Assembly (NCBI RefSeq): GCF_900403705.1 | Contig: NZ_OUNR01000022.1 | Span: forward strand, 62,001-126,000 | DNA: 64,000 nt | Source: Nitrospira lenta | GTDB taxonomy: Bacteria; Nitrospirota; Nitrospiria; Nitrospirales; Nitrospiraceae | Reading direction: 5' to 3' | Shown here: piece after piece, positions 1 to 64,000 of the stretch | How the letters are laid out: each line of letters starts with the position of its first letter | Numbering within the stretch: the first letter of the stretch is position 1 | Program-made: the position numbers and the translations under genes | Notes under the pieces: generated by a model | What the model was told of the DNA's origin: nothing | Seen by the model: the letters and a program-made list of their open reading frames with translations, nothing else | Databases searched by the model: none

Positions 1-460
1 TGGAGGAGTGCCCCTCCGCCGTGGCGGCGGATTCAGTCTCATCGGCCTTGCCCTCTTCTTCACCTTCGGCAGGCTTCTCTTCTTCCGGCACATCAAACCA
101 CTGCACCAGCATCTCATCCCACCAGCCCTCGGTCACGTCGTCACCGGGGTCAGTGCCCAGAAACGCGACCTCCTCTTTCTTCACATCGGAACCGACGAGT
201 TGAGGCTGAAATTTCGCGCGGTCGATGACTTCTTTCGTCGCATAGCCGCCGATAATCCAGGCATCCGGATCGGCGCGGCGCGACTTGTACGCCTTCAATC
301 CGATTTTGAGATACATGAACAGTTGCTGCTGGATCGGATCGGCGACACCCGATTGAGGCAAGCTCAACGTCTTCTCGATCTTCTTCCGCCAATGCCGATC
401 GTCATACCGCGACGTGATCAGCTGCAACATTTTCTTTCCCAATTCAGCATCGAGCGCCAT
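1..460 (-). CDS. Hypothetical protein, N-terminal part, cut by the window edge
   Basis: The frame is open from an ATG at 460 down to base 1, 153 codons, so the 3' end lies outside the window. An AAGGGA Shine-Dalgarno sequence sits about 8 nt upstream of the ATG. The N-terminus is basic (SRYDDRHWRKKIEKTL), a middle stretch reads RADPDAWIIGGYATKEVID, and the visible end is rich in Glu (EEEKPAEGEEEGKA), probably a disordered acidic tail. There is no signal peptide or membrane segment, so it is probably cytosolic. I do not recognise the family. It is on the same strand as the downstream-to-upstream run tldD-pmbA-PEBP and could be the last gene of that transcript. Confidence 0.7.
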   Translation of the reverse strand, partial: MALDAELGKKMLQLITSRYDDRHWRKKIEKTLSLPQSGVADPIQQQLFMYLKIGLKAYKSRRADPDAWIIGGYATKEVIDRAKFQPQLVGSDVKKEEVAFLGTDPGDDVTEGWWDEMLVQWFDVPEEEKPAEGEEEGKADETESAATAEGHSS

Positions 461-512
461 CTGTTGTCCCTTTACACAAACCGTCGTGATCTTGCCGGCA
501 AGGCCTTCTTGC

Positions 513-1070
513 TTACCGACCGTACATCCCCGTAAACGATGTTTTTGCCAGCGCGTTTTGTTTCAGATAGTAGCCGACCATCGCGCCTGAAGCCTCCGGC
601 TTGAGCGGAAGTTGATCGACCTTCAACGCATACAGAGTGAAGATGTATCGATGGGGCTTGTCGCCGGACGGAGGACAGGGTCCTCCGTACCCGGGCTGGC
701 CGAAATCCGTCATGCTTTGAATGCTCCCCTGAGGCGCAGACGAACTGTCCGACTTGCCGGCCCCCGCCGGGAGCGAGGTCACGGTAGGAGCGATGTTGAA
801 AATAACCCAATGCCACCAGCCGCTGCCGGTCGGCGCGTCAGGATCATACATGGTGAGCGCAAAGCTCTTGGTATCTTTGGGAGCATGCTCCCACAGCAGT
901 TGCGGCGAGACATTCTGTCCGGCGCAGCCAAACCCATTAAACACATGGTCATTGCCGATCGTACTATGATCCTTGATCGTCGGACTCGTCAGCGAAAACT
1001 CTGCGGCAAAGCCCGCCTCAGGAAGTGCCAGTGCTGCCAGCAGCAACATGCCCCGTACGAAAGATCGCAT
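513..1070 (-). CDS. YbhB/YbcL (PEBP) family protein, secreted
   Basis: A 185 aa phosphatidylethanolamine-binding-protein-like (Raf kinase inhibitor-like) protein. The family hallmarks are visible: N-terminal F.LTSP, the ligand-pocket stretch ALTMYDPDAPTGSGWWHWV, and GYGGPCPPSGDKPHRYIFTL. Residues 1-23 form a signal peptide ending in AGFAA, so it should be periplasmic. The start at 1070 was chosen over the in-frame ATG at 1088 because GAGGGA lies 8-9 nt before 1070 and the signal peptide then begins properly (MRSFVRG). Bacterial members are small-molecule-binding proteins whose ligand is usually unknown. It lies 22 nt downstream of pmbA on the same strand and may be co-transcribed with it. Confidence 0.93.
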   Translation of the reverse strand: MRSFVRGMLLLAALALPEAGFAAEFSLTSPTIKDHSTIGNDHVFNGFGCAGQNVSPQLLWEHAPKDTKSFALTMYDPDAPTGSGWWHWVIFNIAPTVTSLPAGAGKSDSSSAPQGSIQSMTDFGQPGYGGPCPPSGDKPHRYIFTLYALKVDQLPLKPEASGAMVGYYLKQNALAKTSFTGMYGR

Positions 1071-1092
1071 GGTCTGCTCCCTCCTCATCGTC

Positions 1093-2460
1093 CTAATTCC
1101 CCGCCACCATCAACTCGCCCAACTTCAGACTCGGACTCGCAATCCTGCTCCGAAACACCAGATCGTTTCCCACCGTTTCAATGTCGGTAAACATCTGCTT
1201 CAGATTACCGGCGATCGTAATCTCTTCGACTGGATACGCCAGCTCTCCATTCTCGATCCAATAGCCGCAGGCACCACGGGAGTAGTCCCCCGTCACCATA
1301 TTGATTCCAAACCCGATCAGCTCGGTCACGTACAGCCCCTCCTTGACCGACCCGATCATCTCCTGCAGCGTCTTCGTACCGGGAACCAGATAGAAATTCG
1401 TCGGTCCGACTGATGGACTCTCCCCCACACTCCGCGACGCATTCCCGGTCGATGACAGCCCCAACTTCTTACCGGAATAGGAGTCGAGCAAATAGCTTTT
1501 CAGCACACCTCGTTCGACAATCGTATTCTTACGCGTCGCCAATCCCTCGCCGTCGAACGGGCGAGAACCAAGCCCGCCTTCCATCCGTCCGTCATCGTAG
1601 ATCGTCAAATGCTCTGACGCGATCCGATTGCCGAGTTGATCGAGAAGAAACGAGGCTCGTTTGTAGAGCGAGTAGCCTGAAATCGCGCTACAGAGATTGC
1701 CGAGGAGACTGCCGGCGGTATCCTGGTCAAAAATCACCGGCACCCGCTTCGTAGCTACCTTGCGCCCGCCGAGACGGCGTAAGGTGCGGCGCGCCGCTTC
1801 CTGGCCGATCGACTCGGGGGACGCCATCAAGCTGAACTTGCGCTGCACTTCATACCACGCATCCCGCTGCATCCCGCCGGTGGCAGCGTCCGTGGCGATG
1901 GGTGAGACCGAAATAGAAAAACTCGAGCTGCGATACTCACCGACAAATCCATGGCTATTGGCCAAGACGACCCGCCCGGACGACGAGTCAAACTCGCCCC
2001 CTTCCGAGTTGGTCATGCGAGGGTCCGCCGACAAGGCCGCCGACTCCGCCCGCTTCGCCAGGTCGATCTGCTGATCGGTCCCAAGCTTGGTGCTGTCGTA
2101 GAGATCCAGGTCCGGCCAATCCGTCGCCATCTGCGACGCCTCGGGCAGCCCCGACACCTCATCCGGTACCACCGCCTTCGCTAGTGTGCAGGTCTCATCG
2201 ACCAACCGATGCAATGAGTCGATCGAAAAATCAGAGGTCGAGGTCGTCGCGGACCGTTTCCCGACAAACACCCGCAACCCCAACCGCTTCTCGCGAGCCT
2301 TGCTTAAGCGATCCACCACGCCGACACGCACCTGCACGGAAAATGTTTCTCCGTCGGCGACGACGATATCGGCCTCCGTCGCTCCCCGCTGCTTGGCTCG
2401 AGCGAGCACGTCCGCGGCCAATTGCGCATATCCGTTGGTCTGTTGAGGCAAATTGCTCAT
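1093..2460 (-). CDS. pmbA: TldD/PmbA family protein, PmbA (TldE) subunit
   Basis: A 455 aa protein of the TldD/TldE(PmbA) family, which forms a heterodimeric metalloprotease that unfolds and degrades peptides (microcin B17 maturation and CcdA turnover in E. coli). It lacks the HExxxH motif carried by its neighbour TldD, as expected for the TldE subunit. Length matches the family. The start at 2460 lies 1 nt after the tldD stop (TAA-C-ATG), which indicates translational coupling. The longer frame to 2496 would overlap tldD and has no good ribosome site. In the cytosol it should pair with the tldD product at 2462-3892. Confidence 0.92.
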   Translation of the reverse strand: MSNLPQQTNGYAQLAADVLARAKQRGATEADIVVADGETFSVQVRVGVVDRLSKAREKRLGLRVFVGKRSATTSTSDFSIDSLHRLVDETCTLAKAVVPDEVSGLPEASQMATDWPDLDLYDSTKLGTDQQIDLAKRAESAALSADPRMTNSEGGEFDSSSGRVVLANSHGFVGEYRSSSFSISVSPIATDAATGGMQRDAWYEVQRKFSLMASPESIGQEAARRTLRRLGGRKVATKRVPVIFDQDTAGSLLGNLCSAISGYSLYKRASFLLDQLGNRIASEHLTIYDDGRMEGGLGSRPFDGEGLATRKNTIVERGVLKSYLLDSYSGKKLGLSSTGNASRSVGESPSVGPTNFYLVPGTKTLQEMIGSVKEGLYVTELIGFGINMVTGDYSRGACGYWIENGELAYPVEEITIAGNLKQMFTDIETVGNDLVFRSRIASPSLKLGELMVAGN

Positions 2461-2461
2461 G

Positions 2462-3892
2462 TTATCGTTGCGTCCCGCCGACGGTGATTTCATCAATCTT
2501 CAAGGTCGGCAATCCCACTCCCACCGGCACGGACTGGCCGTCTTTGCCGCAGGTACCGATCCCGTTATCCAACTTCAAATCATGCCCGACCATCGACACC
2601 TTCGTCAGAATTTCAGGCCCGTTGCCGATCAGCGTGGCCCCTTTGACCGGCTTGGTGATTTTCCCATCCTCGATCAAATAGGCTTCACTCGCCGAGAACA
2701 CAAACTTCCCGCTGGTGATATCCACCTGCCCGCCGCCAAAGGACACGGCATACAGCCCTCGCTTGACCGACTTCAGAATGTCAGCAGGGTCCGACTCGCC
2801 GGCCAGCATGAAGGTATTCGTCATGCGAGGAAGCACGATGCTTTGATAGCTTTCCCGCCGGCCATTGCCGGTCAACGGAATGCCCATCAATCGCGCATTC
2901 AATTTGTCGGTGATATAGCCGCGAAGGATCCCCTTCTCGATCAACACTGTACGTCCCGTGGGCGTCCCTTCATCATCCATATTGAGCGAACCGCGACGAA
3001 ACGGAAGCGTGCCATCATCTACGATGGTACACACGTCGGAGGCCACGCGCTTGCCGATCAAGTTGGAGAACGCCGAGGTCTTCTTCCGGTTGAAGTCCGA
3101 CTCCAGCCCATGGCCGATCGCCTCGTGCAGCAAAATGCCCGGCCATCCTCCGCCAAGTACCACCGGCATGACCCCTGCCGGCGCATCCACCGCGGAGAGA
3201 TTCAAAATCGCCTCGCGAGCCGCCTCCCGGGCATATTCCAAATACCGGCCTTCTTCTTGATAGAACTCAAACCCGACCCGCCCGCCCCCGCCGAATGACC
3301 CGACCTGCCGATTGCCGTTTTCCTCAGCGATACAGGTAACTTGAAGCCGGGACAACGGTTGCACATCTCCGATCAACGTGCCATCGGAGGTCGCCACGGC
3401 CACCACTTTATATTCCGTATTAAATGAGGCCAGTACATTTTTGATCCGCGGATCGTAGCGCCGCGCCTCGGCATCGATCGCATTGAGCAAGGCCACGCGG
3501 TCCGCCGTCGCCACCTCAGCCTTCGCCCGTTCGACGGGATAGAGATCCCGCGTCGGCCGTTGCTGCGTCGGCACGGGCAAACTGCGATCCCCTTTGGGAG
3601 AATTAGCGATATACCGGGCCGTATCCGCGGCAATTTCCAAATCCTTCTTCGTCAACTCGTCTGAATAGGCAAATCCGGTTTTCTCTCCGGCGGTCGCCCG
3701 CACCCCGACGCCCTGGGAAATACTTTTCGAAGCCCGCTTGACGAGGCCCTCTTCCATAGAGACGGATTCCGACACCCGCGACTCGAAATAGAGATCGGCA
3801 TAGTCCACATCCCGGACGTTGAGCCGGTCGAGGGCACCGAACACTTCCAGATCCGTCATGCCGAACTTTTCGAGCTGCCCAGAATCAGCCAT
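2462..3892 (-). CDS. tldD: Metalloprotease TldD
   Basis: A 476 aa TldD subunit. The zinc-binding HExxxH motif is visible as HEAIGH at about residues 256-261, in the context LLHEAIGHGLESDFNRK. The C-terminal half contains the typical glycine-rich stretch KRGLYAVSFGGGQVDITSG. The family cleaves unfolded peptides inside the TldD-TldE heterodimer. The ATG at 3892 is preceded by AAGGGG at 9 nt. A TTG directly upstream (3895) is less likely. It is first in the tldD-pmbA pair, and a sigma70-like promoter lies 33 nt upstream (see 3932-3961). Confidence 0.95.
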   Translation of the reverse strand: MADSGQLEKFGMTDLEVFGALDRLNVRDVDYADLYFESRVSESVSMEEGLVKRASKSISQGVGVRATAGEKTGFAYSDELTKKDLEIAADTARYIANSPKGDRSLPVPTQQRPTRDLYPVERAKAEVATADRVALLNAIDAEARRYDPRIKNVLASFNTEYKVVAVATSDGTLIGDVQPLSRLQVTCIAEENGNRQVGSFGGGGRVGFEFYQEEGRYLEYAREAAREAILNLSAVDAPAGVMPVVLGGGWPGILLHEAIGHGLESDFNRKKTSAFSNLIGKRVASDVCTIVDDGTLPFRRGSLNMDDEGTPTGRTVLIEKGILRGYITDKLNARLMGIPLTGNGRRESYQSIVLPRMTNTFMLAGESDPADILKSVKRGLYAVSFGGGQVDITSGKFVFSASEAYLIEDGKITKPVKGATLIGNGPEILTKVSMVGHDLKLDNGIGTCGKDGQSVPVGVGLPTLKIDEITVGGTQR

Positions 3893-3931
3893 CAATCACG
3901 CCCCTTTGTTTCTGTATGGGAACAAGCGAGG

Positions 3932-3961
3932 AGTATAGCCCATTCATTTCCGCAGCCGCAA
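3932..3961 (-). promoter_or_regulatory. Putative sigma70 promoter of tldD
   Basis: Read on the minus strand: TTGCGG (3961-3956), an 18-nt spacer, then TATACT (3937-3932). The predicted transcription start near 3925 leaves a leader of about 33 nt before the tldD ATG. Found by eye only. Confidence 0.5.
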
Positions 3962-3979
3962 TGCAACGCATCTTAACTA

Positions 3980-4007
3980 TTGACAGACCAAGGGCTTTTA
4001 CTAAATA
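3980..4007 (+). promoter_or_regulatory. Possible upstream promoter of the uppS operon
   Basis: A perfect TTGACA at 3980-3985 is followed 16 nt later by TAAATA (4002-4007), a weak -10. It lies in tandem with the better promoter at 4012-4040. Confidence 0.3.
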
Positions 4008-4011
4008 GCGT

Positions 4012-4040
4012 TTGACATTGCCTACCCTCGTCAGTAGACT
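4012..4040 (+). promoter_or_regulatory. Putative sigma70 promoter of the uppS-cdsA-dxr-rseP-proS cluster
   Basis: TTGACA (4012-4017), a 17-nt spacer and TAGACT (4035-4040). The predicted start of transcription near 4047 argues against the TTG codon at 4055 as the uppS start and supports the ATG at 4091. Confidence 0.6.
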
Positions 4041-4090
4041 TTGGGCACCTGCCATTGAGTCTTTACGGAAAGGACCTCGACTCACTTCTC

Positions 4091-4879
4091 ATGCCACAGA
4101 CACCTTCTTCATCCAGCCTCGACCACCTTTCCGAGCAAGAATTGACGAGTAAATTGGAACAGGAACTCCTGCCCAAACACGTCGCCGTCATTATGGATGG
4201 AAACGGACGCTGGGCCGAGTTTCGCAGCCTGCCCCGCATTGCCGGTCATCGCGAAGGGATCAATTCCGTCCGCGAGATGATCACCCTGTCTCTCGAACTG
4301 GGCATTCAACACCTGACCATCTACGCATTCTCACAGGAGAATTGGAATCGGCCGACACAAGAGATTTCCGCATTGATGGGCCTTCTAGAACATTACCTGT
4401 CCACCGAGCGAGCCAGCCTCATTGAGCAAGGCGTTCGTTTCCGCGCCATCGGACGACTCGATGCGCTTCCGGAGAGCGCCCGGCGCTGGGTCCGGACAAC
4501 CGAGCAGGAAACCGCGCATCTGAACAAGCTGCATCTGACCGTGGCACTCAGTTACGGGGGACGAACTGAGATCGTCGACGCCGTCCGCGACATTCTGAAG
4601 GACGCGCAGACAGGATCACTCCGGCCTGACCAGATTGACGAAACGCTGCTATCGCGCCATCTCTATACACACCCGCTCCCTGACCCCGACCTGTTGATTC
4701 GAACCAGCGGCGAGACCCGTATTAGTAACTTCCTCCTCTGGCAACTGGCCTATACCGAACTCTACTTCACCTCTACGCCCTGGCCCGACTTTCGGCGACG
4801 TGAGTTTCTGCTCGCGTTGATCGAATATCAACGCCGCGAACGCCGATTCGGCCGGGTCTTGAGCACTGTGTCCTCCTAA
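4091..4879 (+). CDS. uppS: Isoprenyl transferase (undecaprenyl diphosphate synthase family)
   Basis: A 262 aa cis-prenyltransferase that adds isopentenyl units to farnesyl diphosphate to make the C55 carrier lipid for peptidoglycan and other surface polymers. The P-loop-like motif VIMDGNGRWA carries the catalytic Asp at about residue 36. SYGGRTEIVDA and the C-terminal DLLIRTSGETRISNFLLWQ-type signature are also present. Length is normal. The in-frame TTG at 4055 was rejected because it would sit at the predicted transcription start. It is the first gene of a cluster that combines carrier-lipid, phospholipid and isoprenoid synthesis. Confidence 0.96.
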   Translation: MPQTPSSSSLDHLSEQELTSKLEQELLPKHVAVIMDGNGRWAEFRSLPRIAGHREGINSVREMITLSLELGIQHLTIYAFSQENWNRPTQEISALMGLLEHYLSTERASLIEQGVRFRAIGRLDALPESARRWVRTTEQETAHLNKLHLTVALSYGGRTEIVDAVRDILKDAQTGSLRPDQIDETLLSRHLYTHPLPDPDLLIRTSGETRISNFLLWQLAYTELYFTSTPWPDFRRREFLLALIEYQRRERRFGRVLSTVSS

Positions 4880-4885
4880 GCGCAC

Positions 4886-5779
4886 GTGGACAACCTCAGC
4901 CCAGTAGATGTGCATGGTAACCGGGCAACAGCACCCGTTGCGCCGATTCCCACGCCGACTCGCCGCTTCGATGTCCGGCGCGTCTATACCGCCCTCATCG
5001 GCATTCCAATCGTCTATGCCATCATTCGCTATCTGCCGCCCTGGGGTCTAACTCTGTTGGTGGTCATAGGCGGAGCCATCGCCCTGCTAGAGCTCACACG
5101 CATGGGCTTCGGCGATCGTCGCAATCCAGCCCTCACCGGGCTCGCGCTCGGACTCACGACGCTTTTGATCGTCCGCCCCCACTGGGCGCTTCCAATAGAC
5201 ACGATACTGCTACCGGGTCTCGCCGGCGTGTTGCTGGCGATGCTCGGATCCTCGAATAGCCTCACGTCCCGCTTCCATGACGCGGCCATTGCGCTATTCG
5301 GGCCGCTCTATATCGGACTCACACTCAGCACGCTGGTTTCGACACGCGCCCTCCCATCCGGCGAATGGCTGATCGTCTTTATTGCGGTGGTCACTTGGGC
5401 CAGCGACATCGGCGCCTACTACGCAGGGACCCTCTGGGGACGCCATCCCCTGGCCCCGTCGATCAGCCCCAAGAAATCCATTGAGGGACTGGCGGGAGGA
5501 TTGGCCCTGGCCATGGCAGTCGCCCTCCTGACGCAGGTCTGGCTGGTTCCGCAATTGACCATGCTTCACGCGTTGGCGCTGGGCTTTCTGATGACCGGCA
5601 CAGGCCTTGTGGGAGACTTGTGCGAATCAGCGATAAAGCGCGGGGTCGGGGTGAAGGACTCTGGGGGAATTCTTCCCGGTCACGGAGGCATGCTCGACCG
5701 TTTAGATAGTCTCTTGTTCACCGCCCCCACCTTCTACTACTATGTGACATTAGTCTGCGGCTTTTCGCCGCTCCCTTAG
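4886..5779 (+). CDS. cdsA: Phosphatidate cytidylyltransferase
   Basis: A 297 aa inner-membrane enzyme that makes CDP-diacylglycerol from phosphatidate and CTP. The C-terminal CDS signature is complete: SAIKRGVGVKDSGG followed by PGHGGMLDRLD. Several hydrophobic segments precede it (for example TLLVVIGGAIALLELTRM). It starts at a GTG 6 nt after the uppS stop with no strong ribosome site, so coupling to uppS is likely. A later in-frame GTG at 4910 is possible. The N-terminal 25 residues are polar and Pro-rich, which is unusual but harmless. Confidence 0.94.
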   Translation: MDNLSPVDVHGNRATAPVAPIPTPTRRFDVRRVYTALIGIPIVYAIIRYLPPWGLTLLVVIGGAIALLELTRMGFGDRRNPALTGLALGLTTLLIVRPHWALPIDTILLPGLAGVLLAMLGSSNSLTSRFHDAAIALFGPLYIGLTLSTLVSTRALPSGEWLIVFIAVVTWASDIGAYYAGTLWGRHPLAPSISPKKSIEGLAGGLALAMAVALLTQVWLVPQLTMLHALALGFLMTGTGLVGDLCESAIKRGVGVKDSGGILPGHGGMLDRLDSLLFTAPTFYYYVTLVCGFSPLP

Positions 5780-5790
5780 CAGGAGACGCT

Positions 5791-6951
5791 ATGAAAACCA
5801 TCATCATCTTGGGCTCCACAGGTTCGATCGGCACGAACACCCTCGATATCGTTCAGCGATTCCCCGGTGAGTTTCGCGTTGCCGGACTCACCGCCGGTAA
5901 CAATATCGACAAACTGGAAGAACAGATCCGCGCGTTCACCCCGCGAGTGGTCGCCGTATCACAGGAAGCTGCCGCGGTGACCTTGCGACAGCGTTGCACA
6001 GGCCTGCCTGTTGAGATTGTGTCCGGTGAAGCCGGCATCGCTCAAGTGGCGTCTCTGCCGGAAGCCGAACTGGTGATCTCCGCCATTGTCGGAGCCGCCG
6101 GACTCGTGCCCACCCTCACGGCGATCCGTTCAGGAAAACATATTGCCCTGGCCAATAAAGAACCGATGGTCATGGCAGGCAAACTCATGCAGGAAGAAGC
6201 CCATAAACATGGCGTCCGAATCTTCCCGGTCGACAGCGAACACAGCGCGATCTTTCAATCACTGGAAGGCCATCGCCTGGAAGATGTCCGGCGATTGATC
6301 CTCACGGCGTCCGGCGGAGCGCTCTGGACCGTGGCGAAGGAGGAGTTGCAACACGTCACGCCCGAGCGCGCGCTCAAGCACCCCAACTGGAAAATGGGCT
6401 CCAAGATTACTATCGACTCAGCCACGCTGATGAACAAAGGCCTCGAGGTCGTCGAAGCCCGCTGGTTGTTTGATATTCCTGAATCCCGCATCGAGGTGAT
6501 GGTGCATCGGGAAAGCATTATTCACTCGCTCGTCGAATATGAAGACCGCTCCATGATCGCCCAATTGGGATTGCCGGACATGCGGACGCCGATCTCCTAT
6601 GCCATGCGGTACCCCGAACGGCTGCCGCTCGACCTGCCGTCGCTGGATTTGACGGCCATCGGCACACTCAGTTTCTGCAAGCCGGACCATGACCGATTCC
6701 CGTGCCTCAATTTGGGATATGAATCCCTCCGGACCGGAGGCACGATGCCGGCCACGATGAACGCCGCCAACGAAATTGCCGTCGATGCCTTTTTGAACGG
6801 CGGCATCCGTTTTATCGAAATCGCCGAAGTCATCCGCCAAACGATGGACGCCCATACGCCCAAAGCCGTGTCCTCTCTGGAGGACGCGCTGGAGGCCGAT
6901 CGGTGGGCCAGAGAAAAAGCGGAGTCCCTAGTCCATGCGCTCCCCCGTTAG
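5791..6951 (+). CDS. dxr: 1-deoxy-D-xylulose-5-phosphate reductoisomerase
   Basis: A 386 aa cytosolic enzyme of the MEP isoprenoid pathway that converts DXP to MEP with NADPH. The NADPH loop GSTGSIG is at residues 8-14. ANKEPMVMAGKLM, the metal-binding PVDSEHSAIFQ and KITIDSATLMNKGLE are all intact. The start ATG is preceded by AGGAG at 7 nt, and the gene begins 11 nt after cdsA. It supplies isoprenyl precursors to the UppS step encoded upstream. Confidence 0.97.
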   Translation: MKTIIILGSTGSIGTNTLDIVQRFPGEFRVAGLTAGNNIDKLEEQIRAFTPRVVAVSQEAAAVTLRQRCTGLPVEIVSGEAGIAQVASLPEAELVISAIVGAAGLVPTLTAIRSGKHIALANKEPMVMAGKLMQEEAHKHGVRIFPVDSEHSAIFQSLEGHRLEDVRRLILTASGGALWTVAKEELQHVTPERALKHPNWKMGSKITIDSATLMNKGLEVVEARWLFDIPESRIEVMVHRESIIHSLVEYEDRSMIAQLGLPDMRTPISYAMRYPERLPLDLPSLDLTAIGTLSFCKPDHDRFPCLNLGYESLRTGGTMPATMNAANEIAVDAFLNGGIRFIEIAEVIRQTMDAHTPKAVSSLEDALEADRWAREKAESLVHALPR

Positions 6952-7032
6952 AAACATCGTTTTGAAAATTGGGCAATGAGTGTTAAGTTGATGCTGGCGT
7001 TACACTTTCACCTCTAGATATTGAGCACACCC

Positions 7033-8424
7033 ATGATGTTCGCATTCACCTGGTCCCCCGATACCCTCTGGGTCTTGATGCAAAAAGCCTGGTGGTTCTT
7101 GATCGTACTCGGCGTCCTCGTCGCATTCCACGAGCTGGGACATTTTTTGGCGGCCCGCTGGGTGGGCGTGAAAGTCCTGAAATTCTCCCTCGGGTTCGGC
7201 CCGAAGATTTTCGGTCGCCAGGTCGGCGAAACCGAATATTTGCTCTCCGCCATTCCATTAGGTGGATACGTCAAACTGTTCGGCGAAGACGAAACGGAAG
7301 CTTCCACGCCGGAAGACCGCCGGCGATCGTTCGCCCATCAGGGGTTATGGGGGAAAGTGTTGATCGTGGCAGCCGGACCGGGGTTTAACTTCATTCTGGC
7401 CTATCTCATTTTCGCCGGATGGCTCTCCACGGGATCGCCCTTGTTCGTCCCGACCTTCCGCGACCTCAGCCCGGACATTGAGGCACTCGTACCAGGCTCT
7501 CCGGCATCCTCGGCTGGCATGGAAATCGGCGACCACATTACCAAGGTAAACGGGAAAGAGATTTCCACGAGGACGGAATTACTGGATGCAGTGGCTCATA
7601 GCAAAGGGGAAGCCATTTCCCTGGAGATTAAACGCGGGACACAAGTAAAGCCGCTCTCTGTTATCCCGGTTCCCCTACAAGGCCAGCAGGCCTCGCCCGA
7701 TGAGCCGCTGTATACGATCGGCGTCGAAGAGACCCCTCCCCTGGTCACCTCCGTGATGCACGGCCTCCCGGCTTCCACGGCGGGATTCCAGGCCGGAGAT
7801 CGAGTCATTGGCATTGAAGGCCAAACGATCTACACCTGGCTTCAGATGACGGCGATTGTGCGGGATAGCCCAAGCAAATCGCTGCACGTCGATGTGCTGC
7901 GCAACGGCCAGCGCATCCCATTAGTCGTCACCCCAAGCTCAGAGAAAGCGACCGTCAACGGCCAGGCCGTCGAGATCGGAAAGATCGGGATCTCAGGACC
8001 CGGCCGGTCGCTCATGCATTCGGACAATCCGCTCCAGGCCATCTACCAAGGGCTTGACGCCACCTGGGGATGGACCGAGCTCACTGCCATCGGACTCTAT
8101 AAAATGGTCGTCGGGGACATTTCGAGTAAAAATATCGGCGGCCCGTTGACGATCGCGAATATTTCAGGAGAGGCTGCTTCGCAAGGCGCCTCCAGTGTCA
8201 TTTTCCTGATTGCCATTCTGAGCATCAATCTCGGCGTGCTGAATTTGCTTCCGATTCCGATTCTGGACGGAGGACACTTGCTCTTTTTCCTCATTGAAGG
8301 CATTCTGCGGAAACCGCTCGGCGACCGGCAGCGGGAGATTGCCCAGCAAGCCGGGCTGGTCTTATTGGTTGGCGTGATGATCTTCGCCTTTTGGAATGAC
8401 CTCGAACGTATCTTCCTTCGTTAA
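7033..8424 (+). CDS. rseP: RIP metalloprotease RseP (site-2 protease)
   Basis: A 463 aa intramembrane zinc protease. HELGH is at residues 33-37 inside the first membrane helix. Two PDZ-like regions follow (around GSPASSAGMEIGDHITKVNG and GLPASTAGFQAGDRVIG), and the second metal motif is NLLPIPILDGGHL near the C-terminus. Members cut membrane-bound anti-sigma factors and signal-peptide remnants. The start is uncertain: the ATG at 7033 (followed by a second ATG) and a TTG at 7021 are both in frame, and neither has a clear ribosome site. The place between dxr and proS matches many bacteria. Confidence 0.95.
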   Translation: MMFAFTWSPDTLWVLMQKAWWFLIVLGVLVAFHELGHFLAARWVGVKVLKFSLGFGPKIFGRQVGETEYLLSAIPLGGYVKLFGEDETEASTPEDRRRSFAHQGLWGKVLIVAAGPGFNFILAYLIFAGWLSTGSPLFVPTFRDLSPDIEALVPGSPASSAGMEIGDHITKVNGKEISTRTELLDAVAHSKGEAISLEIKRGTQVKPLSVIPVPLQGQQASPDEPLYTIGVEETPPLVTSVMHGLPASTAGFQAGDRVIGIEGQTIYTWLQMTAIVRDSPSKSLHVDVLRNGQRIPLVVTPSSEKATVNGQAVEIGKIGISGPGRSLMHSDNPLQAIYQGLDATWGWTELTAIGLYKMVVGDISSKNIGGPLTIANISGEAASQGASSVIFLIAILSINLGVLNLLPIPILDGGHLLFFLIEGILRKPLGDRQREIAQQAGLVLLVGVMIFAFWNDLERIFLR

Positions 8425-8430
8425 CACCCT

Positions 8431-10155
8431 ATGAAAACATCGCAACTTCTGATCCCTACGTTACGGGAAGCCCCCGGTGAGGCTGAAACAGTCAGCCATC
8501 GTCTTATGCTGCGCGCCGGCTTGATTCGAAAAGTCGCGTCCGGCATCTACACCTATCTCCCCCTTGGCCTGCGGGTCATCCGGAAGGTGGAACAGATCAT
8601 TCGCGACGAAATGAACCGCGCTGGGGCGCAGGAACTCCTGATGCCCATGGCCTCGCCTGCGGAGCTCTGGAAGGAAACCGGCCGGTGGGACTTCTACGGG
8701 AAAGAACTGTTGCGCTTCAAAGACCGGCATGAACGGGATTTCTGCCTGGGCCCCACGCATGAAGAAATCATCACAGACCTATTCCGGCGAGAAGTGAAAT
8801 CCTATCGGCAGCTCCCGCTGAACTTCTATCAGATTCAAACGAAGTTTCGCGACGAGATCCGCCCGCGCTTTGGCCTGATGCGAGGCCGCGAGTTCCTGAT
8901 GAAAGACGCGTACAGCTTCGACCGCGATGAGGCCGGCGCACGCGAAAACTATCAAAAGATGTACGACGCCTACCACCGGATCTTTACCCGATGCGGCCTC
9001 ACGTTTAGAGCCGTCGAAGCGGACACCGGACTCATCGGAGGGAACTCCTCGCATGAGTTCATGGTCCTTGCGGAAACCGGCGAAGAGACCGTGGTCTATA
9101 CCGACAGCGGCACGTTCGCCGCCAATGTCGAACGCGCCGACGTTTTGCCTCCTGAAAGCATCGAGAGCGATGCCGCGTTGCCCCTCCGCACCGTTTCAAC
9201 ACCGAATTGCCGCAGCATCGAAGAGGTGACTGCCTTTCTAAAAATTCCGGCTCACCGGCTTGTGAAAACGCTCGTATACTCGACCGGCAAAGAGACCGTG
9301 GCAGTGCTCGTTCGCGGCGACCATACTGTCAACGAGATCAAGCTCAAGAAAGCATTGGGAGTTCCTGAAATCGAACTGGCAGGACCGGCAACGGTTGAGA
9401 AAGCCACCAGGGCGCCGGTCGGATTTGCCGGACCGGTCGGTCTCAAGGGAATCAGAATATTGGCGGATCAGGCTATCCCCGCACTCAAGAATGTGGTGGT
9501 CGGTGGGAATCAGCTCGACATCCACTTCGTCGATGCCAATTGGGGCCGTGACTTTTCCGCCGACCAGACCCTCGATCTTCGGAATGCCCAGGCCGGCGAT
9601 CCCTCACCGAAAAAAGACGGCATCCTGAAAGCCACCAAAGGAATCGAAGTCGGTCACGTCTTTATGCTCGGCACAAAATATAGCCAGGCGATGAACGCGA
9701 CATTCCTGGATGCGCAAGGGAAAGAGTGCCTTGCCGTCATGGGTTGCTATGGCATCGGGGTCGGACGGTCCGCGGCAGCCTCTGTTGAGCAAAACCACGA
9801 CGAACGCGGAATTATTTGGCCTTACCCGATTGCCCCGTTTCACATCCACCTCATTCCCGTCAGCCAATCGGACAAAACCAATGAAATGACCGTCCGTCTC
9901 TATGCCGAACTACAGGCAGCGGGATTTGACGTGCTCTGGGATGACCGCGATGATCGGGCCGGAGTCAAATTCAACGACGCCGACCTCATCGGTGCTCCAT
10001 TCCAAGTCGTCGTCGGAGACAAAGGGCTCGCCGACGGCGTCGTTGAAGTCAAAGTCCGACGCACTGGTATCAAAACGCGAGTGACTCCGGCTGAACTCAT
10101 TCAGCATCTCCGTAGCGCTATCCCTCACGTCGACGCGGCCTCGCCTTCTCACTGA
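8431..10155 (+). CDS. proS: Prolyl-tRNA synthetase, bacterial type with editing domain
   Basis: A 574 aa class II synthetase that charges tRNA-Pro. N-terminal catalytic core with TYLPLGLRV (motif 1 region), KFRDEIRPRFGLMRGREF (motif 2) and, after an inserted editing domain at roughly residues 225-385 with HRLVKTLVY, motif 3 GCYGIGVGRS. A C-terminal anticodon-binding domain follows. Length is typical of the long bacterial form. It begins 6 nt after the rseP stop without a strong ribosome site, suggesting coupled translation, and ends the cluster. Confidence 0.97.
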   Translation: MKTSQLLIPTLREAPGEAETVSHRLMLRAGLIRKVASGIYTYLPLGLRVIRKVEQIIRDEMNRAGAQELLMPMASPAELWKETGRWDFYGKELLRFKDRHERDFCLGPTHEEIITDLFRREVKSYRQLPLNFYQIQTKFRDEIRPRFGLMRGREFLMKDAYSFDRDEAGARENYQKMYDAYHRIFTRCGLTFRAVEADTGLIGGNSSHEFMVLAETGEETVVYTDSGTFAANVERADVLPPESIESDAALPLRTVSTPNCRSIEEVTAFLKIPAHRLVKTLVYSTGKETVAVLVRGDHTVNEIKLKKALGVPEIELAGPATVEKATRAPVGFAGPVGLKGIRILADQAIPALKNVVVGGNQLDIHFVDANWGRDFSADQTLDLRNAQAGDPSPKKDGILKATKGIEVGHVFMLGTKYSQAMNATFLDAQGKECLAVMGCYGIGVGRSAAASVEQNHDERGIIWPYPIAPFHIHLIPVSQSDKTNEMTVRLYAELQAAGFDVLWDDRDDRAGVKFNDADLIGAPFQVVVGDKGLADGVVEVKVRRTGIKTRVTPAELIQHLRSAIPHVDAASPSH

Positions 10156-10208
10156 TGCGAACGTCTTCGACGGCGCCCTGATTCGCGCCTTACAAACTTG
10201 CCTTTTCC

Positions 10209-10236
10209 TTGCCTTCCCATTCGATTGGTCTACACT
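10209..10236 (+). promoter_or_regulatory. Possible promoter upstream of the PilB/GspE-like gene
   Basis: TTGCCT (10209-10214), 16 nt, TACACT (10231-10236) in the 185-nt gap after proS. It would give a leader of nearly 100 nt. The call is by eye and moderate at best. Confidence 0.35.
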
Positions 10237-10340
10237 CACTCTTTAGAGAGACGCCGCGTCACAACCGGCACTCGCCGCACGCAAGTGCCGGCACATCTCG
10301 CCTACATCGGAATTCGAGCTGAGCGAAGAAGGAATCAGGA

Positions 10341-12671
10341 ATGCAGTCCAAGCCGATGCCCAACAATCTCCAGGAACTGCAACATAAAGGTGAGTTCGCA
10401 GAACACGTCAAGAAGATCACCGCTCAAATCAACGCGGCCAGCGATCTCGACCAAATCCTCCTCGATCTGCACAAAGATATCCTCAGCCTGTTCGACGCCG
10501 AGGACCTGACCCTCTTTGCCTTCGACTCAGATAAGAAAGAAATTTTTTCCAAAGCCCTTCAAGTCGATGGCGTCCAAGAAGTCCGCATTCCCATCTCGGA
10601 GCAAAGCCTCGCGGGTTTCTGCGCAAAATATCTCCGCCCAGTCAATATCGCCGATGCCTACAACATGGCCGAGCTGCAAGGCATCCACCCGGCCCTGCTT
10701 CATGACACGTCCTATGACAAAAACACCGGCTTTAAAACCAAACAGGTCTTGACCTATCCGATCGTCGCCGACAACAAATATCTCATGGGCGTCCTCCAGC
10801 TGCTGAATAAGAAGAGCGGCAGCCGCTTTACCAGAAAAGACGAAGAGTCGGTCGCCGAAATCGCCAAGGCTCTTGGCATTGCCTTTTTCAACTTGCGGAA
10901 GTCCACAAAGAAAAACCCCACAAAGTTCGACCACCTCATTGGCAGCGGAAAAATTACGCAGAACGACATGGAAAACGTTCTCGCCGAAGCCCGCAAAGGC
11001 GCCAGCGATCTCGAAAGCCTCTTGATTGAAAAGTATAAGGTACCGAAACTAGATATCGGCAAGTCCTTCGCTCAATTCTACAAGTGTCCGTATATCGAGT
11101 TCAGCGATCGCACTCTGGTCGATATCGAACTACTCAAGAATCTGAACGTCGACTATCTGAGAAAAAATCATTGGATGCCGTTGAAACGCGATCGCACCGC
11201 CATCGAAATTTTGACGGATGATCCCGGCGACCTTGACCGAGTTCAGGACATCAAACGAACGTTCCCCGGATTAAACATCCGTTTCGCGGTCAGCCTGCGG
11301 AGAGACATCATCCAATTTCTGGCCTCTGCCACCGGACATACCGATGTAGGAGGAAGCAGCGGGGGCCGCAAACTCGACGAAAACGTCTCTGACATTCTAG
11401 GGGAACTGGTCACCGAATCCCAAGCCGAAGCGCTTGAAGAAGCCTCGGCAGGGGGTGGCCTCGATGAAAACGACAGCGCCATCGTTCGTCTTGCCAACCA
11501 GATTATCGCCGACGCCTTCCGGCAAAACGCCTCGGATATTCACATCGAGCCTTACGGGGAAAAACGCGAGACACTCGTCCGGTTCCGTGTCGACGGCGAT
11601 TGCTTCGAGTACATGAAAATTCCCCAGAGCTATCGACGCGCCATCGTGTCCCGTTTGAAAATCATGGCCAGCCTGGATATCGCCGAACGCCGCAAGCCGC
11701 AGGACGGGAAAATCAAGTTCAAGCTCACGGAAACCAAAGAGATTGAACTCCGCGTCGCCACCATTCCGACATCCGGCTATAACGAAGATGTCGTCATGCG
11801 TATCTTGGCCGCCAGCGAACCCTTGCCGCTCGACAAAATGGGGTTCTCGGATCGCAATCTCAAAGGCATTAAAGATATTTCGGAAAAGCCCTACGGTATC
11901 ATTCTCTGTGTCGGACCGACCGGATCAGGAAAAACCACCACACTCCATTCCGTGCTGGGCAACATCAATACTCCGGACATTAAGATCTGGACCGCGGAAG
12001 ACCCCGTCGAAATCACCCAATATGGCCTGCGCCAGGTCCAAGTCCAGCCCAAGATCGGCTTCACCTTTGCCAACGCCATGCGCGCCTTCCTCCGCGCCGA
12101 TCCAGATGTGATCATGGTCGGAGAAATGCGCGATAAAGAAACGGCCGATACCGGCATCGAAGCCTCGCTCACCGGGCACTTGGTCCTCAGTACCTTGCAC
12201 ACCAATAGCGCAGTGGAAACGGTGACCCGCCTCCTAGACATGGGCTGCGACCCCTTCAGCTTCGCCGATGCCATGCTCGGGGTGCTCGCCCAACGGTTGG
12301 CGCGTCGTATCTGCAAAGATTGCAAGGAGCAGTATGCGGGCACGCCCGAAGAATATGAAGAGCTTCGCCAGGGCTACGGCGCCGATCGCTGGGATAAACT
12401 GGGCATTAAACAAGACGCGTCATTCCGTCTTTCACGCGGGAAAGGCTGCGAAGTCTGTAATCGTACCGGCTATAAAGGACGCGTGGCCCTCCATGAGCTC
12501 CTGCTTGGATCAGACAACATTAAGCGGATGGTCCAACAAAAGGCCCGCACTGAAGACATGTTGCACCGTGCAATGGATGAAGGTATGACGACCCTCGTTC
12601 AGGACGGTATCCAAAAAGTATTGCTCGGTCAAACGTCGTACAAAGAAGTCAAAGCCGTCGCCATCAAGTAG
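10341..12671 (+). CDS. GAF-domain GspE/PilB-type secretion or pilus assembly ATPase
   Basis: A 776 aa cytosolic AAA+-like ATPase that powers type IV pilus extension or type II secretion. Residues of about 20-175 look like a GAF sensor domain (LTLFAFDSDKK, TYPIVADNKYLMGVLQLLNK). About 190-335 resemble the GspE N-terminal domain. The ATPase has Walker A GPTGSGKTTT near 525-534, the Asp box EDPVEI, Walker B-like DPDVIMVGEMRD and the His box. Two CxxC pairs (about 658/661 and 703/706) form the zinc site seen in GspE/PilB. GAF fusion is the unusual point. No other pilus or secretion genes flank it, so pilus versus secretion cannot be decided. A GAAGGA ribosome site precedes the ATG. Confidence 0.9.
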   Translation: MQSKPMPNNLQELQHKGEFAEHVKKITAQINAASDLDQILLDLHKDILSLFDAEDLTLFAFDSDKKEIFSKALQVDGVQEVRIPISEQSLAGFCAKYLRPVNIADAYNMAELQGIHPALLHDTSYDKNTGFKTKQVLTYPIVADNKYLMGVLQLLNKKSGSRFTRKDEESVAEIAKALGIAFFNLRKSTKKNPTKFDHLIGSGKITQNDMENVLAEARKGASDLESLLIEKYKVPKLDIGKSFAQFYKCPYIEFSDRTLVDIELLKNLNVDYLRKNHWMPLKRDRTAIEILTDDPGDLDRVQDIKRTFPGLNIRFAVSLRRDIIQFLASATGHTDVGGSSGGRKLDENVSDILGELVTESQAEALEEASAGGGLDENDSAIVRLANQIIADAFRQNASDIHIEPYGEKRETLVRFRVDGDCFEYMKIPQSYRRAIVSRLKIMASLDIAERRKPQDGKIKFKLTETKEIELRVATIPTSGYNEDVVMRILAASEPLPLDKMGFSDRNLKGIKDISEKPYGIILCVGPTGSGKTTTLHSVLGNINTPDIKIWTAEDPVEITQYGLRQVQVQPKIGFTFANAMRAFLRADPDVIMVGEMRDKETADTGIEASLTGHLVLSTLHTNSAVETVTRLLDMGCDPFSFADAMLGVLAQRLARRICKDCKEQYAGTPEEYEELRQGYGADRWDKLGIKQDASFRLSRGKGCEVCNRTGYKGRVALHELLLGSDNIKRMVQQKARTEDMLHRAMDEGMTTLVQDGIQKVLLGQTSYKEVKAVAIK

Positions 12672-12687
12672 CGTGACCGCCTCCTCA

Positions 12688-12721
12688 TGCGGAGTCGCGT
12701 GGCTACACACGCGGCTCCGCA
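12688..12721 (+). terminator. Long stem-loop after the GspE/PilB gene
   Basis: A 14-bp stem (one U-G pair) with a 6-nt loop GCTACA, starting 17 nt after the stop codon. Left arm 12688-12701, right arm 12708-12721. No T-run follows, so it is either a terminator without a U tract or an RNA-stabilising hairpin. Confidence 0.5.
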
Positions 12722-12770
12722 ATCCCTTCCCCCACTTTCTGTCTCCGATAAAAACAGGTACACTAGCGCC

Positions 12771-14021
12771 ATGAATCCCTATGCATCGCTATCGAGGCTT
12801 CTCGTTTTACCCATGCTTCTTTCAGCTTCGGGCTGTGAGACCGCCGATCACGTCCTGACAAGTGCCGAACGCGTCCTCGGAAGCCAAACGGGAAAAACCG
12901 TCGTCAGCATTGCCGGAGGCAAAGATCCCAAACAAGTCCTCAAGGAACACACCGACGCCTATCAGCGCGACCCTGAATCCGTCCTGCGCGATATACGAAC
13001 TTTGCAGCGCGACTTCGAAACCATCATGGCCGCCTTGACCGGTCGGGTCCGCCAAACATGGGGAGAGAAAGAAGTACAGGTTCCGGAGCAGAAGAAATAC
13101 GTCAAGTACACCCAGAACTATATGAGCCGAGCGGTCGTCGATTTTGATAGCGGGATGATCGTGATTGAAACACTGGACGACAAGGCTCCCAAAGACAGCT
13201 TGAAAAATGCCCTCGTCACCACACTCCTGACCCCTGATGATCCTCGATCCGTCGATCTTTTTTCCGACAAAGCTGTCACGCTTACCAGCGACAAGCCGCC
13301 CTACCTCCTAGGCCTGGTTGTGGACCAGGAGGGGCGAGCGATCAAGACTCCGGCCCAAGCGGAAGCCTTTGCGACGTTTACGGTCGACAACCACGCCAAG
13401 CCGCGAGCGGTCGATCAGAACGGCGTAGCCAAACAGGCCCTGCTCGCTGAAATTAAGATGGTCGCCAACTTTTCGAACAGGCAGGCGGAAAAATACCGCA
13501 GCGCCGTCACCCGGTATGCAGAACAGTTCAAAATCAGTCCCAGTTTGATCTTCGCGGTCATTCGCACGGAAAGTAATTTCAACCCTTTCGCCGTCAGCTC
13601 CGCGCCCGCCTTCGGGCTCATGCAGCTCGTCCCCAGCAGCGGGGGGCGCGATGCCTACAAGAAAGCCAAAGGCAAGGACACTATCCCCTCGCGAGAATAT
13701 CTCTTCGACCCTGAGAACAATATCGAGCTTGGCAGTGCCTATCTCAACGTGCTGTCCTATAGTCTGCTGGAGCGCATTGAGAACCAGGTGGCCAGAGAAT
13801 ACTGCGTGATTTCAGCCTATAACACCGGTCCGCGCAACGTATTCAAAGCATTTGCTCCGGATCAAACCACGGCCATCAACCAAATCAACTCGCTGCAACC
13901 TCCTGCCGTCTATGACCGGCTGCGAGCGAACCTACCCTATCAAGAAACCCGCGACTATCTCGCCAAAGTGGTCGGCTTTCGCAAGCAATTTATCGTCACA
14001 CCTGGAGACGGGGTCAAGTAA
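12771..14021 (+). CDS. mltC: MltC-like membrane-bound lytic murein transglycosylase (lipoprotein)
   Basis: A 416 aa lipoprotein. A signal peptide ends in the lipobox LLSASGC (Cys at about residue 22). The N-terminal region matches the MltC N-terminal domain style (FETIMAALTGRVRQTWGEKEV). The C-terminal SLT domain has the catalytic Glu in FAVIRTESNFNPFAVS, followed by GLMQLVP and AYNTGP. It cleaves peptidoglycan glycan strands, releasing anhydro-muropeptides, from the outer membrane inner face. The ATG at 12771 was preferred over the longer frame at 12687, which would read through the hairpin and bury the signal peptide. Confidence 0.9.
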   Translation: MNPYASLSRLLVLPMLLSASGCETADHVLTSAERVLGSQTGKTVVSIAGGKDPKQVLKEHTDAYQRDPESVLRDIRTLQRDFETIMAALTGRVRQTWGEKEVQVPEQKKYVKYTQNYMSRAVVDFDSGMIVIETLDDKAPKDSLKNALVTTLLTPDDPRSVDLFSDKAVTLTSDKPPYLLGLVVDQEGRAIKTPAQAEAFATFTVDNHAKPRAVDQNGVAKQALLAEIKMVANFSNRQAEKYRSAVTRYAEQFKISPSLIFAVIRTESNFNPFAVSSAPAFGLMQLVPSSGGRDAYKKAKGKDTIPSREYLFDPENNIELGSAYLNVLSYSLLERIENQVAREYCVISAYNTGPRNVFKAFAPDQTTAINQINSLQPPAVYDRLRANLPYQETRDYLAKVVGFRKQFIVTPGDGVK

Positions 14022-14045
14022 ACAGCGCGTGGCTACGCCCGCGCA

Positions 14046-14061
14046 GCGCTCGAAGGAGCGC
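14046..14061. terminator. Small GC hairpin between convergent mltC and PilZ genes
   Basis: GCGCTC-GAAG-GAGCGC, a perfect 6-bp stem in the 77-nt convergent gap, with a second GC-rich inverted repeat just before it. No T-run. It could serve both strands. Confidence 0.35.
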
Positions 14062-14098
14062 GATCCTCCATACGATGCTTATGGGTTACAATCGAATC

Positions 14099-14518
14099 CT
14101 AGCGAAGCGGCTGTGCGGATGTGTCGGTTGCCGAAAGCGGCGGCGAAGGGTGTATTCCACGGATGACGCACTTACCTAACCGCGTGACCGCGATCGGTGA
14201 CAGTAAAGAGAACTCGACCCCGAATACAGAATCCTTTACCCAACGAACCGTGGCCCGATCGATAAACGTCGACACCCGCTGGTGCGGCAATCGCAGGCTG
14301 ATCGCAATCTCATCACCGGGAGCCAAGGCTGTCTCGCTTAGCATTCTGGCACCTGCGACTGAGAGATCGCACACCACGCCCAGACCGCCCCGATTGACCG
14401 TCGCCCATCTCTTCAGTCCAACCAAAGCATAGGAACAAGGGAATGGAGCTGAAACACGCATGCGCGGTGTGCGCCGCCGCGAGGAGGGCTCGTTTGTAGA
14501 GACACGGGAATTCGACAA
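14099..14518 (-). CDS. PilZ domain protein
   Basis: A 139 aa protein with the two c-di-GMP-binding PilZ motifs: an Arg-rich RRRTPRMRV near residues 14-22 and DLSVAGARM near 51-59. The domain fills most of the protein, with no other module. Such single-domain proteins act as c-di-GMP-responsive adaptors. It is the second of two tandem PilZ genes (12 nt apart, same strand), which diverge from the stator-like pair at 15161-17208. Confidence 0.85.
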   Translation of the reverse strand: MSNSRVSTNEPSSRRRTPRMRVSAPFPCSYALVGLKRWATVNRGGLGVVCDLSVAGARMLSETALAPGDEIAISLRLPHQRVSTFIDRATVRWVKDSVFGVEFSLLSPIAVTRLGKCVIRGIHPSPPLSATDTSAQPLR

Positions 14519-14530
14519 GGCAGACCTCGC

Positions 14531-14911
14531 TTATCTGATCCCTTTTGAAAACACCGTCATGTACCGTCGAAGTCGTCCATGGGAGGTACTCGACAACCGC
14601 TGAAAAGCCAGTCCGTAGATTTGATCTTTCGCCCAGCGAACCGTGGCCACAGCGATTTCTGCAGGTGCCGCTTGCCGCGGCAACCGAATCAGCAACGACA
14701 CCTGATCGCCCGGCTTGATCGGAGCTTCTGTGCTGACCCGCATCCCCCGCAATGAGAGATCGTACACGACGCCCGGACCGTGAACCGACTTTCCAAACCA
14801 ACGCTGCTCATCATGCCAGGCAAGCTCACAGGCAATGGGGGTGGGAATACGCACTCGAGGGTGCCGACGAAACTTGTTCAGCATCGAAGCGCGTGATGTG
14901 CTCGCCGACAT
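14531..14911 (-). CDS. PilZ domain protein
   Basis: A 126 aa single-domain PilZ protein with RRHPRVRIP near residues 15-23 and DLSLRGMRV near 51-59, the c-di-GMP contact motifs. It is clearly a paralogue of the next gene downstream. An in-frame ATG at codon 10 is an alternative start. Position: 250 nt upstream and divergent from the MotA/ZorA-like gene, with a perfect inverted repeat in the shared intergenic region. Confidence 0.85.
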   Translation of the reverse strand: MSASTSRASMLNKFRRHPRVRIPTPIACELAWHDEQRWFGKSVHGPGVVYDLSLRGMRVSTEAPIKPGDQVSLLIRLPRQAAPAEIAVATVRWAKDQIYGLAFQRLSSTSHGRLRRYMTVFSKGIR

Positions 14912-15050
14912 AATCGAAACCTCTCACCCGACTGTATCTCACTCGCTTCTCCCTACAAATACTTTTTTGAAAGTCACCATCCAACAAGTCCCTGCGATAC
15001 CATTTCCTGTGAATGCCATAGAACAGCGGACCCGAATGGACGCGAACCCG

Positions 15051-15081
15051 GCACATTGTTCCCCTTGAGGGAACAATGTGC
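15051..15081. repeat. Perfect 13-bp inverted repeat in a divergent intergenic region
   Basis: Arms GCACATTGTTCCC (15051-15063) and its exact complement (15069-15081) around the 5-nt spacer CTTGA. It lies between the divergent PilZ and stator-like genes where neither gene ends. That makes an operator or leader hairpin more likely than a terminator. Confidence 0.8.
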
Positions 15082-15160
15082 TTAGCCTGTCGCGCACCCA
15101 TCGATAATTACACGAATCGGCGGGCATCTCCGACACGCCACAGTGGCACGAAAGTTGGAC

Positions 15161-16450
15161 ATGATGTCGCCCATGGTCATCCAACATGCCATTCAACTGC
15201 TGACTCAGGACGTTGCCCCCTGGGGTGCGCTCTCCGCTCCCCTCATCAGCTGGTACGGCTCTGCGGGCCTGACGATATTTTTTCTCTGGCAGATCACTCG
15301 GCTGTATCAACTATCGACACAAACCGCGCAACCGTTTGCACGTGTGACGCGCTGCTTGCATACACTGGCCCAAGAGCGCCTGCAACTCGATCAGGACGGC
15401 TTGACGTTCCCCCCTCCGGGAGTCGTGAAAGGTAGGGCGCAAGACTCCCCTCCACCCTTAGACCGACGAGACGGGAAGGACTTTCAACTCATCAACGCGA
15501 CATTTCAGCGAGAACCCTGGCTATCCCCTTCCTGGAAGCAATATCGGAAGACGCTCGTGACGGAACAGGTTGCCTGGTATATCGAACCTCGCATATTTAG
15601 CTCCCGTTCCGCCCAGGAGCTCTTTTCACTTGAAACGATCTTTCGAGGAAAGCTGAACCTGGCATGGTATCAACAAGTGCCGTCTCTCCTGACAGGGATC
15701 GGCCTCCTGCTCACGTTTATCGCGCTATTGGTGGGACTCAGTAAACTCCACGCCGATGGTCACGGCATTGCCGGCATTCAGGGACTCATCAACGGTCTCG
15801 CCGGAAAATTTCTGACCTCGATCGTCGGGCTCGTCTGCGCAACGGCCTTTACCCTGATAGAAAAACCGCTCATGTTTCGCCTATTCTCAGCCCATCAGCA
15901 ATGCATCCACTTGATCGATGACCTATTTCCAAGAAAAACGCTTGAACAGATTCTTGAAGGCATGACGGGAACACTTCGCCGACCTTCTTCACTGGAACAG
16001 GGAGTAAAATATCCCCCCCCCATTCCCTATGCACAGCCGGCGGCTGATGCCCTCGTCCAGCCCTTGAAGGCCATGACAAAATCGGTGGATGCACTGACAC
16101 AAGAAATTCGCTCACATCTCCAGGCCGAGAACACACCACCGGCTACCTATCCGACCGACGCCATCGCCCAATCATTCGCTCCACTCATCCAGCAACTCAC
16201 ACTCGCATTGGCGAATATCCCTCACCGAGTGGAGCCGCCACCAGCTCAGCGCTTCCCGTCACCCCAAGAAGTCGGTCACCTGGTGGATGACTTGACCGCC
16301 AGAATCGCTCAGGCACCCCATGCCAGAACAGGGACGCCTCTTCGCCAACCCCAAGGATGGCTGCAGCGACTCCGCACTTCAACACACCTACTTGCGCCGC
16401 GTTCAATCAGCGCGCCTAGTAGAACTCATCAATCCCGCGGCCCACGATAA
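15161..16450 (+). CDS. MotA/TolQ/ExbB-type channel protein, ZorA-like
   Basis: A 429 aa inner-membrane protein. Hydrophobic segments lie near residues 25-45, 175-200 (PSLLTGIGLLLTFIALLVGL) and 220-245 (KFLTSIVGLVCATAFTLIEK). The last two fit the MotA/TolQ/ExbB pore helices. A cytoplasmic tail of about 170 residues, Pro-rich and polar, follows, which recalls ZorA of the Zorya anti-phage system rather than flagellar MotA, though it is shorter than typical ZorA tails. It is followed by an OmpA/MotB-type partner 41 nt downstream. ATG 15161 was chosen. An in-frame GTG at 15143 is possible. The family role would be an ion-driven stator. The load it drives is unknown here. Confidence 0.7.
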   Translation: MMSPMVIQHAIQLLTQDVAPWGALSAPLISWYGSAGLTIFFLWQITRLYQLSTQTAQPFARVTRCLHTLAQERLQLDQDGLTFPPPGVVKGRAQDSPPPLDRRDGKDFQLINATFQREPWLSPSWKQYRKTLVTEQVAWYIEPRIFSSRSAQELFSLETIFRGKLNLAWYQQVPSLLTGIGLLLTFIALLVGLSKLHADGHGIAGIQGLINGLAGKFLTSIVGLVCATAFTLIEKPLMFRLFSAHQQCIHLIDDLFPRKTLEQILEGMTGTLRRPSSLEQGVKYPPPIPYAQPAADALVQPLKAMTKSVDALTQEIRSHLQAENTPPATYPTDAIAQSFAPLIQQLTLALANIPHRVEPPPAQRFPSPQEVGHLVDDLTARIAQAPHARTGTPLRQPQGWLQRLRTSTHLLAPRSISAPSRTHQSRGPR

Positions 16451-16491
16451 GATGGCCCCTGCCGTCCTAACCCACTGAGAAGACATTCCAC

Positions 16492-17208
16492 ATGTATCAG
16501 AATAACCCCGGCTCCCATTCAACGATTTCCCACACCACGACCAACGGGCTCATGGACTTGATGACTTCTCTCGCCATTATTTTCGTCCTACTCCTTGCGG
16601 CATCACTCGCACCACAAGCAGCTCAGGAGAGTCCAACCGACGCACCAACGCCGCCGCCCCAGGCGACCGCCTCCGATCCTGCGACGCCGCTCGCAAGCAA
16701 CATTCAAACGTTACTCTACGAACACTTCGCACAATTCGGACTCTCCGTGGACAACGACCCGCAGGATCCACTGCTCATGCGAATCGTCATCCCCGAAGAC
16801 CTGCTCAACTTCGATTCCGGGAAGAGCACCTTGACTCCCCAGGCCGATCGATTCCTCACCGACATGATGCCCCGCTATGCGGTCCTTGTCTGCGGACCGC
16901 TTGAGTCACATATCGACTCAGTCGTGATCGAGGGCCATACTGATGATCGCGGCGACGACGCGATGAACTTGCGGTTGAGCCAGGAACGTTCCTTCCGCGT
17001 GATGACCAAAGGCCTCGAAGTCATCGACCGTGCGGAGCCAACCGCTTCACCGTGCTTCCAGCGGCTGACATCGGCGAGCGGCCGAGGCCGGCAAGATCTC
17101 ATTGCGCATCCTGCGACCGGAGTAGATCGGGAGAAGAGCCGACGCGTGATTTTCAAACTTCGCCTCCGGTCCGCGCCCACGCCACACACGCTCCCACACA
17201 CATCCTAA
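16492..17208 (+). CDS. MotB/OmpA-type stator partner, ZorB-like
   Basis: A 238 aa protein with one N-terminal membrane helix whose start carries an Asp at residue 22 (GLMDLMTSLAIIFVLLLAAS), the position of the ion-carrying Asp of MotB/ZorB/ExbD/TolR. A Pro-rich linker follows, then a C-terminal OmpA-like peptidoglycan-binding domain (LNFDSGKSTLTPQADRFL, VVIEGHTDDRGDDAMNLRLS, REKSRRVIFKL). Two Cys (YAVLVCGP and SPCFQRL) could form a disulfide. It should pair with the ZorA-like protein upstream. No flagellar genes and no zorC, zorD or zorE homologue are present in the window. Confidence 0.75.
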   Translation: MYQNNPGSHSTISHTTTNGLMDLMTSLAIIFVLLLAASLAPQAAQESPTDAPTPPPQATASDPATPLASNIQTLLYEHFAQFGLSVDNDPQDPLLMRIVIPEDLLNFDSGKSTLTPQADRFLTDMMPRYAVLVCGPLESHIDSVVIEGHTDDRGDDAMNLRLSQERSFRVMTKGLEVIDRAEPTASPCFQRLTSASGRGRQDLIAHPATGVDREKSRRVIFKLRLRSAPTPHTLPHTS

Positions 17209-17443
17209 TCGACCGAGATGCCGCTTTGACTGGGTCTCCCCATCGTGGTACGGTACATGTCGATCTCCGAGAGGCAGTTACATCGCTCTCCCTCACGCCG
17301 TACCCTATCAAGATGTCGGTTTGCGTGAGTGAGATAGGTGGCCCGCATAGAGTCGGCTGCGCGTCTATCCACAGCCGATGCCAGCCTATCTCACTGACAA
17401 GACGACCAAGGAGGACACTATCGCACGCGCAGGAAAAACAACG

Positions 17444-17608
17444 ATGGCGAAACGAGACCGTGAGAAATCCCTTCAAACGAAGCGGAAAGAAAAGGAAGAG
17501 AAACGTGCGCAGCGGAAAGGTGAAAAAGACGATCGCACGTCAATTCAGGCAGGAGAAGATCCGGATTTGGAAGGATTACAGTGGGGGCCGCAGCCGCCCT
17601 TGTATTAA
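17444..17608 (+). CDS. Small Lys/Glu-rich conserved hypothetical protein
   Basis: A 54 aa highly charged protein (MAKRDREKSLQTKRKEKEEK at the start) ending in a conserved-looking tail DLEGLQWGPQPP. It probably forms one helix. The ATG at 17444 has AGGA about 10 nt upstream. The longer frame from 17378 was rejected because its extra codons look unlike protein. I recall similar small proteins in other Nitrospira genomes but know no function. It ends just before a strong bidirectional terminator-like hairpin. Confidence 0.65.
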   Translation: MAKRDREKSLQTKRKEKEEKRAQRKGEKDDRTSIQAGEDPDLEGLQWGPQPPLY

Positions 17609-17619
17609 CACGGGAGCAT

Positions 17620-17645
17620 GCGCGGGCCGTTTAGACGGCCCGCGC
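17620..17645. terminator. Bidirectional terminator-like hairpin
   Basis: A perfect 11-bp GC-rich stem with a TTAG loop, centred between a plus-strand gene ending at 17608 and a minus-strand gene ending at 17652. It is followed by CTCTCCTT rather than a T-run. Confidence 0.65.
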
Positions 17646-17651
17646 CTCTCC

Positions 17652-17990
17652 TTAGGCAGGACGGACAAACCGATCGTCGCCAAGTGCTCCCCGTAACCGC
17701 AAAGTCACCAGTCGACGGAACTCCACTTTCTGTTTAAGAATCAGCGCCAAGCCCTCCGCATCCACTAACACCAGCAGGTCATCCTCAACAACCAGCGTTC
17801 TCGCTTGATCCCCGAGATTGACGCGATACTGCGTGCGGCCGTCAGGATTCCGGCCGGCTCCCGTAACGAGTTCAGTAAGCCCATCAATGACACCCTCCTG
17901 ATTGTCCGTCCGCAACCGCACCTTGGTTCCATCAGGAATTCTGACCCACGGTGCGCTGGGCTTGACCGGGAGGCTTTGCGTCTCAGGCAT
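17652..17990 (-). CDS. Conserved hypothetical protein, paralogue of 22276-22617
   Basis: A 112 aa protein with the core WVRIPDGTKVRLRTDN, EGVIDGLTELV, RNPDGRTQYRVN and a DDLLVLVD stretch, probably a small beta-barrel (SH3/KOW-like) by its pattern, which is an inference. The paralogue at 22276 shares the same blocks in the same order. The ATG at 17990 has GGAAGGGA about 6 nt upstream, while the frame to 18032 has none. It is transcribed in the direction away from the helicase start, 58 nt after the helicase stop, and may share its transcript. Confidence 0.75.
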   Translation of the reverse strand: MPETQSLPVKPSAPWVRIPDGTKVRLRTDNQEGVIDGLTELVTGAGRNPDGRTQYRVNLGDQARTLVVEDDLLVLVDAEGLALILKQKVEFRRLVTLRLRGALGDDRFVRPA

Positions 17991-18048
17991 GACGTTCCCT
18001 TCCAATAGTAGATTGATCAACGAGCGATCCATTCACACACTCTCTGCG

Positions 18049-19326
18049 CTAGTTTCCTGGGGTACCTTGAGTCGGCTGGGCCGGTCTGTGCGTTCCATGG
18101 CTCATCGGCCGGCGTTCGCGAAACCCTGACGGACGCCCTTGAGCCGGCCGCCCCTGTCGCTGAGCTGGCCGCCCCTGCCCGCGCGGATCCAGCGATGGCC
18201 TTGCACTCCCCGCTGCAACCGGTACGGCATGCCCCAACAACTGTTCGATCGCCCGCAACTGCAGCCCATCCTCCGACGTGACAAAGCTTGTGGCTCGCCC
18301 GGTCGTTTTCATGCGCGCGGTGCGTCCGATGCGGTGTACATAATCTTCCGGGCAATTCGGCAAATCAAAGTTGATGACATGGCCGATATTCGCCACATCA
18401 ATCCCTCGCGCCGCAATATCTGTCGCAACTAAAATGCGGAACGTGCCACGCTTAAATCCATCGAGGGCCGCACGGCGCTGGGAGAGACTCCGGTCACCGT
18501 GGAGCACGGCCACTTTATGCCCCTCTTGCCCCAACACCCGACCCAGCTTGTCCGCACGATGTTTGGTGCGAGTGAAGACCAGCACTGTTTCCTGCTCTTG
18601 CCCGAGGAGTGACACCAACAAGGACGCTTTACTATCGTGAGTCGTGTGATGCAACGCCTGGGTCACGCCATCGGCCGTGGTGGCTGACGGACTGACCATG
18701 ACGCGCACCGCATTATGGACACTGACCTGCACCAACCTGGTGAGGTCGGCAGGCAATGTGGCCGAGAACAACAACGTCTGCCGTTCAACCGGCAACGCAT
18801 CAAGGATCTGGTTGATTTGCGGGGCAAACCCCATGTCCAACATGCGGTCAGCCTCGTCCAACACCAACATCTTGATCGGGGCCAGATTGATCGTACCGTT
18901 CCACATATGGTCGAGCAATCGACCGGGAGTCGCGACCAGAATGTCCGGCTGTTGCCGAAGCCCGCGAACCTGCGCCTGCATATCAGCGCCGCCCATGATC
19001 ACGGTGGCGGAAATGCGCCGCCCACGCCCGAGCTTGTCGATCGTGGCAAGAATCTGCAGCGCCAATTCTCTGGTAGGTGCCAACACCAATGCCTGCGGCT
19101 GCCCTTTGGGCAGCGCTGCCAGCCGTTCAATCATCGGAATGGCGAATGCCGCGGTTTTACCCGTGCCTGTCTGCGCACACCCAATCACATCTCGCCCGGC
19201 AAGCGCAGGCGGAATCGCTTGCATCTGAATCGGGGTTGGCGCCGTATACCCAGCCTTAACAAGATCCTGTAACATCGCCTCAGACAAGCCGAGACCTTGA
19301 AAACTCTCGTGAACAAACGTATCCAC
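18049..19326 (-). CDS. DEAD-box RNA helicase (RhlE type)
   Basis: A 425 aa ATP-dependent RNA helicase. All core motifs are visible: Q motif TPIQMQAIP, AQTGTGKTAAF, PTRELALQI, DEADRMLDMGF, SATLP and HRIGRTARM. The C-terminus is a basic, Arg/Gln/Pro-rich tail (residues of about 375-425) typical of RhlE-like proteins. Such helicases assist ribosome assembly and mRNA decay and are often cold induced. It starts with GTG at 19326, with AAAGGA 7 nt upstream. It stands divergent from a fatty-acid desaturase, which supports a cold-adaptation context. Confidence 0.93.
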   Translation of the reverse strand: MDTFVHESFQGLGLSEAMLQDLVKAGYTAPTPIQMQAIPPALAGRDVIGCAQTGTGKTAAFAIPMIERLAALPKGQPQALVLAPTRELALQILATIDKLGRGRRISATVIMGGADMQAQVRGLRQQPDILVATPGRLLDHMWNGTINLAPIKMLVLDEADRMLDMGFAPQINQILDALPVERQTLLFSATLPADLTRLVQVSVHNAVRVMVSPSATTADGVTQALHHTTHDSKASLLVSLLGQEQETVLVFTRTKHRADKLGRVLGQEGHKVAVLHGDRSLSQRRAALDGFKRGTFRILVATDIAARGIDVANIGHVINFDLPNCPEDYVHRIGRTARMKTTGRATSFVTSEDGLQLRAIEQLLGHAVPVAAGSARPSLDPRGQGRPAQRQGRPAQGRPSGFRERRPMSHGTHRPAQPTQGTPGN

Positions 19327-19610
19327 TACACTATCCTTTCAGTTTGATCGCATTATGACGGGATCAGAGAACCGAGGGGAGAGAGCACCTGAATGATGCA
19401 GCTCCAAACTGGACCTGGTCGCGATGCGATCGCGAAGTCCGTTATGGTGTGAACAAAGATTCGCCGGACTACTGCGAGATCAATGTAGCCACACCATACA
19501 ACATGCCTCCTCAGGCGTCAACTTCTTGCCCCTAACCGGCATCACCCCTGCCGCATCGCTGAGCGACACAAGCGGTTCGCCATCGTGCCTCATCTATGCT
19601 ATCGTAGGCC

Positions 19611-20522
19611 ATGATGAATGCTGACTCTATCGGGAAACAACCGGTGACGACGGATATACCTGCACTACGCCTGGCCCGCCGCTACCATGTCGGCTGGACC
19701 GTCGTCCTCTTTCTCTCCATCGTGGTGGGAGCTCTCCTCGCGATCCCAACCTATGCCTATTTCTACGATTACTCCTGGCTGGACTGGACGCTGTTCGGCA
19801 TCCTCTACCTCATCAGCGGCCTTGGAATCACCGTCGGCTACCATCGCCTCATGTCGCACCGCAGTTTCGATTGCCCCAACTGGGTGAAAGGCGCACTGCT
19901 CATCGCAGGCGCATGGGCGTTACAAAACAGTGCCATCAAGTGGACCGCAGACCACCTTCGCCACCACGCCCAATGCGATCAGGAAGGCGATCCCTACAAC
20001 GCAAAGCTGGGGTTCTGGCATAGCCATTGTGGATGGCTTTTCGCAGAACGGAAATATGATGACGTGCAGTATGCCTCCCGTGTCGCGCAGGACCCAGTAG
20101 CCATCTGGCAACATAAATACTATGCACTCATCGTACTGGGCGGCCTGGCACTCCCATTTGCGATCGGCTTCATAGCAGACGGATGGGTCGGCGGCATCGG
20201 CTGTTTTCTGCTCGCCGGCGTAGGCAGAACCTTTGCTGTCTTGAACTCCACCTTTTGCATCAATTCCATTTGTCACATCTGGGGGAGTCAACCCCACGGA
20301 ACAAAGGATTCCAGCCGCGACAGCTGGTTCGTCTCGTTGATTACGTTCGGAGAGGGATACCACAACTACCATCACATGTATCCAAGTGACTATCGCAACG
20401 GGCCTAGATGGTATGACTTCGACCCCTCAAAATGGCTTATTTATGGGCTATCCATGCTCGGACTCGCCAGCGGGCTCCGAACGGCATCGGCGGCTGGAAA
20501 CAGCCCATCACGGCAGTCCTAG
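19611..20522 (+). CDS. Acyl-CoA/lipid desaturase (delta-9 type), copy 1
   Basis: A 303 aa di-iron membrane desaturase that puts double bonds into fatty acyl chains. The three histidine boxes are HRLMSHRSF, DHLRHHAQCD and GYHNYHHMYPSDYRNGPRW. Hydrophobic pairs lie near residues 28-75 and 165-205. It shares long identical stretches with the second copy at 23601-24458 (LGITVGYHRL, DWTLFG). Two adjacent ATG codons (19611 and 19614) are candidate starts with only a weak AGG before them. Confidence 0.93.
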   Translation: MMNADSIGKQPVTTDIPALRLARRYHVGWTVVLFLSIVVGALLAIPTYAYFYDYSWLDWTLFGILYLISGLGITVGYHRLMSHRSFDCPNWVKGALLIAGAWALQNSAIKWTADHLRHHAQCDQEGDPYNAKLGFWHSHCGWLFAERKYDDVQYASRVAQDPVAIWQHKYYALIVLGGLALPFAIGFIADGWVGGIGCFLLAGVGRTFAVLNSTFCINSICHIWGSQPHGTKDSSRDSWFVSLITFGEGYHNYHHMYPSDYRNGPRWYDFDPSKWLIYGLSMLGLASGLRTASAAGNSPSRQS

Positions 20523-20824
20523 TATCATCACCCGTATATACAGCGGGCACAATCTTTCCCCACCACACCGTTTGACTCAGGCCAGACCACGTGTTAAGGT
20601 GACAATCCGAACGAGCTCCATTTTCCCGTTGCGCGCTTCACTCCCCTCACTCACTCCCGTCTCTGCGCGATCGTTCCTGTAATCTGACCGCTCTTACGCC
20701 CCTCTCTCCAGAGGGACAGTCTCGCTGTCTCCGACGAGGAAGCGCCGACACTAATCGCAGAACCGGCGCCGTGACGCTGTATGACCCTGAGAACAGTCCC
20801 GTAGCCCAGCACAAGGAGCACGCC
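20523..20824. other. Intergenic stretch with a possible promoter
   Basis: 302 nt without a credible gene. A TTGACT (20572-20577) followed after 17 nt by TAAGGT (20595-20600) could be a plus-strand promoter for the small-gene run that begins at 20825, with a long leader. The overlapping minus-strand frame 20647-21267 looks like a shadow. Confidence 0.4.
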
Positions 20825-21106
20825 ATGAAAATCTCGACCGTGTGGAAAGGTCGCAAGACCGGCAAGAAGAAAAACCGCGCCGTATTGAAACCGAAAATTC
20901 GGTGGCAACTCCTGGGGCTCACCGACCCGAAGCTGACCGAACAGTCCTCTTCCATCGAAACCATACGCCGAGAAGTGTCCTCATTGGCCAGTTCAGGATT
21001 CGGGCCGGCCACACGATCGCGAGTGACGGCGCAAGAAAGTAAATCGCAGGGAAGAAATAACCGTCCGGCAGAGAGCCATCCGAGACGTCGCGGCGCAACC
21101 GAATAA
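20825..21106 (+). CDS. Small basic hypothetical protein
   Basis: A 93 aa Lys/Arg-rich protein (MKISTVWKGRKTGKKKNRAV), possibly nucleic-acid binding. No family recognised. The start is set by AAGGAG 7 nt before the ATG at 20825, whereas the longer frame at 20771 lacks one. First of a run of very small plus-strand genes, each with its own ribosome site, between the two desaturases. Confidence 0.6.
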   Translation: MKISTVWKGRKTGKKKNRAVLKPKIRWQLLGLTDPKLTEQSSSIETIRREVSSLASSGFGPATRSRVTAQESKSQGRNNRPAESHPRRRGATE

Positions 21107-21144
21107 CGGCTTATCGACGGATCGAAAGGCCCAGAAGAACCATC

Positions 21145-21273
21145 ATGATCCCGATGCAACATCTCATGCACTGGCTGACGCAGAATCCCCTTGGAGCGGC
21201 TACGCTGTTGTATATGGCAAGCGTGGCAGGAGTGCTCATCTACGCCTATTTTGAACCGCGAGATCAATATTAG
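21145..21273 (+). CDS. Possible 42-residue membrane protein
   Basis: The short frame starts MIPMQHLMHWLTQNP and contains one hydrophobic stretch, AATLLYMASVAGVLIYAYF, then a charged end EPRDQY. This is a typical single-span small-protein layout. The ribosome site is weak (AGAAG). A second ATG at 21154 is also possible. It lies in the run of small genes between the desaturases, which supports it modestly. Confidence 0.45.
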   Translation: MIPMQHLMHWLTQNPLGAATLLYMASVAGVLIYAYFEPRDQY

Positions 21274-21294
21274 CCTCCTGAGGATACGGCCTCA

Positions 21295-21510
21295 GTGCTT
21301 CAAAAGAATTGCGCAGGGGACATTGTGGGAAAGCGTGTCGTATGCGTGGGGAGACTGACTGCCTCGGTGTCGGATAACGGACTACGCGACTTGTGCAACC
21401 AATATGGTACGGTCGCCCGCGAAAGCGTAATCCTAGACGGTCGATGCCTCCGGCTCTACGTCACTCCCATGCCTCCCACACCGCCTGATGTCGAGCCGCA
21501 CCACCAATAG
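21295..21510 (+). CDS. Short protein resembling part of an RRM domain
   Basis: A 71 aa frame beginning at GTG 21295, with AGGA 10 nt upstream. An in-frame GTG at 21325 with AGGGGA 5 nt before it is an equal alternative. The stretch KRVVCVGRLTASVSDNGLRD plus LCNQYGTV follows the beta1-alpha1-beta2 pattern of an RNA-recognition motif, as in the complete RRM protein at 23218. The second half of the domain, including RNP1, is missing or highly changed. It is either a truncated RRM or a diverged small RNA-binding protein. Confidence 0.5.
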   Translation: MLQKNCAGDIVGKRVVCVGRLTASVSDNGLRDLCNQYGTVARESVILDGRCLRLYVTPMPPTPPDVEPHHQ

Positions 21511-21518
21511 GAGGACCT

Positions 21519-21812
21519 ATGGGCCGAACGAATCTTGACCTCCTCATGACGTTTCCTGACGGATCGCACCTGGTCATCAGCACCCAATGCTCGCGGGACG
21601 GAGAATTTTCCTGCGCACTGTACACCGCTAAGATCGGGCAGGATGATCAGGCGGACTTTCAAGTCATCTCCAATCACCTGTCAGCGCCGACCTGTCAGAG
21701 CGCACAAGCCCACGCCTACGACTACGCCATTCGACATTTTCCTCGCGCAGACGCGCTGAAAAAACCTCCCTATCTTATTTGGGCAGGCCCCCCCTCAGCG
21801 GTGGTTCAATAG
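21519..21812 (+). CDS. Hypothetical protein
   Basis: A 97 aa protein starting MGRTNLDLLMTFPDGSHLVI, with TAGGAGGACCT placed ideally before the ATG. It starts 8 nt after the preceding small gene, so an operon is likely. Mixed alpha/beta composition, no signal peptide, no recognised domain. Confidence 0.7.
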   Translation: MGRTNLDLLMTFPDGSHLVISTQCSRDGEFSCALYTAKIGQDDQADFQVISNHLSAPTCQSAQAHAYDYAIRHFPRADALKKPPYLIWAGPPSAVVQ

Positions 21813-21865
21813 CTTTTGAGTGCAGTGAATTGGAATGTAGCTGACATTAACCTAGGAGATTCGGC

Positions 21866-22030
21866 ATGACACCAGCAGAACAGATTACGAAGATGACCAT
21901 CGCGATGAAACAAGCGATCAAGGTGATGGGAGATCGTTTCGGATCGACTGAAACAGACGTGGCCAAGGCAATCGAAGACCTCAAGGCCTCAATGCTGCCC
22001 AACAGCACTAAGGCAACACCTCTCTCCTAA
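21866..22030 (+). CDS. Small hypothetical protein (54 aa)
   Basis: The ATG at 21866 is preceded by TAGGAGATTCGGC. The product starts MTPAEQITKMTIAMKQAIKV and is predominantly helical with a repeated Met/Lys/Ala pattern. It is followed 6 nt later by a strong hairpin, so the ribosome site, the frame and the terminator-like structure together support a real gene. Function unknown. Confidence 0.6.
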   Translation: MTPAEQITKMTIAMKQAIKVMGDRFGSTETDVAKAIEDLKASMLPNSTKATPLS

Positions 22031-22036
22031 TGCCAG

Positions 22037-22063
22037 CGCCGCTTCCCATAGTGGGGAGCGGCG
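22037..22063 (+). terminator. Terminator-like hairpin after the small-gene run
   Basis: An 11-bp stem (one U-G pair) with loop ATAGT, starting 6 nt after the stop at 22030. No T-run follows. Confidence 0.55.
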
Positions 22064-22275
22064 GGAACCAAATGAAAGTTCGCTATCCCGGCAGCAACGT
22101 GACAAACTCCCTACAGTAGAAGCTTCCGATCTGTTTCGTCAGCGCCCCCACTCATTCCGTCCCACGGAATCGGTTCGGCAGTCATTATCGTGCTTCCGTC
22201 CGGAACTCTGAGTATCACCCATTCATCGGCGGACTCGTGGTCGCCACAGTCCGCGTCCGCAAAGGAGACCCCTGT

Positions 22276-22617
22276 ATGACACAGAAACCCACCCCGCAGG
22301 CTCGCCCCCTCGCATCAGATTGGGTCCGCATCCCTGATGGCACCAGGGTCAAACACCGCCTCGAAGGACACGAAGGAGTGATTGACGGGTTAACTGAGAT
22401 GGTTTCCGGCGGAATGCGGAACCCGGACGGGAGAACCCAGTACCGGATAAATATCGGAACCTCGACTCGACAACTCGTCACTCAAGACGATCTGAATATT
22501 CTCCTCGATCATGAAAACCTGGTCATCATGGTCCGCCAGAAAGAACCGTATCGACGTTCTGTCACGGAGCGCTTGCACAGCATCCTGAGCGCAGACCGAT
22601 TCGTCAAATCCGCGTAG
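22276..22617 (+). CDS. Conserved hypothetical protein, paralogue of 17652-17990
   Basis: A 113 aa protein sharing WVRIPDGT, EGVIDGLTE, RNPDGRTQYR and a DDLNILLD segment with the gene at 17652. The start ATG has AAAGGAGACCCCTGT before it. The long frame from 22237 was rejected. It is probably a small beta-rich domain. Function unknown. Its place next to the RRM protein and second desaturase, while the other copy is next to the helicase and first desaturase, suggests the pair arose with duplication of a local module. Confidence 0.75.
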   Translation: MTQKPTPQARPLASDWVRIPDGTRVKHRLEGHEGVIDGLTEMVSGGMRNPDGRTQYRINIGTSTRQLVTQDDLNILLDHENLVIMVRQKEPYRRSVTERLHSILSADRFVKSA

Positions 22618-22670
22618 TCCCAGATTCGAACACATTGCACATGGGCGTCGGGCCCCACCCAGAGGAGAGC

Positions 22671-22925
22671 ATGATGGCTGAGACCTGCTACTCGCAAGGC
22701 AAGAAGATCCTTCTCTTGCCCGAACAACAGCCCAATGGAACCTGGCGATGCCGCTTCGTGATTCCCGGACTTCTCGAGTCCACCATGGGCACCTCAGACG
22801 ACGCCCCAATGGGGAAATATAAATCCGAATGGGATGCCAAGACCGCAGCCTTTTCCTTAGCCAAGAAAGCCATTGATACCTCCCGTGCGGCGCGTGAAAC
22901 CAATCCACCGTGGAGGAAAGCCTAA
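22671..22925 (+). CDS. Hypothetical protein
   Basis: An 84 aa protein, MMAETCYSQGKKILLLPEQQ at its start, with the core NGTWRCRFVIPGLLEST and a helical end (AKTAAFSLAKKAIDTSR). AGAGGAGAGC lies directly upstream; the second ATG (22674) has the better spacing. No domain recognised. Same strand and 53 nt after the previous gene. Confidence 0.65.
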   Translation: MMAETCYSQGKKILLLPEQQPNGTWRCRFVIPGLLESTMGTSDDAPMGKYKSEWDAKTAAFSLAKKAIDTSRAARETNPPWRKA

Positions 22926-23217
22926 GCACAGGCACCATGATCCCGCCGTTGCATTCACCGGCCGAGCGTTCAATCCTCTCTCGCAGGATCAGTGGCTATT
23001 TCAATAGCGGTGTGTTAGTGTCTCACTGTTCCATGCGGCGGGCCTCGTGTGGAATATACTGATCGAACGGCCCATCACCGATGTTGTTCTCACCGAGATT
23101 CTGATTGGAAGCCTGACCTAAGCCGCCTCATTGAATAGCGTCTTCGGCCCTCTCCTTCCCCTCGGGAAGTCGTTCTCGCGTCCCAGACAATGTCACTTTC
23201 CGGAAGGAGGAACCCCC

Positions 23218-23535
23218 ATGGGTTCAAAACTTTATGTCGGCGGGTTGCCCTATGCGGCAACTGAATCACAGCTCACCACCTTGTTCGCCGCGCACGGCAC
23301 AGTCGAATCTGCGCGCGTGATTGCGGACAAGTTTACGGGACAATCACGAGGCTTCGGCTTCGTCGAAATGTCCACCCCAGAAGAAGCCAAAGCAGCCATC
23401 ACGGCATTGAACGGCTCACAGATGGATGGACGCCCGTTGACGGTCAATGAAGCCAAGCCACAAGAACCGCGCACGGGCGGCGGTGGCGGCGGCGGCGGTC
23501 GTTTCGGCGGCGGCGAGAAGCGCGGCCGGTTCTAG
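23218..23535 (+). CDS. RRM RNA-binding protein, glycine-rich tail
   Basis: A 105 aa protein with one complete RNA-recognition motif: RNP2 KLYVGGLPY at the N-terminus and RNP1 SRGFGFVEM at about residues 43-51, followed by a Gly/Arg-rich tail (TGGGGGGGGRFGGGEKRGRF). In cyanobacteria and others such proteins are often cold induced and act as RNA chaperones. The start at 23218 is fixed by GGAAGGAGG; the longer frame is spurious. About 290 nt upstream is non-coding with only an isolated TATACT. A perfect hairpin follows the stop. Confidence 0.93.
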   Translation: MGSKLYVGGLPYAATESQLTTLFAAHGTVESARVIADKFTGQSRGFGFVEMSTPEEAKAAITALNGSQMDGRPLTVNEAKPQEPRTGGGGGGGGRFGGGEKRGRF

Positions 23536-23544
23536 ATCAGTCCA

Positions 23545-23580
23545 TGCAAGGAGGAGCGCGTCATTGCACTCCTCCTTGCA
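23545..23580 (+). terminator. Perfect 12-bp hairpin after the RRM gene
   Basis: Arms TGCAAGGAGGAG (23545-23556) and its complement (23569-23580) around a 12-nt loop, 9 nt after the stop. There is no T-run. It sequesters an AGGAGG-like sequence, so the desaturase start was placed downstream at 23601. Confidence 0.6.
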
Positions 23581-23600
23581 TCCACACCTGGACACCCCGC

Positions 23601-24458
23601 ATGCCCATTCCCCCGTCACCAATCACTCAACCGGCCATCCCTAACTATCTGACGACGACGCTCTTCGCTCTTGTCACGGCTGTCGCAATCATCGGCGTGC
23701 CGGCCTTTGGCTATTTCTACGGATACAGCTGGGTCGATTGGACATTGTTCGGCGTGCTCTATGTGGTTACCGGGCTGGGAATCACGGTGGGTTACCATCG
23801 ACTGCTCTCACACCGCAGCTTTGAATGCCGGAATTGGGTGAAAGCCGTGCTCTTAGTAGCCGGCGGATGGGCCCTGGAAAACTCTGCCCTGAAGTGGGCG
23901 GCCGACCATATCCGTCACCATGCCGCCTGTGACCAGGATGCTGACCCCTACAATGCAACCAGGGGATTCTGGTATAGCCACTGCGGATGGTTGTTCTACA
24001 AAGACACGAATGCCAACGACAAATACGCGTCCCGCTTACGCCAAGACTCGGTTGTCATGTGGCAACATCGTCACTACTGGATGATCGTGCTCTCAGGCCT
24101 GGGACTCACGTTTGCAGTGGGTTTTCTCTACAATGGCTGGATGGGCGGGCTGGGATGCTTTCTCCTCGCGGGCGTCGGCCGCGCCTTTGCCGTGCTCAAC
24201 TCAACCTTTTGCATCAATTCAGTCTGTCACCTCTGGGGACGCCAGCCGCACAGTCAGGAAGATTCCAGTCGCGATAGTTGGCTGGTGTCGTTACTGACGT
24301 TCGGCGAGGGTTATCACAACTACCACCACACGCATCAAAACGATTACCGCAACGGCCCCCGATGGTACAACTTCGATCCGTCAAAGTGGCTGATCTTCAC
24401 ATTGTCAAAATTAGGCCTTGCCTCCTCGCTCAGGACCGCAGCCCCTTCCGCGCGTTAG
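23601..24458 (+). CDS. Acyl-CoA/lipid desaturase (delta-9 type), copy 2
   Basis: A 285 aa di-iron desaturase with histidine boxes HRLLSHRSF, DHIRHHAACD and GYHNYHHTHQNDYRNGPRW, and membrane pairs near residues 20-60 and 145-185. It is a close paralogue of the copy at 19611-20522. ATG 23601 was chosen because the longer frame begins inside the terminator-like hairpin. It probably raises membrane unsaturation, for example at low temperature. A GCCGTC-ACAACA-GACGGC hairpin overlaps its stop codon. Confidence 0.92.
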   Translation: MPIPPSPITQPAIPNYLTTTLFALVTAVAIIGVPAFGYFYGYSWVDWTLFGVLYVVTGLGITVGYHRLLSHRSFECRNWVKAVLLVAGGWALENSALKWAADHIRHHAACDQDADPYNATRGFWYSHCGWLFYKDTNANDKYASRLRQDSVVMWQHRHYWMIVLSGLGLTFAVGFLYNGWMGGLGCFLLAGVGRAFAVLNSTFCINSVCHLWGRQPHSQEDSSRDSWLVSLLTFGEGYHNYHHTHQNDYRNGPRWYNFDPSKWLIFTLSKLGLASSLRTAAPSAR

Positions 24459-24475
24459 CCGTCACAACAGACGGC
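24458..24475. terminator. Hairpin between convergent desaturase and methyltransferase genes
   Basis: GCCGTC (24458-24463) and GACGGC (24470-24475) with a 6-nt loop, in a 35-nt convergent gap. Confidence 0.45.
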
Positions 24476-24493
24476 GGCCATTCATCGCCTCCA

Positions 24494-25303
24494 TCACGTC
24501 CCAGAAACCGGCTTCCAACCGGTAAGCACACACCGCTGCGCGATCAATGGCAGCACGCCGTCAAGATCTTCCGATACCTGCGTCATGACGCGTTCGGCTA
24601 CTCGTTGATCATCAAAACATTCAAATACGTCGTCGAGAAATCCGCCTCGCAACAACGGATGATGCAAGAGCGCTTGCCCAGGGCCGGTTGCGACCTCCAA
24701 GGGATACTCCGCCGCCTCAATGCGATGGAGGCCGGCTCTATTGAGCCATTCCCTCCCCTCCTCCGCAGAAGGCCGCTCCGCGATATAGGCGTCGAGACGC
24801 CGACGCTCCGCGAGTAGCCCCCACGTCGCCATCTCTTGATCGACCCGGCGCCATAGGGAATCGAAGGTGCCGAGAGATGGAAAGGTCAGAACCATCTGGC
24901 CGCCTGGATTTAGGTGATCCGCTAATCCTTGGATGACGTCGAAGCGGTTCGGACGAAAAAACATGACGGACAGATTGCCGGTGATGCGATCATAGCCGGG
25001 AAGATCCGCCGGCAACGCACGCATGTCGATACATTCAAATCGCAGCCAGGGAAGATGCGAACCCTGAATTGCACGGGCACGAGCCACCTGTCCGGCACTC
25101 ACATCGAGGCTCAGCACCTGTCCGCCAGGACCAACCTGCTCAGCCACGTAGAATGCAGGAATGCCGTGCCCACCCGCCACATCGAGCACCGTGGCACCGG
25201 GCCTCAAATCAAGATGGCGTAACAGCGACTCGGCAAATGGAGTGGACCAGTAATCGTGCTGAGGAAGACGCCAGCGGGATGTCACAATATATTCTCGAGA
25301 CAA
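24494..25303 (-). CDS. Class I SAM-dependent methyltransferase
   Basis: A protein of up to 269 aa with the Rossmann-fold SAM site: motif I VLDVAGGHGIPAF near residues 39-51, an acidic residue ending beta2 in VLSLDVSAG and a LNPGGQMVLTFPS post-motif. Substrate unknown. The layout resembles UbiE-like methyltransferases. The start is uncertain: the frame opens with TTG at 25303 without a ribosome site, and an internal GTG at codon 7 is possible. It stands alone between a convergent desaturase and a small minus-strand gene. Confidence 0.82.
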   Translation of the reverse strand: MSREYIVTSRWRLPQHDYWSTPFAESLLRHLDLRPGATVLDVAGGHGIPAFYVAEQVGPGGQVLSLDVSAGQVARARAIQGSHLPWLRFECIDMRALPADLPGYDRITGNLSVMFFRPNRFDVIQGLADHLNPGGQMVLTFPSLGTFDSLWRRVDQEMATWGLLAERRRLDAYIAERPSAEEGREWLNRAGLHRIEAAEYPLEVATGPGQALLHHPLLRGGFLDDVFECFDDQRVAERVMTQVSEDLDGVLPLIAQRCVLTGWKPVSGT

Positions 25304-25393
25304 TCTGATGCAGATGCAGGCTACCGGCCGAACAACACCCTGTCAATGCAGCCGTTTCCGCTCCTGACGGCACCACCGATGCGTTTATAACGC

Positions 25394-25621
25394 CTACTTT
25401 TTGTTGGACTGAGGACCTGGCGGGGACTTCCGCTTTGCAGCGTTCGTTGTAATTTGCTCGATAGATCCGTCGGCCTCGTCACGGTCTGCTTCCGACTCCG
25501 TGGTTTCTCCCTCAGCAAGAAGATCCTCGAGTTGCCCTTCCGTGCAGGTCAACTCTTGCGGGCTCGAGACAAGAGGCGCATGCGGTGCCGGCACCGATTT
25601 CAGAGCGTCGTCTTTCATCAT
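25394..25621 (-). CDS. Small acidic hypothetical protein
   Basis: A 75 aa Glu/Asp-rich protein (LTCTEGQLEDLLAEGETTES) with a basic C-terminus, probably disordered. Start at an ATG-ATG pair directly after GAGGA. No homologue recognised. It sits on the same strand as, and downstream of, two other small stress-type genes. Confidence 0.5.
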   Translation of the reverse strand: MMKDDALKSVPAPHAPLVSSPQELTCTEGQLEDLLAEGETTESEADRDEADGSIEQITTNAAKRKSPPGPQSNKK

Positions 25622-25688
25622 TCCTCGATCTCACATTTCATTCAGGTTCATGCCGCACGCATATCCCTCGGCTGCCCCGCCGTGCCGC

Positions 25689-26033
25689 TTAGCACCAGGT
25701 ACGATGCACTTCGCTGACTCGTTCGGTACCGTCCACCATGTTAATTTCCCATTTCACATCGTCCGGGATAGACACCACTTTGAGGTCAGCGCAATGACCG
25801 TTCGCTTCAGAGGCCAGCTCTTCAACGACCCGCACGAGATGCTGATCATCCCGCGGAATCATCATCCCACACTGATTTAAACTGGGTTCCCGCACCGCCG
25901 CTGCATTCGGCCAATACACTCCTGGATCGAACTCTTTCAGCGCCTCCGCCTGCCCCAATTCACGCAACCGCACAAAGGCTTTATGACTCACGCAGAAACT
26001 TTCATAGCTCGTATTGATCACGATTTTTTTCAT
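25689..26033 (-). CDS. Conserved hypothetical protein
   Basis: A 114 aa protein starting MKKIVINTSYESFCVSHKAF with the blocks LRELGQ, IPRDDQHLVRVVEEL and LKVVSIPDDVKWEI then EVHRTW. I recall this pattern as a widespread conserved protein of unknown function found in many bacteria, but no role is known to me. The start at 26033 has GGGGGTGAG upstream, whereas the frame to 26249 adds non-protein-like sequence. Confidence 0.75.
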   Translation of the reverse strand: MKKIVINTSYESFCVSHKAFVRLRELGQAEALKEFDPGVYWPNAAAVREPSLNQCGMMIPRDDQHLVRVVEELASEANGHCADLKVVSIPDDVKWEINMVDGTERVSEVHRTWC

Positions 26034-26100
26034 GGCACTCACCCCCGCGTGAAAGGACTCAGACGACTGAACCAGCGCCTCACAAAAGAGGCTCCCAGAC

Positions 26101-26352
26101 CTACGAGCTGGCGCTCTTCGGCTCAGGATCCTTATAGCCGATATAGTTACCGGTCCATGTCGAATAGCGGCGATTCGCCCACGTGCTGACTTCTTCTTTC
26201 TGCACTTCCCCATACCGCTTCTGGAGTACGCTGCCGAACTTGGCCACATCGCCCGCGATCTCGACGAGGTCTTCCTCTGTGATCTTGCCCCACGTGGTCT
26301 TGAGCGGCTTCTTCAGCTGTAACCAAAATTGTCCGAACTGCTCCTGATTCAT
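26101..26352 (-). CDS. CsbD-like stress protein
   Basis: An 83 aa protein with the CsbD pattern: a Trp-Gly-Lys-Ile-Thr-Glu-Glu-Asp core (TTWGKITEEDLVEIAGD) and LQKRYG repeated-helix layout. CsbD is a small general-stress protein of unclear biochemical role. The start is fixed by AAGGGGGACCCG before ATG 26352. A helical, hydrophilic, probably cytosolic protein. Confidence 0.8.
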   Translation of the reverse strand: MNQEQFGQFWLQLKKPLKTTWGKITEEDLVEIAGDVAKFGSVLQKRYGEVQKEEVSTWANRRYSTWTGNYIGYKDPEPKSASS

Positions 26353-26624
26353 CGGGTCCCCCTTGGTATGTGAATAGTCAACCACGGCGTCTGCGGAAAA
26401 CAGACGACGAGCGTAATGCGCGACCGCATAAGGTCATTCGAGACGGAACTACCGGCGTAAAAGCGGCGGAGACCGGAGAATCAGACGCGCAGAAACGTAA
26501 TCAGGAAGGAGGCGCGAGAGATGGGACAGTCGACGGGGCTCGCTACGTCACCTGCACCCTACAGGGCCACAGAGGCAGAGTCAATGGCCAGATGCCGCGT
26601 GACAAAACCCTTTGGCCAGACCGT

Positions 26625-27983
26625 TTAGGCATGAGGCTTCTCAGTCTGGAGCTTCTTATGCAGATACTTCCGGCTCAGCGTCGTGATGAGAAAGGCCAGC
26701 CCGATGGCGATGGGGACAAACACGGCAGATGCCACATTTGGATTATGCATCCATCCCATTTCATGGAGACCTTTAAAAATATACCCGGCAAGCCCGCTAA
26801 GATAGTACGCGATCACAATCACCGATAGCCCTTCGACGGTATGTTGCAGGATCGCCTGACTCTTCGTCGTCTTGTCCACGCTCATCAGCAACGCCAGATT
26901 CTGAGACTCCAGCATCAAATCGACACGGGTCCGGATAATGGCGATCATTCCCTCAAACCCGCTACTCAGCGTCTCGATCCGCTTCAACAACTGCTGATAC
27001 CCGTCCGCCACGCCAGTCACGCCGCTCAGGACGTAATCGGAGAGCGGCCGATACGGAGCAAACGGCCGCTCGACCATGGACGCGAGTGTGGCATGCACAA
27101 TCTTGTCGTATGGCACCGCCGCCGACAATTCGAAATGGAGCTTCCCGGCCAGCCGGTTGGCCTTCAACAGATCCTGCGTCAAACTATTCAACCATCGCTG
27201 CAACGCCAGCGCATCGGCATGACTGATATGCCCAGTGATGATCTCCCGCTGTTTCAGATGAACTTGCTCGAACTTGTAGACCGAATCGATTGCAGCTGAA
27301 AACAACGGCTTCTGCATCAGCAGCAGATGATAGTAGGTTTCGATTCGCACCACCGCATCCACAATATTCTTGATGTGCGACACATCGATCCGCGGAGATC
27401 CGACATTGACCAAATACCGCTCCCGTCGGTATTCGTCGGGCGTAAAACTGGTCACCACCATGGTCTCGTCGTCGAACATCCGGCTGCCATAGGTGACCGG
27501 CCCCGGCAGCATCTGATGTAACTCGTCACGCGATGGAATCACCTCGGCGCGCAGCACAATATCCAATCGGCAGACCTCTGTCCCCAGCGGAGTAATCGGA
27601 AACTGATAGTTCGGAAAGGTCAACGGTCCGAACGTCACTTGACTGCCGGGCGCTCCCGGCAGATGCCACAATTGATAACTGTAATATTCCGTATGCGCCT
27701 GCCAGACGACGATCAAGCGATCCCCGTTCCCTGCCACCTTGACCGCATACCCGAACGTCTCCCGCAACACCGTATGGTTCGGCGCCATCTGAAACGATTC
27801 CACCAGACGGCGAAACTCTTCGCGGCTCGCCGGGCGCTGCGTCGGAGGATCGGCCATCCGAAACGCCTTGTAGTGCACATGGGCCGGCACCCGCAGCCAT
27901 TCCGTCAACGGAATCTGCGGACGCTCATGTAGCTGATGGATAAGGTCTTCGTGAGAGGACTGATCGATGTCCGGCTGTTCCAT
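26625..27983 (-). CDS. DUF3422 family membrane protein
   Basis: A 452 aa protein that fits the DUF3422 family: N-terminal HEDLIHQLHERPQIPL, FTPDEYRRERYLV in the middle and two C-terminal membrane helices near residues 380-400 and 415-437, separated by a short loop. The large N-terminal part is probably cytosolic. Function unknown. AAGGAGGGTGC precedes the ATG. Confidence 0.88.
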   Translation of the reverse strand: MEQPDIDQSSHEDLIHQLHERPQIPLTEWLRVPAHVHYKAFRMADPPTQRPASREEFRRLVESFQMAPNHTVLRETFGYAVKVAGNGDRLIVVWQAHTEYYSYQLWHLPGAPGSQVTFGPLTFPNYQFPITPLGTEVCRLDIVLRAEVIPSRDELHQMLPGPVTYGSRMFDDETMVVTSFTPDEYRRERYLVNVGSPRIDVSHIKNIVDAVVRIETYYHLLLMQKPLFSAAIDSVYKFEQVHLKQREIITGHISHADALALQRWLNSLTQDLLKANRLAGKLHFELSAAVPYDKIVHATLASMVERPFAPYRPLSDYVLSGVTGVADGYQQLLKRIETLSSGFEGMIAIIRTRVDLMLESQNLALLMSVDKTTKSQAILQHTVEGLSVIVIAYYLSGLAGYIFKGLHEMGWMHNPNVASAVFVPIAIGLAFLITTLSRKYLHKKLQTEKPHA

Positions 27984-28092
27984 GCACCCTCCTTGAAGGT
28001 CGGCATTTTAGCGCAATCCCTATCACATTCGCCAACCGGCGACACGAGGCCGTCCACGATGCCGCCGCCAAGCCATCAGCCTGCGGCTGCAC

Positions 28093-29280
28093 TCACGAAG
28101 AAAGAATCTCTCCGTAATACGAAGCGAGTTCTGCCCTGCGGTTTGGTTCAACCACGATCAACTGCCGCTGATCGAACGTGTTGGCACAGTAGAGGTAGAC
28201 CAGGCCTTCGGCCGATCCGAGCTCGACATGTAGCTGCCGGCCATCGGACTCCCGGCGAGTCTCTTCCTGCTGTACCAGACGATCCGCAAGCGATTCCCAC
28301 ACTCGCTGTGCAGACGGCCAATGATTTTCGTACAGCGGTATGTCCGGATCTTGCGGATCATGTGGGACTGATCGAAGCATCGTTCGATTGAACGGCACGC
28401 CTGCGTCAGGTTCGGGCTCTTCGTCCCATGCGAGAGGACCGGCACTCCCCTGTTGCATCACATAGAAGGGCCCGTCGTCGGAAACTTCCTCGACAAGCCG
28501 ATACCGAATCAGTTCAGGAAGCTCGATCACTTGCAGGCCCCGTCGCGCCAGCGCCCGTTGAAACGGCACGCGTCGGGCGAGTTGGCGGGTTTTCTCGAAG
28601 ATGACCATCCATCCGCCAGGACTCAGCATCTCGCTAAGTTGGTCTAACCGCACATCGATGCCGATCCGCTGCTCAAACGCGGCCTGCTGCGATTCATCCC
28701 GCGCCCGTTCGAAGGTCGTCCAGTCACGACTCGGTATTCCAGGATCTTGCTCAGCTTGAACCAGCGCATGGGTCGCAATGATCCGATCATACGATCCGCG
28801 AAGCACCTCGACGTCTACATCGAGGCACTCAAAGCGCACATTAGTTAGCCCCAACTCAGTGGCTTTCGATTGCGCCACGGCAATCGATCTGGGCGACCGA
28901 TCGATCCCCACAAACTGTGTCTCCGGAGAATGCCTCGCATAGAACGTGGTGAGAATCCCCACCCCGCACCCAAAATCCAACACCGTCCCAGCCGGAGCGA
29001 TTCGAGACAGCACCCGGCTGCCGATCTCCATGAAATACTCGTAGCGTTGGCTGTAAAGGACGGGAAGAATATGCGGTTCCGCCGTCAGATCGTAGAAAGC
29101 CATTTCGTCCTGACGAGCGCCGCTGCGCTTCCGCTCGACCTGCGCAGTGAGCCGATTCAGATCCTCCGCCGACAGCGTCGCGCGTTGCCAGGCGAAATAG
29201 TCCGCATCAGACGAAAACGATCGAAGGCCCCATTGGGCTAGGTGGGCATGAAGTTGATCGAGCGAGACTGAACTGTTCAT
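28093..29280 (-). CDS. SAM-dependent methyltransferase
   Basis: A 395 aa protein with a class I SAM-binding core: motif I VLDFGCGVGILTTFYA near residues 98-113, acidic FVGIDRS, FECLDVDVEVL and LSPGGWMVIFE. A C-terminal extension of about 130 residues follows the methyltransferase fold and is unrecognised. Substrate unknown. The N-terminal 90 residues contain many charged residues and no signal. It is separated from the ProA-like gene by 157 nt, in which I see no feature. Confidence 0.78.
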   Translation of the reverse strand: MNSSVSLDQLHAHLAQWGLRSFSSDADYFAWQRATLSAEDLNRLTAQVERKRSGARQDEMAFYDLTAEPHILPVLYSQRYEYFMEIGSRVLSRIAPAGTVLDFGCGVGILTTFYARHSPETQFVGIDRSPRSIAVAQSKATELGLTNVRFECLDVDVEVLRGSYDRIIATHALVQAEQDPGIPSRDWTTFERARDESQQAAFEQRIGIDVRLDQLSEMLSPGGWMVIFEKTRQLARRVPFQRALARRGLQVIELPELIRYRLVEEVSDDGPFYVMQQGSAGPLAWDEEPEPDAGVPFNRTMLRSVPHDPQDPDIPLYENHWPSAQRVWESLADRLVQQEETRRESDGRQLHVELGSAEGLVYLYCANTFDQRQLIVVEPNRRAELASYYGEILSS

Positions 29281-29437
29281 GGATCTCTTGCAGGGGATGC
29301 GTCGACATCCTCAACGCCTGATCAAAACGTGTTCCAGTGAGGCCGCAAGGAGGGAGAGCCACGAGGCGTACATCCTTGGGTACGTCGAGTGGATCGAGCG
29401 ACTGAGAACAAAGCTGGAGCGCGTTTTCAGCAGGCGA

Positions 29438-30805
29438 TCAAGCGCGCTTCAGCATGATGGCGTCTTCATACGTATCCGGCACCGGATGCGGATGGCGCAA
29501 CTGCCCGCCGCCGAATGCCACATACTTCTCGTTCGTCAGCTGTTCGAGTCCGATCGGTCCTTTGGCCTGTACGCGGGACAGATTGAGTCCGATGTCCGGA
29601 CCCATGCCATACCCGTCGCCTGAGTTAAGTCGCGTGGAGGCATTGACCATCACAGCCGTCGCATCCACCTCTCGTGAAAAACGCATCGCGGAATTATAGT
29701 CAGACGTGGCAATCACCGCCGTCAGACAAGGCCCATGGGCGGCAATGTGCGCCAGCGCCTCATCGAGCCCCGCCACCATCTTGATCGCCAAGACCGGTGA
29801 CTGAAACTGCCGGTCCCAGTCTTCGTCGGTGGCCGGAGTGACCGCTTCGTGTCCGGTCATCGCCATTTGCCCCATGAGCGCCACGGTTTTCGGACAGCCG
29901 ATCACCTGAATCTTATATTCTTCAAGCAGACGGCGAATGAGCGCCGCCAAGAATGGCCGCGCCATACCCTGCTGCACCAACAGGGTATCGATGGAATTGG
30001 TGGACGTCGCATGCTGAATTTTCGAATTGATGACGACGTTTTGCGCAATTGGAATATCCACATCCGCATCGACATAGGCATGGCTGATCCCGTAGTCGTA
30101 GCAGAGAATCGGCATCTTGGCCTGCTCATGCATGGCTTTCCGAAGGCCGGGACCGCCACGGGGCACAATCGCATCCACGCTCTTCCCGGCACGCATGATT
30201 TCCAGCGCCACTTCCTTCTCAGGCCGATCGACCAATAACCAGGCGCCGGCGGGAATACCCGCGCGCTCCGCCTCTTCACGCATGCGCGATTCAATGGCCT
30301 GATGCGTCCGGTTCCATTCGAACGCCGGACGAAAGACACACACGTTCCCGGACTTGAGGCAGAGGGCCAAGGACTCCACGGTAATCAACGGCTTCATTTC
30401 TGAAATCACGCCGACCACCCCGAGGGGCACGCGGACTCGGCTGACTTGCAACCCATCAGGCCGCTCCCATCGCTTGGTCACCGCGCCGACCGGATCCGGC
30501 AAATCAGCGATGAGACGAAGGCGTTCGGCCAGCTCCTTCACATCATCCGGCATCATCCGCACGCGCGTGACCGCTTCCTTCACCCGCTCTCCCCGCAACC
30601 CTTCTCCAAGCAGCGTCTTCCCCACGGCATCGACATCCAACACGTTCGCCGCGAAAATCTGCTCCTCATCCGCTTGCAACCGATCCGCCATAGCCCGCAG
30701 CGCGCGATCCTTCACGGGGCCCGAAAGCAACGCCAATGGACGCTGCACATCGCGGCATGATTTCAACAACTTATCGATGTACATCTTAACGGGAACTTCC
30801 GGCAT
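29438..30805 (-). CDS. ProA-like aldehyde dehydrogenase lacking the catalytic Cys
   Basis: A 455 aa member of the gamma-glutamyl phosphate reductase (ProA) branch of the aldehyde dehydrogenase superfamily. Family blocks are clear: ISEMKPLITVESLALCLKSGN, IVPRGGPGL and SRVQAKGPIGLEQL. Where ProA enzymes read about QRP-S-x-C-N, this protein reads QHATSTNSID, with Thr at about residue 269 in place of the nucleophilic Cys. It also carries a C-terminal extension. It is therefore unlikely to be a normal proline-pathway ProA. No proB is nearby. ATG 30805 was chosen because GGGGGG lies just upstream. Confidence 0.8.
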   Translation of the reverse strand: MPEVPVKMYIDKLLKSCRDVQRPLALLSGPVKDRALRAMADRLQADEEQIFAANVLDVDAVGKTLLGEGLRGERVKEAVTRVRMMPDDVKELAERLRLIADLPDPVGAVTKRWERPDGLQVSRVRVPLGVVGVISEMKPLITVESLALCLKSGNVCVFRPAFEWNRTHQAIESRMREEAERAGIPAGAWLLVDRPEKEVALEIMRAGKSVDAIVPRGGPGLRKAMHEQAKMPILCYDYGISHAYVDADVDIPIAQNVVINSKIQHATSTNSIDTLLVQQGMARPFLAALIRRLLEEYKIQVIGCPKTVALMGQMAMTGHEAVTPATDEDWDRQFQSPVLAIKMVAGLDEALAHIAAHGPCLTAVIATSDYNSAMRFSREVDATAVMVNASTRLNSGDGYGMGPDIGLNLSRVQAKGPIGLEQLTNEKYVAFGGGQLRHPHPVPDTYEDAIMLKRA

Positions 30806-30884
30806 GTGACCCCCCGTGAGAAATGAACCGTCGCGCAAGCGTGCGACTATAACATGCGATTTTTTAGGGAGTAAAGACGACCGT

Positions 30885-32162
30885 CTACCGCAGAGTCGGC
30901 ACTCCGCGCTGCAACGCAGATTCCTGTCGACCCAGTCTCCACCCGATCCAGCCCCAGAGCAGCATCATCGGTACAAGCACTCCGGCCATGATACCGGTTG
31001 TCGCCCCCAAGGCCTTGCCCCCGGACACCAGCCAACCGGTTGAGGCATCGCCGCCGCGCGATACGGCGGTATCGATGAAATTCTTGGCCTTGTACTTATC
31101 CTCTCGGTTCAACACCGTAAACAGCACCTCACGCGCCGGCTTGGCAATGGCGTATTCTCCCACCCGCCGCGCAACCGTGAGCGACAGAAAGACCGGCAGT
31201 ACGGGATTGACCACAATGGCAGCAAAGCCAACGGCCGTGACGACCGGAAGCACAAGCAGGGCGGCCCCCAACCCAAACCGGAGTACCAACCGATTGGTGA
31301 CCAAGACCTGCGTCACGAAGGTCAGGACATTCACGATCAGGTCCATCCCGGCAAACAGACGAGTCCTGGCTTCAGGCGTCGGAATCTCACGCCCCACCAA
31401 AGCAGTCTGCTCCATATAGAGGACCGTCGCCGACATCGTGAGAAGAAAGAGATACGCACAGATGCCCAGGAGATAGGGAGAAGCCGCGACCGCACGAATC
31501 CCCGCCCACATACTGCCGCCCAGCGGCATGTCGCCCTCGATCTTCCCCCGAGTTGTGTGGGCTGCTGCCCACCGGTCCAGTCGAGCGATACAGACCCCGC
31601 AGAGCGCCAGCCAGCCCGCCGAGACCAGCATCAAGACAGGAATAGGCCACAGGTAGGTGATCCCCGTCGTCGCCAAGGGGCCTGCGATCGCACCCAAACT
31701 CCCACCCGCGGCAATCACACCGAATAGCCGCACGCCCTGCGCAGGAGAAAACACGTCGGCCATGAAACTCCAAAACACGGAGACCACAAACAGGTTGAAC
31801 ACCGAGAGCCAGATAAAGAACGCCCGGGCAACCCATTCCAGATGCCACTGCGCCGTCATGGCCGCAAAAAACAGCAGTAGATGACTGATGAAAAAGACAT
31901 AGACCGATAGCATCAGTCGCGCACGCGGGAGTCGCGCCGACAGCCACCCAAACAGAGGCGTGGCGATGAGGAGCGTGAGAAACGTCCCAGTCATCATCCA
32001 AGGCAAATGTTGCACACCGCCTTCAATGGCCATTTCATCGCGCACCGGCCTCAGCATGTAGTAGCCGCAGAGCAGGCAGAAAAAATAGACGAACGACCAG
32101 AGCAGCGGCACTCGCTCCTCCGACGCGACCTTCACCCATTTCCAGATCCATCCCTGTGTCAC
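30885..32162 (-). CDS. NTP/NDP exchange (Tlc-type) or MFS-like transporter
   Basis: A 425 aa inner-membrane protein with about 12 hydrophobic segments. The N-terminal stretch [21 protein letters not shown] closely matches the Tlc/Npt ATP:ADP translocase-like family that is common in free-living bacteria, where the substrate is mostly unknown. [10 protein letters not shown] and [17 protein letters not shown] are further family blocks. The start is a GTG at 32162 preceded by GGAAGGA. The longer frame to 32249 would run across the promoter of the divergent threonine aldolase gene. Confidence 0.8.
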
Positions 32163-32228
32163 AACATCCTTCCGATTTGGTGCGCAGACAGTGCCCCACC
32201 CCTCCACTCTCCCGCAAGAGAAAAAATT

Positions 32229-32237
32229 TGCTAGAAT
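32229..32237 (+). promoter_or_regulatory. Extended -10 promoter element of threonine aldolase
   Basis: TGCTAGAAT, an extended -10 (TGn plus TAGAAT at 32232-32237), 29 nt before the start codon. No good -35 is visible, as is common for extended -10 promoters. Confidence 0.45.
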
Positions 32238-32266
32238 GGGCGCCATCATCTTCCATAGGAGGCTTC

Positions 32267-33295
32267 ATGATCGATCTCCGCAGCGACACCGTGACTCAAC
32301 CCACCGATGCTATGCGCAAAGCCATGGCGCGCGCCGAAGTGGGAGACGATGTCTATGGAGAAGACCCGACCGTCAATCGACTACAGGAGATGGCCGCCGC
32401 TTTACTCGGCAAACGCGCCGCATTGTTCGTGCCTTCCGGCACCATGGGCAACCAGTTAGCGATCCGTGCGCACACTCAACCGGGGCAGGAAGTCATCGTC
32501 GAGAGCAAGGCCCACATCGTGCGCTATGAACAGGGCGCCGCCGGCGCCCTCGCGGGAGTCCAACTGCACTGGGTCGTCGGCGATCGCGGGATCATGACGG
32601 CTGAACAGGTCGAAGCGGCCATCAGACCCAAAGACCCGTACAGCATCCCGACCGGACTGATCTGCATCGAGAATACGCACAACAGCGGCGGCGGCACCAT
32701 CTATTCGCTGTCCACCATTGAGAAAATTCGCGCCATCGCCTCGAAACACAAAATTCCGATGCACCTCGACGGCGCCCGGCTGTTCAATGCCGTCGCCGCC
32801 ACCACCTTGCCGGCCTCCACCTATGCGCAGCATTTCGAAACAGTGTCCTTCTGCCTCTCCAAAGGGCTCGGTGCGCCGGCCGGTTCTCTGTTGGTCTCCA
32901 GCGACACCCAACTGATCGAACGCGCGCGCCGCTTCCGCCGCATGTACGGCGGGGCCATGCGCCAATCCGGCATCCTCGCGGCCGCCGGCATCTATGCCCT
33001 CGAACACCACGTCGCCCGTCTTAAAACCGATCACGACCATGCCAAGAAACTGGCGCGGGCGCTGCAACAGATCCCGGCCGTGCGCATCGCGCCGCAACAT
33101 GTCGAAACCAATATTGTGATCTTCGATGTCCCTGATCCTCGCCTGACTCCGGCTGACCTCGTGAGCCAACTCAAAGACCACGGCGTGCTCATCCACGCAA
33201 TCGGAGGCCGCAGCTTCCGCGCCGTCACTCATTTGAATATCTCGGCAAAACAGATCGATGAAGCCACTGAGGCCTTTGCCCGAGTCCTCAACTGA
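32267..33295 (+). CDS. Low-specificity L-threonine aldolase
   Basis: A 342 aa PLP enzyme that splits L-threonine (and allo-threonine) into glycine and acetaldehyde. It starts [20 protein letters not shown], the family hallmark, and has ENTHNSGGG and [10 protein letters not shown]. The PLP-binding Lys lies in [14 protein letters not shown]. Length is typical. AGGAGGCTTC precedes the ATG at 32267, so the longer frame was trimmed. It is divergent from the Tlc-type transporter. Confidence 0.95.
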
Positions 33296-33364
33296 CCTCC
33301 ATGTCCGTTGACACCTCCTTTCAACGACACATACAATGCGCCCCATTGATCAACAGGAGCCACA

Positions 33365-33592
33365 ATGACCCTCCAGGTAGTGTCGTTCCAACAGATCAGC
33401 CGCATTCTCGATGTCACCGACGCGCTCGGGCTCAACCGGGAATGGGTCGAGATCCCGCTCTCCCCGGAGGTCCCGGGACTCGTGCGCCGGCTACAAAACG
33501 GAAAACTGGAAATCATCGTCGACGCCGAGCAGCCCTTTGAACAATGGCTTAGCGCCTTGCCGCAACACATCCAACAGGTCCCTGGAGCATAA
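33365..33592 (+). CDS. Small conserved hypothetical protein
   Basis: A 75 aa protein (MTLQVVSFQQISRILDVTDA at the start) with CAGGAG 6 nt before the ATG. Its stop overlaps the start of the next gene by one base (TAATG), so the two are translationally coupled and probably functionally linked. Compact alpha/beta composition. Not recognised. Confidence 0.75.
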   Translation: MTLQVVSFQQISRILDVTDALGLNREWVEIPLSPEVPGLVRRLQNGKLEIIVDAEQPFEQWLSALPQHIQQVPGA

Positions 33593-34377
33593 TGGACAGT
33601 CCCCTCGCTACCCCGGTCCCGACCAGGGAAGAACTGAATGCCGAGCTTCTTGACGTCCCAGAACCGCCCGAGCAACCACCAATTCCCGAACCGCCGGGAT
33701 TCGACGACAGCGTCGAGATGGCCCTCAAACATATCCGAGGCCGCCGGGGAGGCGACCTGGTCGGGATTCTCATGGTGGGATCCGGTGCGCGACGCGCCCT
33801 CACTCCCCATAGCGACATCGACCTCATTGCCCTCGTCAAAGGCGACCGTGAAGGCCACGAAATTTTGCGGGCCGGCGAGCGGCTCGTGGATATTCGTTAC
33901 TTCGGCCACAAGCTGATCGAAGACGAACTGGCCTACTCCACTCGCCTGCCGTCGTTGCTGCGGAAGGCCCGATTGCTCTTCGATCATGACGGAATCAGCG
34001 CCAAGGTGATTGAAAAGGCCAACCAGCGATTCCGACAAGGCCCGACTCCGGCCTCGATGAACGAACAGATTCGATTGAAAGCCGAGTGCCTCCACTTATT
34101 AGGCAAAGCGCAAGATGTGAGTGAGAAGCCGGCCTTGGCCCACTATCTCCTGACGCTCTTCTTCGAAGAAGCCACCATGGCATTTTTCCGGATCCGAGGC
34201 TTCTGGCTGACCGCTCCGGTCGACATCCACCGCTTCATGTCCTCCCGCGAACCAGCGTTGGCGGAACTGGCGGCCAGATTTCTCCTCACCGCGAATTTTG
34301 CGGACCGACTCAACTTTGGACGGCAATTTGCCGATCTACTCTTTAAGGATGTTCCAAATCCGGCACGAATCGATTAG
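33592..34377 (+). CDS. Nucleotidyltransferase-domain protein
   Basis: A 261 aa protein with the pol-beta-type nucleotidyltransferase signature GSGARRALTPHSDIDLIALV at about residues 63-82 (GS...SDxDL) and a third acidic residue in LVDIRYFG. A helical C-terminal half (residues 150-261) resembles HEPN-like substrate-binding regions, but this is only a pattern impression. The N-terminus is Pro-rich. Coupled to the small gene before it through TAATG, which could be a two-component NTase/partner arrangement. Confidence 0.78.
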   Translation: MDSPLATPVPTREELNAELLDVPEPPEQPPIPEPPGFDDSVEMALKHIRGRRGGDLVGILMVGSGARRALTPHSDIDLIALVKGDREGHEILRAGERLVDIRYFGHKLIEDELAYSTRLPSLLRKARLLFDHDGISAKVIEKANQRFRQGPTPASMNEQIRLKAECLHLLGKAQDVSEKPALAHYLLTLFFEEATMAFFRIRGFWLTAPVDIHRFMSSREPALAELAARFLLTANFADRLNFGRQFADLLFKDVPNPARID

Positions 34378-34520
34378 GCTTCTCGCATCATCGAAGCAGG
34401 ATTCTCAGCGGTTGGACAACATCACACGGTCACCCAACAGGGGAACGATTCCCTCTCGTTCCCGTTATTCATCGATTCACCGTTTACCTCCGTTTTCAGG
34501 ACGGATGCCAAGGAGTCGTT

Positions 34521-35414
34521 ATGGAACTGGGATTTATCGGACTCGGTAAAATGGGCATGAACATGGTCACCCGGTTGCGGCGGGACAACCACCGCGTGGT
34601 CGCCTTCGATCGCTCGGCAGACCTGGTCAAGCAGGCCGAGGGACAAGGCTGCGTTGCAGCATCATCCCTTGCCGACATGATCGGCAAACTGGCTGCTCCT
34701 CGCACCGTCTGGGTCATGGTACCCTCCGGCGCACCGACCGAAGAAACCGTGCAAGCCGTGGCCGCGCTGCTGCAGCCGGGTGACACGATTGTCGACGGCG
34801 GCAATACCCGTTTTCACGATGACGTTCGCCGGGCCGCCGATCTCAAGAAGAAGCAACTCCACTACATTGACGCCGGCACCAGCGGCGGGATTTGGGGGCT
34901 CAAAGTCGGCTACTGCCTCATGATCGGCGGAGAAGATGCTCCGGTCAAACGGCTTACGCCGATTTTCACGACGCTCGCACCGGAAAACGGCTGGGCCCAT
35001 GTGGGCGGACACGGCGCCGGGCACTATGTAAAAATGGTGCATAACGGCATCGAGTACAGCATGATGCAGGGCTACGCCGAAGGGTTCGAATTGATGTCTA
35101 AGAGTGAGTACAATCTGGATCTTGGCCGCGTAGCCGACCTCTGGATGCACGGCAGCGTGGTCCGTTCATGGCTGCTGGAACTGGCGGTGGATGCTTTGAA
35201 GGACGACCCCAAGCTCGACAAGCTCAAAGGTTTCGTGCAGGATTCCGGCGAAGGCCGCTGGATGATCGCGGATGCCATTGAAAAAGATGTGCCGGTTCCT
35301 ACGCTCACCACGGCCCTCTTCACGCGCTTCCGATCCAGACAGGACCAGTCCTTCGCGGAGAAAATGCTCGCCGCACTCCGCAACGCGTTCGGCGGGCATG
35401 CCGTCCGCCGATAA
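34521..35414 (+). CDS. gnd: 6-phosphogluconate dehydrogenase, short NAD-type
   Basis: A 297 aa cytosolic enzyme that oxidatively decarboxylates 6-phosphogluconate to ribulose-5-phosphate. Dinucleotide loop FIGLGKMGMNM at residues 5-15, VDGGNTRFHDD, DAGTSGGIWG and the catalytic Lys/His region GHYVKMVHNGIEY. The length marks the short tetrameric GndA/YqeC-like form, not the 470 aa form. CAAGGAG precedes the ATG. It sits 28 nt upstream of zwf, so the two oxidative pentose-phosphate dehydrogenases are adjacent. Confidence 0.95.
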   Translation: MELGFIGLGKMGMNMVTRLRRDNHRVVAFDRSADLVKQAEGQGCVAASSLADMIGKLAAPRTVWVMVPSGAPTEETVQAVAALLQPGDTIVDGGNTRFHDDVRRAADLKKKQLHYIDAGTSGGIWGLKVGYCLMIGGEDAPVKRLTPIFTTLAPENGWAHVGGHGAGHYVKMVHNGIEYSMMQGYAEGFELMSKSEYNLDLGRVADLWMHGSVVRSWLLELAVDALKDDPKLDKLKGFVQDSGEGRWMIADAIEKDVPVPTLTTALFTRFRSRQDQSFAEKMLAALRNAFGGHAVRR

Positions 35415-35442
35415 CCATGCGCTTTACCGGAACGAACACACC

Positions 35443-36987
35443 ATGGCCTTATCGAATGACCGCATAGAAATCAGCCCGGCGCAGGAAGCCTCGGTTCCGG
35501 TTGAGCCGACGACGTTGGTGATCTTCGGCGGATCGGGCGACCTCGCCAAGCGCCGGTTGATCCCGGCACTCTACAACCTGCTGCTGGACGGATTGATGCC
35601 GTCAAACTACGTCGTGTTGGGTCTCGGACGGAGACCGATGAGCGACGAAGAATTCCGCGCGACCTTGCGGGACGGTGTAGTGAAACATTCCCGCCAAGCG
35701 TTGATCGACGAAACGTGGAATGCCTTTGCCAATCATCTCTTCTACATGGCCGGAGAGAATGACGATCCGACTACCTACGTGCGGCTGAAAGCCCGCGCCG
35801 AGGAACTCGAGCGCACATTTCAGTTGCCGGGCAACCGCATTTTCTATCTCAGCATCCCTCCCAGCTCCTTCACGCCGGTATGCGAAGGACTCTCCAGTTC
35901 CGGCGTGGCAATCAAAGACAACGGGCACGCGCCCTATGCCAGGATCATTGTGGAGAAACCGGTTGGGCGAGATTTGACATCGGCCCAGGCGATCAACACC
36001 GTCACCGGACGCGTGTTCGACGAGTCGCAGATCTTCCGGATCGATCATTACCTGGGCAAAGAAACCGTCCAAAATCTGATGGTCGTGCGGTTTGCCAACA
36101 GCATTTTCGAGCCCATCTGGAACCACAAGTACATCGACCATGTACAGATTACGGTCAGTGAAGCGGAAGGGGTCGGCAGCCGATCGTCCTACTATGAAGA
36201 GGCCGGCGCATTGCGCGACATGGTCCAGAATCACATGCTCCAGCTGCTCTGCCTGGTGGCGATGGAGCCGCCTTACTCGCTCGACCCGGATGTCGTCCGC
36301 AACGCCAAGATGGAAGTGCTCCGCTGCTTGCGCCCGATCATCGGCAAGGATGTCGAAAAATTTACGGTGCGCGCGCAATACACCGAAGGGACCGCCCACG
36401 GCGAACCCATGCCGGGCTATCGACGAGAAAAAGGCGTGGACCCCACGTCCACCACGGAGACCTATGTCGCCGTGAAATGCTTCGTCGAAAACTGGCGCTG
36501 GTCCGGCGTGCCGTTTTATCTGCGCACCGGGAAAGCGCTGCCGCTCCGCGCGAGTGAAATCGCGGTGCAGTTCAAGGACATTCCGCAAATTCTCTTCAAT
36601 GCCAACGGCCAATCACCACAAGCCCCGAACGTGCTGACGCTCCGCATCCAGCCGGAAGAAGGCTTGTCGCTCAGAATTGTCTCGCGAGTGCCGGGTACCA
36701 GGGCACAAACCCACCCAGTCGAAATGAATTTCAAATATGGAGAAGTGTTCGGCAGGCCGTCGCCGGAAGCCTACGAGCGCTTGCTCTTGGACGTGATGGT
36801 AGGCGATGCGTCACGCTTCATGCGCCGCGATGCGGTCGAAGCCTCCTGGGCCTGGATCACCCAGATCCTCGAAGGCTGGCAGCAGTCCGGTCAACGGTGG
36901 CTTCCTGAATATCAAGCCGGCACATGGGGTCCGGTCGAAGCCGACCGCCTCATTCAAAACGACGGCCGGTCCTGGCGGACGTTGTAG
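35443..36987 (+). CDS. zwf: Glucose-6-phosphate 1-dehydrogenase
   Basis: A 514 aa enzyme opening the oxidative pentose-phosphate pathway. The cofactor loop VIFGGSGDLAKRRLIPALY and active-site RIDHYLGKE (near residue 199) are intact, as is YFYLRTGK-type FYLRTGKALP. ATG 35443 was chosen because longer starts overlap gnd. Convergent with the thioredoxin gene, which ends 7 nt after the zwf stop. The lactone-processing enzyme is not in the window. Confidence 0.96.
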   Translation: MALSNDRIEISPAQEASVPVEPTTLVIFGGSGDLAKRRLIPALYNLLLDGLMPSNYVVLGLGRRPMSDEEFRATLRDGVVKHSRQALIDETWNAFANHLFYMAGENDDPTTYVRLKARAEELERTFQLPGNRIFYLSIPPSSFTPVCEGLSSSGVAIKDNGHAPYARIIVEKPVGRDLTSAQAINTVTGRVFDESQIFRIDHYLGKETVQNLMVVRFANSIFEPIWNHKYIDHVQITVSEAEGVGSRSSYYEEAGALRDMVQNHMLQLLCLVAMEPPYSLDPDVVRNAKMEVLRCLRPIIGKDVEKFTVRAQYTEGTAHGEPMPGYRREKGVDPTSTTETYVAVKCFVENWRWSGVPFYLRTGKALPLRASEIAVQFKDIPQILFNANGQSPQAPNVLTLRIQPEEGLSLRIVSRVPGTRAQTHPVEMNFKYGEVFGRPSPEAYERLLLDVMVGDASRFMRRDAVEASWAWITQILEGWQQSGQRWLPEYQAGTWGPVEADRLIQNDGRSWRTL

Positions 36988-36994
36988 CCCCTTC

Positions 36995-37318
36995 TCAACC
37001 AAGCTGAAGCTGTCTCAGGATTTCTTCCTTCCTCCCCAGCCCGCCGATGAATCGCTCGAAGGAACCGTCCCGGTACAGCGCCAAGGCCGGGAGCGAGAAG
37101 ATCTCCAACTCAGCCGGAATCTGGAAATTCTCATCGACATTCATAGTCAGGACGAGGACCTCCGCTCCGAGTTCCCCCTGCACCTGCTCCAGTTCGTGCA
37201 TCAGACTTTTGCAATGGCCGCATCCCGGCTTCCAAAACTCGATGAGCACCGGAACCGTGGCGCGTTCGACAATCCTGTCGAAATCCACGTCGGTCACCGG
37301 TTGGAGGCGTGATGACAT
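36995..37318 (-). CDS. Thioredoxin-family protein
   Basis: A 107 aa thioredoxin fold with active site WKPGCGHCKS (Cys 33 and 36) instead of the usual WCGPC. The cis-Pro region is FSLPALALYRDG. It has no signal peptide, so cytosolic thiol-disulfide exchange is likely. It starts 5 nt after the stop of the SGNH esterase on the same strand, so they are probably one transcript. The CGHC pair is more typical of oxidising or PDI-like proteins, which makes the role uncertain. Confidence 0.88.
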   Translation of the reverse strand: MSSRLQPVTDVDFDRIVERATVPVLIEFWKPGCGHCKSLMHELEQVQGELGAEVLVLTMNVDENFQIPAELEIFSLPALALYRDGSFERFIGGLGRKEEILRQLQLG

Positions 37319-37323
37319 CGGAG

Positions 37324-37965
37324 CTACGATGACTTCGACAAGACAGGTTGGAGAACTTGCCGATAGACCAGATCGGCAAAGAGGCGATAGCCCGCTGTGG
37401 TGAGGTGCAATCCGTCGTTGGAATACTCACGGGCCAACAAGTTGGTCTCGGGTTCAGCGGTGGCTGCAAAGAGATCGACGGCGGTGAGATGTTTCGTTCG
37501 AGCATAGTCGAGAATCAGACCGTTCAGCTCAAACCGCCGCGCTAGATGCTCAGCCACCCACGCCATCCCTTCCCGGCTGTTGCCTGCATCCTCGACTCGT
37601 AAAGACGGCACCGTCACAGGCACCGGCACGACTCCGGCAGCCAGCGTCTGCTCGTACATCTTCACCAGATTACGCATGATTTCATGCGTCGGCCCGTTCC
37701 ACCCTAGATCATTGGTGCCTCCCAGGATCACGACAAAGCGGGGTTCATGCGCGAGGACATCCTTTCGGAATCGCAGGACCATTTCCCCGGTGAGCTCCCC
37801 GCAGATACCGCTGATGGAAACCCGGCCGGCCGATCCGACGCTCTCTTGAAGTGATTCGCCATAGGGGGTGGAACTCCCTTGAGGATTCTCTCTGGTCGGC
37901 GACTGAAACCCAGCGGTCAGGCTGTCGCCGAAACAGACGATGTGAACAGGCGATCGTGAATGCAT
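37324..37965 (-). CDS. SGNH/GDSL-type esterase
   Basis: A 213 aa hydrolase with the four SGNH blocks: FGDSLTAG with the nucleophile Ser, GICGELTGEM, GGTNDLG with Asn and SNDGLHLTTAGY with the Asp/His pair. It is similar to TAP-like esterases and lysophospholipases. No convincing signal peptide. ATG 37965 was chosen; a GTG at 38016 with AAGG upstream would add 17 residues. Divergent from the HEAT-repeat gene. Confidence 0.88.
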   Translation of the reverse strand: MHSRSPVHIVCFGDSLTAGFQSPTRENPQGSSTPYGESLQESVGSAGRVSISGICGELTGEMVLRFRKDVLAHEPRFVVILGGTNDLGWNGPTHEIMRNLVKMYEQTLAAGVVPVPVTVPSLRVEDAGNSREGMAWVAEHLARRFELNGLILDYARTKHLTAVDLFAATAEPETNLLAREYSNDGLHLTTAGYRLFADLVYRQVLQPVLSKSS

Positions 37966-38094
37966 GATGCCGCGATTGTACCGACCGTCTGGGGAGCTGA
38001 CAAGCCCGATGCTCACATCAGCCTTCGTGAGTTCAGCTAGTCAAGAATACTCATTCCCTTGACGAATTTTCGACCTCCCGATAGGTGTATCACT

Positions 38095-39894
38095 ATGTCT
38101 GATCTCAAGACCGCACAAGAGATGATGGCAGCGGCGGTAGCGGCGAAGGGAACTGAAGATCCTGAAATCGCCTCAGTCAAGCGCGTCCTGAAGCTTCTCG
38201 ATAAGACTGCCAAATCCAATCGCACCTATGGGGCCACCAATCCGGTGGCGATGAAATTCTCCCAACAGCTCTTTGAGGAACTTTCCAGCCACCTCAGCAC
38301 CTACGCCAAACTCACGTTTCTCGTCACCCGCGCCGAGCTGCTCTGTAAAGACGAAGTCGTTTATCAGGCCGAGAAAGAGGGAGGCAGTGAAAACCTCGCG
38401 TTCAAGCTCTACGCCGACGGCATTCGCGAACTCGTGCTGCATCAAGATTTGACTCAGGAAGATCTGTCATTTTTCCTCGAGGCCCTCTGGGCAAGCCAGG
38501 ACCAGGAGAACGACGACGACATCGTGACTCGCCTCTGGCAAAAAAACATGCCGGCGCTGACGCTGGTTACGGCAGAAGAAATTGCCAAAGCATCCGGAGG
38601 ATCGGACGCCTTCCTCAAGCTAAACCCTCTTACAACGTCAGATTCAACCCTCCGGGAACTGCTCGATCAAGAACGCAAGAAGCACCACGCACAATCTGAG
38701 AGCAGTGACACCCAGACCGCGGCCCAGCAAAAAGCGCGATTCCAGTCCGGCTTGGTCGGCTATGAGGTCACGGAGGAAGAGCTGGTGGCGCTCGCCAAAG
38801 AAATCGAGATGGAGAGCCAGCAGGACAGTACGACCTACATTCTCGATGTCCTCACCGCGATTCTGGCATCGGAGCAATCGCCGGCCCTGCTGACAAAACT
38901 CTTCTCCCTCTGGAGCCACGTCATTACGGCGCTGTTTCACGCGGGGAAATGGGCCGTGCTTGAATCCGTCCTCAGCATCCTCCACGAAACAGAGGCCGTT
39001 CGTCCGGATATTGCCGAAGATCATAAGCAGCAGCTGGCCACCCTCCTGACCGGCCTCGGCAAACCGGAACACATCAAAGCTATCGAGGCATATCTGAACC
39101 GGACTCCGAACCCCGACACCGAAGGCCTCTCTACCGTACTCCTCTTGATGGGACCGGATGCCGTCTCTCTCCTCTGCTCACTGATGGCGAATCTCGAACA
39201 CCCGACCCACCAGGCGATTGTGGCGGAAACGCTCCACACCTTAGCCCAAGACCATCCCGAGCCGTTGATTCGCGGCCTCACCGACCGACGACCGGTGTAT
39301 GTCAGAAACCTGCTCGCCATCGTCGCCAAGTGGAATAATCCGGTCTTCGCCGAAGCGGTTGAAAAGCTCGTGCGCTATCCGGATGCGCAGGTCCGCAAGG
39401 AAGCGATTCGAGTATTCGGGCTCCTCACGCCCACCGGCAATGGCGCTCGGCTCATTCTCTGCCTGTCCGATACCGAAGACTCCGTCCGTATCGCCGCATT
39501 GAAGCTGTTGGCTACCGGACGCTATACCGCTCCGTTTCCGCAGTGGACCCCGATGCTCTCCGGCGACACATTTCTGGAACGCTCGTTGAGCGAAAAACGC
39601 GGACTGTATCAAGCGATCCGCGCCACCTGCGGAGATGCCGCCATTCCCTACTGGGAAAGTCTCTTCATGGAATGGGCCTGGACCAACAGAAAGAAAAAAG
39701 AAGAATGCGCCGTCCTGGCGGCAGAAGCCCTGGGAAAACTGGCGACCCCTGCCGCGATCGCGACGTTAGAGCTCGGCAAGAACAAGGGAAGCGCCGCGGT
39801 CCGCCAGGCCTGCACCATGGCGCTCACACAACTGCAGAAGCAGTCCAAGACCAGCACGCCTCCACCCGCGCTACATGAGGACGCCCGTGAGTGA
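38095..39894 (+). CDS. HEAT-repeat protein upstream of an HD-GYP gene
   Basis: A 599 aa soluble, mostly helical protein. The C-terminal 300 residues carry HEAT-like repeats (ADAQVRKEAIRVFG-type units such as YPDAQVRKEAIRVFGLL, DTEDSVRIAALKLLATG and SAAVRQACTMALTQL). The N-terminal half resembles a phosphodiesterase-associated helical region without a known domain. It overlaps the HD-GYP gene by 8 nt, which indicates joint expression and likely a complex. Start ATG 38095 with AGGTG upstream. Confidence 0.85.
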   Translation: MSDLKTAQEMMAAAVAAKGTEDPEIASVKRVLKLLDKTAKSNRTYGATNPVAMKFSQQLFEELSSHLSTYAKLTFLVTRAELLCKDEVVYQAEKEGGSENLAFKLYADGIRELVLHQDLTQEDLSFFLEALWASQDQENDDDIVTRLWQKNMPALTLVTAEEIAKASGGSDAFLKLNPLTTSDSTLRELLDQERKKHHAQSESSDTQTAAQQKARFQSGLVGYEVTEEELVALAKEIEMESQQDSTTYILDVLTAILASEQSPALLTKLFSLWSHVITALFHAGKWAVLESVLSILHETEAVRPDIAEDHKQQLATLLTGLGKPEHIKAIEAYLNRTPNPDTEGLSTVLLLMGPDAVSLLCSLMANLEHPTHQAIVAETLHTLAQDHPEPLIRGLTDRRPVYVRNLLAIVAKWNNPVFAEAVEKLVRYPDAQVRKEAIRVFGLLTPTGNGARLILCLSDTEDSVRIAALKLLATGRYTAPFPQWTPMLSGDTFLERSLSEKRGLYQAIRATCGDAAIPYWESLFMEWAWTNRKKKEECAVLAAEALGKLATPAAIATLELGKNKGSAAVRQACTMALTQLQKQSKTSTPPPALHEDARE

Positions 39895-41461
39895 TTTCAA
39901 GCTCGCTCAGCCCACCGCTAAAGACGACCAGACGCAGCCGCTGCTGACTCACGAGAAATCCCTGTCGCAAAAAATCGGCCACGGCTCCGAGGCCGGCGAC
40001 ATTCTCGATCAGCAACTCGTGATGCTGGGCTTCCAGCTGATTACTCAACTCAACACGCTCATCAAAACCTCAAAGATTCACGGCCGAGCTAACGCCGCGC
40101 TGGATAAGCCGGTTGAGACCATGCTGACGCTGATTCAGACGCTGGCCCACGATCAGCCCGTCACCTTACGGTTGCAAAACGATTTCCTGTTCCTCGGCGA
40201 AAGTCATCTGAAGGTCAACGCCCAACAGATGGCGGTCATCGGCAGCATCATCGACTCACTGAACAAGTGGAAAATTGGCGGCCTGACATTCGGATCCGTC
40301 GTGACCTCGAAAGACCTTCGAGAATTCGCCTACCTCTTCGTCAGCATGGATCCCGCCACAAAATCCGTGGACGACTTCCGGCAAGAACTGAAAACGCGCG
40401 ACGTCAACGGCATCGACTTGGAGGACCCTCGCGAGCTGGAGCTCCACGAGGATTTGAGTGCCGGATCTGACTCGGGGAAGCCTGGAGAAACCAGCACGGA
40501 TACGAAGGTCCAACATAAGATCCAGTCCAAGAATGCCTACGCCAAAGCTGCCAGCGCCGTTGGAGGGCTCGAGAAATCTGTGCGCGATGGCGGCACAGTC
40601 AATTTCAAGCAGGCCAAGCGAGCGATCCAGAACATCGTGGACCTGATGATGCAGGACGAGGCGACTCTCTTGGGATTGACCACCCTGCGGTGCCACGATC
40701 AATACACCCACAATCACTCGGTTAACGTCTCCCTGCTCTCCATTGCCTTGGCCAACCGCACCGGCTATCCCAAGGTTGCACTGGCGGATCTCGGACTGGC
40801 CGCGCTGTTTCACGATATGGGCAAATCGACGATCCCCCTTGAAGTGCTGAATAAGCCCGGCGAGTTTTCCGACGAAGAATGGGTCGCGATGCGGAATCAT
40901 CCGACTGAAGGCGTGCTGAGCCTCGCGGAGTTGCGCGGAATTACCAACCTCCCAGCCCGCATGGCCGCCGCCTCGTTCGAACATCACATGAATCTCGATT
41001 ACTCCGGCTATCCCAAGTTAAAAACACCCTGGAAACTGTCGCTCACCGGCCGCATCCTGATGATTGCCGACTGCTACGATGCGATGACCTCCTCACGCGT
41101 CTACCGGCGAGAACCGATGTCACCTTCCAAGGTGCTGAACATCATGTTCGGCAAATCCGGGAAAAGTTTTGACGCAACGCTCTTGAAGCTGTTCGTGAAC
41201 TGCGTCGGCATCGTACCCATTGGCAGCCTCGTCATGCTGAATACCGACGAGCTGGCCGTTGTCCTCAGACCTGCGGTCGAGCGAGCCGATGCCGAACGAC
41301 CGCTGGTGAAAGTGATTGCCGATCCCGAAGGGAACCTGATGGATAGCGGTCCGGAATTGGACCTCACCGTCAAAGATATCTCCGGCGACTACCGGCACAG
41401 CATCGTGCGCCTCATCGACAATACGGAACATCAATTCGACACCAGCCGCTATTTCGTCTAG
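39887..41461 (+). CDS. HD-GYP domain protein (putative c-di-GMP phosphodiesterase)
   Basis: A 524 aa protein. The C-terminal HD-GYP domain has the HD pair in LFHDMGKSTIP (about residues 307-317), SFEHHMNLDYSGYP and IADCYDAMTSSRVY. These are the metal and substrate motifs of c-di-GMP-hydrolysing phosphodiesterases. The first 220 residues are a helical, unassigned region, and no receiver domain is present. The start is taken as GTG 39887, with GAGGA 5 nt before it, overlapping the HEAT gene stop. An ATG at 39875 lacks a ribosome site. It could set the c-di-GMP level read by the PilZ proteins at 14 kb, though nothing links them directly. Confidence 0.88.
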   Translation: MSDFKLAQPTAKDDQTQPLLTHEKSLSQKIGHGSEAGDILDQQLVMLGFQLITQLNTLIKTSKIHGRANAALDKPVETMLTLIQTLAHDQPVTLRLQNDFLFLGESHLKVNAQQMAVIGSIIDSLNKWKIGGLTFGSVVTSKDLREFAYLFVSMDPATKSVDDFRQELKTRDVNGIDLEDPRELELHEDLSAGSDSGKPGETSTDTKVQHKIQSKNAYAKAASAVGGLEKSVRDGGTVNFKQAKRAIQNIVDLMMQDEATLLGLTTLRCHDQYTHNHSVNVSLLSIALANRTGYPKVALADLGLAALFHDMGKSTIPLEVLNKPGEFSDEEWVAMRNHPTEGVLSLAELRGITNLPARMAAASFEHHMNLDYSGYPKLKTPWKLSLTGRILMIADCYDAMTSSRVYRREPMSPSKVLNIMFGKSGKSFDATLLKLFVNCVGIVPIGSLVMLNTDELAVVLRPAVERADAERPLVKVIADPEGNLMDSGPELDLTVKDISGDYRHSIVRLIDNTEHQFDTSRYFV

Positions 41462-41475
41462 CCCCCCGCGCTGTC

Positions 41476-41504
41476 TTGACAGGCCCTCAGCGCCTCGTTA
41501 TTCT
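41476..41504 (+). promoter_or_regulatory. Putative sigma70 promoter of the OmpH/Skp gene
   Basis: TTGACA (41476-41481), 17 nt, TATTCT (41499-41504), beginning 15 nt after the HD-GYP stop. The predicted transcript start near 41511 gives a 46-nt leader. Confidence 0.6.
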
Positions 41505-41556
41505 GACAGACGCTTACCCACACATCCGTTTCATGCTTAGCCTAAGGAGTGTTCAT

Positions 41557-42108
41557 ATGCGCATCCCCGTCGTCCAGACGCTTGTTGCTTCCGCCTTCTT
41601 CTCTCTGCTGCTGGGCTCGCTCTCGACGACCGTGCAGGCTGCCGACGCCTTCAAGATGGGCGTGGTCGACCCGCAGATGGTCTTGGAGAAGTCGAAAGCC
41701 GGCAAGAAAGCCCTCGAAGGACTCAAGGAATACGTCAGCACGAGGCAGAAGCTGCTCTCTCGCGATGAAGAAGAATTGCGGAACTACGAAAAGCAGCTCA
41801 AGGACCAGCTCGCCAAGTTGAGCGAGGCAGAGAAGAAAGACAAAGAAACGCAGTTCCGGGCAAGAATCCAAGACTATCAAAAGCGCGCGCAGGAATTTAA
41901 TCAGGAGCTTCAGGGCAAGCAGAAAGAGCTCGTCGACGACTATATGAAGCGCATCGCCTCAGCCACACAAACCGTGGCCGAGAAGGGAGGCTTCTCCATT
42001 GTGGTCGACCGCGGGAGCGAACAGACAGTGAAAATCGTGATCTATAATAAAGACACGGTTGAACTGACGGACCAGGTCATCAAAGAATTCGACCGCACGA
42101 ATAAGTAG
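41557..42108 (+). CDS. OmpH/Skp family periplasmic chaperone
   Basis: A 183 aa protein with a signal peptide (cleavage after TTVQA, about residue 28) and the Skp layout: an N-terminal beta strand (FKMGVVDPQMVLEKS), a long coiled coil (RQKLLSRDEEELRNYEKQLK onward) and a C-terminal beta hairpin (FSIVVDRGS...VIYNKD). Skp-type proteins shield unfolded outer-membrane proteins in the periplasm. AAGGAG precedes the ATG at 41557. Confidence 0.9.
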   Translation: MRIPVVQTLVASAFFSLLLGSLSTTVQAADAFKMGVVDPQMVLEKSKAGKKALEGLKEYVSTRQKLLSRDEEELRNYEKQLKDQLAKLSEAEKKDKETQFRARIQDYQKRAQEFNQELQGKQKELVDDYMKRIASATQTVAEKGGFSIVVDRGSEQTVKIVIYNKDTVELTDQVIKEFDRTNK

Positions 42109-42118
42109 CGCTCACGGA

Positions 42119-42499
42119 CTAGGCCGGCTGTCCTGCCTCAAGCGGATAGCCGGCCTCTCTCCACGCCGTAATACCCCCATCCATCGAAATCACGTTCGTA
42201 TACCCCATCTGTTGCAGCGCATCCGCCGCCAGGACCGAGCGAAATCCGCCTCCGCAATACAACACAATCGGGGTCTGTTTCTCAGGAATCATCGTTTCGA
42301 TATCGCGCTCGATCACTCCCTTGCCCACATGAGACGCCCCTTTGGCGTGATCCTTCGCAAACTCATAGTCTTCCCGTACGTCGATGAAGTGAAACCTTTC
42401 GCCGCGTGCCAGGCGGTTCCGCACATCGGCCACCGTACATTCCTTGACGCGCGCTTTGGCCTGGTTCACGAGGTTCAGAAACCCTGGATTGTGCTTCAT
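42119..42499 (-). CDS. Rhodanese-like domain protein
   Basis: A 126 aa single-domain sulfurtransferase with the active-site Cys at residue 82 in VLYCGGGFRS and the N-terminal FIDVREDYEF. No signal peptide. It transfers sulfane sulfur in the cytosol, partner unknown. Its ATG overlaps the stop of the radical SAM gene (ATGA) and has a GAGGAGGAAGG site, so the two genes are translationally coupled. Confidence 0.92.
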   Translation of the reverse strand: MKHNPGFLNLVNQAKARVKECTVADVRNRLARGERFHFIDVREDYEFAKDHAKGASHVGKGVIERDIETMIPEKQTPIVLYCGGGFRSVLAADALQQMGYTNVISMDGGITAWREAGYPLEAGQPA

Positions 42500-43527
42500 C
42501 CTTCCTCCTCCTGGTCAAACAATGTGGTCTGCGCTCCGCTAGGCCGCCTGAAAGTATCGGGAATCGCGTCCTCCCGATCGCAGGCAAAACCGGCCCGACG
42601 CCTAGTCATCTCGAATAACTGCTCGATCATCTGCCAATAGGTTCCCGTTCCATGGTGCCGATCAAAGAACGCTGATTCGGAGAGCCGGCCCCCTCGTACC
42701 TCACGAAGTCGATTAGTGATTTTCGCGACCCGATCCGGGAATGCTTCTTTGATTCGTTCCAAAAAAACGGGCTCAACGCTACCGGAGAGCCTTAACAAGC
42801 TGAACGTCGCCGCACATGCGCCGGCAGCCCGCGCCCGCTCCAACAACTCAGGAATCGCCTCATCGTTGAGTCCAGGAATGACCGGAGCAATCGAAATACC
42901 AGTCGAGATCCCCGCCTCAGCGAGAGCCTTCATGATTTCAAATCGTTTGCCGACCGACGGCGCCTGCGGCTCCATCTTTCTGGCCACGGCATCATCGGCA
43001 AACGGAATGCTGAAGTAGACCCGTGTCCAGGCTTTCTGACGCAGCCTTGTTAACACGTCCAAATCACGGAGCACCAATGCACCCTTCGTAATGATTCCCA
43101 CCGGATTCCGATAGTCCGCACAGACTTCTAAACAGGCACGCGTCAGCCCGTATGAGGCTTCCAGCGGTTGATAGCAATCGGTATTCCCGGAAAATACGAC
43201 CAGCTCCCCCTTCCAGGATCGACGCTCAAAGGCCTGACGCAACAAAGCCGCCGCATCCTCCTTCACCACCAGTTTGGACTCGAAATCGGTTCCGGCTCCG
43301 AACCCCCAATACTCGTGTGACGGACGCGCATAGCAATAGGCACAGCCATGGAAACAGCCACGATAGGGATTGACACTCCAGCGAAAGGGCAGATCAGGGC
43401 TGTCATTGCGACTCAGAATTTCCCGGCTCGCATCGTGAAAGATCTCCACTCTTGCCGTGGAAGCAGGCTCCAGCAATTCGCGATGGGACGATTCAAATGG
43501 ATTGGGAGGATTCGATACCGTGCGCAT
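42496..43527 (-). CDS. PA0069-type radical SAM protein
   Basis: A 343 aa radical SAM enzyme with the cluster motif CFHGCAYCYARPSHEYWGF (Cys-x3-Cys-x2-Cys), and SVNPYRGC before it, as in the PA0069/SplB-like family. The reaction is unknown. The start is uncertain: ATG 43527 gives MRTVSNPPNPFES, which fits the family N-terminus, and a GTG at 43605 is also in frame. Neither has a clear ribosome site. Coupled to the downstream rhodanese, which suggests a sulfur-related modification, an inference only. Confidence 0.85.
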   Translation of the reverse strand: MRTVSNPPNPFESSHRELLEPASTARVEIFHDASREILSRNDSPDLPFRWSVNPYRGCFHGCAYCYARPSHEYWGFGAGTDFESKLVVKEDAAALLRQAFERRSWKGELVVFSGNTDCYQPLEASYGLTRACLEVCADYRNPVGIITKGALVLRDLDVLTRLRQKAWTRVYFSIPFADDAVARKMEPQAPSVGKRFEIMKALAEAGISTGISIAPVIPGLNDEAIPELLERARAAGACAATFSLLRLSGSVEPVFLERIKEAFPDRVAKITNRLREVRGGRLSESAFFDRHHGTGTYWQMIEQLFEMTRRRAGFACDREDAIPDTFRRPSGAQTTLFDQEEEG

Positions 43528-43613
43528 CACATCATCGTGGCGACACGAATGGCGATTGTCAATCGACGTAAATTCACCCGACGGCGACCTCTCACCCGGT
43601 AGCACGCGTTTCG

Positions 43614-43642
43614 TTGACTCTACCTAACCCCGATGCTAGATT
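43614..43642 (+). promoter_or_regulatory. Putative sigma70 promoter of serS
   Basis: TTGACT (43614-43619), 17 nt, TAGATT (43637-43642). The predicted transcription start near 43649 rules out the long open frame from 43614 and supports the GTG start at 43668. Confidence 0.6.
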
Positions 43643-43667
43643 CCTCAAACTTTCTGAGGAGTACCAC

Positions 43668-44951
43668 GTGTACGATTTACGTCAACTGCGGGACCATCTC
43701 GACTCAATCCGCGAACGCCTCGGCCGCCGGGGGACCGATGTCCCTTGGGACACCATGAAGCAGCTGATCGAGGAGCGTCGCAATCTGACCATGCAGGTGG
43801 AACTGCTCCGCAATGATCTCAAAAAAGGCTCTGACGAGGTCGCCCGGTTGAAACGGGCCAAGGAACCGGCAGACAGCGCGGTGGCCGCCATGAAGCAGGT
43901 TGGGGATCGCATTCGTGAGATTGAAGGCACGCTGCGCGGCGTAGAAGAGTCCCTTACCGATCTGAATTTGCGCATTCCGAATGTGCCGCATGAATCAGTC
44001 CCCCCGGGACACGATGCCTCGGATAATGTCGAAATCCGTCAATGGGGCACCCATCCCTCCTTCGACTTTCCGGCGAAACCCCATTGGGAACTCGGTGAAG
44101 CCTTAGGCATTCTCGATTTCGATCGGGCATCCAAGCTCGCCGGCGCCCGTTTTGTCGTGATGACCGGGGCCGGAGCCCAGTTGGAACGCGCGCTTATCAA
44201 CTACATGCTGGACCGCCATACGACGCAGTACGGATACCGGGAAGTGCTTCCTCCCCTGCTGGTCAATCGCGCAACCATGACCGGCACAGGCCAACTGCCT
44301 AAGTTTGAAGAGGATCTGTTCCGTCTGAAGGACGAAGATTATTTCCTGATTCCTACAGCCGAAGTGCCGCTTACAAATCTCCACCGAGATGAATTGCTGG
44401 ACGAAGAAATATTGCCGATCCGCTATACCGCCTATACGCCTTGCTTCCGCCGCGAAGCCGGGTCTTATGGGAAAGATACCCGCGGCTTGATCAGGCTCCA
44501 TCAGTTCAATAAAGTCGAACTCGTCTCATTTTGCCCCCCTGACCAGTCACAGGCCGAACTCGAACGCCTCACCGGTCACGCAGAGAGCATCTTGCAGGGA
44601 TTAGGATTACCCTATCGCGTCATGACGCTCTGCGCCGGAGATATGGGGTTTTCAGCCACCAAAACGTACGACATCGAAGTCTGGCTCCCCTCGCAACAGC
44701 ACTTCCGTGAAATCTCCTCCTGTAGCAACTTTGAGGCATTTCAGGCCCGTCGCGCCAACATCCGGTACCGCACAAAAGGCGCGAAGAAGGACTCCAAGAC
44801 AGAGTTCGTCCATACCTTGAACGGATCGGGCCTCGCCGTGGGCCGAACGCTGCTCGCGATTTTGGAGAACTACCAGCAAGCGGATGGGAGCATTGTCGTC
44901 CCCGCACCGCTCCGCCCCTATATGGGAGGGCTTGACTGCATCAGAAAGTAG
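43668..44951 (+). CDS. serS: Seryl-tRNA synthetase
   Basis: A 427 aa class II synthetase that charges tRNA-Ser. The N-terminal coiled coil (about residues 30-100) binds the tRNA long arm. Motif 2 region [20 protein letters not shown] and the C-terminal [18 protein letters not shown] (motif 3) are intact. The start is GTG 43668 ([12 protein letters not shown]), with GAGGAG 7 nt upstream, which gives the normal SerRS N-terminus. It is followed 23 nt later by a tRNA-Ser gene, its own substrate. Confidence 0.97.
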
Positions 44952-44974
44952 TGCCACATATCTTCTTACGGCTC

Positions 44975-45064
44975 GGAGGGGTGACGGAGCGGCCGAACGT
45001 GCCAGTCTTGAAAACTGGAGATGGGGCAACCTATCCGCGAGTTCAAATCTCGCCCCCTCCGCCA
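44975..45064 (+). tRNA. tRNA-Ser(UGA)
   Basis: A 90-nt class II tRNA with encoded CCA. Acceptor GGAGGGG pairs with CCCCTCC. The anticodon arm is CCAGT-CTTGAAA-ACTGG with anticodon TGA. A long variable arm and a GTTCAAATC T-loop follow. It lies directly downstream of serS. Confidence 0.95.
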
Positions 45065-45388
45065 TAAATCTCTCAGATAGTCACAACCTCACCTCCATTC
45101 AGATCTCCCTTGCACTCCATCCATTCAGCCCATGATGGCAATACTCACCCCGCCAAAAATCACACCTATACCATTCACACTCACGTCTTAAGCTACTAAT
45201 ATATCTACAAACTTTCGACCTGCTGCGCCACGTAATTTTGCACAACAGCTTCCTAGAAGGTCCTCCCACTTTCGGTTAGTGCACTCCTACCTCTACGGTA
45301 TTTCCAGTCCACACAGTCTCGCCTATCCTGACATCACCTGTGCGCAGCGGATACGACATGAGGAATGTCCGAGACAAGGAGGGAGCAC
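45065..45388. other. Non-coding gap, locally AT-rich
   Basis: 324 nt between tRNA-Ser(UGA) and a small zinc-ribbon gene. The stretch around 45150-45240 is visibly richer in A/T than its surroundings. I see no gene, hairpin or clear promoter in it. Confidence 0.4.
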
Positions 45389-45589
45389 ATGCAGAAACAA
45401 GTCGGCAAGGTCGGAGCCATTCGCCGAGAGATCCGAGGAAAAGCCTGCGCGTCCTGCGGAGGACACACCTACCAAATCATCCTTCGCTCATCGCTGACTC
45501 CGGAAGACGGGACACTCTTTGCGCGATGTACCCAGTGCCATCACCCCAGAGGGCTCGATAAAGATTTCGGCAAAGTACTTTGGATGTAG
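45389..45589 (+). CDS. Small zinc-ribbon protein
   Basis: A 66 aa protein with two CxxC knuckles (CASCGG and CTQCHH), spaced as in zinc ribbons, and a basic N-terminus (MQKQVGKVGAIRREIRGK). It may bind nucleic acid. The ATG at 45389 follows AAGGAGGGAGCAC. Not otherwise recognised. Confidence 0.75.
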   Translation: MQKQVGKVGAIRREIRGKACASCGGHTYQIILRSSLTPEDGTLFARCTQCHHPRGLDKDFGKVLWM

Positions 45590-45634
45590 GACACTGGACA
45601 TCACCGCAGCTTACGACCACAGGAGAATAGATCC

Positions 45635-45949
45635 ATGCCATTGACACGATGGACTCACTACCGGCAAACACGCGCTCAAAAGAAAAAAGCCCTGCACTTG
45701 CTTGCGCTGAGCGGAGTCGTTCGGCCAAGCACCATCGAGCTTCGCTACACAGCCTCTCTCTCCTCTATCTCAGATGAGTCGACATCCCTCGCACAGAATG
45801 GAGCGGCACCTGCCATCGCCACGGTCCCCATACACTCAGCTAAAACCACTCCCCTGGTGCGACACCTCTACTCGACAGCCTTCACACTTCTCGCCAGATC
45901 CAGACGTCACATCCAAAGCCTTCAATGGGACACCAGGAACGCCGCATGA
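45635..45949 (+). CDS. Hypothetical protein
   Basis: A 104 aa frame with AGGAGAATAGATCC before the ATG. The product is Ser/Thr/Arg-rich with a basic N-terminus (MPLTRWTHYRQTRAQKKKAL) and no recognisable domain. It lies 45 nt after the zinc-ribbon gene on the same strand. Composition is atypical enough that it could be non-coding. Confidence 0.4.
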   Translation: MPLTRWTHYRQTRAQKKKALHLLALSGVVRPSTIELRYTASLSSISDESTSLAQNGAAPAIATVPIHSAKTTPLVRHLYSTAFTLLARSRRHIQSLQWDTRNAA

Positions 45950-46093
45950 CCTGGCTAAACTTTTAACCAGGCAACAAAGACCTTTCACTTGTACCTCTTG
46001 CACCGGCTGAGGTAATATCAGCCCGCTCGTGAGCGACGTAACTGCGCTGACGACTCTGCCCGCCTGCGGACAGACCCCTATGCAACTGGTCGT

Positions 46094-46186
46094 GGAGAGG
46101 TGGCCGAGTGGCCGAAGGCAACGGTTTGCTAAACCGTCGTAGGGAGAATATCCTTACCGAGGGTTCAAATCCCTCCCTCTCCGCCA
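46094..46186 (+). tRNA. tRNA-Ser(GCU)
   Basis: A 93-nt class II tRNA with encoded CCA. Acceptor GGAGAGG/CCTCTCC, anticodon arm ACGGT-TTGCTAA-ACCGT with anticodon GCT, a long variable arm and GGTTCAAATCC T-arm. The second serine tRNA within 1.2 kb of serS. Confidence 0.95.
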
Positions 46187-46322
46187 TCCAACGCCGGTCG
46201 TCGACCGAACCCATCGGCACAGCACCCCTCGCTCAATTCTTTCCAGTTGTGCGAAGCACCTTCATATCGTAAGGTAAGATCAATCGACGGTTCTCATCGC
46301 CACCATCAAGAAAGGATGACTC

Positions 46323-47003
46323 ATGCGCATGTTCGCAGTAATTGCCGCAGCCATTGCCCTCTTGGCCAGCCCATCGGCGTTTGCCGCATCGGGAGAGCCG
46401 ACCAATGACGACCAAAAAACGTTGTATGCCCTCGGACTGGCAATCAGCCAATCGCTTGGCACCTTCGCGCTGTCCGAATCGGAATTGGATTTCGTCAAGT
46501 CCGGCCTCACCGATGGCGCGTTGAAGCGCACGCCGAAGGCGGACCTCCAAACATTCGGCCCAAAAATCCAGCAGCTCCAGCAAGCCCGGGCGGCCGTGGT
46601 CGCGGACGCGGAGAAGAAAGCCGGCACAGCCTATCTCACGAAAGCTGCAGCCGAAAAAGGCTCCACAAAGACGGAATCCGGAATCGTCATCACCCCTATC
46701 AAGCCTGGAACCGGTGCTACGCCAAAACCAACTGACACCGTCAAGGTGCATTATCATGGCACACTGCTCGATGGCACCGTCTTCGACAGTTCCGTGAAAC
46801 GCGGTGAGCCAGCCACATTTCCCTTGAGCCAAGTGATCAAGTGCTGGACTGAAGGCGTGCAACAAATCAAGGTCGGCGGCAAGAGCCGCCTGGTATGCCC
46901 GGCGAATCTGGCCTACGGAGACCGTGGCTCACCACCCGCCATCAAGCCCGGTGCCACGCTCGTCTTTGAAGTGGAATTACTCGAAATCGTCGCCGCGAAA
47001 TAA
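46323..47003 (+). CDS. FKBP-type peptidyl-prolyl isomerase, periplasmic
   Basis: A 226 aa protein with a signal peptide (ends SAFAASG, about residue 23), an FkpA/Mip-like helical N-terminal dimerisation domain (KTLYALGLAISQSLGTFALS) and a C-terminal FKBP domain (VKVHYHGTLLDGTVFDSSV, LPANLAYGDRG-like CPANLAYGDRGSPP, LVFEVELLEI). It speeds proline isomerisation and helps folding in the periplasm. AAAGGATGACTC precedes the ATG. Confidence 0.95.
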   Translation: MRMFAVIAAAIALLASPSAFAASGEPTNDDQKTLYALGLAISQSLGTFALSESELDFVKSGLTDGALKRTPKADLQTFGPKIQQLQQARAAVVADAEKKAGTAYLTKAAAEKGSTKTESGIVITPIKPGTGATPKPTDTVKVHYHGTLLDGTVFDSSVKRGEPATFPLSQVIKCWTEGVQQIKVGGKSRLVCPANLAYGDRGSPPAIKPGATLVFEVELLEIVAAK

Positions 47004-47157
47004 CGGCTGACAGTTCCCCAGGGGCGGTGACACAGACGATGTGTCCCCGCCTCTTCATCTTTGCGAAAAGATTGCACGATACATTCAATTGGCCTTGACC
47101 CAATCACGGCTTCTGCGGTATCGTCCACCACTTTCCGGAAGTGAGTCCCCGTGCCAT

Positions 47158-47233
47158 GCCGAGGTAGCTCAGTTGGTAGAGCACAGCCCTGAAAAGGCTG
47201 GTGTCGACAGTTCGATTCTGTCCCTCGGCACCA
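47158..47233 (+). tRNA. tRNA-Phe(GAA)
   Basis: A 76-nt tRNA with encoded CCA: acceptor GCCGAGG/CCTCGGC, D-arm AGCTC-AGTTGGTA-GAGC, anticodon arm CAGCC-CTGAAAA-GGCTG (anticodon GAA), T-arm ACAGTTCGATTCTGT. Its 3' half is duplicated at 62556-62602, marking it as a likely integration site. Confidence 0.97.
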
Positions 47234-47234
47234 C
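47188..47234 (+). repeat. Direct repeat within the tRNA-Phe 3' end (attL-like)
   Basis: 47 bases covering the anticodon loop to the end of tRNA-Phe. The first 41 are identical to 62556-62596, and 46 of 47 match 62556-62602. The two copies are in the same orientation and 15.4 kb apart. Confidence 0.85.
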
Positions 47235-47350
47235 ATTCCGCAGACGTAGAGATCGTTCTCCATAGAGAAGGTGGCACCTCAACAACTTTTTCACCGCTCA
47301 GCACAGCCTGAGTAAAGCTCTCCAGCCGCATCACCTCATCTCTCAATCGA

Positions 47351-47782
47351 CTATCCCAGTTGTGAATATAGAGCCTGGCTGATCCAGGAATGGGCTCCCC
47401 TTTTAGTGCCTGAACGACGCCATAGCCGACATGGCATTGCGTCAACCAGATTGCAGCTGACGAAATACGCCATGAGCCGCTGAGGAAGAAGATGGCCCGC
47501 TATGTCAACGACGACAAACAAAGGAATGGAGACAAGACAGCCCACGTAGACCCTGACGTGTCGAAGCACGGGCGATTCGCTCTCTCTGGGAAATGCGCGC
47601 CGCCAGATCAGGACCCAGATGGCAATCGGAAGCCACATGACCAACGCAAGCACGAGAGACCGCCGGACAATACCTGGTCCCTCGGAGGGAATGAGGCCGA
47701 TCGCCCGTTGAACGCGAAACCACGGATCCCCATAGGCTAGCGAAAAAATCAGATCCTCAGACCGGGATTCCAGCTGACGCAT
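47351..47782 (-). pseudogene. C-terminally truncated membrane protein next to the island edge
   Basis: A 143 aa frame. The N-terminal part (RSEDLIFSLAYGDPWFRVQR, VRRSLVLALVMWLPIAIWVL, VYVGCLVSIPLFVVVDIAGH) looks like the beginning of a larger conserved membrane-protein family that I recall from Nitrospira and proteobacteria. After about residue 110 the sequence stops looking like protein, and the stop falls 118 nt from the tRNA-Phe end. I interpret it as a gene cut during island insertion or decay. Start 47782 has GAGG upstream; longer starts overlap the neighbouring gene. Confidence 0.55.
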
Positions 47783-47858
47783 AGACGGCCTCGCTGAAAA
47801 CCAATGACGTCCTACCCGGATGAAACCCCGTGCTGATGCAGGAGACTCGTACCCGATC

Positions 47859-48854
47859 TCAGAACCGATAATTGGCTCCCACATTCACATTGGTGTTATG
47901 GGCGATCTCCTGCTCGAAACTCTGACGGCGGTGCGATCGCTGAAAACCGAGCGTTAACCCCGTCTGTTCCGTCAACCGGTAGAGAAACGTCACCTCACCC
48001 TGAAAGACGCTCTCGTGCCCGCCATTTCGTTTATCCCCCGCAATGCCGCTCGTCCAATTGTTCCGTTCAAAGTGAACCCCCGTCTCAAAAGAAAGACGTT
48101 CCGTCAACTCCGCTTCCACCCCCGCGGTCGCATAGTGGTTGATATACGACACGTCATCCTTAAACTGTGGCTGTTTTCTGCCTTCGGCGAGGCCGCGCTC
48201 GAAGTGGTAACCAAGTAACACCTTCACGCCTTCCACGAGACGCCAGACTACGTGGGGGCCGACCGTCCAGAACGTCGTATCCCGTTGCGCGAACGCGTCG
48301 TTGTAGAGGCGCGCTCCGACGCGGCCCAGGATCCGGACTTCCCAGTCCTCGGAAAGACGCTGCTCCAACCGGACGGATCCGATGTGTGAGGTCAGACGCT
48401 CCTCCTTCAGAGACAATGTCCCGCTACGCCGCTCCTCATTGTCCCCAAGCAACATATCCGGCATGGTGTAGTAGCGAAGCCGGACTTTCGTATCCGGCGA
48501 AAAAGCCTGAAGCATCTCCAGACCGACACTGGCTTGATTGAATCGCGGATTGACGGCATAAATGAACCCCTGTCCCTTGACGGAAAGATCGCTCCGTCCT
48601 AAGGAAGAGGTGAAGGATTTGGTCACGCGGAAGTCCGGGTCGAACACCATATCCGACCCCTTGCCTGTTAGTGCCGTGTCCAACGCAGGCTGCGTGGGAT
48701 CGCCGTGTATATTCAAACGGCGCGTGGCTGAAAACAGCGCAGCATCGTCGGTGTAGAACAGATTACCGCCCGTGGTTACGGACCACTCCGCCATCGCCGG
48801 ACAAACCGCCGACAACACCAACACGGTGGCTGCCCCCAATAGTCTGAGTCGCAA
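47859..48854 (-). CDS. Outer-membrane beta-barrel protein
   Basis: A 331 aa protein with a signal peptide (LRLLGAATVLVLSAVCPAMA then EWSV) and alternating hydrophobic strands throughout, ending in Phe (NVGANYRF) as outer-membrane barrels do. No substrate can be inferred. The start is a TTG at 48854 preceded by AAGGGGGAG, which gives a clean signal peptide. The longer frame to 48920 adds 22 unlikely residues. First complete gene of the island region. Confidence 0.75.
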   Translation of the reverse strand: MRLRLLGAATVLVLSAVCPAMAEWSVTTGGNLFYTDDAALFSATRRLNIHGDPTQPALDTALTGKGSDMVFDPDFRVTKSFTSSLGRSDLSVKGQGFIYAVNPRFNQASVGLEMLQAFSPDTKVRLRYYTMPDMLLGDNEERRSGTLSLKEERLTSHIGSVRLEQRLSEDWEVRILGRVGARLYNDAFAQRDTTFWTVGPHVVWRLVEGVKVLLGYHFERGLAEGRKQPQFKDDVSYINHYATAGVEAELTERLSFETGVHFERNNWTSGIAGDKRNGGHESVFQGEVTFLYRLTEQTGLTLGFQRSHRRQSFEQEIAHNTNVNVGANYRF

Positions 48855-49170
48855 ACACTCCCCCTTTGCCCCATCGAACAAGGAATGATGAGTGCCGGAG
48901 AATAGAGAGAAGATCTGCAACGCGTCAAGAGAGAAAGGACCCGCAAGCCTTTACTCCCAGAAATCGCACGTCCCACTTCTCGAAGATGCGTTATGCAGCC
49001 GGGCCCATCGTGAGGAACGTCCCGGCATCATCCCGTAGCCGCGGCATATACATGGGATACGCTGTCGCGTATCATCGCTCACGTAAATCATTCCGCACAG
49101 ATACGCGTCCTGCCTAAACCGGGCACACGGCAGTACCCTGCGGCCGAACCGCCATGATTGAGAGGGGGGA
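48855..49170. other. Divergent intergenic region
   Basis: 316 nt between the divergent barrel and DUF4403 genes, presumably holding both promoters. I cannot pick out a convincing -35/-10 pair by eye. Confidence 0.4.
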
Positions 49171-50646
49171 ATGATGCAGCATCGATCACAGGCAAAGACT
49201 TACCTGGTTCGTACAGTCGGCGGCATGTTATGGGCCGGAATTCCAGCTGTTTTCCTGCTGACCTGGTTGGTGAGCTCGCCCCTGCTCCAGGCCAGCTCCG
49301 ATATCATCATTCCGAAACCGACCGATGTGCTCTTGCCGCCGCCCCCACCCCCGACACTCGAGCCCTCCGTCGTCAATCTGAAAGTCGGGAAGACCCTCCG
49401 GGAAATGAGGGAGGCGGTGGAATCATCGATTGCCGTCCACCATGAGCATGAGCAGGAATGGATCTTGGGAAAGCGGCAGCTCAACGGGGTTCCCTTCGAC
49501 TATCAATACTATCTCTGGAGAGGGCCGGTACGTTTCAAAATAACAGGCGGTCGGCTCATTACCGAATTTCCCGATGCGCAATATCGTGTTCGAGTGCGGC
49601 TGAAAGATCCGAACGGACGCGCGAGGATCGCAGAATGCGGGTATGGAGAGAACGCAAATCTGCACATGAAACTGGATGCCGCGTCGGACGTTCGATGGAG
49701 CGAGGACTGGCTCATCTCCACCACCACACAGTTTGGCCGCCCGCAATTCGGAGAACCCTGCAGCTTGAAGCCGATCGACCTTGATGTGACCGAGTTGGTC
49801 GACGAGTGGATCACTCAACGGCTGCCGTCTCTGGCCTCAGCCATCGATCAGGCCTTCCTCACGCAAGTCGAGGCGAAAAAACGAGCCCAGATCGTCTGGG
49901 AGAAACTTCAGGAGCCGATGGAACTCAGATCCGGCACCTGGCTGATGTACCATCCTCAAAACCCACGGCCCGGTCTATTAACCCTGGATGGCGACCAATC
50001 GATCCACACCACCATCAGCCTGGGCTTTGATCCGATGATCGTCGTAGGTCCCAAGCCGCAGGTCGACAACAATCCCCTGCCCCCCCTCCACATCGGAGCC
50101 GCCGCGCCGGAAGGCTTTCATCTGGCCATGCCGATGCTCGTTCCCTACGAGGAGTTAAGTGCACGGCTGGCGGAGGAGATCGTGGGCCAGGAAATTATTC
50201 CGCTGGTCGGTTCCAGAATCACGATTACCGGCATCCGGACCTACGGGAGCGGCAACAACCTCATCATCGAGGTTACGGTGACCGGAGGAGTGAATGGCAC
50301 GCTCTATCTTCAGGGCAAACCCTCTCTCACTCCAGACGGGCAGACCCTGGAACTGAGTGAGTTTAATTTCACGATAGATACGTCCAACCTGCTAGCACGA
50401 TTCACCAATCTCGCCGCACACAATATCATCCTGGAGAAAATACTGCCTAACATGAAGATTGACGTGGCAGGCCGCATGGCGGGGCTCCGCTCACTGATTC
50501 AGCGACAGATGAACCGTGAACTGGCTCCAGGCATTTGGCTTGAAGGCACCGTGACGAGGTTGGATCCTCGCGGCATCTACCCCGTCCCAGGCGGGATAGA
50601 AGTGCAGTTCGTCCTGGATGGCACACTCAATCTGACCATTCAATGA
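49171..50646 (+). CDS. DUF4403 family protein
   Basis: A 491 aa protein with an N-terminal signal or anchor (residues of about 15-42) and a Pro-run (LLPPPPPPTLEPS). It is followed by the repeated beta-rich halves typical of DUF4403, for example PVRFKITGGRLITEF and GTLYLQGKPSL. The domain is related to lipid-binding BPI/TULIP-like folds, so periplasmic lipid handling is possible but unproven. GAGAGGGGGGA precedes the ATG-ATG start. Convergent with a lipoprotein gene. Confidence 0.82.
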   Translation: MMQHRSQAKTYLVRTVGGMLWAGIPAVFLLTWLVSSPLLQASSDIIIPKPTDVLLPPPPPPTLEPSVVNLKVGKTLREMREAVESSIAVHHEHEQEWILGKRQLNGVPFDYQYYLWRGPVRFKITGGRLITEFPDAQYRVRVRLKDPNGRARIAECGYGENANLHMKLDAASDVRWSEDWLISTTTQFGRPQFGEPCSLKPIDLDVTELVDEWITQRLPSLASAIDQAFLTQVEAKKRAQIVWEKLQEPMELRSGTWLMYHPQNPRPGLLTLDGDQSIHTTISLGFDPMIVVGPKPQVDNNPLPPLHIGAAAPEGFHLAMPMLVPYEELSARLAEEIVGQEIIPLVGSRITITGIRTYGSGNNLIIEVTVTGGVNGTLYLQGKPSLTPDGQTLELSEFNFTIDTSNLLARFTNLAAHNIILEKILPNMKIDVAGRMAGLRSLIQRQMNRELAPGIWLEGTVTRLDPRGIYPVPGGIEVQFVLDGTLNLTIQ

Positions 50647-50757
50647 TCGGCCGGCCCATCAGCCCGAATGTGAGCGCGCCGTCTTCCAATCGGTAGCCAC
50701 GAAGAACCGGTTGCAGCCCGCCGGCTTGCATCAAAGATCGGTCTCTTTCGAAAACGA

Positions 50758-51444
50758 TCAGGAGCCGGTCTTTCCACCCAGTAAATCTTGCTCAATCATC
50801 TGTTTCCAGAGCTTCCTGGCCACCTCGTGAAGAGAAACGCTCGTGCTTTCATTGAGAAGTTCAGTGGCAACGGTCATCTCTCCTGCGCCCTCCCAGAGAA
50901 ACTCTCCGGCCTGCGCATCCCACACCCTGAGCCACAATCGGAGCGTGCTGATCCTGGTCTTGAGGAGATGGTAACCAACCAGATCGAAACGGTCATCTAC
51001 AGTCTCGGTAAAATTTGCAAATCCCGGCTGCAGGATATACCTGACGCCGAGCGCGGTCCCAATCTGCTGCATGCGCTGACGATTCCCGCCGCCACGAGCC
51101 AGATCGCCGACAACCTCAGTCTGGTCCGCTATGCGTTCAAGTTGGCTCAGTTTGTTAACGGTTTCATGGTAAGACAGCGCTTTGATGGACGGAGACACGT
51201 GCTCAACCGCAGCCGACAAAGCAAGCGACACGAATACAGCAACGCCCCGAGACTCGTCGGAGGCGACCGTAGGAAGGACCGCAACCGATTCCCGGGTAAG
51301 CCCCGTGACATCGAACGACGGCGGTCTCGGAGTCGCGACCGTCTGCGCATTGACAAAGTGGAGGGGGCCGCCGCAGGCCGGCAAAATCCCCATCACGAGA
51401 GCCAACGAAAGCAGGTTCCATATTTTCAGAAACAGGCTGCTCAT
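50758..51444 (-). CDS. Lipoprotein, paralogue of 53726-54520
   Basis: A 228 aa lipoprotein. A signal peptide is followed by lipobox ILPACGG (Cys near residue 24). The body has SVAVLPTVASD, ALGVRYILQPGFANFTE and LRLWLRVWDAQAGEFLWEGAGE, a layout shared with the lipoprotein at 53726 and reminiscent of CsgG/LpoB-like outer-membrane lipoproteins (fold impression only). Probably anchored to the outer membrane inner leaflet. Function unknown. Confidence 0.78.
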   Translation of the reverse strand: MSSLFLKIWNLLSLALVMGILPACGGPLHFVNAQTVATPRPPSFDVTGLTRESVAVLPTVASDESRGVAVFVSLALSAAVEHVSPSIKALSYHETVNKLSQLERIADQTEVVGDLARGGGNRQRMQQIGTALGVRYILQPGFANFTETVDDRFDLVGYHLLKTRISTLRLWLRVWDAQAGEFLWEGAGEMTVATELLNESTSVSLHEVARKLWKQMIEQDLLGGKTGS

Positions 51445-51792
51445 GAATCTCCCTCTGTCCTGGTATGGCCCGTGCTTTCAGCTTTTCCCACGTCTGAGCA
51501 CAGCAGCCAATTGGTGAACCGCGCGCAGATAGTCGAGCACTTCGAGCATGGTCCGGTAGACCATCTCGGCATACCGAAAACGAGATGGTGGCCTGCCTGG
51601 AAGCCGTGTTGTTCTATGAACTCAGCGAGTCTTCCGCCTTCACCGAGGTTTCGGCGGATATGGAGGCGAATCCCAGCAAGGTGACCGCGATAAGAAGAAT
51701 GTGTTTCATGGGTGGTGGTATCGAATTGCGGGTGATGGTTTGGCAAGACACGGGTGCCGCCGTCGCCGGCGACATCCGTGCCTGCGATCTAC
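51445..51792 (-). pseudogene. Degenerate gene remnant with a signal-peptide-like start
   Basis: 348 nt between a lipoprotein and the sulfatase. On the minus strand an ATG at 51709 opens MKHILLIAVTLLGFASISAE, a good signal peptide, but stops after 31 codons (51614). Further along, another frame reads RFRYAEMVYRTMLEVLDYLR and ends near 51484. The pieces suggest a secreted-protein gene broken by frameshifts, but no family is recognisable and there is no ribosome site. Confidence 0.35.
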
Positions 51793-53373
51793 TTAATCAC
51801 CACTGCTAGTCATTCCCTTGATCTGCCTTTCCAGCGACTCAAGGCTCCAGTCGCCCGGGACCTGGCTGGGCGGATATTCCTTCAGGGACAAGAGGAACTT
51901 GCTGGCAATTCCCTGCAGGGGGATCAGGATGAAGGAGCGATCCAGTACCCAATCGTGATAGGTGTTGGAGTTCCCGTAGGCTTTCTCGAAAGGATCGCGC
52001 CGCAAGCTGTAGAGCAGCGGAATACGCAGGTGAACGAACGGCTCACGCCAGACATCGAGCTGGTGCGCGCGGTTCTCCAGATAGATGGCTTTCCAGTCGC
52101 CTACGCGGATAGCCATCACGGCACCGTCGTCGCCCACATAGATAAAATCCGTGCGCGGCGATTTATCCACCTTGCCACTAAGGTAGTCGAGCTGGTTATA
52201 GCCGTCGATGTGGCTCCTGTAGGTGCGGCCGTTGAGCTCCACCCCACCCTTGAGCAGCTTTTCCTTGATGTCTGGCGCGCCGGCGATGGCGGCAAAGGTC
52301 GGCAGCCAGTCCTCATGCGCGATGATTCCGTTGAGCGTCGTGCCGGCCGGGAAATGGCCGGGCCATTTGATGAAGGTCGGGACACGGAACGCGCCTTCCC
52401 AGTTCGAATTCTTCTCGCCGTGAAAAGGCGTGGTGCCGGCATCGGGCCAGCTGTTGTAGTGGGGGCCATTGTCGGTCGAATACTGAACGATAGTATCGTT
52501 TGCGAGGCCCAGTTCATCGATCAGCGTGAGCAGTTCGCCCACGTTTAGGTCATGGCTGACCATGCCATCACTGTATTCGTCCTGACCGGAGAGGCCGATC
52601 TGCTCAGGCTTCACATGGGTGCGGTAGTGCATATGCGTCGCATTCCACCAACAGAAGAAGGGCTTGCCCTCTTTTGTCTGGCGAATGATAAACTCCTTGG
52701 CGGCGGCCAGGGTTTCATCGTCGATCGTCTCCATGTGCTTCTTGGTCAGGGGGCCGAGATTCTCGACAGTCTGGCCGCCCTTGCCGTCGGCCTTGGACTT
52801 GATGATACCGCGCGGGCCGAATTGTTCGCGGAAGGTTTTGCCGTTAGGCAGCTTCAGATTATTCGGGTAGTCGCGATTCTCGGGTTCCTCCTCCGCGTTG
52901 AGGTGATAGAGAGAGCCAAAGAACTCGTCGAAGCCGTGCATGGTGGGCAGGTGCTCATCGCGGTCGCCCTGGTGATTCTTGCCAAACTGGCCGGTAGCAT
53001 ACCCCTGGCTTTTCAGAACGGTGGCCATCGTGACGTCGGTCTTCTGCCAGCCTTGCTTGGCGCCAGGCATGCCGACTTTGGTCATGCCAGAACGAACCGG
53101 AACGGTGCCGCCGATGAAGGCGGCGCGGCCCGCGGTGCAAGACTGCTGGCCGTAGTAATCGGTGAAGGCAACGCCTTCCTTGGCGATGCGATCGATGTTC
53201 GGCGTCTTGTAGCCCATCATGCCACGGCTGTTGTGGCTGATGTTCCACGTGCCGATATCGTCACCCCAAATAACGAGGATATTGGGCTTCTTCTCGGCTG
53301 CGGCCGCAGGGAGCGTGCCGGCGATCAACGCGAGCGTCCCCAGGAGGACGGACCATCGAACTACACGAATCAT
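51793..53373 (-). CDS. Arylsulfatase (type I, formylglycine-dependent)
   Basis: A 526 aa secreted sulfatase. The signal peptide ends at about residue 26 (LPAAAA). Metal-binding NILVIWGDDIG is at 31-41, and the modification site CTAGR is at Cys 79, where FGE or anSME must convert Cys to formylglycine. Further metal ligands are in STDNGPHYNSWPD. It hydrolyses sulfate esters; the substrate is unknown. Start 53373 is fixed by TAGGAGG. The neighbouring FGE gene at 56693 could activate it. Note CxAxR instead of the commoner CxPxR. Confidence 0.92.
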   Translation of the reverse strand: MIRVVRWSVLLGTLALIAGTLPAAAAEKKPNILVIWGDDIGTWNISHNSRGMMGYKTPNIDRIAKEGVAFTDYYGQQSCTAGRAAFIGGTVPVRSGMTKVGMPGAKQGWQKTDVTMATVLKSQGYATGQFGKNHQGDRDEHLPTMHGFDEFFGSLYHLNAEEEPENRDYPNNLKLPNGKTFREQFGPRGIIKSKADGKGGQTVENLGPLTKKHMETIDDETLAAAKEFIIRQTKEGKPFFCWWNATHMHYRTHVKPEQIGLSGQDEYSDGMVSHDLNVGELLTLIDELGLANDTIVQYSTDNGPHYNSWPDAGTTPFHGEKNSNWEGAFRVPTFIKWPGHFPAGTTLNGIIAHEDWLPTFAAIAGAPDIKEKLLKGGVELNGRTYRSHIDGYNQLDYLSGKVDKSPRTDFIYVGDDGAVMAIRVGDWKAIYLENRAHQLDVWREPFVHLRIPLLYSLRRDPFEKAYGNSNTYHDWVLDRSFILIPLQGIASKFLLSLKEYPPSQVPGDWSLESLERQIKGMTSSGD

Positions 53374-53472
53374 AACTGCACCTCCTACTGTGTTGGCGTG
53401 CACCTTTCATGGCACAACGCGCATTTACCCGTCGGGGAGCAGCAATTTAAAGCCCCCTGCAATTTATTCGGC

Positions 53473-53501
53473 ATTGTAATATTGAGGTCACCAAATATCA
53501 A
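53473..53501 (-). promoter_or_regulatory. Putative sigma70 promoter of the arylsulfatase
   Basis: On the minus strand: TTGATA (53501-53496), 17 nt, TACAAT (53478-53473). The predicted start near 53466 gives a leader of about 93 nt. It lies in a 352-nt gap (53374-53725) that holds no gene and is locally AT-rich. Confidence 0.6.
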
Positions 53502-53725
53502 CGTGACCGTTTCCATCGTCGAGCGATACAGGCGGCCCTGGCATTTCTCGAACCTGACGTCTAGATGCTCGGACTGGGCATACTTTCAAGCTCATGCAAT
53601 CGCTTCAGGGCTTGCGCGGTTTTGAGCGCTTGGCAATGCAGCTCTGCTACGCATATGCGTCGGTAAACACACGCTTCGCCGATCGGACGATATACCCACA
53701 GGTGACACCAGCCGGCCACCTGGCA

Positions 53726-54520
53726 TTAGTGCTCCTCTTTGGCCTCTCCCCCGTTCTCCTCATCTTTCCCTTCTGTTGGGACGGCAGCCTGAACGAGCGC
53801 ACTGAGAACCTTATTGAGAGGGGTATATTTCGAGGAAGTTCGTCGGTTGAGGAAATCCGCCATCAGGCTACCGAAGGTCAACCGCACGGCATCCTCCAGA
53901 AATACCGGATCCTGCGAGATCGCCTCACTTTCCAAAGCCGCTTCGGCCACAGAGGACCACATCAATTCGCCGCTCTCCACATCCCACAATTGGAGCGACA
54001 TCCGCACGGTGCTTGAACGAGTCTGCATGAGCCGGATATTGAATCCGGGAAATCGCGCACGATCAGTCATCGCCTGAGTGAAGGTGGCCAGGCGAGGCTG
54101 AAAAATGTATCGCACCCCCAGCGCCTTGCCGATTTTCCGAAGTGCGTCGCGATCGAGAAGATGGCTTGGCTCAGCATCCGCCCGCATCCGAATATATTCC
54201 GCCCCTAATCCCTGCGTATTGATCCCCGTGAGCGTGGCTTGCTCACCGATCACTTTCCAGTTCGGGATCAGCTTGCTGAGAATATCGCCAAGAATAGCTG
54301 ACATCCCCACCTCTGTCCCGCGGAGGCTGCGCATTGAGAGCGCCGGAAAAATCGCCACGGGCTTTTCATCTACCGGCACCTGATAGAACGACGCACCGAC
54401 GAGTGTAGAATTCGTACGAACCCGCCAGCCATAGAGCGATCCCTCACACCCCGTCGCACACATGAACAACAAAACCAGGCTCATGCCCGTCGATACTCTC
54501 ACACACCAGAGCTGTCTCAC
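53726..54520 (-). CDS. Lipoprotein, paralogue of 50758-51444
   Basis: A 264 aa lipoprotein with lipobox FMCATGCEG. The body repeats the paralogue's pattern: KPVAIFPALSM, ALGVRYIFQPRLATFTQ and VRMSLQLWDVESGELMWSS. The C-terminus is acidic (EGKDEENGGEAKEE), unlike its paralogue. The start is GTG 54520 with GGGGAGG 8 nt upstream; the ATG at 54538 would place that ribosome site inside the gene. Outer-membrane inner-leaflet location is likely. Confidence 0.78.
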   Translation of the reverse strand: MRQLWCVRVSTGMSLVLLFMCATGCEGSLYGWRVRTNSTLVGASFYQVPVDEKPVAIFPALSMRSLRGTEVGMSAILGDILSKLIPNWKVIGEQATLTGINTQGLGAEYIRMRADAEPSHLLDRDALRKIGKALGVRYIFQPRLATFTQAMTDRARFPGFNIRLMQTRSSTVRMSLQLWDVESGELMWSSVAEAALESEAISQDPVFLEDAVRLTFGSLMADFLNRRTSSKYTPLNKVLSALVQAAVPTEGKDEENGGEAKEEH

Positions 54521-54643
54521 CTTTGAATCCTCCCCCATGCGCGCCTGCGGTCCATACCGACGCGCTCACTGACTCAAATCGCCAAGCTCATTGCGCCCGC
54601 CATCTGTTAGATCCATGAGCAGCGGCTGCCCCCGAACGCGATG

Positions 54644-55225
54644 TCAGAACACCTTCGCAACCTGGGCGGCATGGATAAACCGGCTCATACAGTCGGCTGT
54701 TCCTGTGCGAATCAACATCCCGTCTTCCACCAGGATATTCGGCCCCTTCTGGACCGAGGTACAGTGCCATGAAAAGACGGTGTGCCCGGCCGACTGAACC
54801 GTATAGTCCGCCGCCAGCTCGAACGATCGATCCCCTCCGCTTGTCCAGTCCAGATAGAACCGTGTGAGGGTGCCGGACACGATGCGGTCACTCGATTCAG
54901 TGAGCCCATACCCAGACCGTCTTAGCTCCAGTCCAAGCGCGTCTGAGAAAAAGGCGCTGATTTCATGAACAAAGAATAGCTCGGTCTTGGCCGACGGGTT
55001 TGTTTCAACTTGACGCGGACGCACACGCTGCTCATCGGATGGTTGATAGCGGAACGGTGCGATCGTCACCGATCCTTGGCCTCTCAGTTGATTGGTCGGT
55101 TGATACTCTACGGACAGGATGCGCGCACAACCCGTCGCCGTCATGACGCAAAGCAAGAACCCGGCGATACATAGGCGGGAATTGCCTGAGCGAACAAATT
55201 TCCCTCGAATGATGTCTGGGATCAT
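54644..55225 (-). CDS. Lipoprotein with LptE/YajG-like features
   Basis: A 193 aa lipoprotein with lipobox VMTATGCAR near residue 37. The mature part starts with a beta strand SVTIAPFRYQPSDE and contains FFSDALGLELRRSGYGL and IVSGTLTRFYLDWT, a layout similar to YajG or LptE-like outer-membrane lipoproteins (weak resemblance). ATG 55225 was chosen with AGGGGA upstream; the frame to 55285 is less likely. Same strand as the flanking lipoprotein and barrel genes. Confidence 0.7.
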   Translation of the reverse strand: MIPDIIRGKFVRSGNSRLCIAGFLLCVMTATGCARILSVEYQPTNQLRGQGSVTIAPFRYQPSDEQRVRPRQVETNPSAKTELFFVHEISAFFSDALGLELRRSGYGLTESSDRIVSGTLTRFYLDWTSGGDRSFELAADYTVQSAGHTVFSWHCTSVQKGPNILVEDGMLIRTGTADCMSRFIHAAQVAKVF

Positions 55226-55334
55226 GGCGCACCGTTCCCCTGGAGCGCAGGAGCGAGAGGATACAACGCGGGTGATTCTATTCACCCCGCTCTAATTTTT
55301 CTACCAGACGCGGTTGCTACCACGTACCGTGGAT

Positions 55335-56285
55335 CTAGAAGCTCGGGAATATGTAGCGCACGCCGGCCTCGACATTCCAGTCATAGGCCCCCACAAGGTC
55401 CCGCCCGAAAATCCCGACACCCGGCCGGACAAATACCCCCCACCGTCCCACCATGCTCCGACCGACTTCGAATTCAAGGACCAGGCTGGCTTTCGCGTTC
55501 CGCTCCCAATCGATCTGCCACACCGTCTGCGCGACGCTCCACCACCGCGCCCCCCAGAACGAATTGATTTGCCCGGTGAACTTCGAGACATTCACGGACC
55601 TTCTAGCGGAATCGCCGCCGAGAGACATCTGTTGAGTGAATAACCCGATCAGGAAAGACTCCCAGAGGGGGAGAAATCTGGTCGTAGCGACGGTGGGACC
55701 GACCGTATACTTTCCGAGTCCCAATCCGGTCTCCGCGGCGGTCGGCATCGTCGAAATGACGCCGAGGAGGATCGCATATTCAGGCGTGTTATAGGCACGC
55801 CACCCGGCCGTGACGGCCACGTCACTGAAGCCTCGTGTGCTGGTGATCCCGGGACGGTTGGGATCGCTCCATTTCAAGAACGGCGCATCGAAGCGAAGCA
55901 ACAAGTTTTTCCGGAACGGCAGATCAACACGGGCGATGGTATCAATAGCCTGTCCCCCACTATGGAGGTTGTAGAATGAGGAAAATAGTTGCACTCGCCC
56001 CACAATGGCCGTGGGATCGGTTCCATACTTCGCCGCCAAGTTCCTGAGACGCTCTGCTTGATCCTGCTCCTCCGGTGTCACCAACTGAGGCCCCAGCCTG
56101 TGAAATAAGCCGCGTCTTGGATGGACGACAGCAGGCTCTGCTTCGGGACTGTCTAGCTCCGCCTGAAGGGCTGGCTCAAGCTCGCTCATCACTGGTGACT
56201 CAGGCGATGATTCTTGCCCCAGCCCGGTAAGAGGGCAGACCATAACCAGTGCCATCACCCCCGAAAGCCACACGCACACCTGCAC
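55335..56285 (-). CDS. Outer-membrane beta-barrel protein, paralogue of 58630-59643
   Basis: A protein of about 316 aa: signal peptide (VWLSGVMALVMVCPLTGLGQ), a Glu-rich linker, then a barrel of alternating strands beginning at TAIVGRVQLFSSFYNLHSGG and ending in aromatic-Phe (AGVRYIFPSF). It shares the order and wording of blocks with the paralogue (TAIVGR, GLGKYTVGP, SLGGDSARR, VGAYDW). The start is uncertain: GTG 56285 follows GGGG, and a GTG at 56384 extends it by 33 residues. Confidence 0.72.
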   Translation of the reverse strand: MQVCVWLSGVMALVMVCPLTGLGQESSPESPVMSELEPALQAELDSPEAEPAVVHPRRGLFHRLGPQLVTPEEQDQAERLRNLAAKYGTDPTAIVGRVQLFSSFYNLHSGGQAIDTIARVDLPFRKNLLLRFDAPFLKWSDPNRPGITSTRGFSDVAVTAGWRAYNTPEYAILLGVISTMPTAAETGLGLGKYTVGPTVATTRFLPLWESFLIGLFTQQMSLGGDSARRSVNVSKFTGQINSFWGARWWSVAQTVWQIDWERNAKASLVLEFEVGRSMVGRWGVFVRPGVGIFGRDLVGAYDWNVEAGVRYIFPSF

Positions 56286-56491
56286 GAAATCCCCGCGCGA
56301 TCTCTTCGTCTGGCCCCGACTTGCACAGATGACGTTCCATGCCTGTTCGATGCCGTCGCCTAAGTGAATACGCCAACTGATCACGTTACACGAATTCGAC
56401 TATCAGCAACGCTCGGAGGCTTCCTGGACGTTGAAGGACAGGCTCGTTGTGACAAACCGAGCTCCTTCCGCGTCCAACACCGGATGCCGCA

Positions 56492-56656
56492 TCACCACGA
56501 ATCGAACACCCATAGCATGTAGGTCTGGCCGATGGTGCCCTGAAATTTGGCTTCGGGACGCGGCAGGACTTCCTGCGCCTCTGCCGGCAGCGCGTACTGC
56601 GCGCCCACTCCCATTCCAAGGACGAGGAGCAGGATCATCTCGATCATTCGCCTCAT
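56492..56656 (-). pseudogene. Truncated arylsulfatase, N-terminus only
   Basis: A 54-codon frame with a perfect ribosome site (AAGGAGG, 6 nt before the ATG). Its product is a signal peptide (IEMILLLVLGMGVGAQYALP) followed by EVLPRPEAKFQGTIGQTY, a stretch I recognise as the conserved N-terminus of a class of secreted arylsulfatases. Translation then ends after MLWVFDSW. The catalytic part, including the CxPxR region, is absent. It lies next to the FGE gene, so an FGE-sulfatase pair may once have been complete here. Confidence 0.6.
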
Positions 56657-56692
56657 TGTTGACCTCCTTGTTCATTCAGTGCGATCAAACGA

Positions 56693-57907
56693 TCAGCGCG
56701 CGTCGCGCACCAGGCGAAATCCCACATGGTTCGTCCCGGTATCCGGTTCACCCTTGCCCCGGCCACCCGCGATGTAGCGCGCGCAATATTGATCGGTGCA
56801 GAGGAACGAGCCGCCTTTGTGAACTTTCTTTTTCACACCTGGTTCACTCGGATCGAAACTCTCCTCCGGCCCGTGCGGATTGCGTGCAAGCGGTCCCTGG
56901 GAAGCAAGCGCCTGATAGTAGTCATGGCGATACCAGTCGCTGGTCCATTCCCAAACGTTACCGGCCATGTCATAGAGTCCATAGCCGTTGGGCGGGAACG
57001 AGCCGACCGGTGCGGCAGCCGCGTGACCGTCTTCATTCGTATTCTTGTTCGGGAAATGCCCCTGGAAGGTGTTCGCCATGAACTGGCCGCCCGGGTTCAA
57101 CTCATCGCCCCAGGCATAGGGTTTCCGTTCAAGCCCCCCCCGCTGCGCGAATTCGAACTCGGCTTCCGTCGGCACGCGCTTGCCCGCCCATTTCGCATAG
57201 GCCTGCACATCTTCATATGCGATGTGCACGACGGGATAGTTCCCGCGATCCGTGATCGTGCTCTTCGGTCCCTCCGGCTGCCTCCAGTTGGCGTCCTTCA
57301 CGTAGCTCCACCACTGAAAGTGATCGTTCAGTTTCACGGCATGATCGGGCGGCGAGAAGACGACCGACCCGGCCACGAGATTTTCAGGTAACGCGCCGGG
57401 AAAATCTTCCGCGCGCGGCGCCTGTTCGGCGAGCGTCATATACTTAGTGGCCTTCACAAATTGCGCGAACTGGTTGTTCGTAACTTCGGTTTTGTCCATC
57501 CAGAATCCATGCACTGAGACCCGATGCCACGGCTGGGCATCAGGAAACTCCTCCGCACCCATCCAAAAGTCTCCGCCTGGAATCCAGACCATCCCCTCCG
57601 GCGCAGAGCCTGGAGGCGGCTGAACGGTTGTGCCTGGAGTGTCGTTGGCGGGCTGAACCATTCGGGTATTCGTCACGACCGGTTGCGCAGTGCCAGCCGC
57701 AATGCCACCGCCGGCCTTCGCAGCCGAGATACCCATGTCGCAGGTCATGCCGGGCGTCGAAGCCGGCGCCGCCGATGGACGAGTGCCGCCGGAAACAAAC
57801 CACCATCCCGCTAGTCCCGCGCACACACAGACCACTAACGCCGCGCCGCCACGCACCCAAGCCCTGTGCATCAATGGAGGCATACGAGTTCGCTCTGCTT
57901 CTTTCAT
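56693..57907 (-). CDS. Formylglycine-generating enzyme family protein, membrane-anchored
   Basis: A 404 aa protein with an N-terminal membrane helix (about residues 20-40), a low-complexity linker and a complete FGE-sulfatase domain (MVWIPGGDFWMGAEEF, TEVTNNQFAQFV, GYGLYDMAGNVWEWTSDWY). The active-site pair is present as GGSFLCTDQYCARY (Cys 370 and 375), which in true FGEs binds copper and oxidises the sulfatase Cys to formylglycine with O2. Many relatives lack these Cys, so this one is likely a real FGE. Target: plausibly the sulfatase at 51793. It would act outside the cytoplasmic membrane. Confidence 0.88.
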   Translation of the reverse strand: MKEAERTRMPPLMHRAWVRGGAALVVCVCAGLAGWWFVSGGTRPSAAPASTPGMTCDMGISAAKAGGGIAAGTAQPVVTNTRMVQPANDTPGTTVQPPPGSAPEGMVWIPGGDFWMGAEEFPDAQPWHRVSVHGFWMDKTEVTNNQFAQFVKATKYMTLAEQAPRAEDFPGALPENLVAGSVVFSPPDHAVKLNDHFQWWSYVKDANWRQPEGPKSTITDRGNYPVVHIAYEDVQAYAKWAGKRVPTEAEFEFAQRGGLERKPYAWGDELNPGGQFMANTFQGHFPNKNTNEDGHAAAAPVGSFPPNGYGLYDMAGNVWEWTSDWYRHDYYQALASQGPLARNPHGPEESFDPSEPGVKKKVHKGGSFLCTDQYCARYIAGGRGKGEPDTGTNHVGFRLVRDAR

Positions 57908-58087
57908 GGCTGCTTGCTACCCGGGGTTGCATCCTCGGCAAGAAAAGCCGGGGTCGGCGGTGCGGGATTCTTGGGATCTATGTCTGTGTGATCCACTGAC
58001 CAGCGGTGACATTCATACTGATCCTTCTGTTGCTGCTCATCGCCCTGTCACTTCTTACGGTACGCGAACATGTCGGTTTCCACAGAA

Positions 58088-58116
58088 GCAATACCGGCTA
58101 CAGTGAAGACTGTCAA
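58088..58116 (-). promoter_or_regulatory. Possible promoter upstream of the FGE gene
   Basis: On the minus strand: perfect TTGACA (58116-58111), 17 nt, TATTGC (58093-58088, weak). It lies in a 294-nt gap (57908-58201) in which I see no gene. Leader would be about 175 nt. Confidence 0.35.
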
Positions 58117-58201
58117 TAGACCGACCGCGGAATACGCTTCAGGTCGCACCTCCGATTGAGAAGGCTGAGGACTCTCATTCCCGAAACGGCTGATCCAGAA
58201 C

Positions 58202-58586
58202 CTACTTGGATTGAGGAGGAATCTTGTAGTGGAGCGCGGGCGATCTCGCCAACCCGGCGCCAAATTGCTGCACATTATCCACTCCGGCGTATACCGTGAG
58301 TCGCGCGCCTGGATCCGCAAAATCATTCTCTCTCCGGCAATCCCGGCGAACTTCCCCGTGCCGCTGACGATCATGAAGAGTCCCCGACAGCTCTCCAGAA
58401 GCTCCCCTGAGCACGTATGCCGCGCAAACAGCCGATCCCCCGCTTGCCCTGTGATGATGCAGCGCCCCTCCCGTCTCGGTTCCCTTCACGAAATTGCTCT
58501 CGACGGTTCCAGGACAGACGATGGAGACGGCATCCAACAAGCCCATGTACGCCTACTCTTCGCCGACTGGAACGCATAGTATTCAT
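58202..58586 (-). pseudogene. Frameshifted gene remnant
   Basis: A GGAGGGGGCGTTAG ribosome site precedes an ATG at 58586, but the coding signal then moves between three frames. One frame reads GLLDAVSIVCPGTVESNFVK, a second GRCIITGQAGDRLFARHTCS and MIVSGTGKFAGIAGE, and then the first resumes with ARLTVYAGVDNVQQFG to a stop at 58202. Joined, these make one plausible small secreted protein containing a VSGTGKFAGIAGE motif, seen in beta-barrel proteins of the allene-oxide-cyclase-like type. At least two frameshifts are needed, so it is probably dead unless these are sequence errors. Confidence 0.5.
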
Positions 58587-58629
58587 CTAACGCCCCCTCC
58601 CCTTGGGGTCTGGTGCGACCCAAACAGAC

Positions 58630-59643
58630 TCAAAACATATACCGAGCTCCAACTTGGGTAAACCAGTCATAGGCTCCGGGAACACCAGCACCCCACAATC
58701 CCACGGCCGGACGCAGCCACAAGCGGAAATGATCGCCCAGCTTTCTCCCGATTTCGAACTCCAGATTCATCGCGGTTTTGCTCTTCTGCGTCCAGTCGAT
58801 AAAGAGGTTCGGTTCAATGGTGGTCCACCAATCTTGTCTCCAGGGGGAGTCGAACCCGATTCTCACGCGACTGTAGTTGACGTCTCTCCTGCTGGGGTCG
58901 CCCCCGATAGACACGATGTGTTGGACCACGGGCTGCATAACAGAATTCAACCCGGCAAGTGGAATAGCCAGATGTACTCCCGGCCCGACCTGATACTTCC
59001 CCCGCCCCAAATCGGAATGGCTTGCGCTGGGCAAAATAATGTCGGTGCCCGCTAAGACCGTGAGTGCCGGTGTTTTCCAGACCTGCCCGCCGACTCGAAA
59101 AAAGATGTCCCCCAATCCCGACTGTGAGGATCTGCCTGTCGGATGAAAATCGAACCGGTGGGGCACATCGGCACGGAAAAGAAGCCGGCTCCCGATCGGA
59201 ACGGCCACGGAGGCAACGTGTTCCAGCTGAGCCGATCCGTCCCGCCTGTCGCGATACTCAGTCGAGAGCTGCGCCCGCCCCACAATGGCCGTGCCGTTGA
59301 TGCCGAGATCTCCGGTTCGCAGCTTCAGCAAACGGTCTGCCATCGTTGCGAGGGCTTCTCGCAGAGGCCTCCGCCGGGGCTCGACCTGAGGAATGTCTTG
59401 AGGCGCCTCCGGCGCAACCTCTGCGCCGGAGGCCTCTTCGGATCTTGCTTTTGTCGCTGAGTTTGTCAATGCAAGTGGAGGCGGCTGGGCGTTTGCGAGA
59501 CCGGATTCTTCCGGCAGGTCGAGATCCAGGTCCTGAGCGCGCACAGGCCATACGGTCATGCACGAGAAAAAGATGAAGATTCCCAGACTAACCAGGACCT
59601 GCCAGCCGGACGGCCTGCTCCAAGTAGAGACGTTGCGCTTCAT
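58630..59643 (-). CDS. Outer-membrane beta-barrel protein, paralogue of 55335-56285
   Basis: A 337 aa protein with a signal peptide (VLVSLGIFIFFSCMTVWPVRA), an acidic linker, then TAIVGRAQLSTEYRDRRDG, GLGDIFFRVGG, LGRGKYQVGPG and SIGGDPSRRDVNYS. It ends in Phe after VGARYMF, as in outer-membrane barrels. The paralogue carries the same blocks. ATG 59643 was chosen because the longer frame to 59892 overlaps the divergent TPR gene and adds non-protein-like residues. Substrate unknown. Confidence 0.8.
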   Translation of the reverse strand: MKRNVSTWSRPSGWQVLVSLGIFIFFSCMTVWPVRAQDLDLDLPEESGLANAQPPPLALTNSATKARSEEASGAEVAPEAPQDIPQVEPRRRPLREALATMADRLLKLRTGDLGINGTAIVGRAQLSTEYRDRRDGSAQLEHVASVAVPIGSRLLFRADVPHRFDFHPTGRSSQSGLGDIFFRVGGQVWKTPALTVLAGTDIILPSASHSDLGRGKYQVGPGVHLAIPLAGLNSVMQPVVQHIVSIGGDPSRRDVNYSRVRIGFDSPWRQDWWTTIEPNLFIDWTQKSKTAMNLEFEIGRKLGDHFRLWLRPAVGLWGAGVPGAYDWFTQVGARYMF

Positions 59644-59859
59644 ACGAGGTGCGGAAAGAGAGCCGCGTGATGGCGGATGCGAAGATGGGTACCATGAGCC
59701 ACAGGGCAACCGCAAGAGACGAATAGGGGAATTCCCGAGGCCAGCTCTCGATTTCCCAACGGCTTTCACGGTATTGTGCGACAGGCACTGACGTGGGGCG
59801 CGTTCTAGCACGGCCCCACACGGCTGAATGACCTGCCACAACCGGACATGAGGGAGACA

Positions 59860-61260
59860 ATGCCAGGACTCACCCGTCCGACAATCCGGCAACGACTGCA
59901 GTCCACCAGCCTTCTGGTTCTATTGGGCCTCTCCCTCTGGTTCCTCCCCACCGACTCCAACGCGCTCCTCATGGACGCACCAGCCTACAATGATATGGGC
60001 ATGGTGCAGCAGAGTAAGGGAGATCTAGACGGGGCCATTCAGAACTATCGTGAAGCCCTGAGACTCAAACCGGACTTTCCGGAAGCGATGTACAACCTGG
60101 GTGTCGCCCTCCAGGCCACGGGTGATTCGGACGGCGCCATCGCACAGTACCGCGCGGCCCTGACACTGACACCGAACGAACCGGATATCTATGCAAACCT
60201 CGGCAACGCGTTGGCTGCGACAGGAAACCCTGACGCAGCCAGCGAAGCCTACCGCACGGCGCTCCGGCTAGATCCCGGGCAGCCCGGCATACACTACAAT
60301 CTGGCCATCGCCTTAAAGGCGAACGGGGATATGGACGGCGCCGTGGCGGAGTATCGTGAAGCAATCAGGATGAAACCCGACGACGTGAGCGCCAGAAACA
60401 ACCTCGGCATTCTTCTCCAAAGCCAGAACCGCATCGATGCCGCAATCGAGCAGTACCGCGAAGCCGTGCGGGTGCAACCCAATCACGTAAACGCCCACTA
60501 CAGTCTCGGCACTGCGCTCCACACAAAAAATGAACTGGCTCTGGCCATTGCGGAGTATCGAACCGTCATCCGGCTTGATCCGCCCCATGTCGGCGCCCAC
60601 AACAACCTGGGAATCGCCTTGCAGGCGACGGGAGACCTCATGGGTGCGATCGCCGAGTATCAGGCTGCGGTCTCCCTCAAGCCTGACCATGTCAAAGCCC
60701 ATTACAATCTGGGCGTCGCTCTCCAATCCGTCCATAATTCTGACGGCGCCATCGCCGCGTTCAAAGAATCGATCAGGCTCCAGCCGGACTACGCCAACGC
60801 GCACCAGGGGCTGGCCGACGCCCTGCAGGAAAAAGGTGATCTCGTCGGCGCGATGGCGGAGTATCGAGCCGTGCTGCGCCTCCAGCCGACTCACGCGGCC
60901 ACACTGCTGAACCTGGGCGCGGCACTGCAGGCAACCGGCGATCTCGACGGCGCAATTGCGATGTACCGCCATCTGCTCGGCTTGCAGCCTGAGCGAGCTC
61001 GCGCCCGGTATAATCTGGGCGTGGCACTCCACGCCAAAGGCGACCTGGATGCGGCCATCGAACAGTACCGGACCCTGGTGAATCTCCGACAGGACTATAC
61101 GCTCGGGTTCTATGCATTGGGAGAAGTCTTGGCGCAGAAGGGACTGCGCAAGGAAGCGGCGGGAGCGTTCCGTGACTATCTTGCGAAAGAGAAAGATACT
61201 CCCGATACTCACCACCGCATTGAGCGGGTCCACGCCCAACTAAAGGACCTCGACAACTAG
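59860..61260 (+). CDS. TPR repeat protein, exported
   Basis: A 466 aa protein with an N-terminal signal or anchor (LLVLLGLSLWFLP, about residues 15-30) followed by an array of about 12 tetratricopeptide repeats of 34 residues. The units are nearly regular: each contains a LG.AL...GD..GAI..YR.A..L.P pattern such as NLGVALQATGDSDGAIAQYR. Such arrays scaffold protein complexes. AGGGAGACA precedes ATG 59860; an ATG at 59848 also exists. It is divergent from the barrel gene and convergent with the Slp-like remnant. Confidence 0.88.
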   Translation: MPGLTRPTIRQRLQSTSLLVLLGLSLWFLPTDSNALLMDAPAYNDMGMVQQSKGDLDGAIQNYREALRLKPDFPEAMYNLGVALQATGDSDGAIAQYRAALTLTPNEPDIYANLGNALAATGNPDAASEAYRTALRLDPGQPGIHYNLAIALKANGDMDGAVAEYREAIRMKPDDVSARNNLGILLQSQNRIDAAIEQYREAVRVQPNHVNAHYSLGTALHTKNELALAIAEYRTVIRLDPPHVGAHNNLGIALQATGDLMGAIAEYQAAVSLKPDHVKAHYNLGVALQSVHNSDGAIAAFKESIRLQPDYANAHQGLADALQEKGDLVGAMAEYRAVLRLQPTHAATLLNLGAALQATGDLDGAIAMYRHLLGLQPERARARYNLGVALHAKGDLDAAIEQYRTLVNLRQDYTLGFYALGEVLAQKGLRKEAAGAFRDYLAKEKDTPDTHHRIERVHAQLKDLDN

Positions 61261-61861
61261 TGCTCACAAGGAAACCGGCATCCGAACCGCCGTTGAAACG
61301 CAGCTGCGCTCAAAAGGCTATCAGCCGCCGCAACCGGACAACCTGACTTTTTGAATGAGGGAATATAATTGGGATCCACCTGCTCCCAGAGCTCGTCGTG
61401 CTCTCCGCTCATCCCCCAGCCCCGCACATAGAGGCGCGCCAGCACCGGCTCGATGCCAAGACGATGCTGGTCCATAACCCGCCCGACCACTGTCATACGG
61501 GCCAACGTCAATACTGAACAGACCGTTTTGTTTTCTCCACCACCACCCAGTAGGAGCCGGCTTCGGAGCCTTTCTGGATCGGCGGACGATGCGGAATATA
61601 ATCTTGGTCCAATGGCCGGTTCGTGACATGCAGCCGGAGGAATTGCGCATCCTCCTCTTCCTCAATGTACGCTCCCCCCAACATCACAACTTTTCCGCGA
61701 TACTGCTCCGAGTGGGCTACCAGCAGGAAAAGCGTCGTGCCGGGCTCTGCCATCCGTACATAATGCCGCGGGACCTTGACGCACTCCAACGGCAAGAAGG
61801 CGATACTGGAAACCATTGCCGCACACAGCGACCGGAGTGAAATCCGAGCTTTTCGAGTCAT
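61257..61861 (-). pseudogene. Split Slp-like outer-membrane lipoprotein gene
   Basis: The first frame (ATG 61861 to stop 61508, 117 aa) has a signal-like start, GKVVMLGGAYIEEEEDAQFL and RPLDQDYIPHRPPI, which resembles Slp-family lipoproteins, but its lipobox (LPLEC) is poor. A second frame overlaps the stop and continues ARMTVVGRVMDQHRLGIEPV and ARLYVRGWGM to a stop at 61257, which matches the expected C-terminal half of the same family. A single frameshift near 61510 would join them. The alternative is two small overlapping genes. Confidence 0.5.
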
Positions 61862-61995
61862 TGATGACGTCCGTTCATCACGATTCCTGATCCCTGCAAC
61901 CGGCGAGCCTACTGCAAGCGTCCGACAGTCCGGTGAGTCATGCGACCACCGCCGCATGGACAGCAGAGGGGCAAGTGAGGTAGAACCGTGCATCG

Positions 61996-62024
61996 TTGAC
62001 CCCGTGCTAGTCCTCACGTAACAC
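61996..62024 (+). promoter_or_regulatory. Possible promoter of the lipoprotein at 62047
   Basis: TTGACC (61996-62001), 17 nt, TAACAC (62019-62024). The -10 is weak. Confidence 0.3.
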
Positions 62025-62046
62025 TGACGTCGAAGAGGAGAGGGTG

Positions 62047-62472
62047 ATGAAGGAGTGGCTTCGTACATTGTCCTGCGGGATACTGCTGAGCGGAATGGCC
62101 GGATTGGCGGGATGCGCGCAGATCGAACCGCTGCCTCCCCCCCCGACAACCCCTTCGTCCATTGTGACATTCGAAAGCGCAGCGGGGAAGTGGAGTGGAA
62201 TATTGAGAGCGATACCAGTACTACGACATGATGATTGGGTGACATTGACGATAGGCGATGACGGATCATACGAGTTTGAGAGCGTGCGAGCGATCGGAAT
62301 CTTTCAGGGAAAGGGAACATTCACGATCCTGGATGGGAAGCTCAGCGCGGAAACCGATCGGGGATCATCCGTAGTGACACTCTATAAGGATAGCGGACGG
62401 CGCATGCTGAAGGTCGAGGCGACGACCAAGGATGGTGTGCAATACTCAGCTCAGTTGACCCCAACGAAGTAG
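62047..62472 (+). CDS. Small lipoprotein
   Basis: A 141 aa protein with a signal peptide and lipobox MAGLAGCAQ (Cys near residue 23). A Pro-rich linker (EPLPPPPTTPSS) is followed by a beta-rich domain (GKWSGILRAI, DGSYEFESVRAIGIFQGKG). GAGGAGAGG precedes the ATG; a GTG at 62044 directly before it is an alternative. Last gene before the tRNA-Phe remnant that marks the island end. Function unknown. Confidence 0.8.
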   Translation: MKEWLRTLSCGILLSGMAGLAGCAQIEPLPPPPTTPSSIVTFESAAGKWSGILRAIPVLRHDDWVTLTIGDDGSYEFESVRAIGIFQGKGTFTILDGKLSAETDRGSSVVTLYKDSGRRMLKVEATTKDGVQYSAQLTPTK

Positions 62473-62555
62473 CCTGTGCCGCTCATTTGGTTGCTCGCGC
62501 TCACTACAGCAGAAAGACACCAGCCGTTTCAGCTCGTGACAAAGAGCAACCATGG

Positions 62556-62602
62556 CCTGAAAAGGCTGGTGTCGACAGTTCGATTCTGTCCCTCGGTACC
62601 AC
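62556..62602 (+). repeat. tRNA-Phe 3'-half duplicate (attR-like)
   Basis: 41 bases (62556-62596) identical to 47188-47228 of tRNA-Phe, then one mismatch and ACCAC, 46 of 47 in total. The sequence just upstream (62524-62547) still shows a degenerate D-arm-like AGCTC-7 nt-AGAGCA, so it may be a worn whole tRNA. The acceptor 5' strand and D-loop are changed, so it should not be functional. Confidence 0.85.
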
Positions 62603-62924
62603 TTCTCCTTCACTCACCTACTGAATTCCCACTTCCTCCGACCCGCTTACACAATCGCACTGCAACAGCTTTCAGTCAGACTCGCCCGATCTTTTTCCAC
62701 TCTGCCCCCTGGCTCTATTCCCGATTTATTTTCCCAGCCCAGCAATTTTTTTCTTGGCTATATCTTGACCCACAGAATAACGGATCAGCCTAGAACGGCT
62801 GATCGCCGATCCATTCAAACATAGTGGTGATGTATCAGGCTCAACGGTCAGGATAGGAGCAATGCGCCAGGAGACCATGCTATCAGCTCCATCTCACTCC
62901 GCCGTTGATCGGCAACCGGCCATA
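62603..62924. other. Non-coding gap between the island end and tolC
   Basis: 322 nt without a gene. It contains a GATCAGCC-TAGAAC-GGCTGATC hairpin (62783-62804), which could terminate the minus-strand TolC transcript that ends at 62925. Confidence 0.5.
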
Positions 62925-64000
62925 TCAGTTGATTCGATCAAGCTCTCCCATCGCGCGAGCCAAGTGCACACGGGAGGCATTTAAACGAAACAGCGCATCG
63001 ACGGCATTTTCTCGCGCACGAGAAACTGAAAATAAGGCATTGGTAACCTCAAGGCTGCTGTTTGATGTTAAAACGGCAAAGCGTTCTCGCGCGAGCAGTA
63101 ATTCCAGCAACGAGGCCTTGAGCCCTGCTTGTGCAATGACCAACTGGTCTTTGGCCCCCGCCATCGTGACCAGCGCTTCACGCACGTCCATTTTGACCTG
63201 AAGCGTCACACCCTGCATGCGAATCGACTCTTGCTCTAACTGGCTTCGAGCCTCTCTGATGCGGCCTTCCCGCTGACCGCCGTCGAAAATCGGAATCTGC
63301 AACAGCACCGCGACATTGTACGTGTCCAACGTATTGTGAACACGGTTCCCGATAAACCCATAATCCCCTTGGGCAACAAGCGCAGGAAGACGCTCTCCCA
63401 CCGTTGAGCTGAAGGCCAGGGCAGTAGACTTGATGCGCAGATTCTGAGCCTGCACCTCAGGACGCTGCGCGATAGCCACATCGATAGCCTCCTCCACCGA
63501 AGGGAAACGCTCCGCACTCAAGCGAAAGTCATCCGTGAGCTGAAGGGAAATATCCAGCGGAAGGCCCATCGCATTCAAGAGATTCAGCTTAGCGCGCTCG
63601 AAGTCAGATCGTGCAATCGAAAAATGCTGCCGCTCATTTTCCAGCTGGGACTCTAATCGCGCCGTATCCAGGCCCGTCCCCATTCCTCCGCCTTGCCGGC
63701 GTTTCACAAATGCCAAGAGATCAGTAAACGGCTGCTGGTTGGCCTCCCGCATCTTGATTGTCGCCTGCGCTTTCAGCGCTTCCATGTAGAACAACCCGAC
63801 GGTCGACATGGCATCGGCTTTAGCCCCTTCCGACTCAAATTCCGCCACCTTGAGCGCTTCCCGTGACGATCGCCATCGCTGAATCAAACTAAGGCTGAAT
63901 AGGTTTTGGGTATAGTTCACGCGACCGTCAAAAATACTAAACTCACTCGTTCGTACCGGCGCCAAACCCAAGGTGCCAAGAAACGTCGTCTGCTGACTCT
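62925..64000 (-). CDS. TolC-family outer-membrane efflux protein, 5' end outside the window
   Basis: The frame is open from the right window edge to a stop at 62925, 358 codons. Long amphipathic helices and the pseudo-repeated TolC pattern are visible: FSLSLIQRWRSSREALKVAE, RLESQLENERQHFSIARSDF and NLLNAMGLPLD in one half; VAVLLQIPIFDGGQREGRIR and LEVTNALFSVSRAREN in the other. It would form the outer-membrane channel of an RND or ABC exporter encoded beyond the window. The start codon is not visible. Confidence 0.88.
   Translation of the reverse strand, partial: SQQTTFLGTLGLAPVRTSEFSIFDGRVNYTQNLFSLSLIQRWRSSREALKVAEFESEGAKADAMSTVGLFYMEALKAQATIKMREANQQPFTDLLAFVKRRQGGGMGTGLDTARLESQLENERQHFSIARSDFERAKLNLLNAMGLPLDISLQLTDDFRLSAERFPSVEEAIDVAIAQRPEVQAQNLRIKSTALAFSSTVGERLPALVAQGDYGFIGNRVHNTLDTYNVAVLLQIPIFDGGQREGRIREARSQLEQESIRMQGVTLQVKMDVREALVTMAGAKDQLVIAQAGLKASLLELLLARERFAVLTSNSSLEVTNALFSVSRARENAVDALFRLNASRVHLARAMGELDRIN

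What the first reader, a model, noticed from the sequence alone, without database searches (positions are those of the whole stretch)
15161..17208. Orphan ZorAB/MotAB-like ion-driven stator pair
A TolQ/MotA-type channel protein with a long cytoplasmic tail is followed by a MotB-type protein with a membrane Asp (residue 22) and an OmpA peptidoglycan-binding domain. Flagellar, Tol/Exb and known Zorya effector genes (zorC, zorD, zorE) are all missing nearby. It could be a Zorya-like defence core with an unknown effector, or a stator for another envelope machine. If new, the small neighbours (17444, 17652) are effector candidates.
Basis: partly seen in the sequence, partly recalled or inferred. 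Interest (0 to 1): 0.7.

Follow-up and report, generated by a model that had tools for sequence, protein, structure and literature searches.

The report
Stand-alone Zorya-type motor in Nitrospira
Two neighbouring genes encode the ion-driven rotary motor of a known anti-virus system, but here it stands alone as an ordinary inherited gene pair in most nitrite-oxidising Nitrospira, almost always in species with flagella, which suggests it now does a motility- or cell-wall-linked job rather than virus defence.

Summary
In detail: A (15161-16450) and B (16492-17208) are a real stator pair, and no effector gene is nearby. Sequence, AlphaFold/Foldseek and a tree all place the pair beside ZorAB, not MotAB, TolQR or ExbBD, but below every curated ZorA/ZorB cut-off. 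It is not a patchy defence operon. An A gene of this kind occurs in about 145 of 236 Nitrospirales genomes (and one Rokubacteria MAG), essentially single-copy, in several different housekeeping neighbourhoods. No third gene is shared: the next commonest neighbour is in 39 of 115 loci. Ion-path residues, the membrane Asp and the peptidoglycan-binding motif are invariant, while the long ZorA tail (418-513 residues after TM3) is cut to 119-243 and is weakly constrained. True Zorya loci co-exist with it in a few genomes.

Two new clues. (1) A 15-bp promoter-like element, YGGCAYRRAANTTGA, precedes A in 152 of 164 loci; it has sigma-54 -24/-12 spacing but never C at -12. (2) A co-occurs with the flagellar gene fliG (p=2e-17 within the family, 3e-8 in the other families; not phylogeny-corrected).

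Best reading: a ZorAB-derived motor exapted from defence into a core, motility- or envelope-linked stator. The suggested small neighbours are not conserved partners. Function is untested.

The parts
15144..15158 (+). Conserved promoter-like element TGGCACGAAAGTTGG (family consensus YGGCAYRRAANTTGA); sigma-54-like -24/-12 spacing, but G instead of C at -12
   Evidence: Aligned upstream regions of 164 loci: GGC and TTG invariant in the 100 distinct instances scoring >=11/15. Core regex found in 152/164 loci and 94/104 non-redundant loci versus 0.08% in shuffles. Genome-wide occurrence otherwise near control level
15161..16450 (+). Gene A: ZorA-like channel subunit, 3 TM helices, short C-terminal tail (429 aa; the start may be the ATG at 15173)
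   Evidence: NCBIfam antiphage_ZorA_2 59.9 bits (cut-off 100) and PADLOC ZorA1 1.9e-21; PDB profile 8vvn 4e-15; Foldseek 8qyh 1.1e-8; tree; orthologues
16492..17208 (+). Gene B: ZorB/MotB-like subunit with TM Asp D22 and OmpA peptidoglycan-binding domain (238 aa)
   Evidence: Pfam OmpA; PADLOC ZorB1 2.8e-35; PDB profile 8vvi 2e-11; Foldseek 8vvi 1.7e-9; invariant D22, T150-D151-D152, R166, S216-R217-R218, C134 and C188 in 25 sequences
14912..15160 (+). Intergenic region between the divergent PilZ genes and gene A, holding the element
   Evidence: ORF list and Pfam PilZ; sequence

Best explanation
The pair is a stand-alone ZorAB-type 5:2 ion-driven rotary motor, derived from or sharing an immediate ancestor with Zorya ZorAB. 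It has dropped the long cytoplasmic tail and the zorC/D/E effectors and become a near-core gene pair of flagellated Nitrospirales with its own conserved promoter element. Proposed mechanism: B2 is anchored to peptidoglycan by the OmpA domain; ions pass D22 of B inside the A5 ring (T178/T185/S220); A5 turns or rocks. Output goes through the clade-specific, invariant cytoplasmic TM1-TM2 surface (R129, E135, W139, P143) rather than through the tail, to a partner that is not encoded next to it and that matters chiefly in cells with flagella: an envelope or motility machine, possibly the flagellar motor itself. Shown here: homology, residue conservation, distribution, absence of linked effectors, co-occurrence with fliG, the conserved upstream element. 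Inferred: ion flow, 5:2 stoichiometry, rotation, the output surface, the motility or envelope role, transcription from the element.
For: Closest solved relatives by sequence profile are ZorA and ZorB only; by fold ZorA 1e-8, then TolQ 6e-3 and MotA 0.4. T185 and S220 align with E. coli ZorA T147 and S184 (positions counted from the alignment); T178, T185, S220 and E234 are identical in 41/41 orphans and 10/10 long ZorA. Single-copy in 123/175 family genomes and 149/236 in the order (a few of these hits are long ZorA); phylum-wide hits outside the order are 639-706-aa frames. 115 orphan loci: B follows in 107, next neighbour family in 39, neighbours ksgA, pdxA, bipA, queD, sucCD and the like. 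ZorC-type EH_Signature in 5/175 genomes, all carrying long-ZorA loci, none in this genome. Absent from plasmid and phage collections. Tail 119-243 vs 418-513 residues, dN/dS tail 0.22-0.27 vs core 0.09-0.12. fliG co-occurrence 115/8/16/36, p=2e-17, replicated outside the family 23/1/9/28, p=3e-8. Upstream element. ZorAB alone is reported not sufficient for defence (PMC8565338).
Against: No expression or phenotype data. The fliG association is not corrected for phylogeny or genome reduction, and two 99%-complete genomes (G080, G157) have the pair but no FliG, while 25 fliG-positive genomes lack the pair. The element lacks the -12 C of canonical sigma-54 promoters, which is present before fliL in this same genome. 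Direction of descent (from Zorya, or ancestral to it) rests on a distant outgroup root; some deep nodes are weak (support 25/38 to 78/78).
Confidence: 0.55

Rival explanations
1. Zorya-like defence core: the motor senses envelope perturbation by phage and signals to an effector encoded elsewhere in the genome, or acts alone (depolarisation).
For: Nearest relatives are defence motors. Its sister in the tree (L045/L187) sits in loci with EH_Signature (ZorC-type) genes and, in L045, a helicase-like third gene. The peptidoglycan-binding and ion residues used by Zorya are kept.
Against: Near-core, single-copy, in housekeeping contexts and not on plasmids or phages, unlike defence genes. No linked effector; EH_Signature absent from 170/175 genomes. 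Tail halved although a structured ZorA tail is needed for defence (PMC11890865); ZorAB alone is reported insufficient (PMC8565338). Co-exists with true Zorya in G099, G124 and G159.
Confidence: 0.15
2. Alternative flagellar stator: the AB complex docks at the flagellar motor (FliG) beside MotAB and adds torque or a different ion or load regime.
For: Strong co-occurrence with fliG in two separate sets of genomes, including the one f2 genome with a confident FliG, which is also the only f2 carrier. Sigma-54-like element while fliL of the same genome has a canonical sigma-54 site. PilZ or GGDEF genes lie near the pair in several clades.
Against: ZorA-type 3-TM architecture without a recognisable MotA torque domain; the tree separates it from MotA. 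Two near-complete genomes keep it without FliG, and own MotAB is present.
Confidence: 0.25
3. Envelope maintenance motor (TolQR/ExbBD analogue, e.g. peptidoglycan or outer-membrane force transduction), linked to flagella only because both are lost in reduced genomes.
For: B carries a complete peptidoglycan-binding domain; stand-alone pair in all contexts; upstream lytic transglycosylase (MltC-like) in the window clade. Sigma-54 regulons centre on the cell exterior (PMC3162934).
Against: No force-transducer (TonB/TolA-like) gene nearby; TolQ and ExbB-like genes already present. The MltC neighbour is clade-specific.
Confidence: 0.3

Closest known systems
Zorya ZorAB (type I/II, PDB 8QYD, 8VVN, 8VVI)
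   Same: Three-TM A subunit, B with TM Asp and OmpA domain, ion-path Thr/Ser, adjacent gene order A-B; best profile, fold and tree match
   Different: Tail 119-243 instead of 418-513 residues after TM3 in the Nitrospirota long ZorA (some type II ZorA, e.g. S. kujiense at 378 aa, are also short); no zorC/D/E; core-gene distribution; own promoter element; clade-specific W139/P143 and H197/G200
Zorya type III (ZorA, ZorB, ZorF DUF3348, ZorG DUF2894)
   Same: ZorAB core without C/D/E
   Different: No DUF3348 or DUF2894 hit among the scanned neighbours
Flagellar MotAB/PomAB
   Same: PG-anchored 5:2 stator logic; co-occurrence with flagella
   Different: Different A-subunit architecture; separate MotA in the same genome; poor fold match (E 0.4)
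TolQR / ExbBD
   Same: Three-TM A subunit, weak fold match to TolQ (E 6e-3)
   Different: B has an OmpA peptidoglycan-binding domain; no TolA/TonB partner nearby; TolQ and ExbB-like genes present separately

Membership tests
Zorya anti-phage defence system | ZorA and ZorB homologues adjacent | tested here: met
   the window's own matches are below NCBIfam curated cut-offs (59.9 vs 100 bits)
Zorya anti-phage defence system | Linked effector genes zorC/zorD, zorE, or zorF/zorG | tested here: not met
   No such gene among scanned neighbours; no EH_Signature (ZorC) in the own genome
Zorya anti-phage defence system | Long structured cytoplasmic ZorA tail | tested here: not met
   119-243 residues after TM3 Ser vs 418-513 in co-resident Zorya; low-confidence helices only
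Zorya anti-phage defence system | Phage protection | not testable with these tools
   Needs a plaque assay
Flagellar MotAB stator | MotA-type torque domain / placement in the MotA clade | tested here: not met
   No PF01618 match in A; Foldseek MotA E 0.4; separate from own MotA in the tree
Flagellar MotAB stator | Occurs with a flagellum | tested here: inconclusive
   Strong statistical co-occurrence with exceptions
TolQR/ExbBD | Periplasmic partner TolA/TonB linked; short B without OmpA domain | tested here: not met
   B has OmpA; no TolA/TonB family among scanned neighbours
Sigma-54 promoter (the element) | TGGCACG-N4-TTGCW with GC at -12 | tested here: not met
   GG at -24 and spacing conserved; C at -12 in 0 of 100 distinct instances
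Sigma-54 promoter (the element) | Dependence on RpoN and an enhancer-binding protein | not testable with these tools
   Needs transcription assays; the -12 C is not strictly conserved at bypass promoters (PMC4551910)

The most novel reading that the evidence does not exclude
A third kind of stator: a ZorAB-type motor that escaped phage defence and became part of the sigma-54/flagellar regulon, powering or loading the flagellar machine (or another motility-linked envelope rotor) across Nitrospirales.
Probability: 0.22. Interest if true: 0.85.

Novelty: new variant of a known kind. Interest (0 to 1): 0.6.

Why it matters
ZorAB is known only as the sensor-motor of a defence system, while the evolutionary links between defence motors and cellular motors (flagella, Ton, Tol, gliding) are open. 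A single-copy, vertically inherited ZorAB clade without effectors, with a conserved promoter element and a statistical tie to flagella, is a natural case of exaptation between immunity and cell machinery. It can be tested directly: what does a ZorAB motor drive when no nuclease is attached? It also warns that ZorAB hits in Nitrospira should not be counted as Zorya.

Tried and rejected
(1) Small ORFs 17378-17608 and 17652-18032 as effectors: no Pfam, NCBIfam or significant PADLOC match and conserved only in the window clade; the second is on the opposite strand next to a DEAD-box helicase, and a similar protein lies at 22237-22617. (2) MotA_ExbB Pfam membership: no match for A. (3) Mobile or plasmid origin: no hits. 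(4) Sigma-70 promoter scan: nothing above shuffles. (5) A regulon of the upstream element: other occurrences in 16 genomes are only mildly above a reversed-pattern control, and inspected second sites were mostly inside genes; one lies before a putative lytic transglycosylase in G011, left open. (6) Rokubacteria hit as a mis-binned Nitrospira contig: GC 71% versus 57% argues against it.

Full report
Observation. Gene A (15161-16450, 429 aa) and gene B (16492-17208, 238 aa) are real, adjacent and co-oriented, with 41 bp between them; in some relatives the two genes overlap by 4 bp. A has three hydrophobic helices and B one with D22 plus an OmpA domain. The window belongs to a 3.76-Mb genome whose relatives are Nitrospira.

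Family. A has no significant Pfam match; its best models are ZorA (NCBIfam antiphage_ZorA_2 59.9 bits, cut-off 100; PADLOC 1.9e-21) and B's best is ZorB (PADLOC 2.8e-35). All 27 aligned A proteins match the same ZorA models. Profiles retrieve only ZorA and ZorB from the PDB above E 0.001 (A) or 1e-6 (B). The AlphaFold models (A pLDDT 67, B 78) match ZorA 8qyh at 1.1e-8 and ZorB 8vvi at 1.7e-9, with TolQ (6e-3) and MotA (0.4) far behind for A. In a tree of the core region, the orphans (all but the single-contig f2 sequence L189) form one group (SH-aLRT/UFBoot 91/87) next to long ZorA of L045/L187, whose loci carry EH_Signature genes (and in L045 a helicase-like third gene), and apart from the genome's own MotA, TolQ and ExbB-like proteins. 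Rooted on those, the short tail looks derived; deep support is moderate.

Residues. Across 41 orphans and 10 long ZorA, T178, T185, S220 and E234 are identical; T185 and S220 correspond to E. coli ZorA T147 and S184 by position in the alignment (their role in the ion path is from my knowledge of the Zorya literature; the polar ring is described in PMC11890865). B keeps D22 and the OmpA motif residues invariant. Orphan-specific near-invariants are E135, W139 and P143 in the cytoplasmic TM1-TM2 domain and H197, G200, G208 around the TM2-TM3 loop. The tail has almost no conserved columns, is 119-243 residues after the TM3 Ser against 418-513 in long ZorA, and evolves under weaker constraint (dN/dS 0.22-0.27 vs 0.09-0.12). 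C134 and C188 of B are invariant and recur in the ZorB of L045; a disulfide is inferred.

Distribution and context. 123 of 175 family genomes match, nearly all with a single short-tail copy; 149 of 236 order genomes, a handful of these being long ZorA or partial frames. In a phylum-wide draw the only hits outside the order are 639-706-aa frames. One Rokubacteria MAG (71% GC) carries the A gene. No plasmid or phage record matches. In 115 orphan loci B follows in 107 and the next family appears in 39; contexts differ by clade and consist of ordinary genes (ksgA, pdxA, GGDEF regulator, bipA, queD, ahpC-like, sucCD, radical SAM, PAS kinase). ZorC-type EH_Signature occurs in 5 of 175 genomes, each with long-ZorA loci; G099, G124 and G159 have both orphan pair and Zorya. 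This argues against defence, where ZorAB is reported insufficient on its own (PMC8565338).

Upstream element. Aligning upstream regions revealed YGGCAYRRAANTTGA(G), typically 40-110 bp before A and, in the window clade, immediately before it (15144-15158). A core pattern is in 152/164 loci (94/104 non-redundant) versus 0.08% of shuffles. GGC and TTG are invariant at sigma-54 -24/-12 spacing, but the -12 C never occurs; fliL of this genome has a canonical TTGC site (gene named by eye from its sequence). Loss of that C is reported at promoters that escape tight activator control (PMC4551910). I therefore call it sigma-54-like, not sigma-54. Genome-wide it is close to unique to this gene pair.

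Flagellum link. Presence of A against fliG: 115 both, 8 A only, 16 fliG only, 36 neither in the family (Fisher p 2e-17; p 5e-5 within the genus, 5e-3 within g17), and 23/1/9/28 in the other families of the order (p 3e-8). The only f2 genome with A is also the only one with a confident FliG. Shared ancestry and genome reduction are not corrected for. G080 and G157 (both 99% complete) keep A without FliG, so the link is not absolute.

Mechanism. Shown: a conserved ZorAB-type motor core, no linked effector, core-like inheritance, a conserved upstream element, association with flagella. Inferred: 5:2 assembly, ion-driven motion, peptidoglycan anchoring, output through the TM1-TM2 cytoplasmic surface, and a motility- or envelope-linked role. 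A dedicated flagellar stator and a Tol-like envelope motor remain open; defence is the least likely of the three. No tool here can show function.

Noticed in passing
window 14099-14911 (-); also L044, L034, and cluster 2 (GGDEF) in the main g1 context: Two PilZ-domain genes lie directly upstream of gene A, divergently transcribed; PilZ or GGDEF response-regulator genes also lie near the pair in several unrelated contexts. Possible c-di-GMP link; Nitrospira is rich in such genes (own knowledge), so not tested for enrichment.
   Followed up: partly
L249 (G011:C4:70431-70445): A second copy of the upstream element (TGGCATGGAAGTTGA) stands before a putative lytic transglycosylase gene; could be a shared regulon or chance.
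   Followed up: no
window 17652-18032 (-) and 22237-22617 (+): Two similar 126-aa proteins (WVRIPDGTxVKxR...EGVIDGLTE...NPDGRTQYR); the first has no family match, the second was not scanned.
   Followed up: no
window 19611-20522 and 23544-24458 (+): Two similar ~300-aa proteins that look like fatty-acid desaturases (by eye), with small RNA-binding-like proteins near them.
   Followed up: no
window 51796-53403 (-) and 56696-57907 (-): A sulfatase and an FGE-type sulfatase-modifying protein close together; another FGE-like gene sits right after the AB pair in the N. defluvii clade (cluster 18).
   Followed up: no
L045, L187 (G131, G099): Zorya type-I-like loci in Nitrospira whose ZorA and ZorB are the closest long-tail relatives of the orphan pair; useful for dating the switch.
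   Followed up: partly

Follow-up and report, generated by a model that had tools for sequence, protein, structure and literature searches.

A cysteine-less ProA paralogue and its constant methyltransferase neighbour in the Nitrospirales

A 64,000-nucleotide stretch of the Nitrospira lenta genome, referred to below as the window, encodes a paralogue of gamma-glutamyl phosphate reductase (ProA) that lacks the catalytic cysteine. We coined the label ProA2 for this Cys-less paralogue. ProA2 is an old paralogue, conserved at the level of the order in two families (f1 and f2) of the Nitrospirales, and the sequence makes it near certain that it does not work as a ProA. With a probability of roughly 0.5, ProA2 is an ALDH-fold pseudoenzyme, older than the split between f1 and f2, that has a function other than proline synthesis and works with the methyltransferase encoded next to it. 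Both the invariant methyltransferase neighbour and the order-level conservation of ProA2 go beyond the first-pass annotation of this DNA. The genome that contains the window is assembled in 22 contigs and is 99.98% complete. The features of the locus are listed in Table 1.

Table 1. Coordinates of the ProA2 locus in the window.
Feature	Positions	Strand	Description	Basis
ProA2	29438..30805	-	Cys-less gamma-glutamyl phosphate reductase (ProA) paralogue, 455 aa	homology, alignment, model
Active-site segment	29987..30016	-	QHATSTNSID, residues 264-273; includes the Thr269 codon	alignment
ProA2 C-terminal tail	29441..29494	-	residues 438-455, absent from canonical ProA	alignment
Intergenic gap	29281..29437	-	between ProA2 and methyltransferase, co-directional, 157 bases	
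Partner methyltransferase	28093..29280	-	395 aa; SAM-dependent, class I; lies downstream of ProA2	gene order, family, model
Methyltransferase C-terminal domain	28096..28338	-	about residues 315-395, PLYENH...YLYCANTFDQRQ	

The ATG start of ProA2 aligns with the starts of its homologues, and the protein is homologous to E. coli ProA (8zok_A) over its whole length (E 9.7e-80). In the alignment with this characterised ProA, from which the numbering of the catalytic cysteine (C253) is taken, the position opposite the cysteine is occupied by Thr269, encoded by ACC at 30001-29999. The earlier claim that the active-site segment contains no cysteine holds exactly, down to the bases. Cysteine is missing from the catalytic position in three overlapping sets of ProA2: the 44 aligned genomes (Ser in 19, Ala in 13, Thr in 7, Pro in 5; Cys 0/44), the best 80 of 168 records from named genomes (Ser in 47, Ala in 21, Pro in 7, Thr in 4, Gly in one; Cys 0/80) and all 30 ProA2 loci. 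With Ala, Pro and Gly at this position besides Ser and Thr, a conserved substitute nucleophile is excluded in ProA2. Two other cysteines, C149 and C304, are invariant in the 44 ProA2 sequences. Their equivalents are also present in all 21 Cys-bearing ProA of the Nitrospirota, in addition to the catalytic residue. Another cysteine as the nucleophile of ProA2 was rejected on these grounds. Without the catalytic cysteine, the known chemistry of ProA is unavailable to ProA2.

The losses extend beyond the nucleophile. Compared with the 21 canonical Nitrospirota ProA and E. coli ProA, the residues lost in ProA2 are R72, Y119, R122, N124, R249, T252, C253, E257 and E312. Y119, R122, N124, R249 and T252, which lie near the cysteine and in the YExRPN segment, are kept in 0-5% of ProA2 sequences, and E257 has become Asp in 44 of 44. 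Other positions have been gained, namely W164 (42/44), R222 (44/44) and W330 (44/44). The predicted model of ProA2 matches the structures of ProA from E. coli (8zok and 8zon) and T. maritima (1o20) with TM scores of 0.80-0.82 by query (0.80 for E. coli ProA), and by this model ProA2 appears to keep the ProA fold. The dN/dS values of three ProA2 pairs are 0.024, 0.048 and 0.096, which shows that selection maintains the protein; the pair of canonical ProA corresponding to the ProA2 pair at 0.096 gave 0.087. ProA2 thus combines three features of an ALDH-fold pseudoenzyme, namely the superfamily fold, a catalytic residue lost throughout the lineage and purifying selection.

We scanned genomes for matches of ProA2 grade, with the limit set at E 1e-125; among the matches listed, the strongest canonical one reached 1e-119. 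Such a match was found in 107 of 117 family genomes scanned. Of these 117, 91 have a completeness of 90% or more and a contamination of 5% or less, and all but one of the 91 (G032) have the match. At the same grade ProA2 occurs in 135 of 395 genomes of the phylum, all from families f1 and f2 of one order, with a cut-off at which a ProA2 of lower score could be missed in f3 and f4. A profile of the methyltransferase run over the same 395 genomes also found 135, in f1 and f2 only and none in f3 or f4. The two sets have 134 genomes in common. The exceptions are G382, with a partial ProA2 and no methyltransferase, and G015, with no ProA2 and a methyltransferase at the end of a contig. In a 66-row tree whose root is not known (42 ProA2, 21 canonical ProA from the Nitrospirota and three distant ones), the 42 ProA2 rows form one clade with 100/100 support, apart from both other groups. 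The best 80 of 168 relatives among named genomes are titled Nitrospira, Nitrospiraceae or Nitrospirae/Nitrospirota, with one record titled Nitrosospira.

The methyltransferase is the next conserved gene downstream of ProA2, and is co-directional with it, in 41 of 41 neighbourhoods (the window and 40 others). It also follows ProA2 in all of the best 80 of 168 named records, where the gaps between matches are 30-369 bases; in neighbourhoods without overlap of called genes, the intergenic gaps are 7-254 bases. No other neighbour is as constant, and the genes upstream of ProA2 differ between families. From this gene order and synteny we infer that the two genes form one operon and that their products may act together. 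The methyltransferase has a conserved glycine-rich SAM motif, and its model (mean pLDDT 93.6) has a Rossmann methyltransferase fold, with a best match among SAM methyltransferases to ChlM (Z 17.9, rmsd 2.6 Å, 184 residues aligned). With dN/dS of 0.127-0.182 it is changing faster than ProA2. The matches from a structure search with the whole model were filled by the methyltransferase core. A Pfam scan of 31 members gave methyltransferase families only, and nothing for the C-terminal 80 residues. A diverged second copy of this C-terminal domain precedes it in 17 of the 31 relatives (hhalign probability 97.1%, E 6.7e-11). The pattern LYENH...AQ.W..LP.R...GRQ.H.E.G...YLY.ANTFDQRQ of the repeat domain is found at the C-terminus of the window methyltransferase and in the homologues from loci L055, L058 and L064.

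A role of the pair in defence was considered and rejected: PADLOC returned nothing for ProA2 and a generic methyltransferase match for its partner, which corresponds to residues 93-238 (59 bits against MADS mad2, an anti-phage defence protein) and covers the generic methyltransferase part only. Several other genes of the window were noted. A further protein with a SAM methyltransferase domain (24494-25303, minus strand) lies nearby, outside the conserved pair. Two genes (19611-20522 and 23544-24458, both plus strand) belong to one sequence cluster, and by eye we take the second to resemble a fatty-acid desaturase. A DUF3422 protein (26625-27983, minus strand) adjoins the pair in the window and in two close relatives only.

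In the preferred reading, the pseudoenzyme would bind the methyltransferase and serve it, without catalysis of its own, as a scaffold or as a ligand-sensing subunit, and it might present or license the substrate of its partner. Docking could perhaps involve the unnamed C-terminal domain of the methyltransferase and the PHPVPxxYxDAxML tail of ProA2, in which eight positions (P439, H440, P441, P443, Y446, D448, A449 and M451) are invariant in all 44 sequences. The first-pass annotation had described this extension as long; it exists, but it runs about 17-18 residues past the end of ProA. Proline would be made by ProB and the canonical ProA, the latter encoded on another contig. As a tentative and more specific version, which we would put at clearly less than even odds, ProA2 may be an obligate subunit: a glutamyl or dinucleotide ligand would be bound or sensed in its dead cleft, and its tail would dock on the repeat domain, giving a ligand-gated, order-specific methyltransferase.

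The main rival reading takes ProA2 for a novel enzyme that depends on NAD(P)H and needs no cysteine, for example to reduce an imine or a ketone, with the methyltransferase acting on its product in a two-step biosynthetic operon. We regard this as unlikely, while giving it real weight. It is favoured by the retention of K135 (89%), G137 (91%), N138 (100%), R143 (98%), R200 (98%) and G201 (100%), which from general knowledge of the fold we take to be parts of the presumed dinucleotide-site region. However, the residues at and around the cysteine position vary freely, unlike those of a re-tooled active site. The reading is also favoured by nine f1 loci (L047, L048, L050, L051, L052, L071, L072, L073 and L074) in which one or two B12-radical-SAM genes come directly after the pair, joined by a third radical SAM gene where the stretch reaches that far, an arrangement that suggests modification of a small molecule or peptide. 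Among named models, the B12-radical-SAM genes come nearest to the RiPP C-methyltransferase and PhpK families, without reaching the cut-off of either. The same block is not bound to the pair, since it also occurs in G336, a genome of family f3 in which neither ProA2 nor the methyltransferase was detected. It was set aside as part of the pair, being adjacent in the nine f1 loci and elsewhere in others, and is retained as a lead. In the window genome the block lies away from ProA2, at C20:146318-152010 (7316-13008 of L180), where the two B12-radical-SAM genes are accompanied by a radical-SAM-like gene of 412 aa that has no NCBIfam match. The first gene of the block is 68-86% identical across the order.

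The wider neighbourhood was likewise rejected as a source of function. In f1 the neighbours of ProA2 include an MFS protein and, by eye, what we take to be a threonine-aldolase-like protein and gnd-like and zwf-like genes; in f2 they are presumably rpsB, tsf, pyrH, frr and alr, again by eye. Since the f1 and f2 neighbours differ, only the methyltransferase is informative.

The genome also encodes the canonical enzymes. Besides ProA2, the window genome has one other ProA, on contig C18. It is complete, carries the catalytic cysteine in KAQRPSTCNAMETLLV and is 44% identical to ProA2, so the second, complete ProA that had been suggested as a check is indeed present. A full ProB (445.6 bits) is encoded on contig C1. 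The closed genome of the cultured Nitrospira moscoviensis has the same set of canonical ProA, ProB and Cys-less ProA2, with Gly at the cysteine position of the last, and its canonical ProA is 79% identical to that of the window genome. In another reading, ProA2 would serve proline synthesis as a regulatory subunit that forms mixed oligomers with canonical ProA, or binds ProB, and tunes the flux. The 44% identity within one genome and the conserved overall fold would suit such a role. Yet the constant neighbour of ProA2 is a methyltransferase and not proB or proA, and many positions that are invariant in canonical ProA differ, so that we find this explanation improbable. Among the 129 alignment columns that do not vary in canonical ProA, 56 are retained in at least 90% of ProA2 and 22 in less than 30%. 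No proB was found in the window or within 16 kb of the canonical proA of the same genome. The remark that ProA2 has no proB neighbour is therefore true but not diagnostic, as the canonical gene is equally unlinked and the missing linkage says nothing special about ProA2.

Could ProA2 still be a working ProA, with a Ser or Thr nucleophile or with none? We performed a comparison with curated models, in which ProA2 passes the NCBI equivalog NF001221 (380 bits, curated cut-off 289) and misses TIGR00407 (290 bits, cut-off 317). The score above the NF001221 cut-off speaks for a working enzyme. So do six nearly complete drafts of the family (G090, G114, G075, G054, G045 and G083), in which ProB and ProA2 are present and no canonical ProA was detected, as expected if ProA2 could still serve; this pattern is the main counter-evidence to our reading. 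The missing canonical ProA probably reflects assembly gaps, since these assemblies are split into 20-120 contigs, and all 11 single-contig genomes among the 117 family genomes scanned have two ProA-family genes each. Against a working enzyme, 18 of the 44 aligned genomes have Ala or Pro at the cysteine position. Among the best 80 of 168 named records, 29 have Ala, Pro or Gly there, and N. moscoviensis has Gly. R122, N124, T252 and E312 are lost as well, and a complete, Cys-bearing ProA coexists. A working ProA is thus very improbable. As for a pseudogene or a sequencing or assembly artefact, we found nothing in its favour, and the open frame, the same gene order in two families and dN/dS of 0.024-0.096 allow us to dismiss it.

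The name assigned to such genes follows from the same results. Automatic annotation was expected to call the gene ProA, and the NF001221 pass bears this out, the TIGR00407 miss aside. The first reading had judged this name probably wrong. Our results support that judgement and make the name very probably wrong, because the nucleophile and other invariant residues are lost throughout the lineage and a complete ProA and ProB are encoded separately. As NF001221 accepts a Cys-less ProA2, public genomes of the order probably misname it, and a pathway model that assigns ProA2 to proline synthesis is very probably in error. Nitrospira, which are key nitrifiers, are automatically annotated with two ProA genes, one of which is unable to use the known ProA chemistry. 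ALDH-fold pseudoenzymes are known in animals. Kept in two families with an invariant methyltransferase neighbour, ProA2 would be a clean case of a repurposed enzyme fold, and the pair is open to study with the genes of the cultured N. moscoviensis.

We searched the literature, with subscription journals mostly outside the coverage, and found no report of a ProA pseudoenzyme or of an ALDH pseudoenzyme paired with a bacterial methyltransferase. A search on Nitrospira gave nothing relevant as judged by titles and the starts of abstracts. Several known systems can nevertheless be compared. The ProA of E. coli (8zok and 8zon) and T. maritima (1o20) share full-length homology and the same fold with ProA2, whereas ProA2 has no catalytic cysteine, has lost invariant residues, and has an extra C-terminal tail and a methyltransferase gene next to it. 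The reductase domain of P5CS (ALDH18A1) belongs to the same superfamily branch. In a study of Drosophila P5CS (PMC8963878), the enzyme keeps its cysteine, C598, which is proposed to attack gamma-glutamyl phosphate and to carry the thioacyl intermediate; unlike ProA2, it is fused to a kinase. ChlM (4qdj, Z 17.9) and NodS (3ofk, Z 17.2) share the class I Rossmann methyltransferase core with the partner. The partner differs from them in carrying a further C-terminal domain, which has no Pfam match and occurs twice in 17 of 31 relatives. Finally, human ALDH16A1 is described in PMC10650815 as an ALDH pseudoenzyme without catalytic residues that is thought to act through other proteins. It resembles ProA2 in having an ALDH fold that lacks these residues, and it differs in being an animal protein from a different superfamily branch, with no methyltransferase operon. 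By analogy with ALDH16A1, ProA2 might be hypothesized to act as the non-catalytic partner of its methyltransferase.
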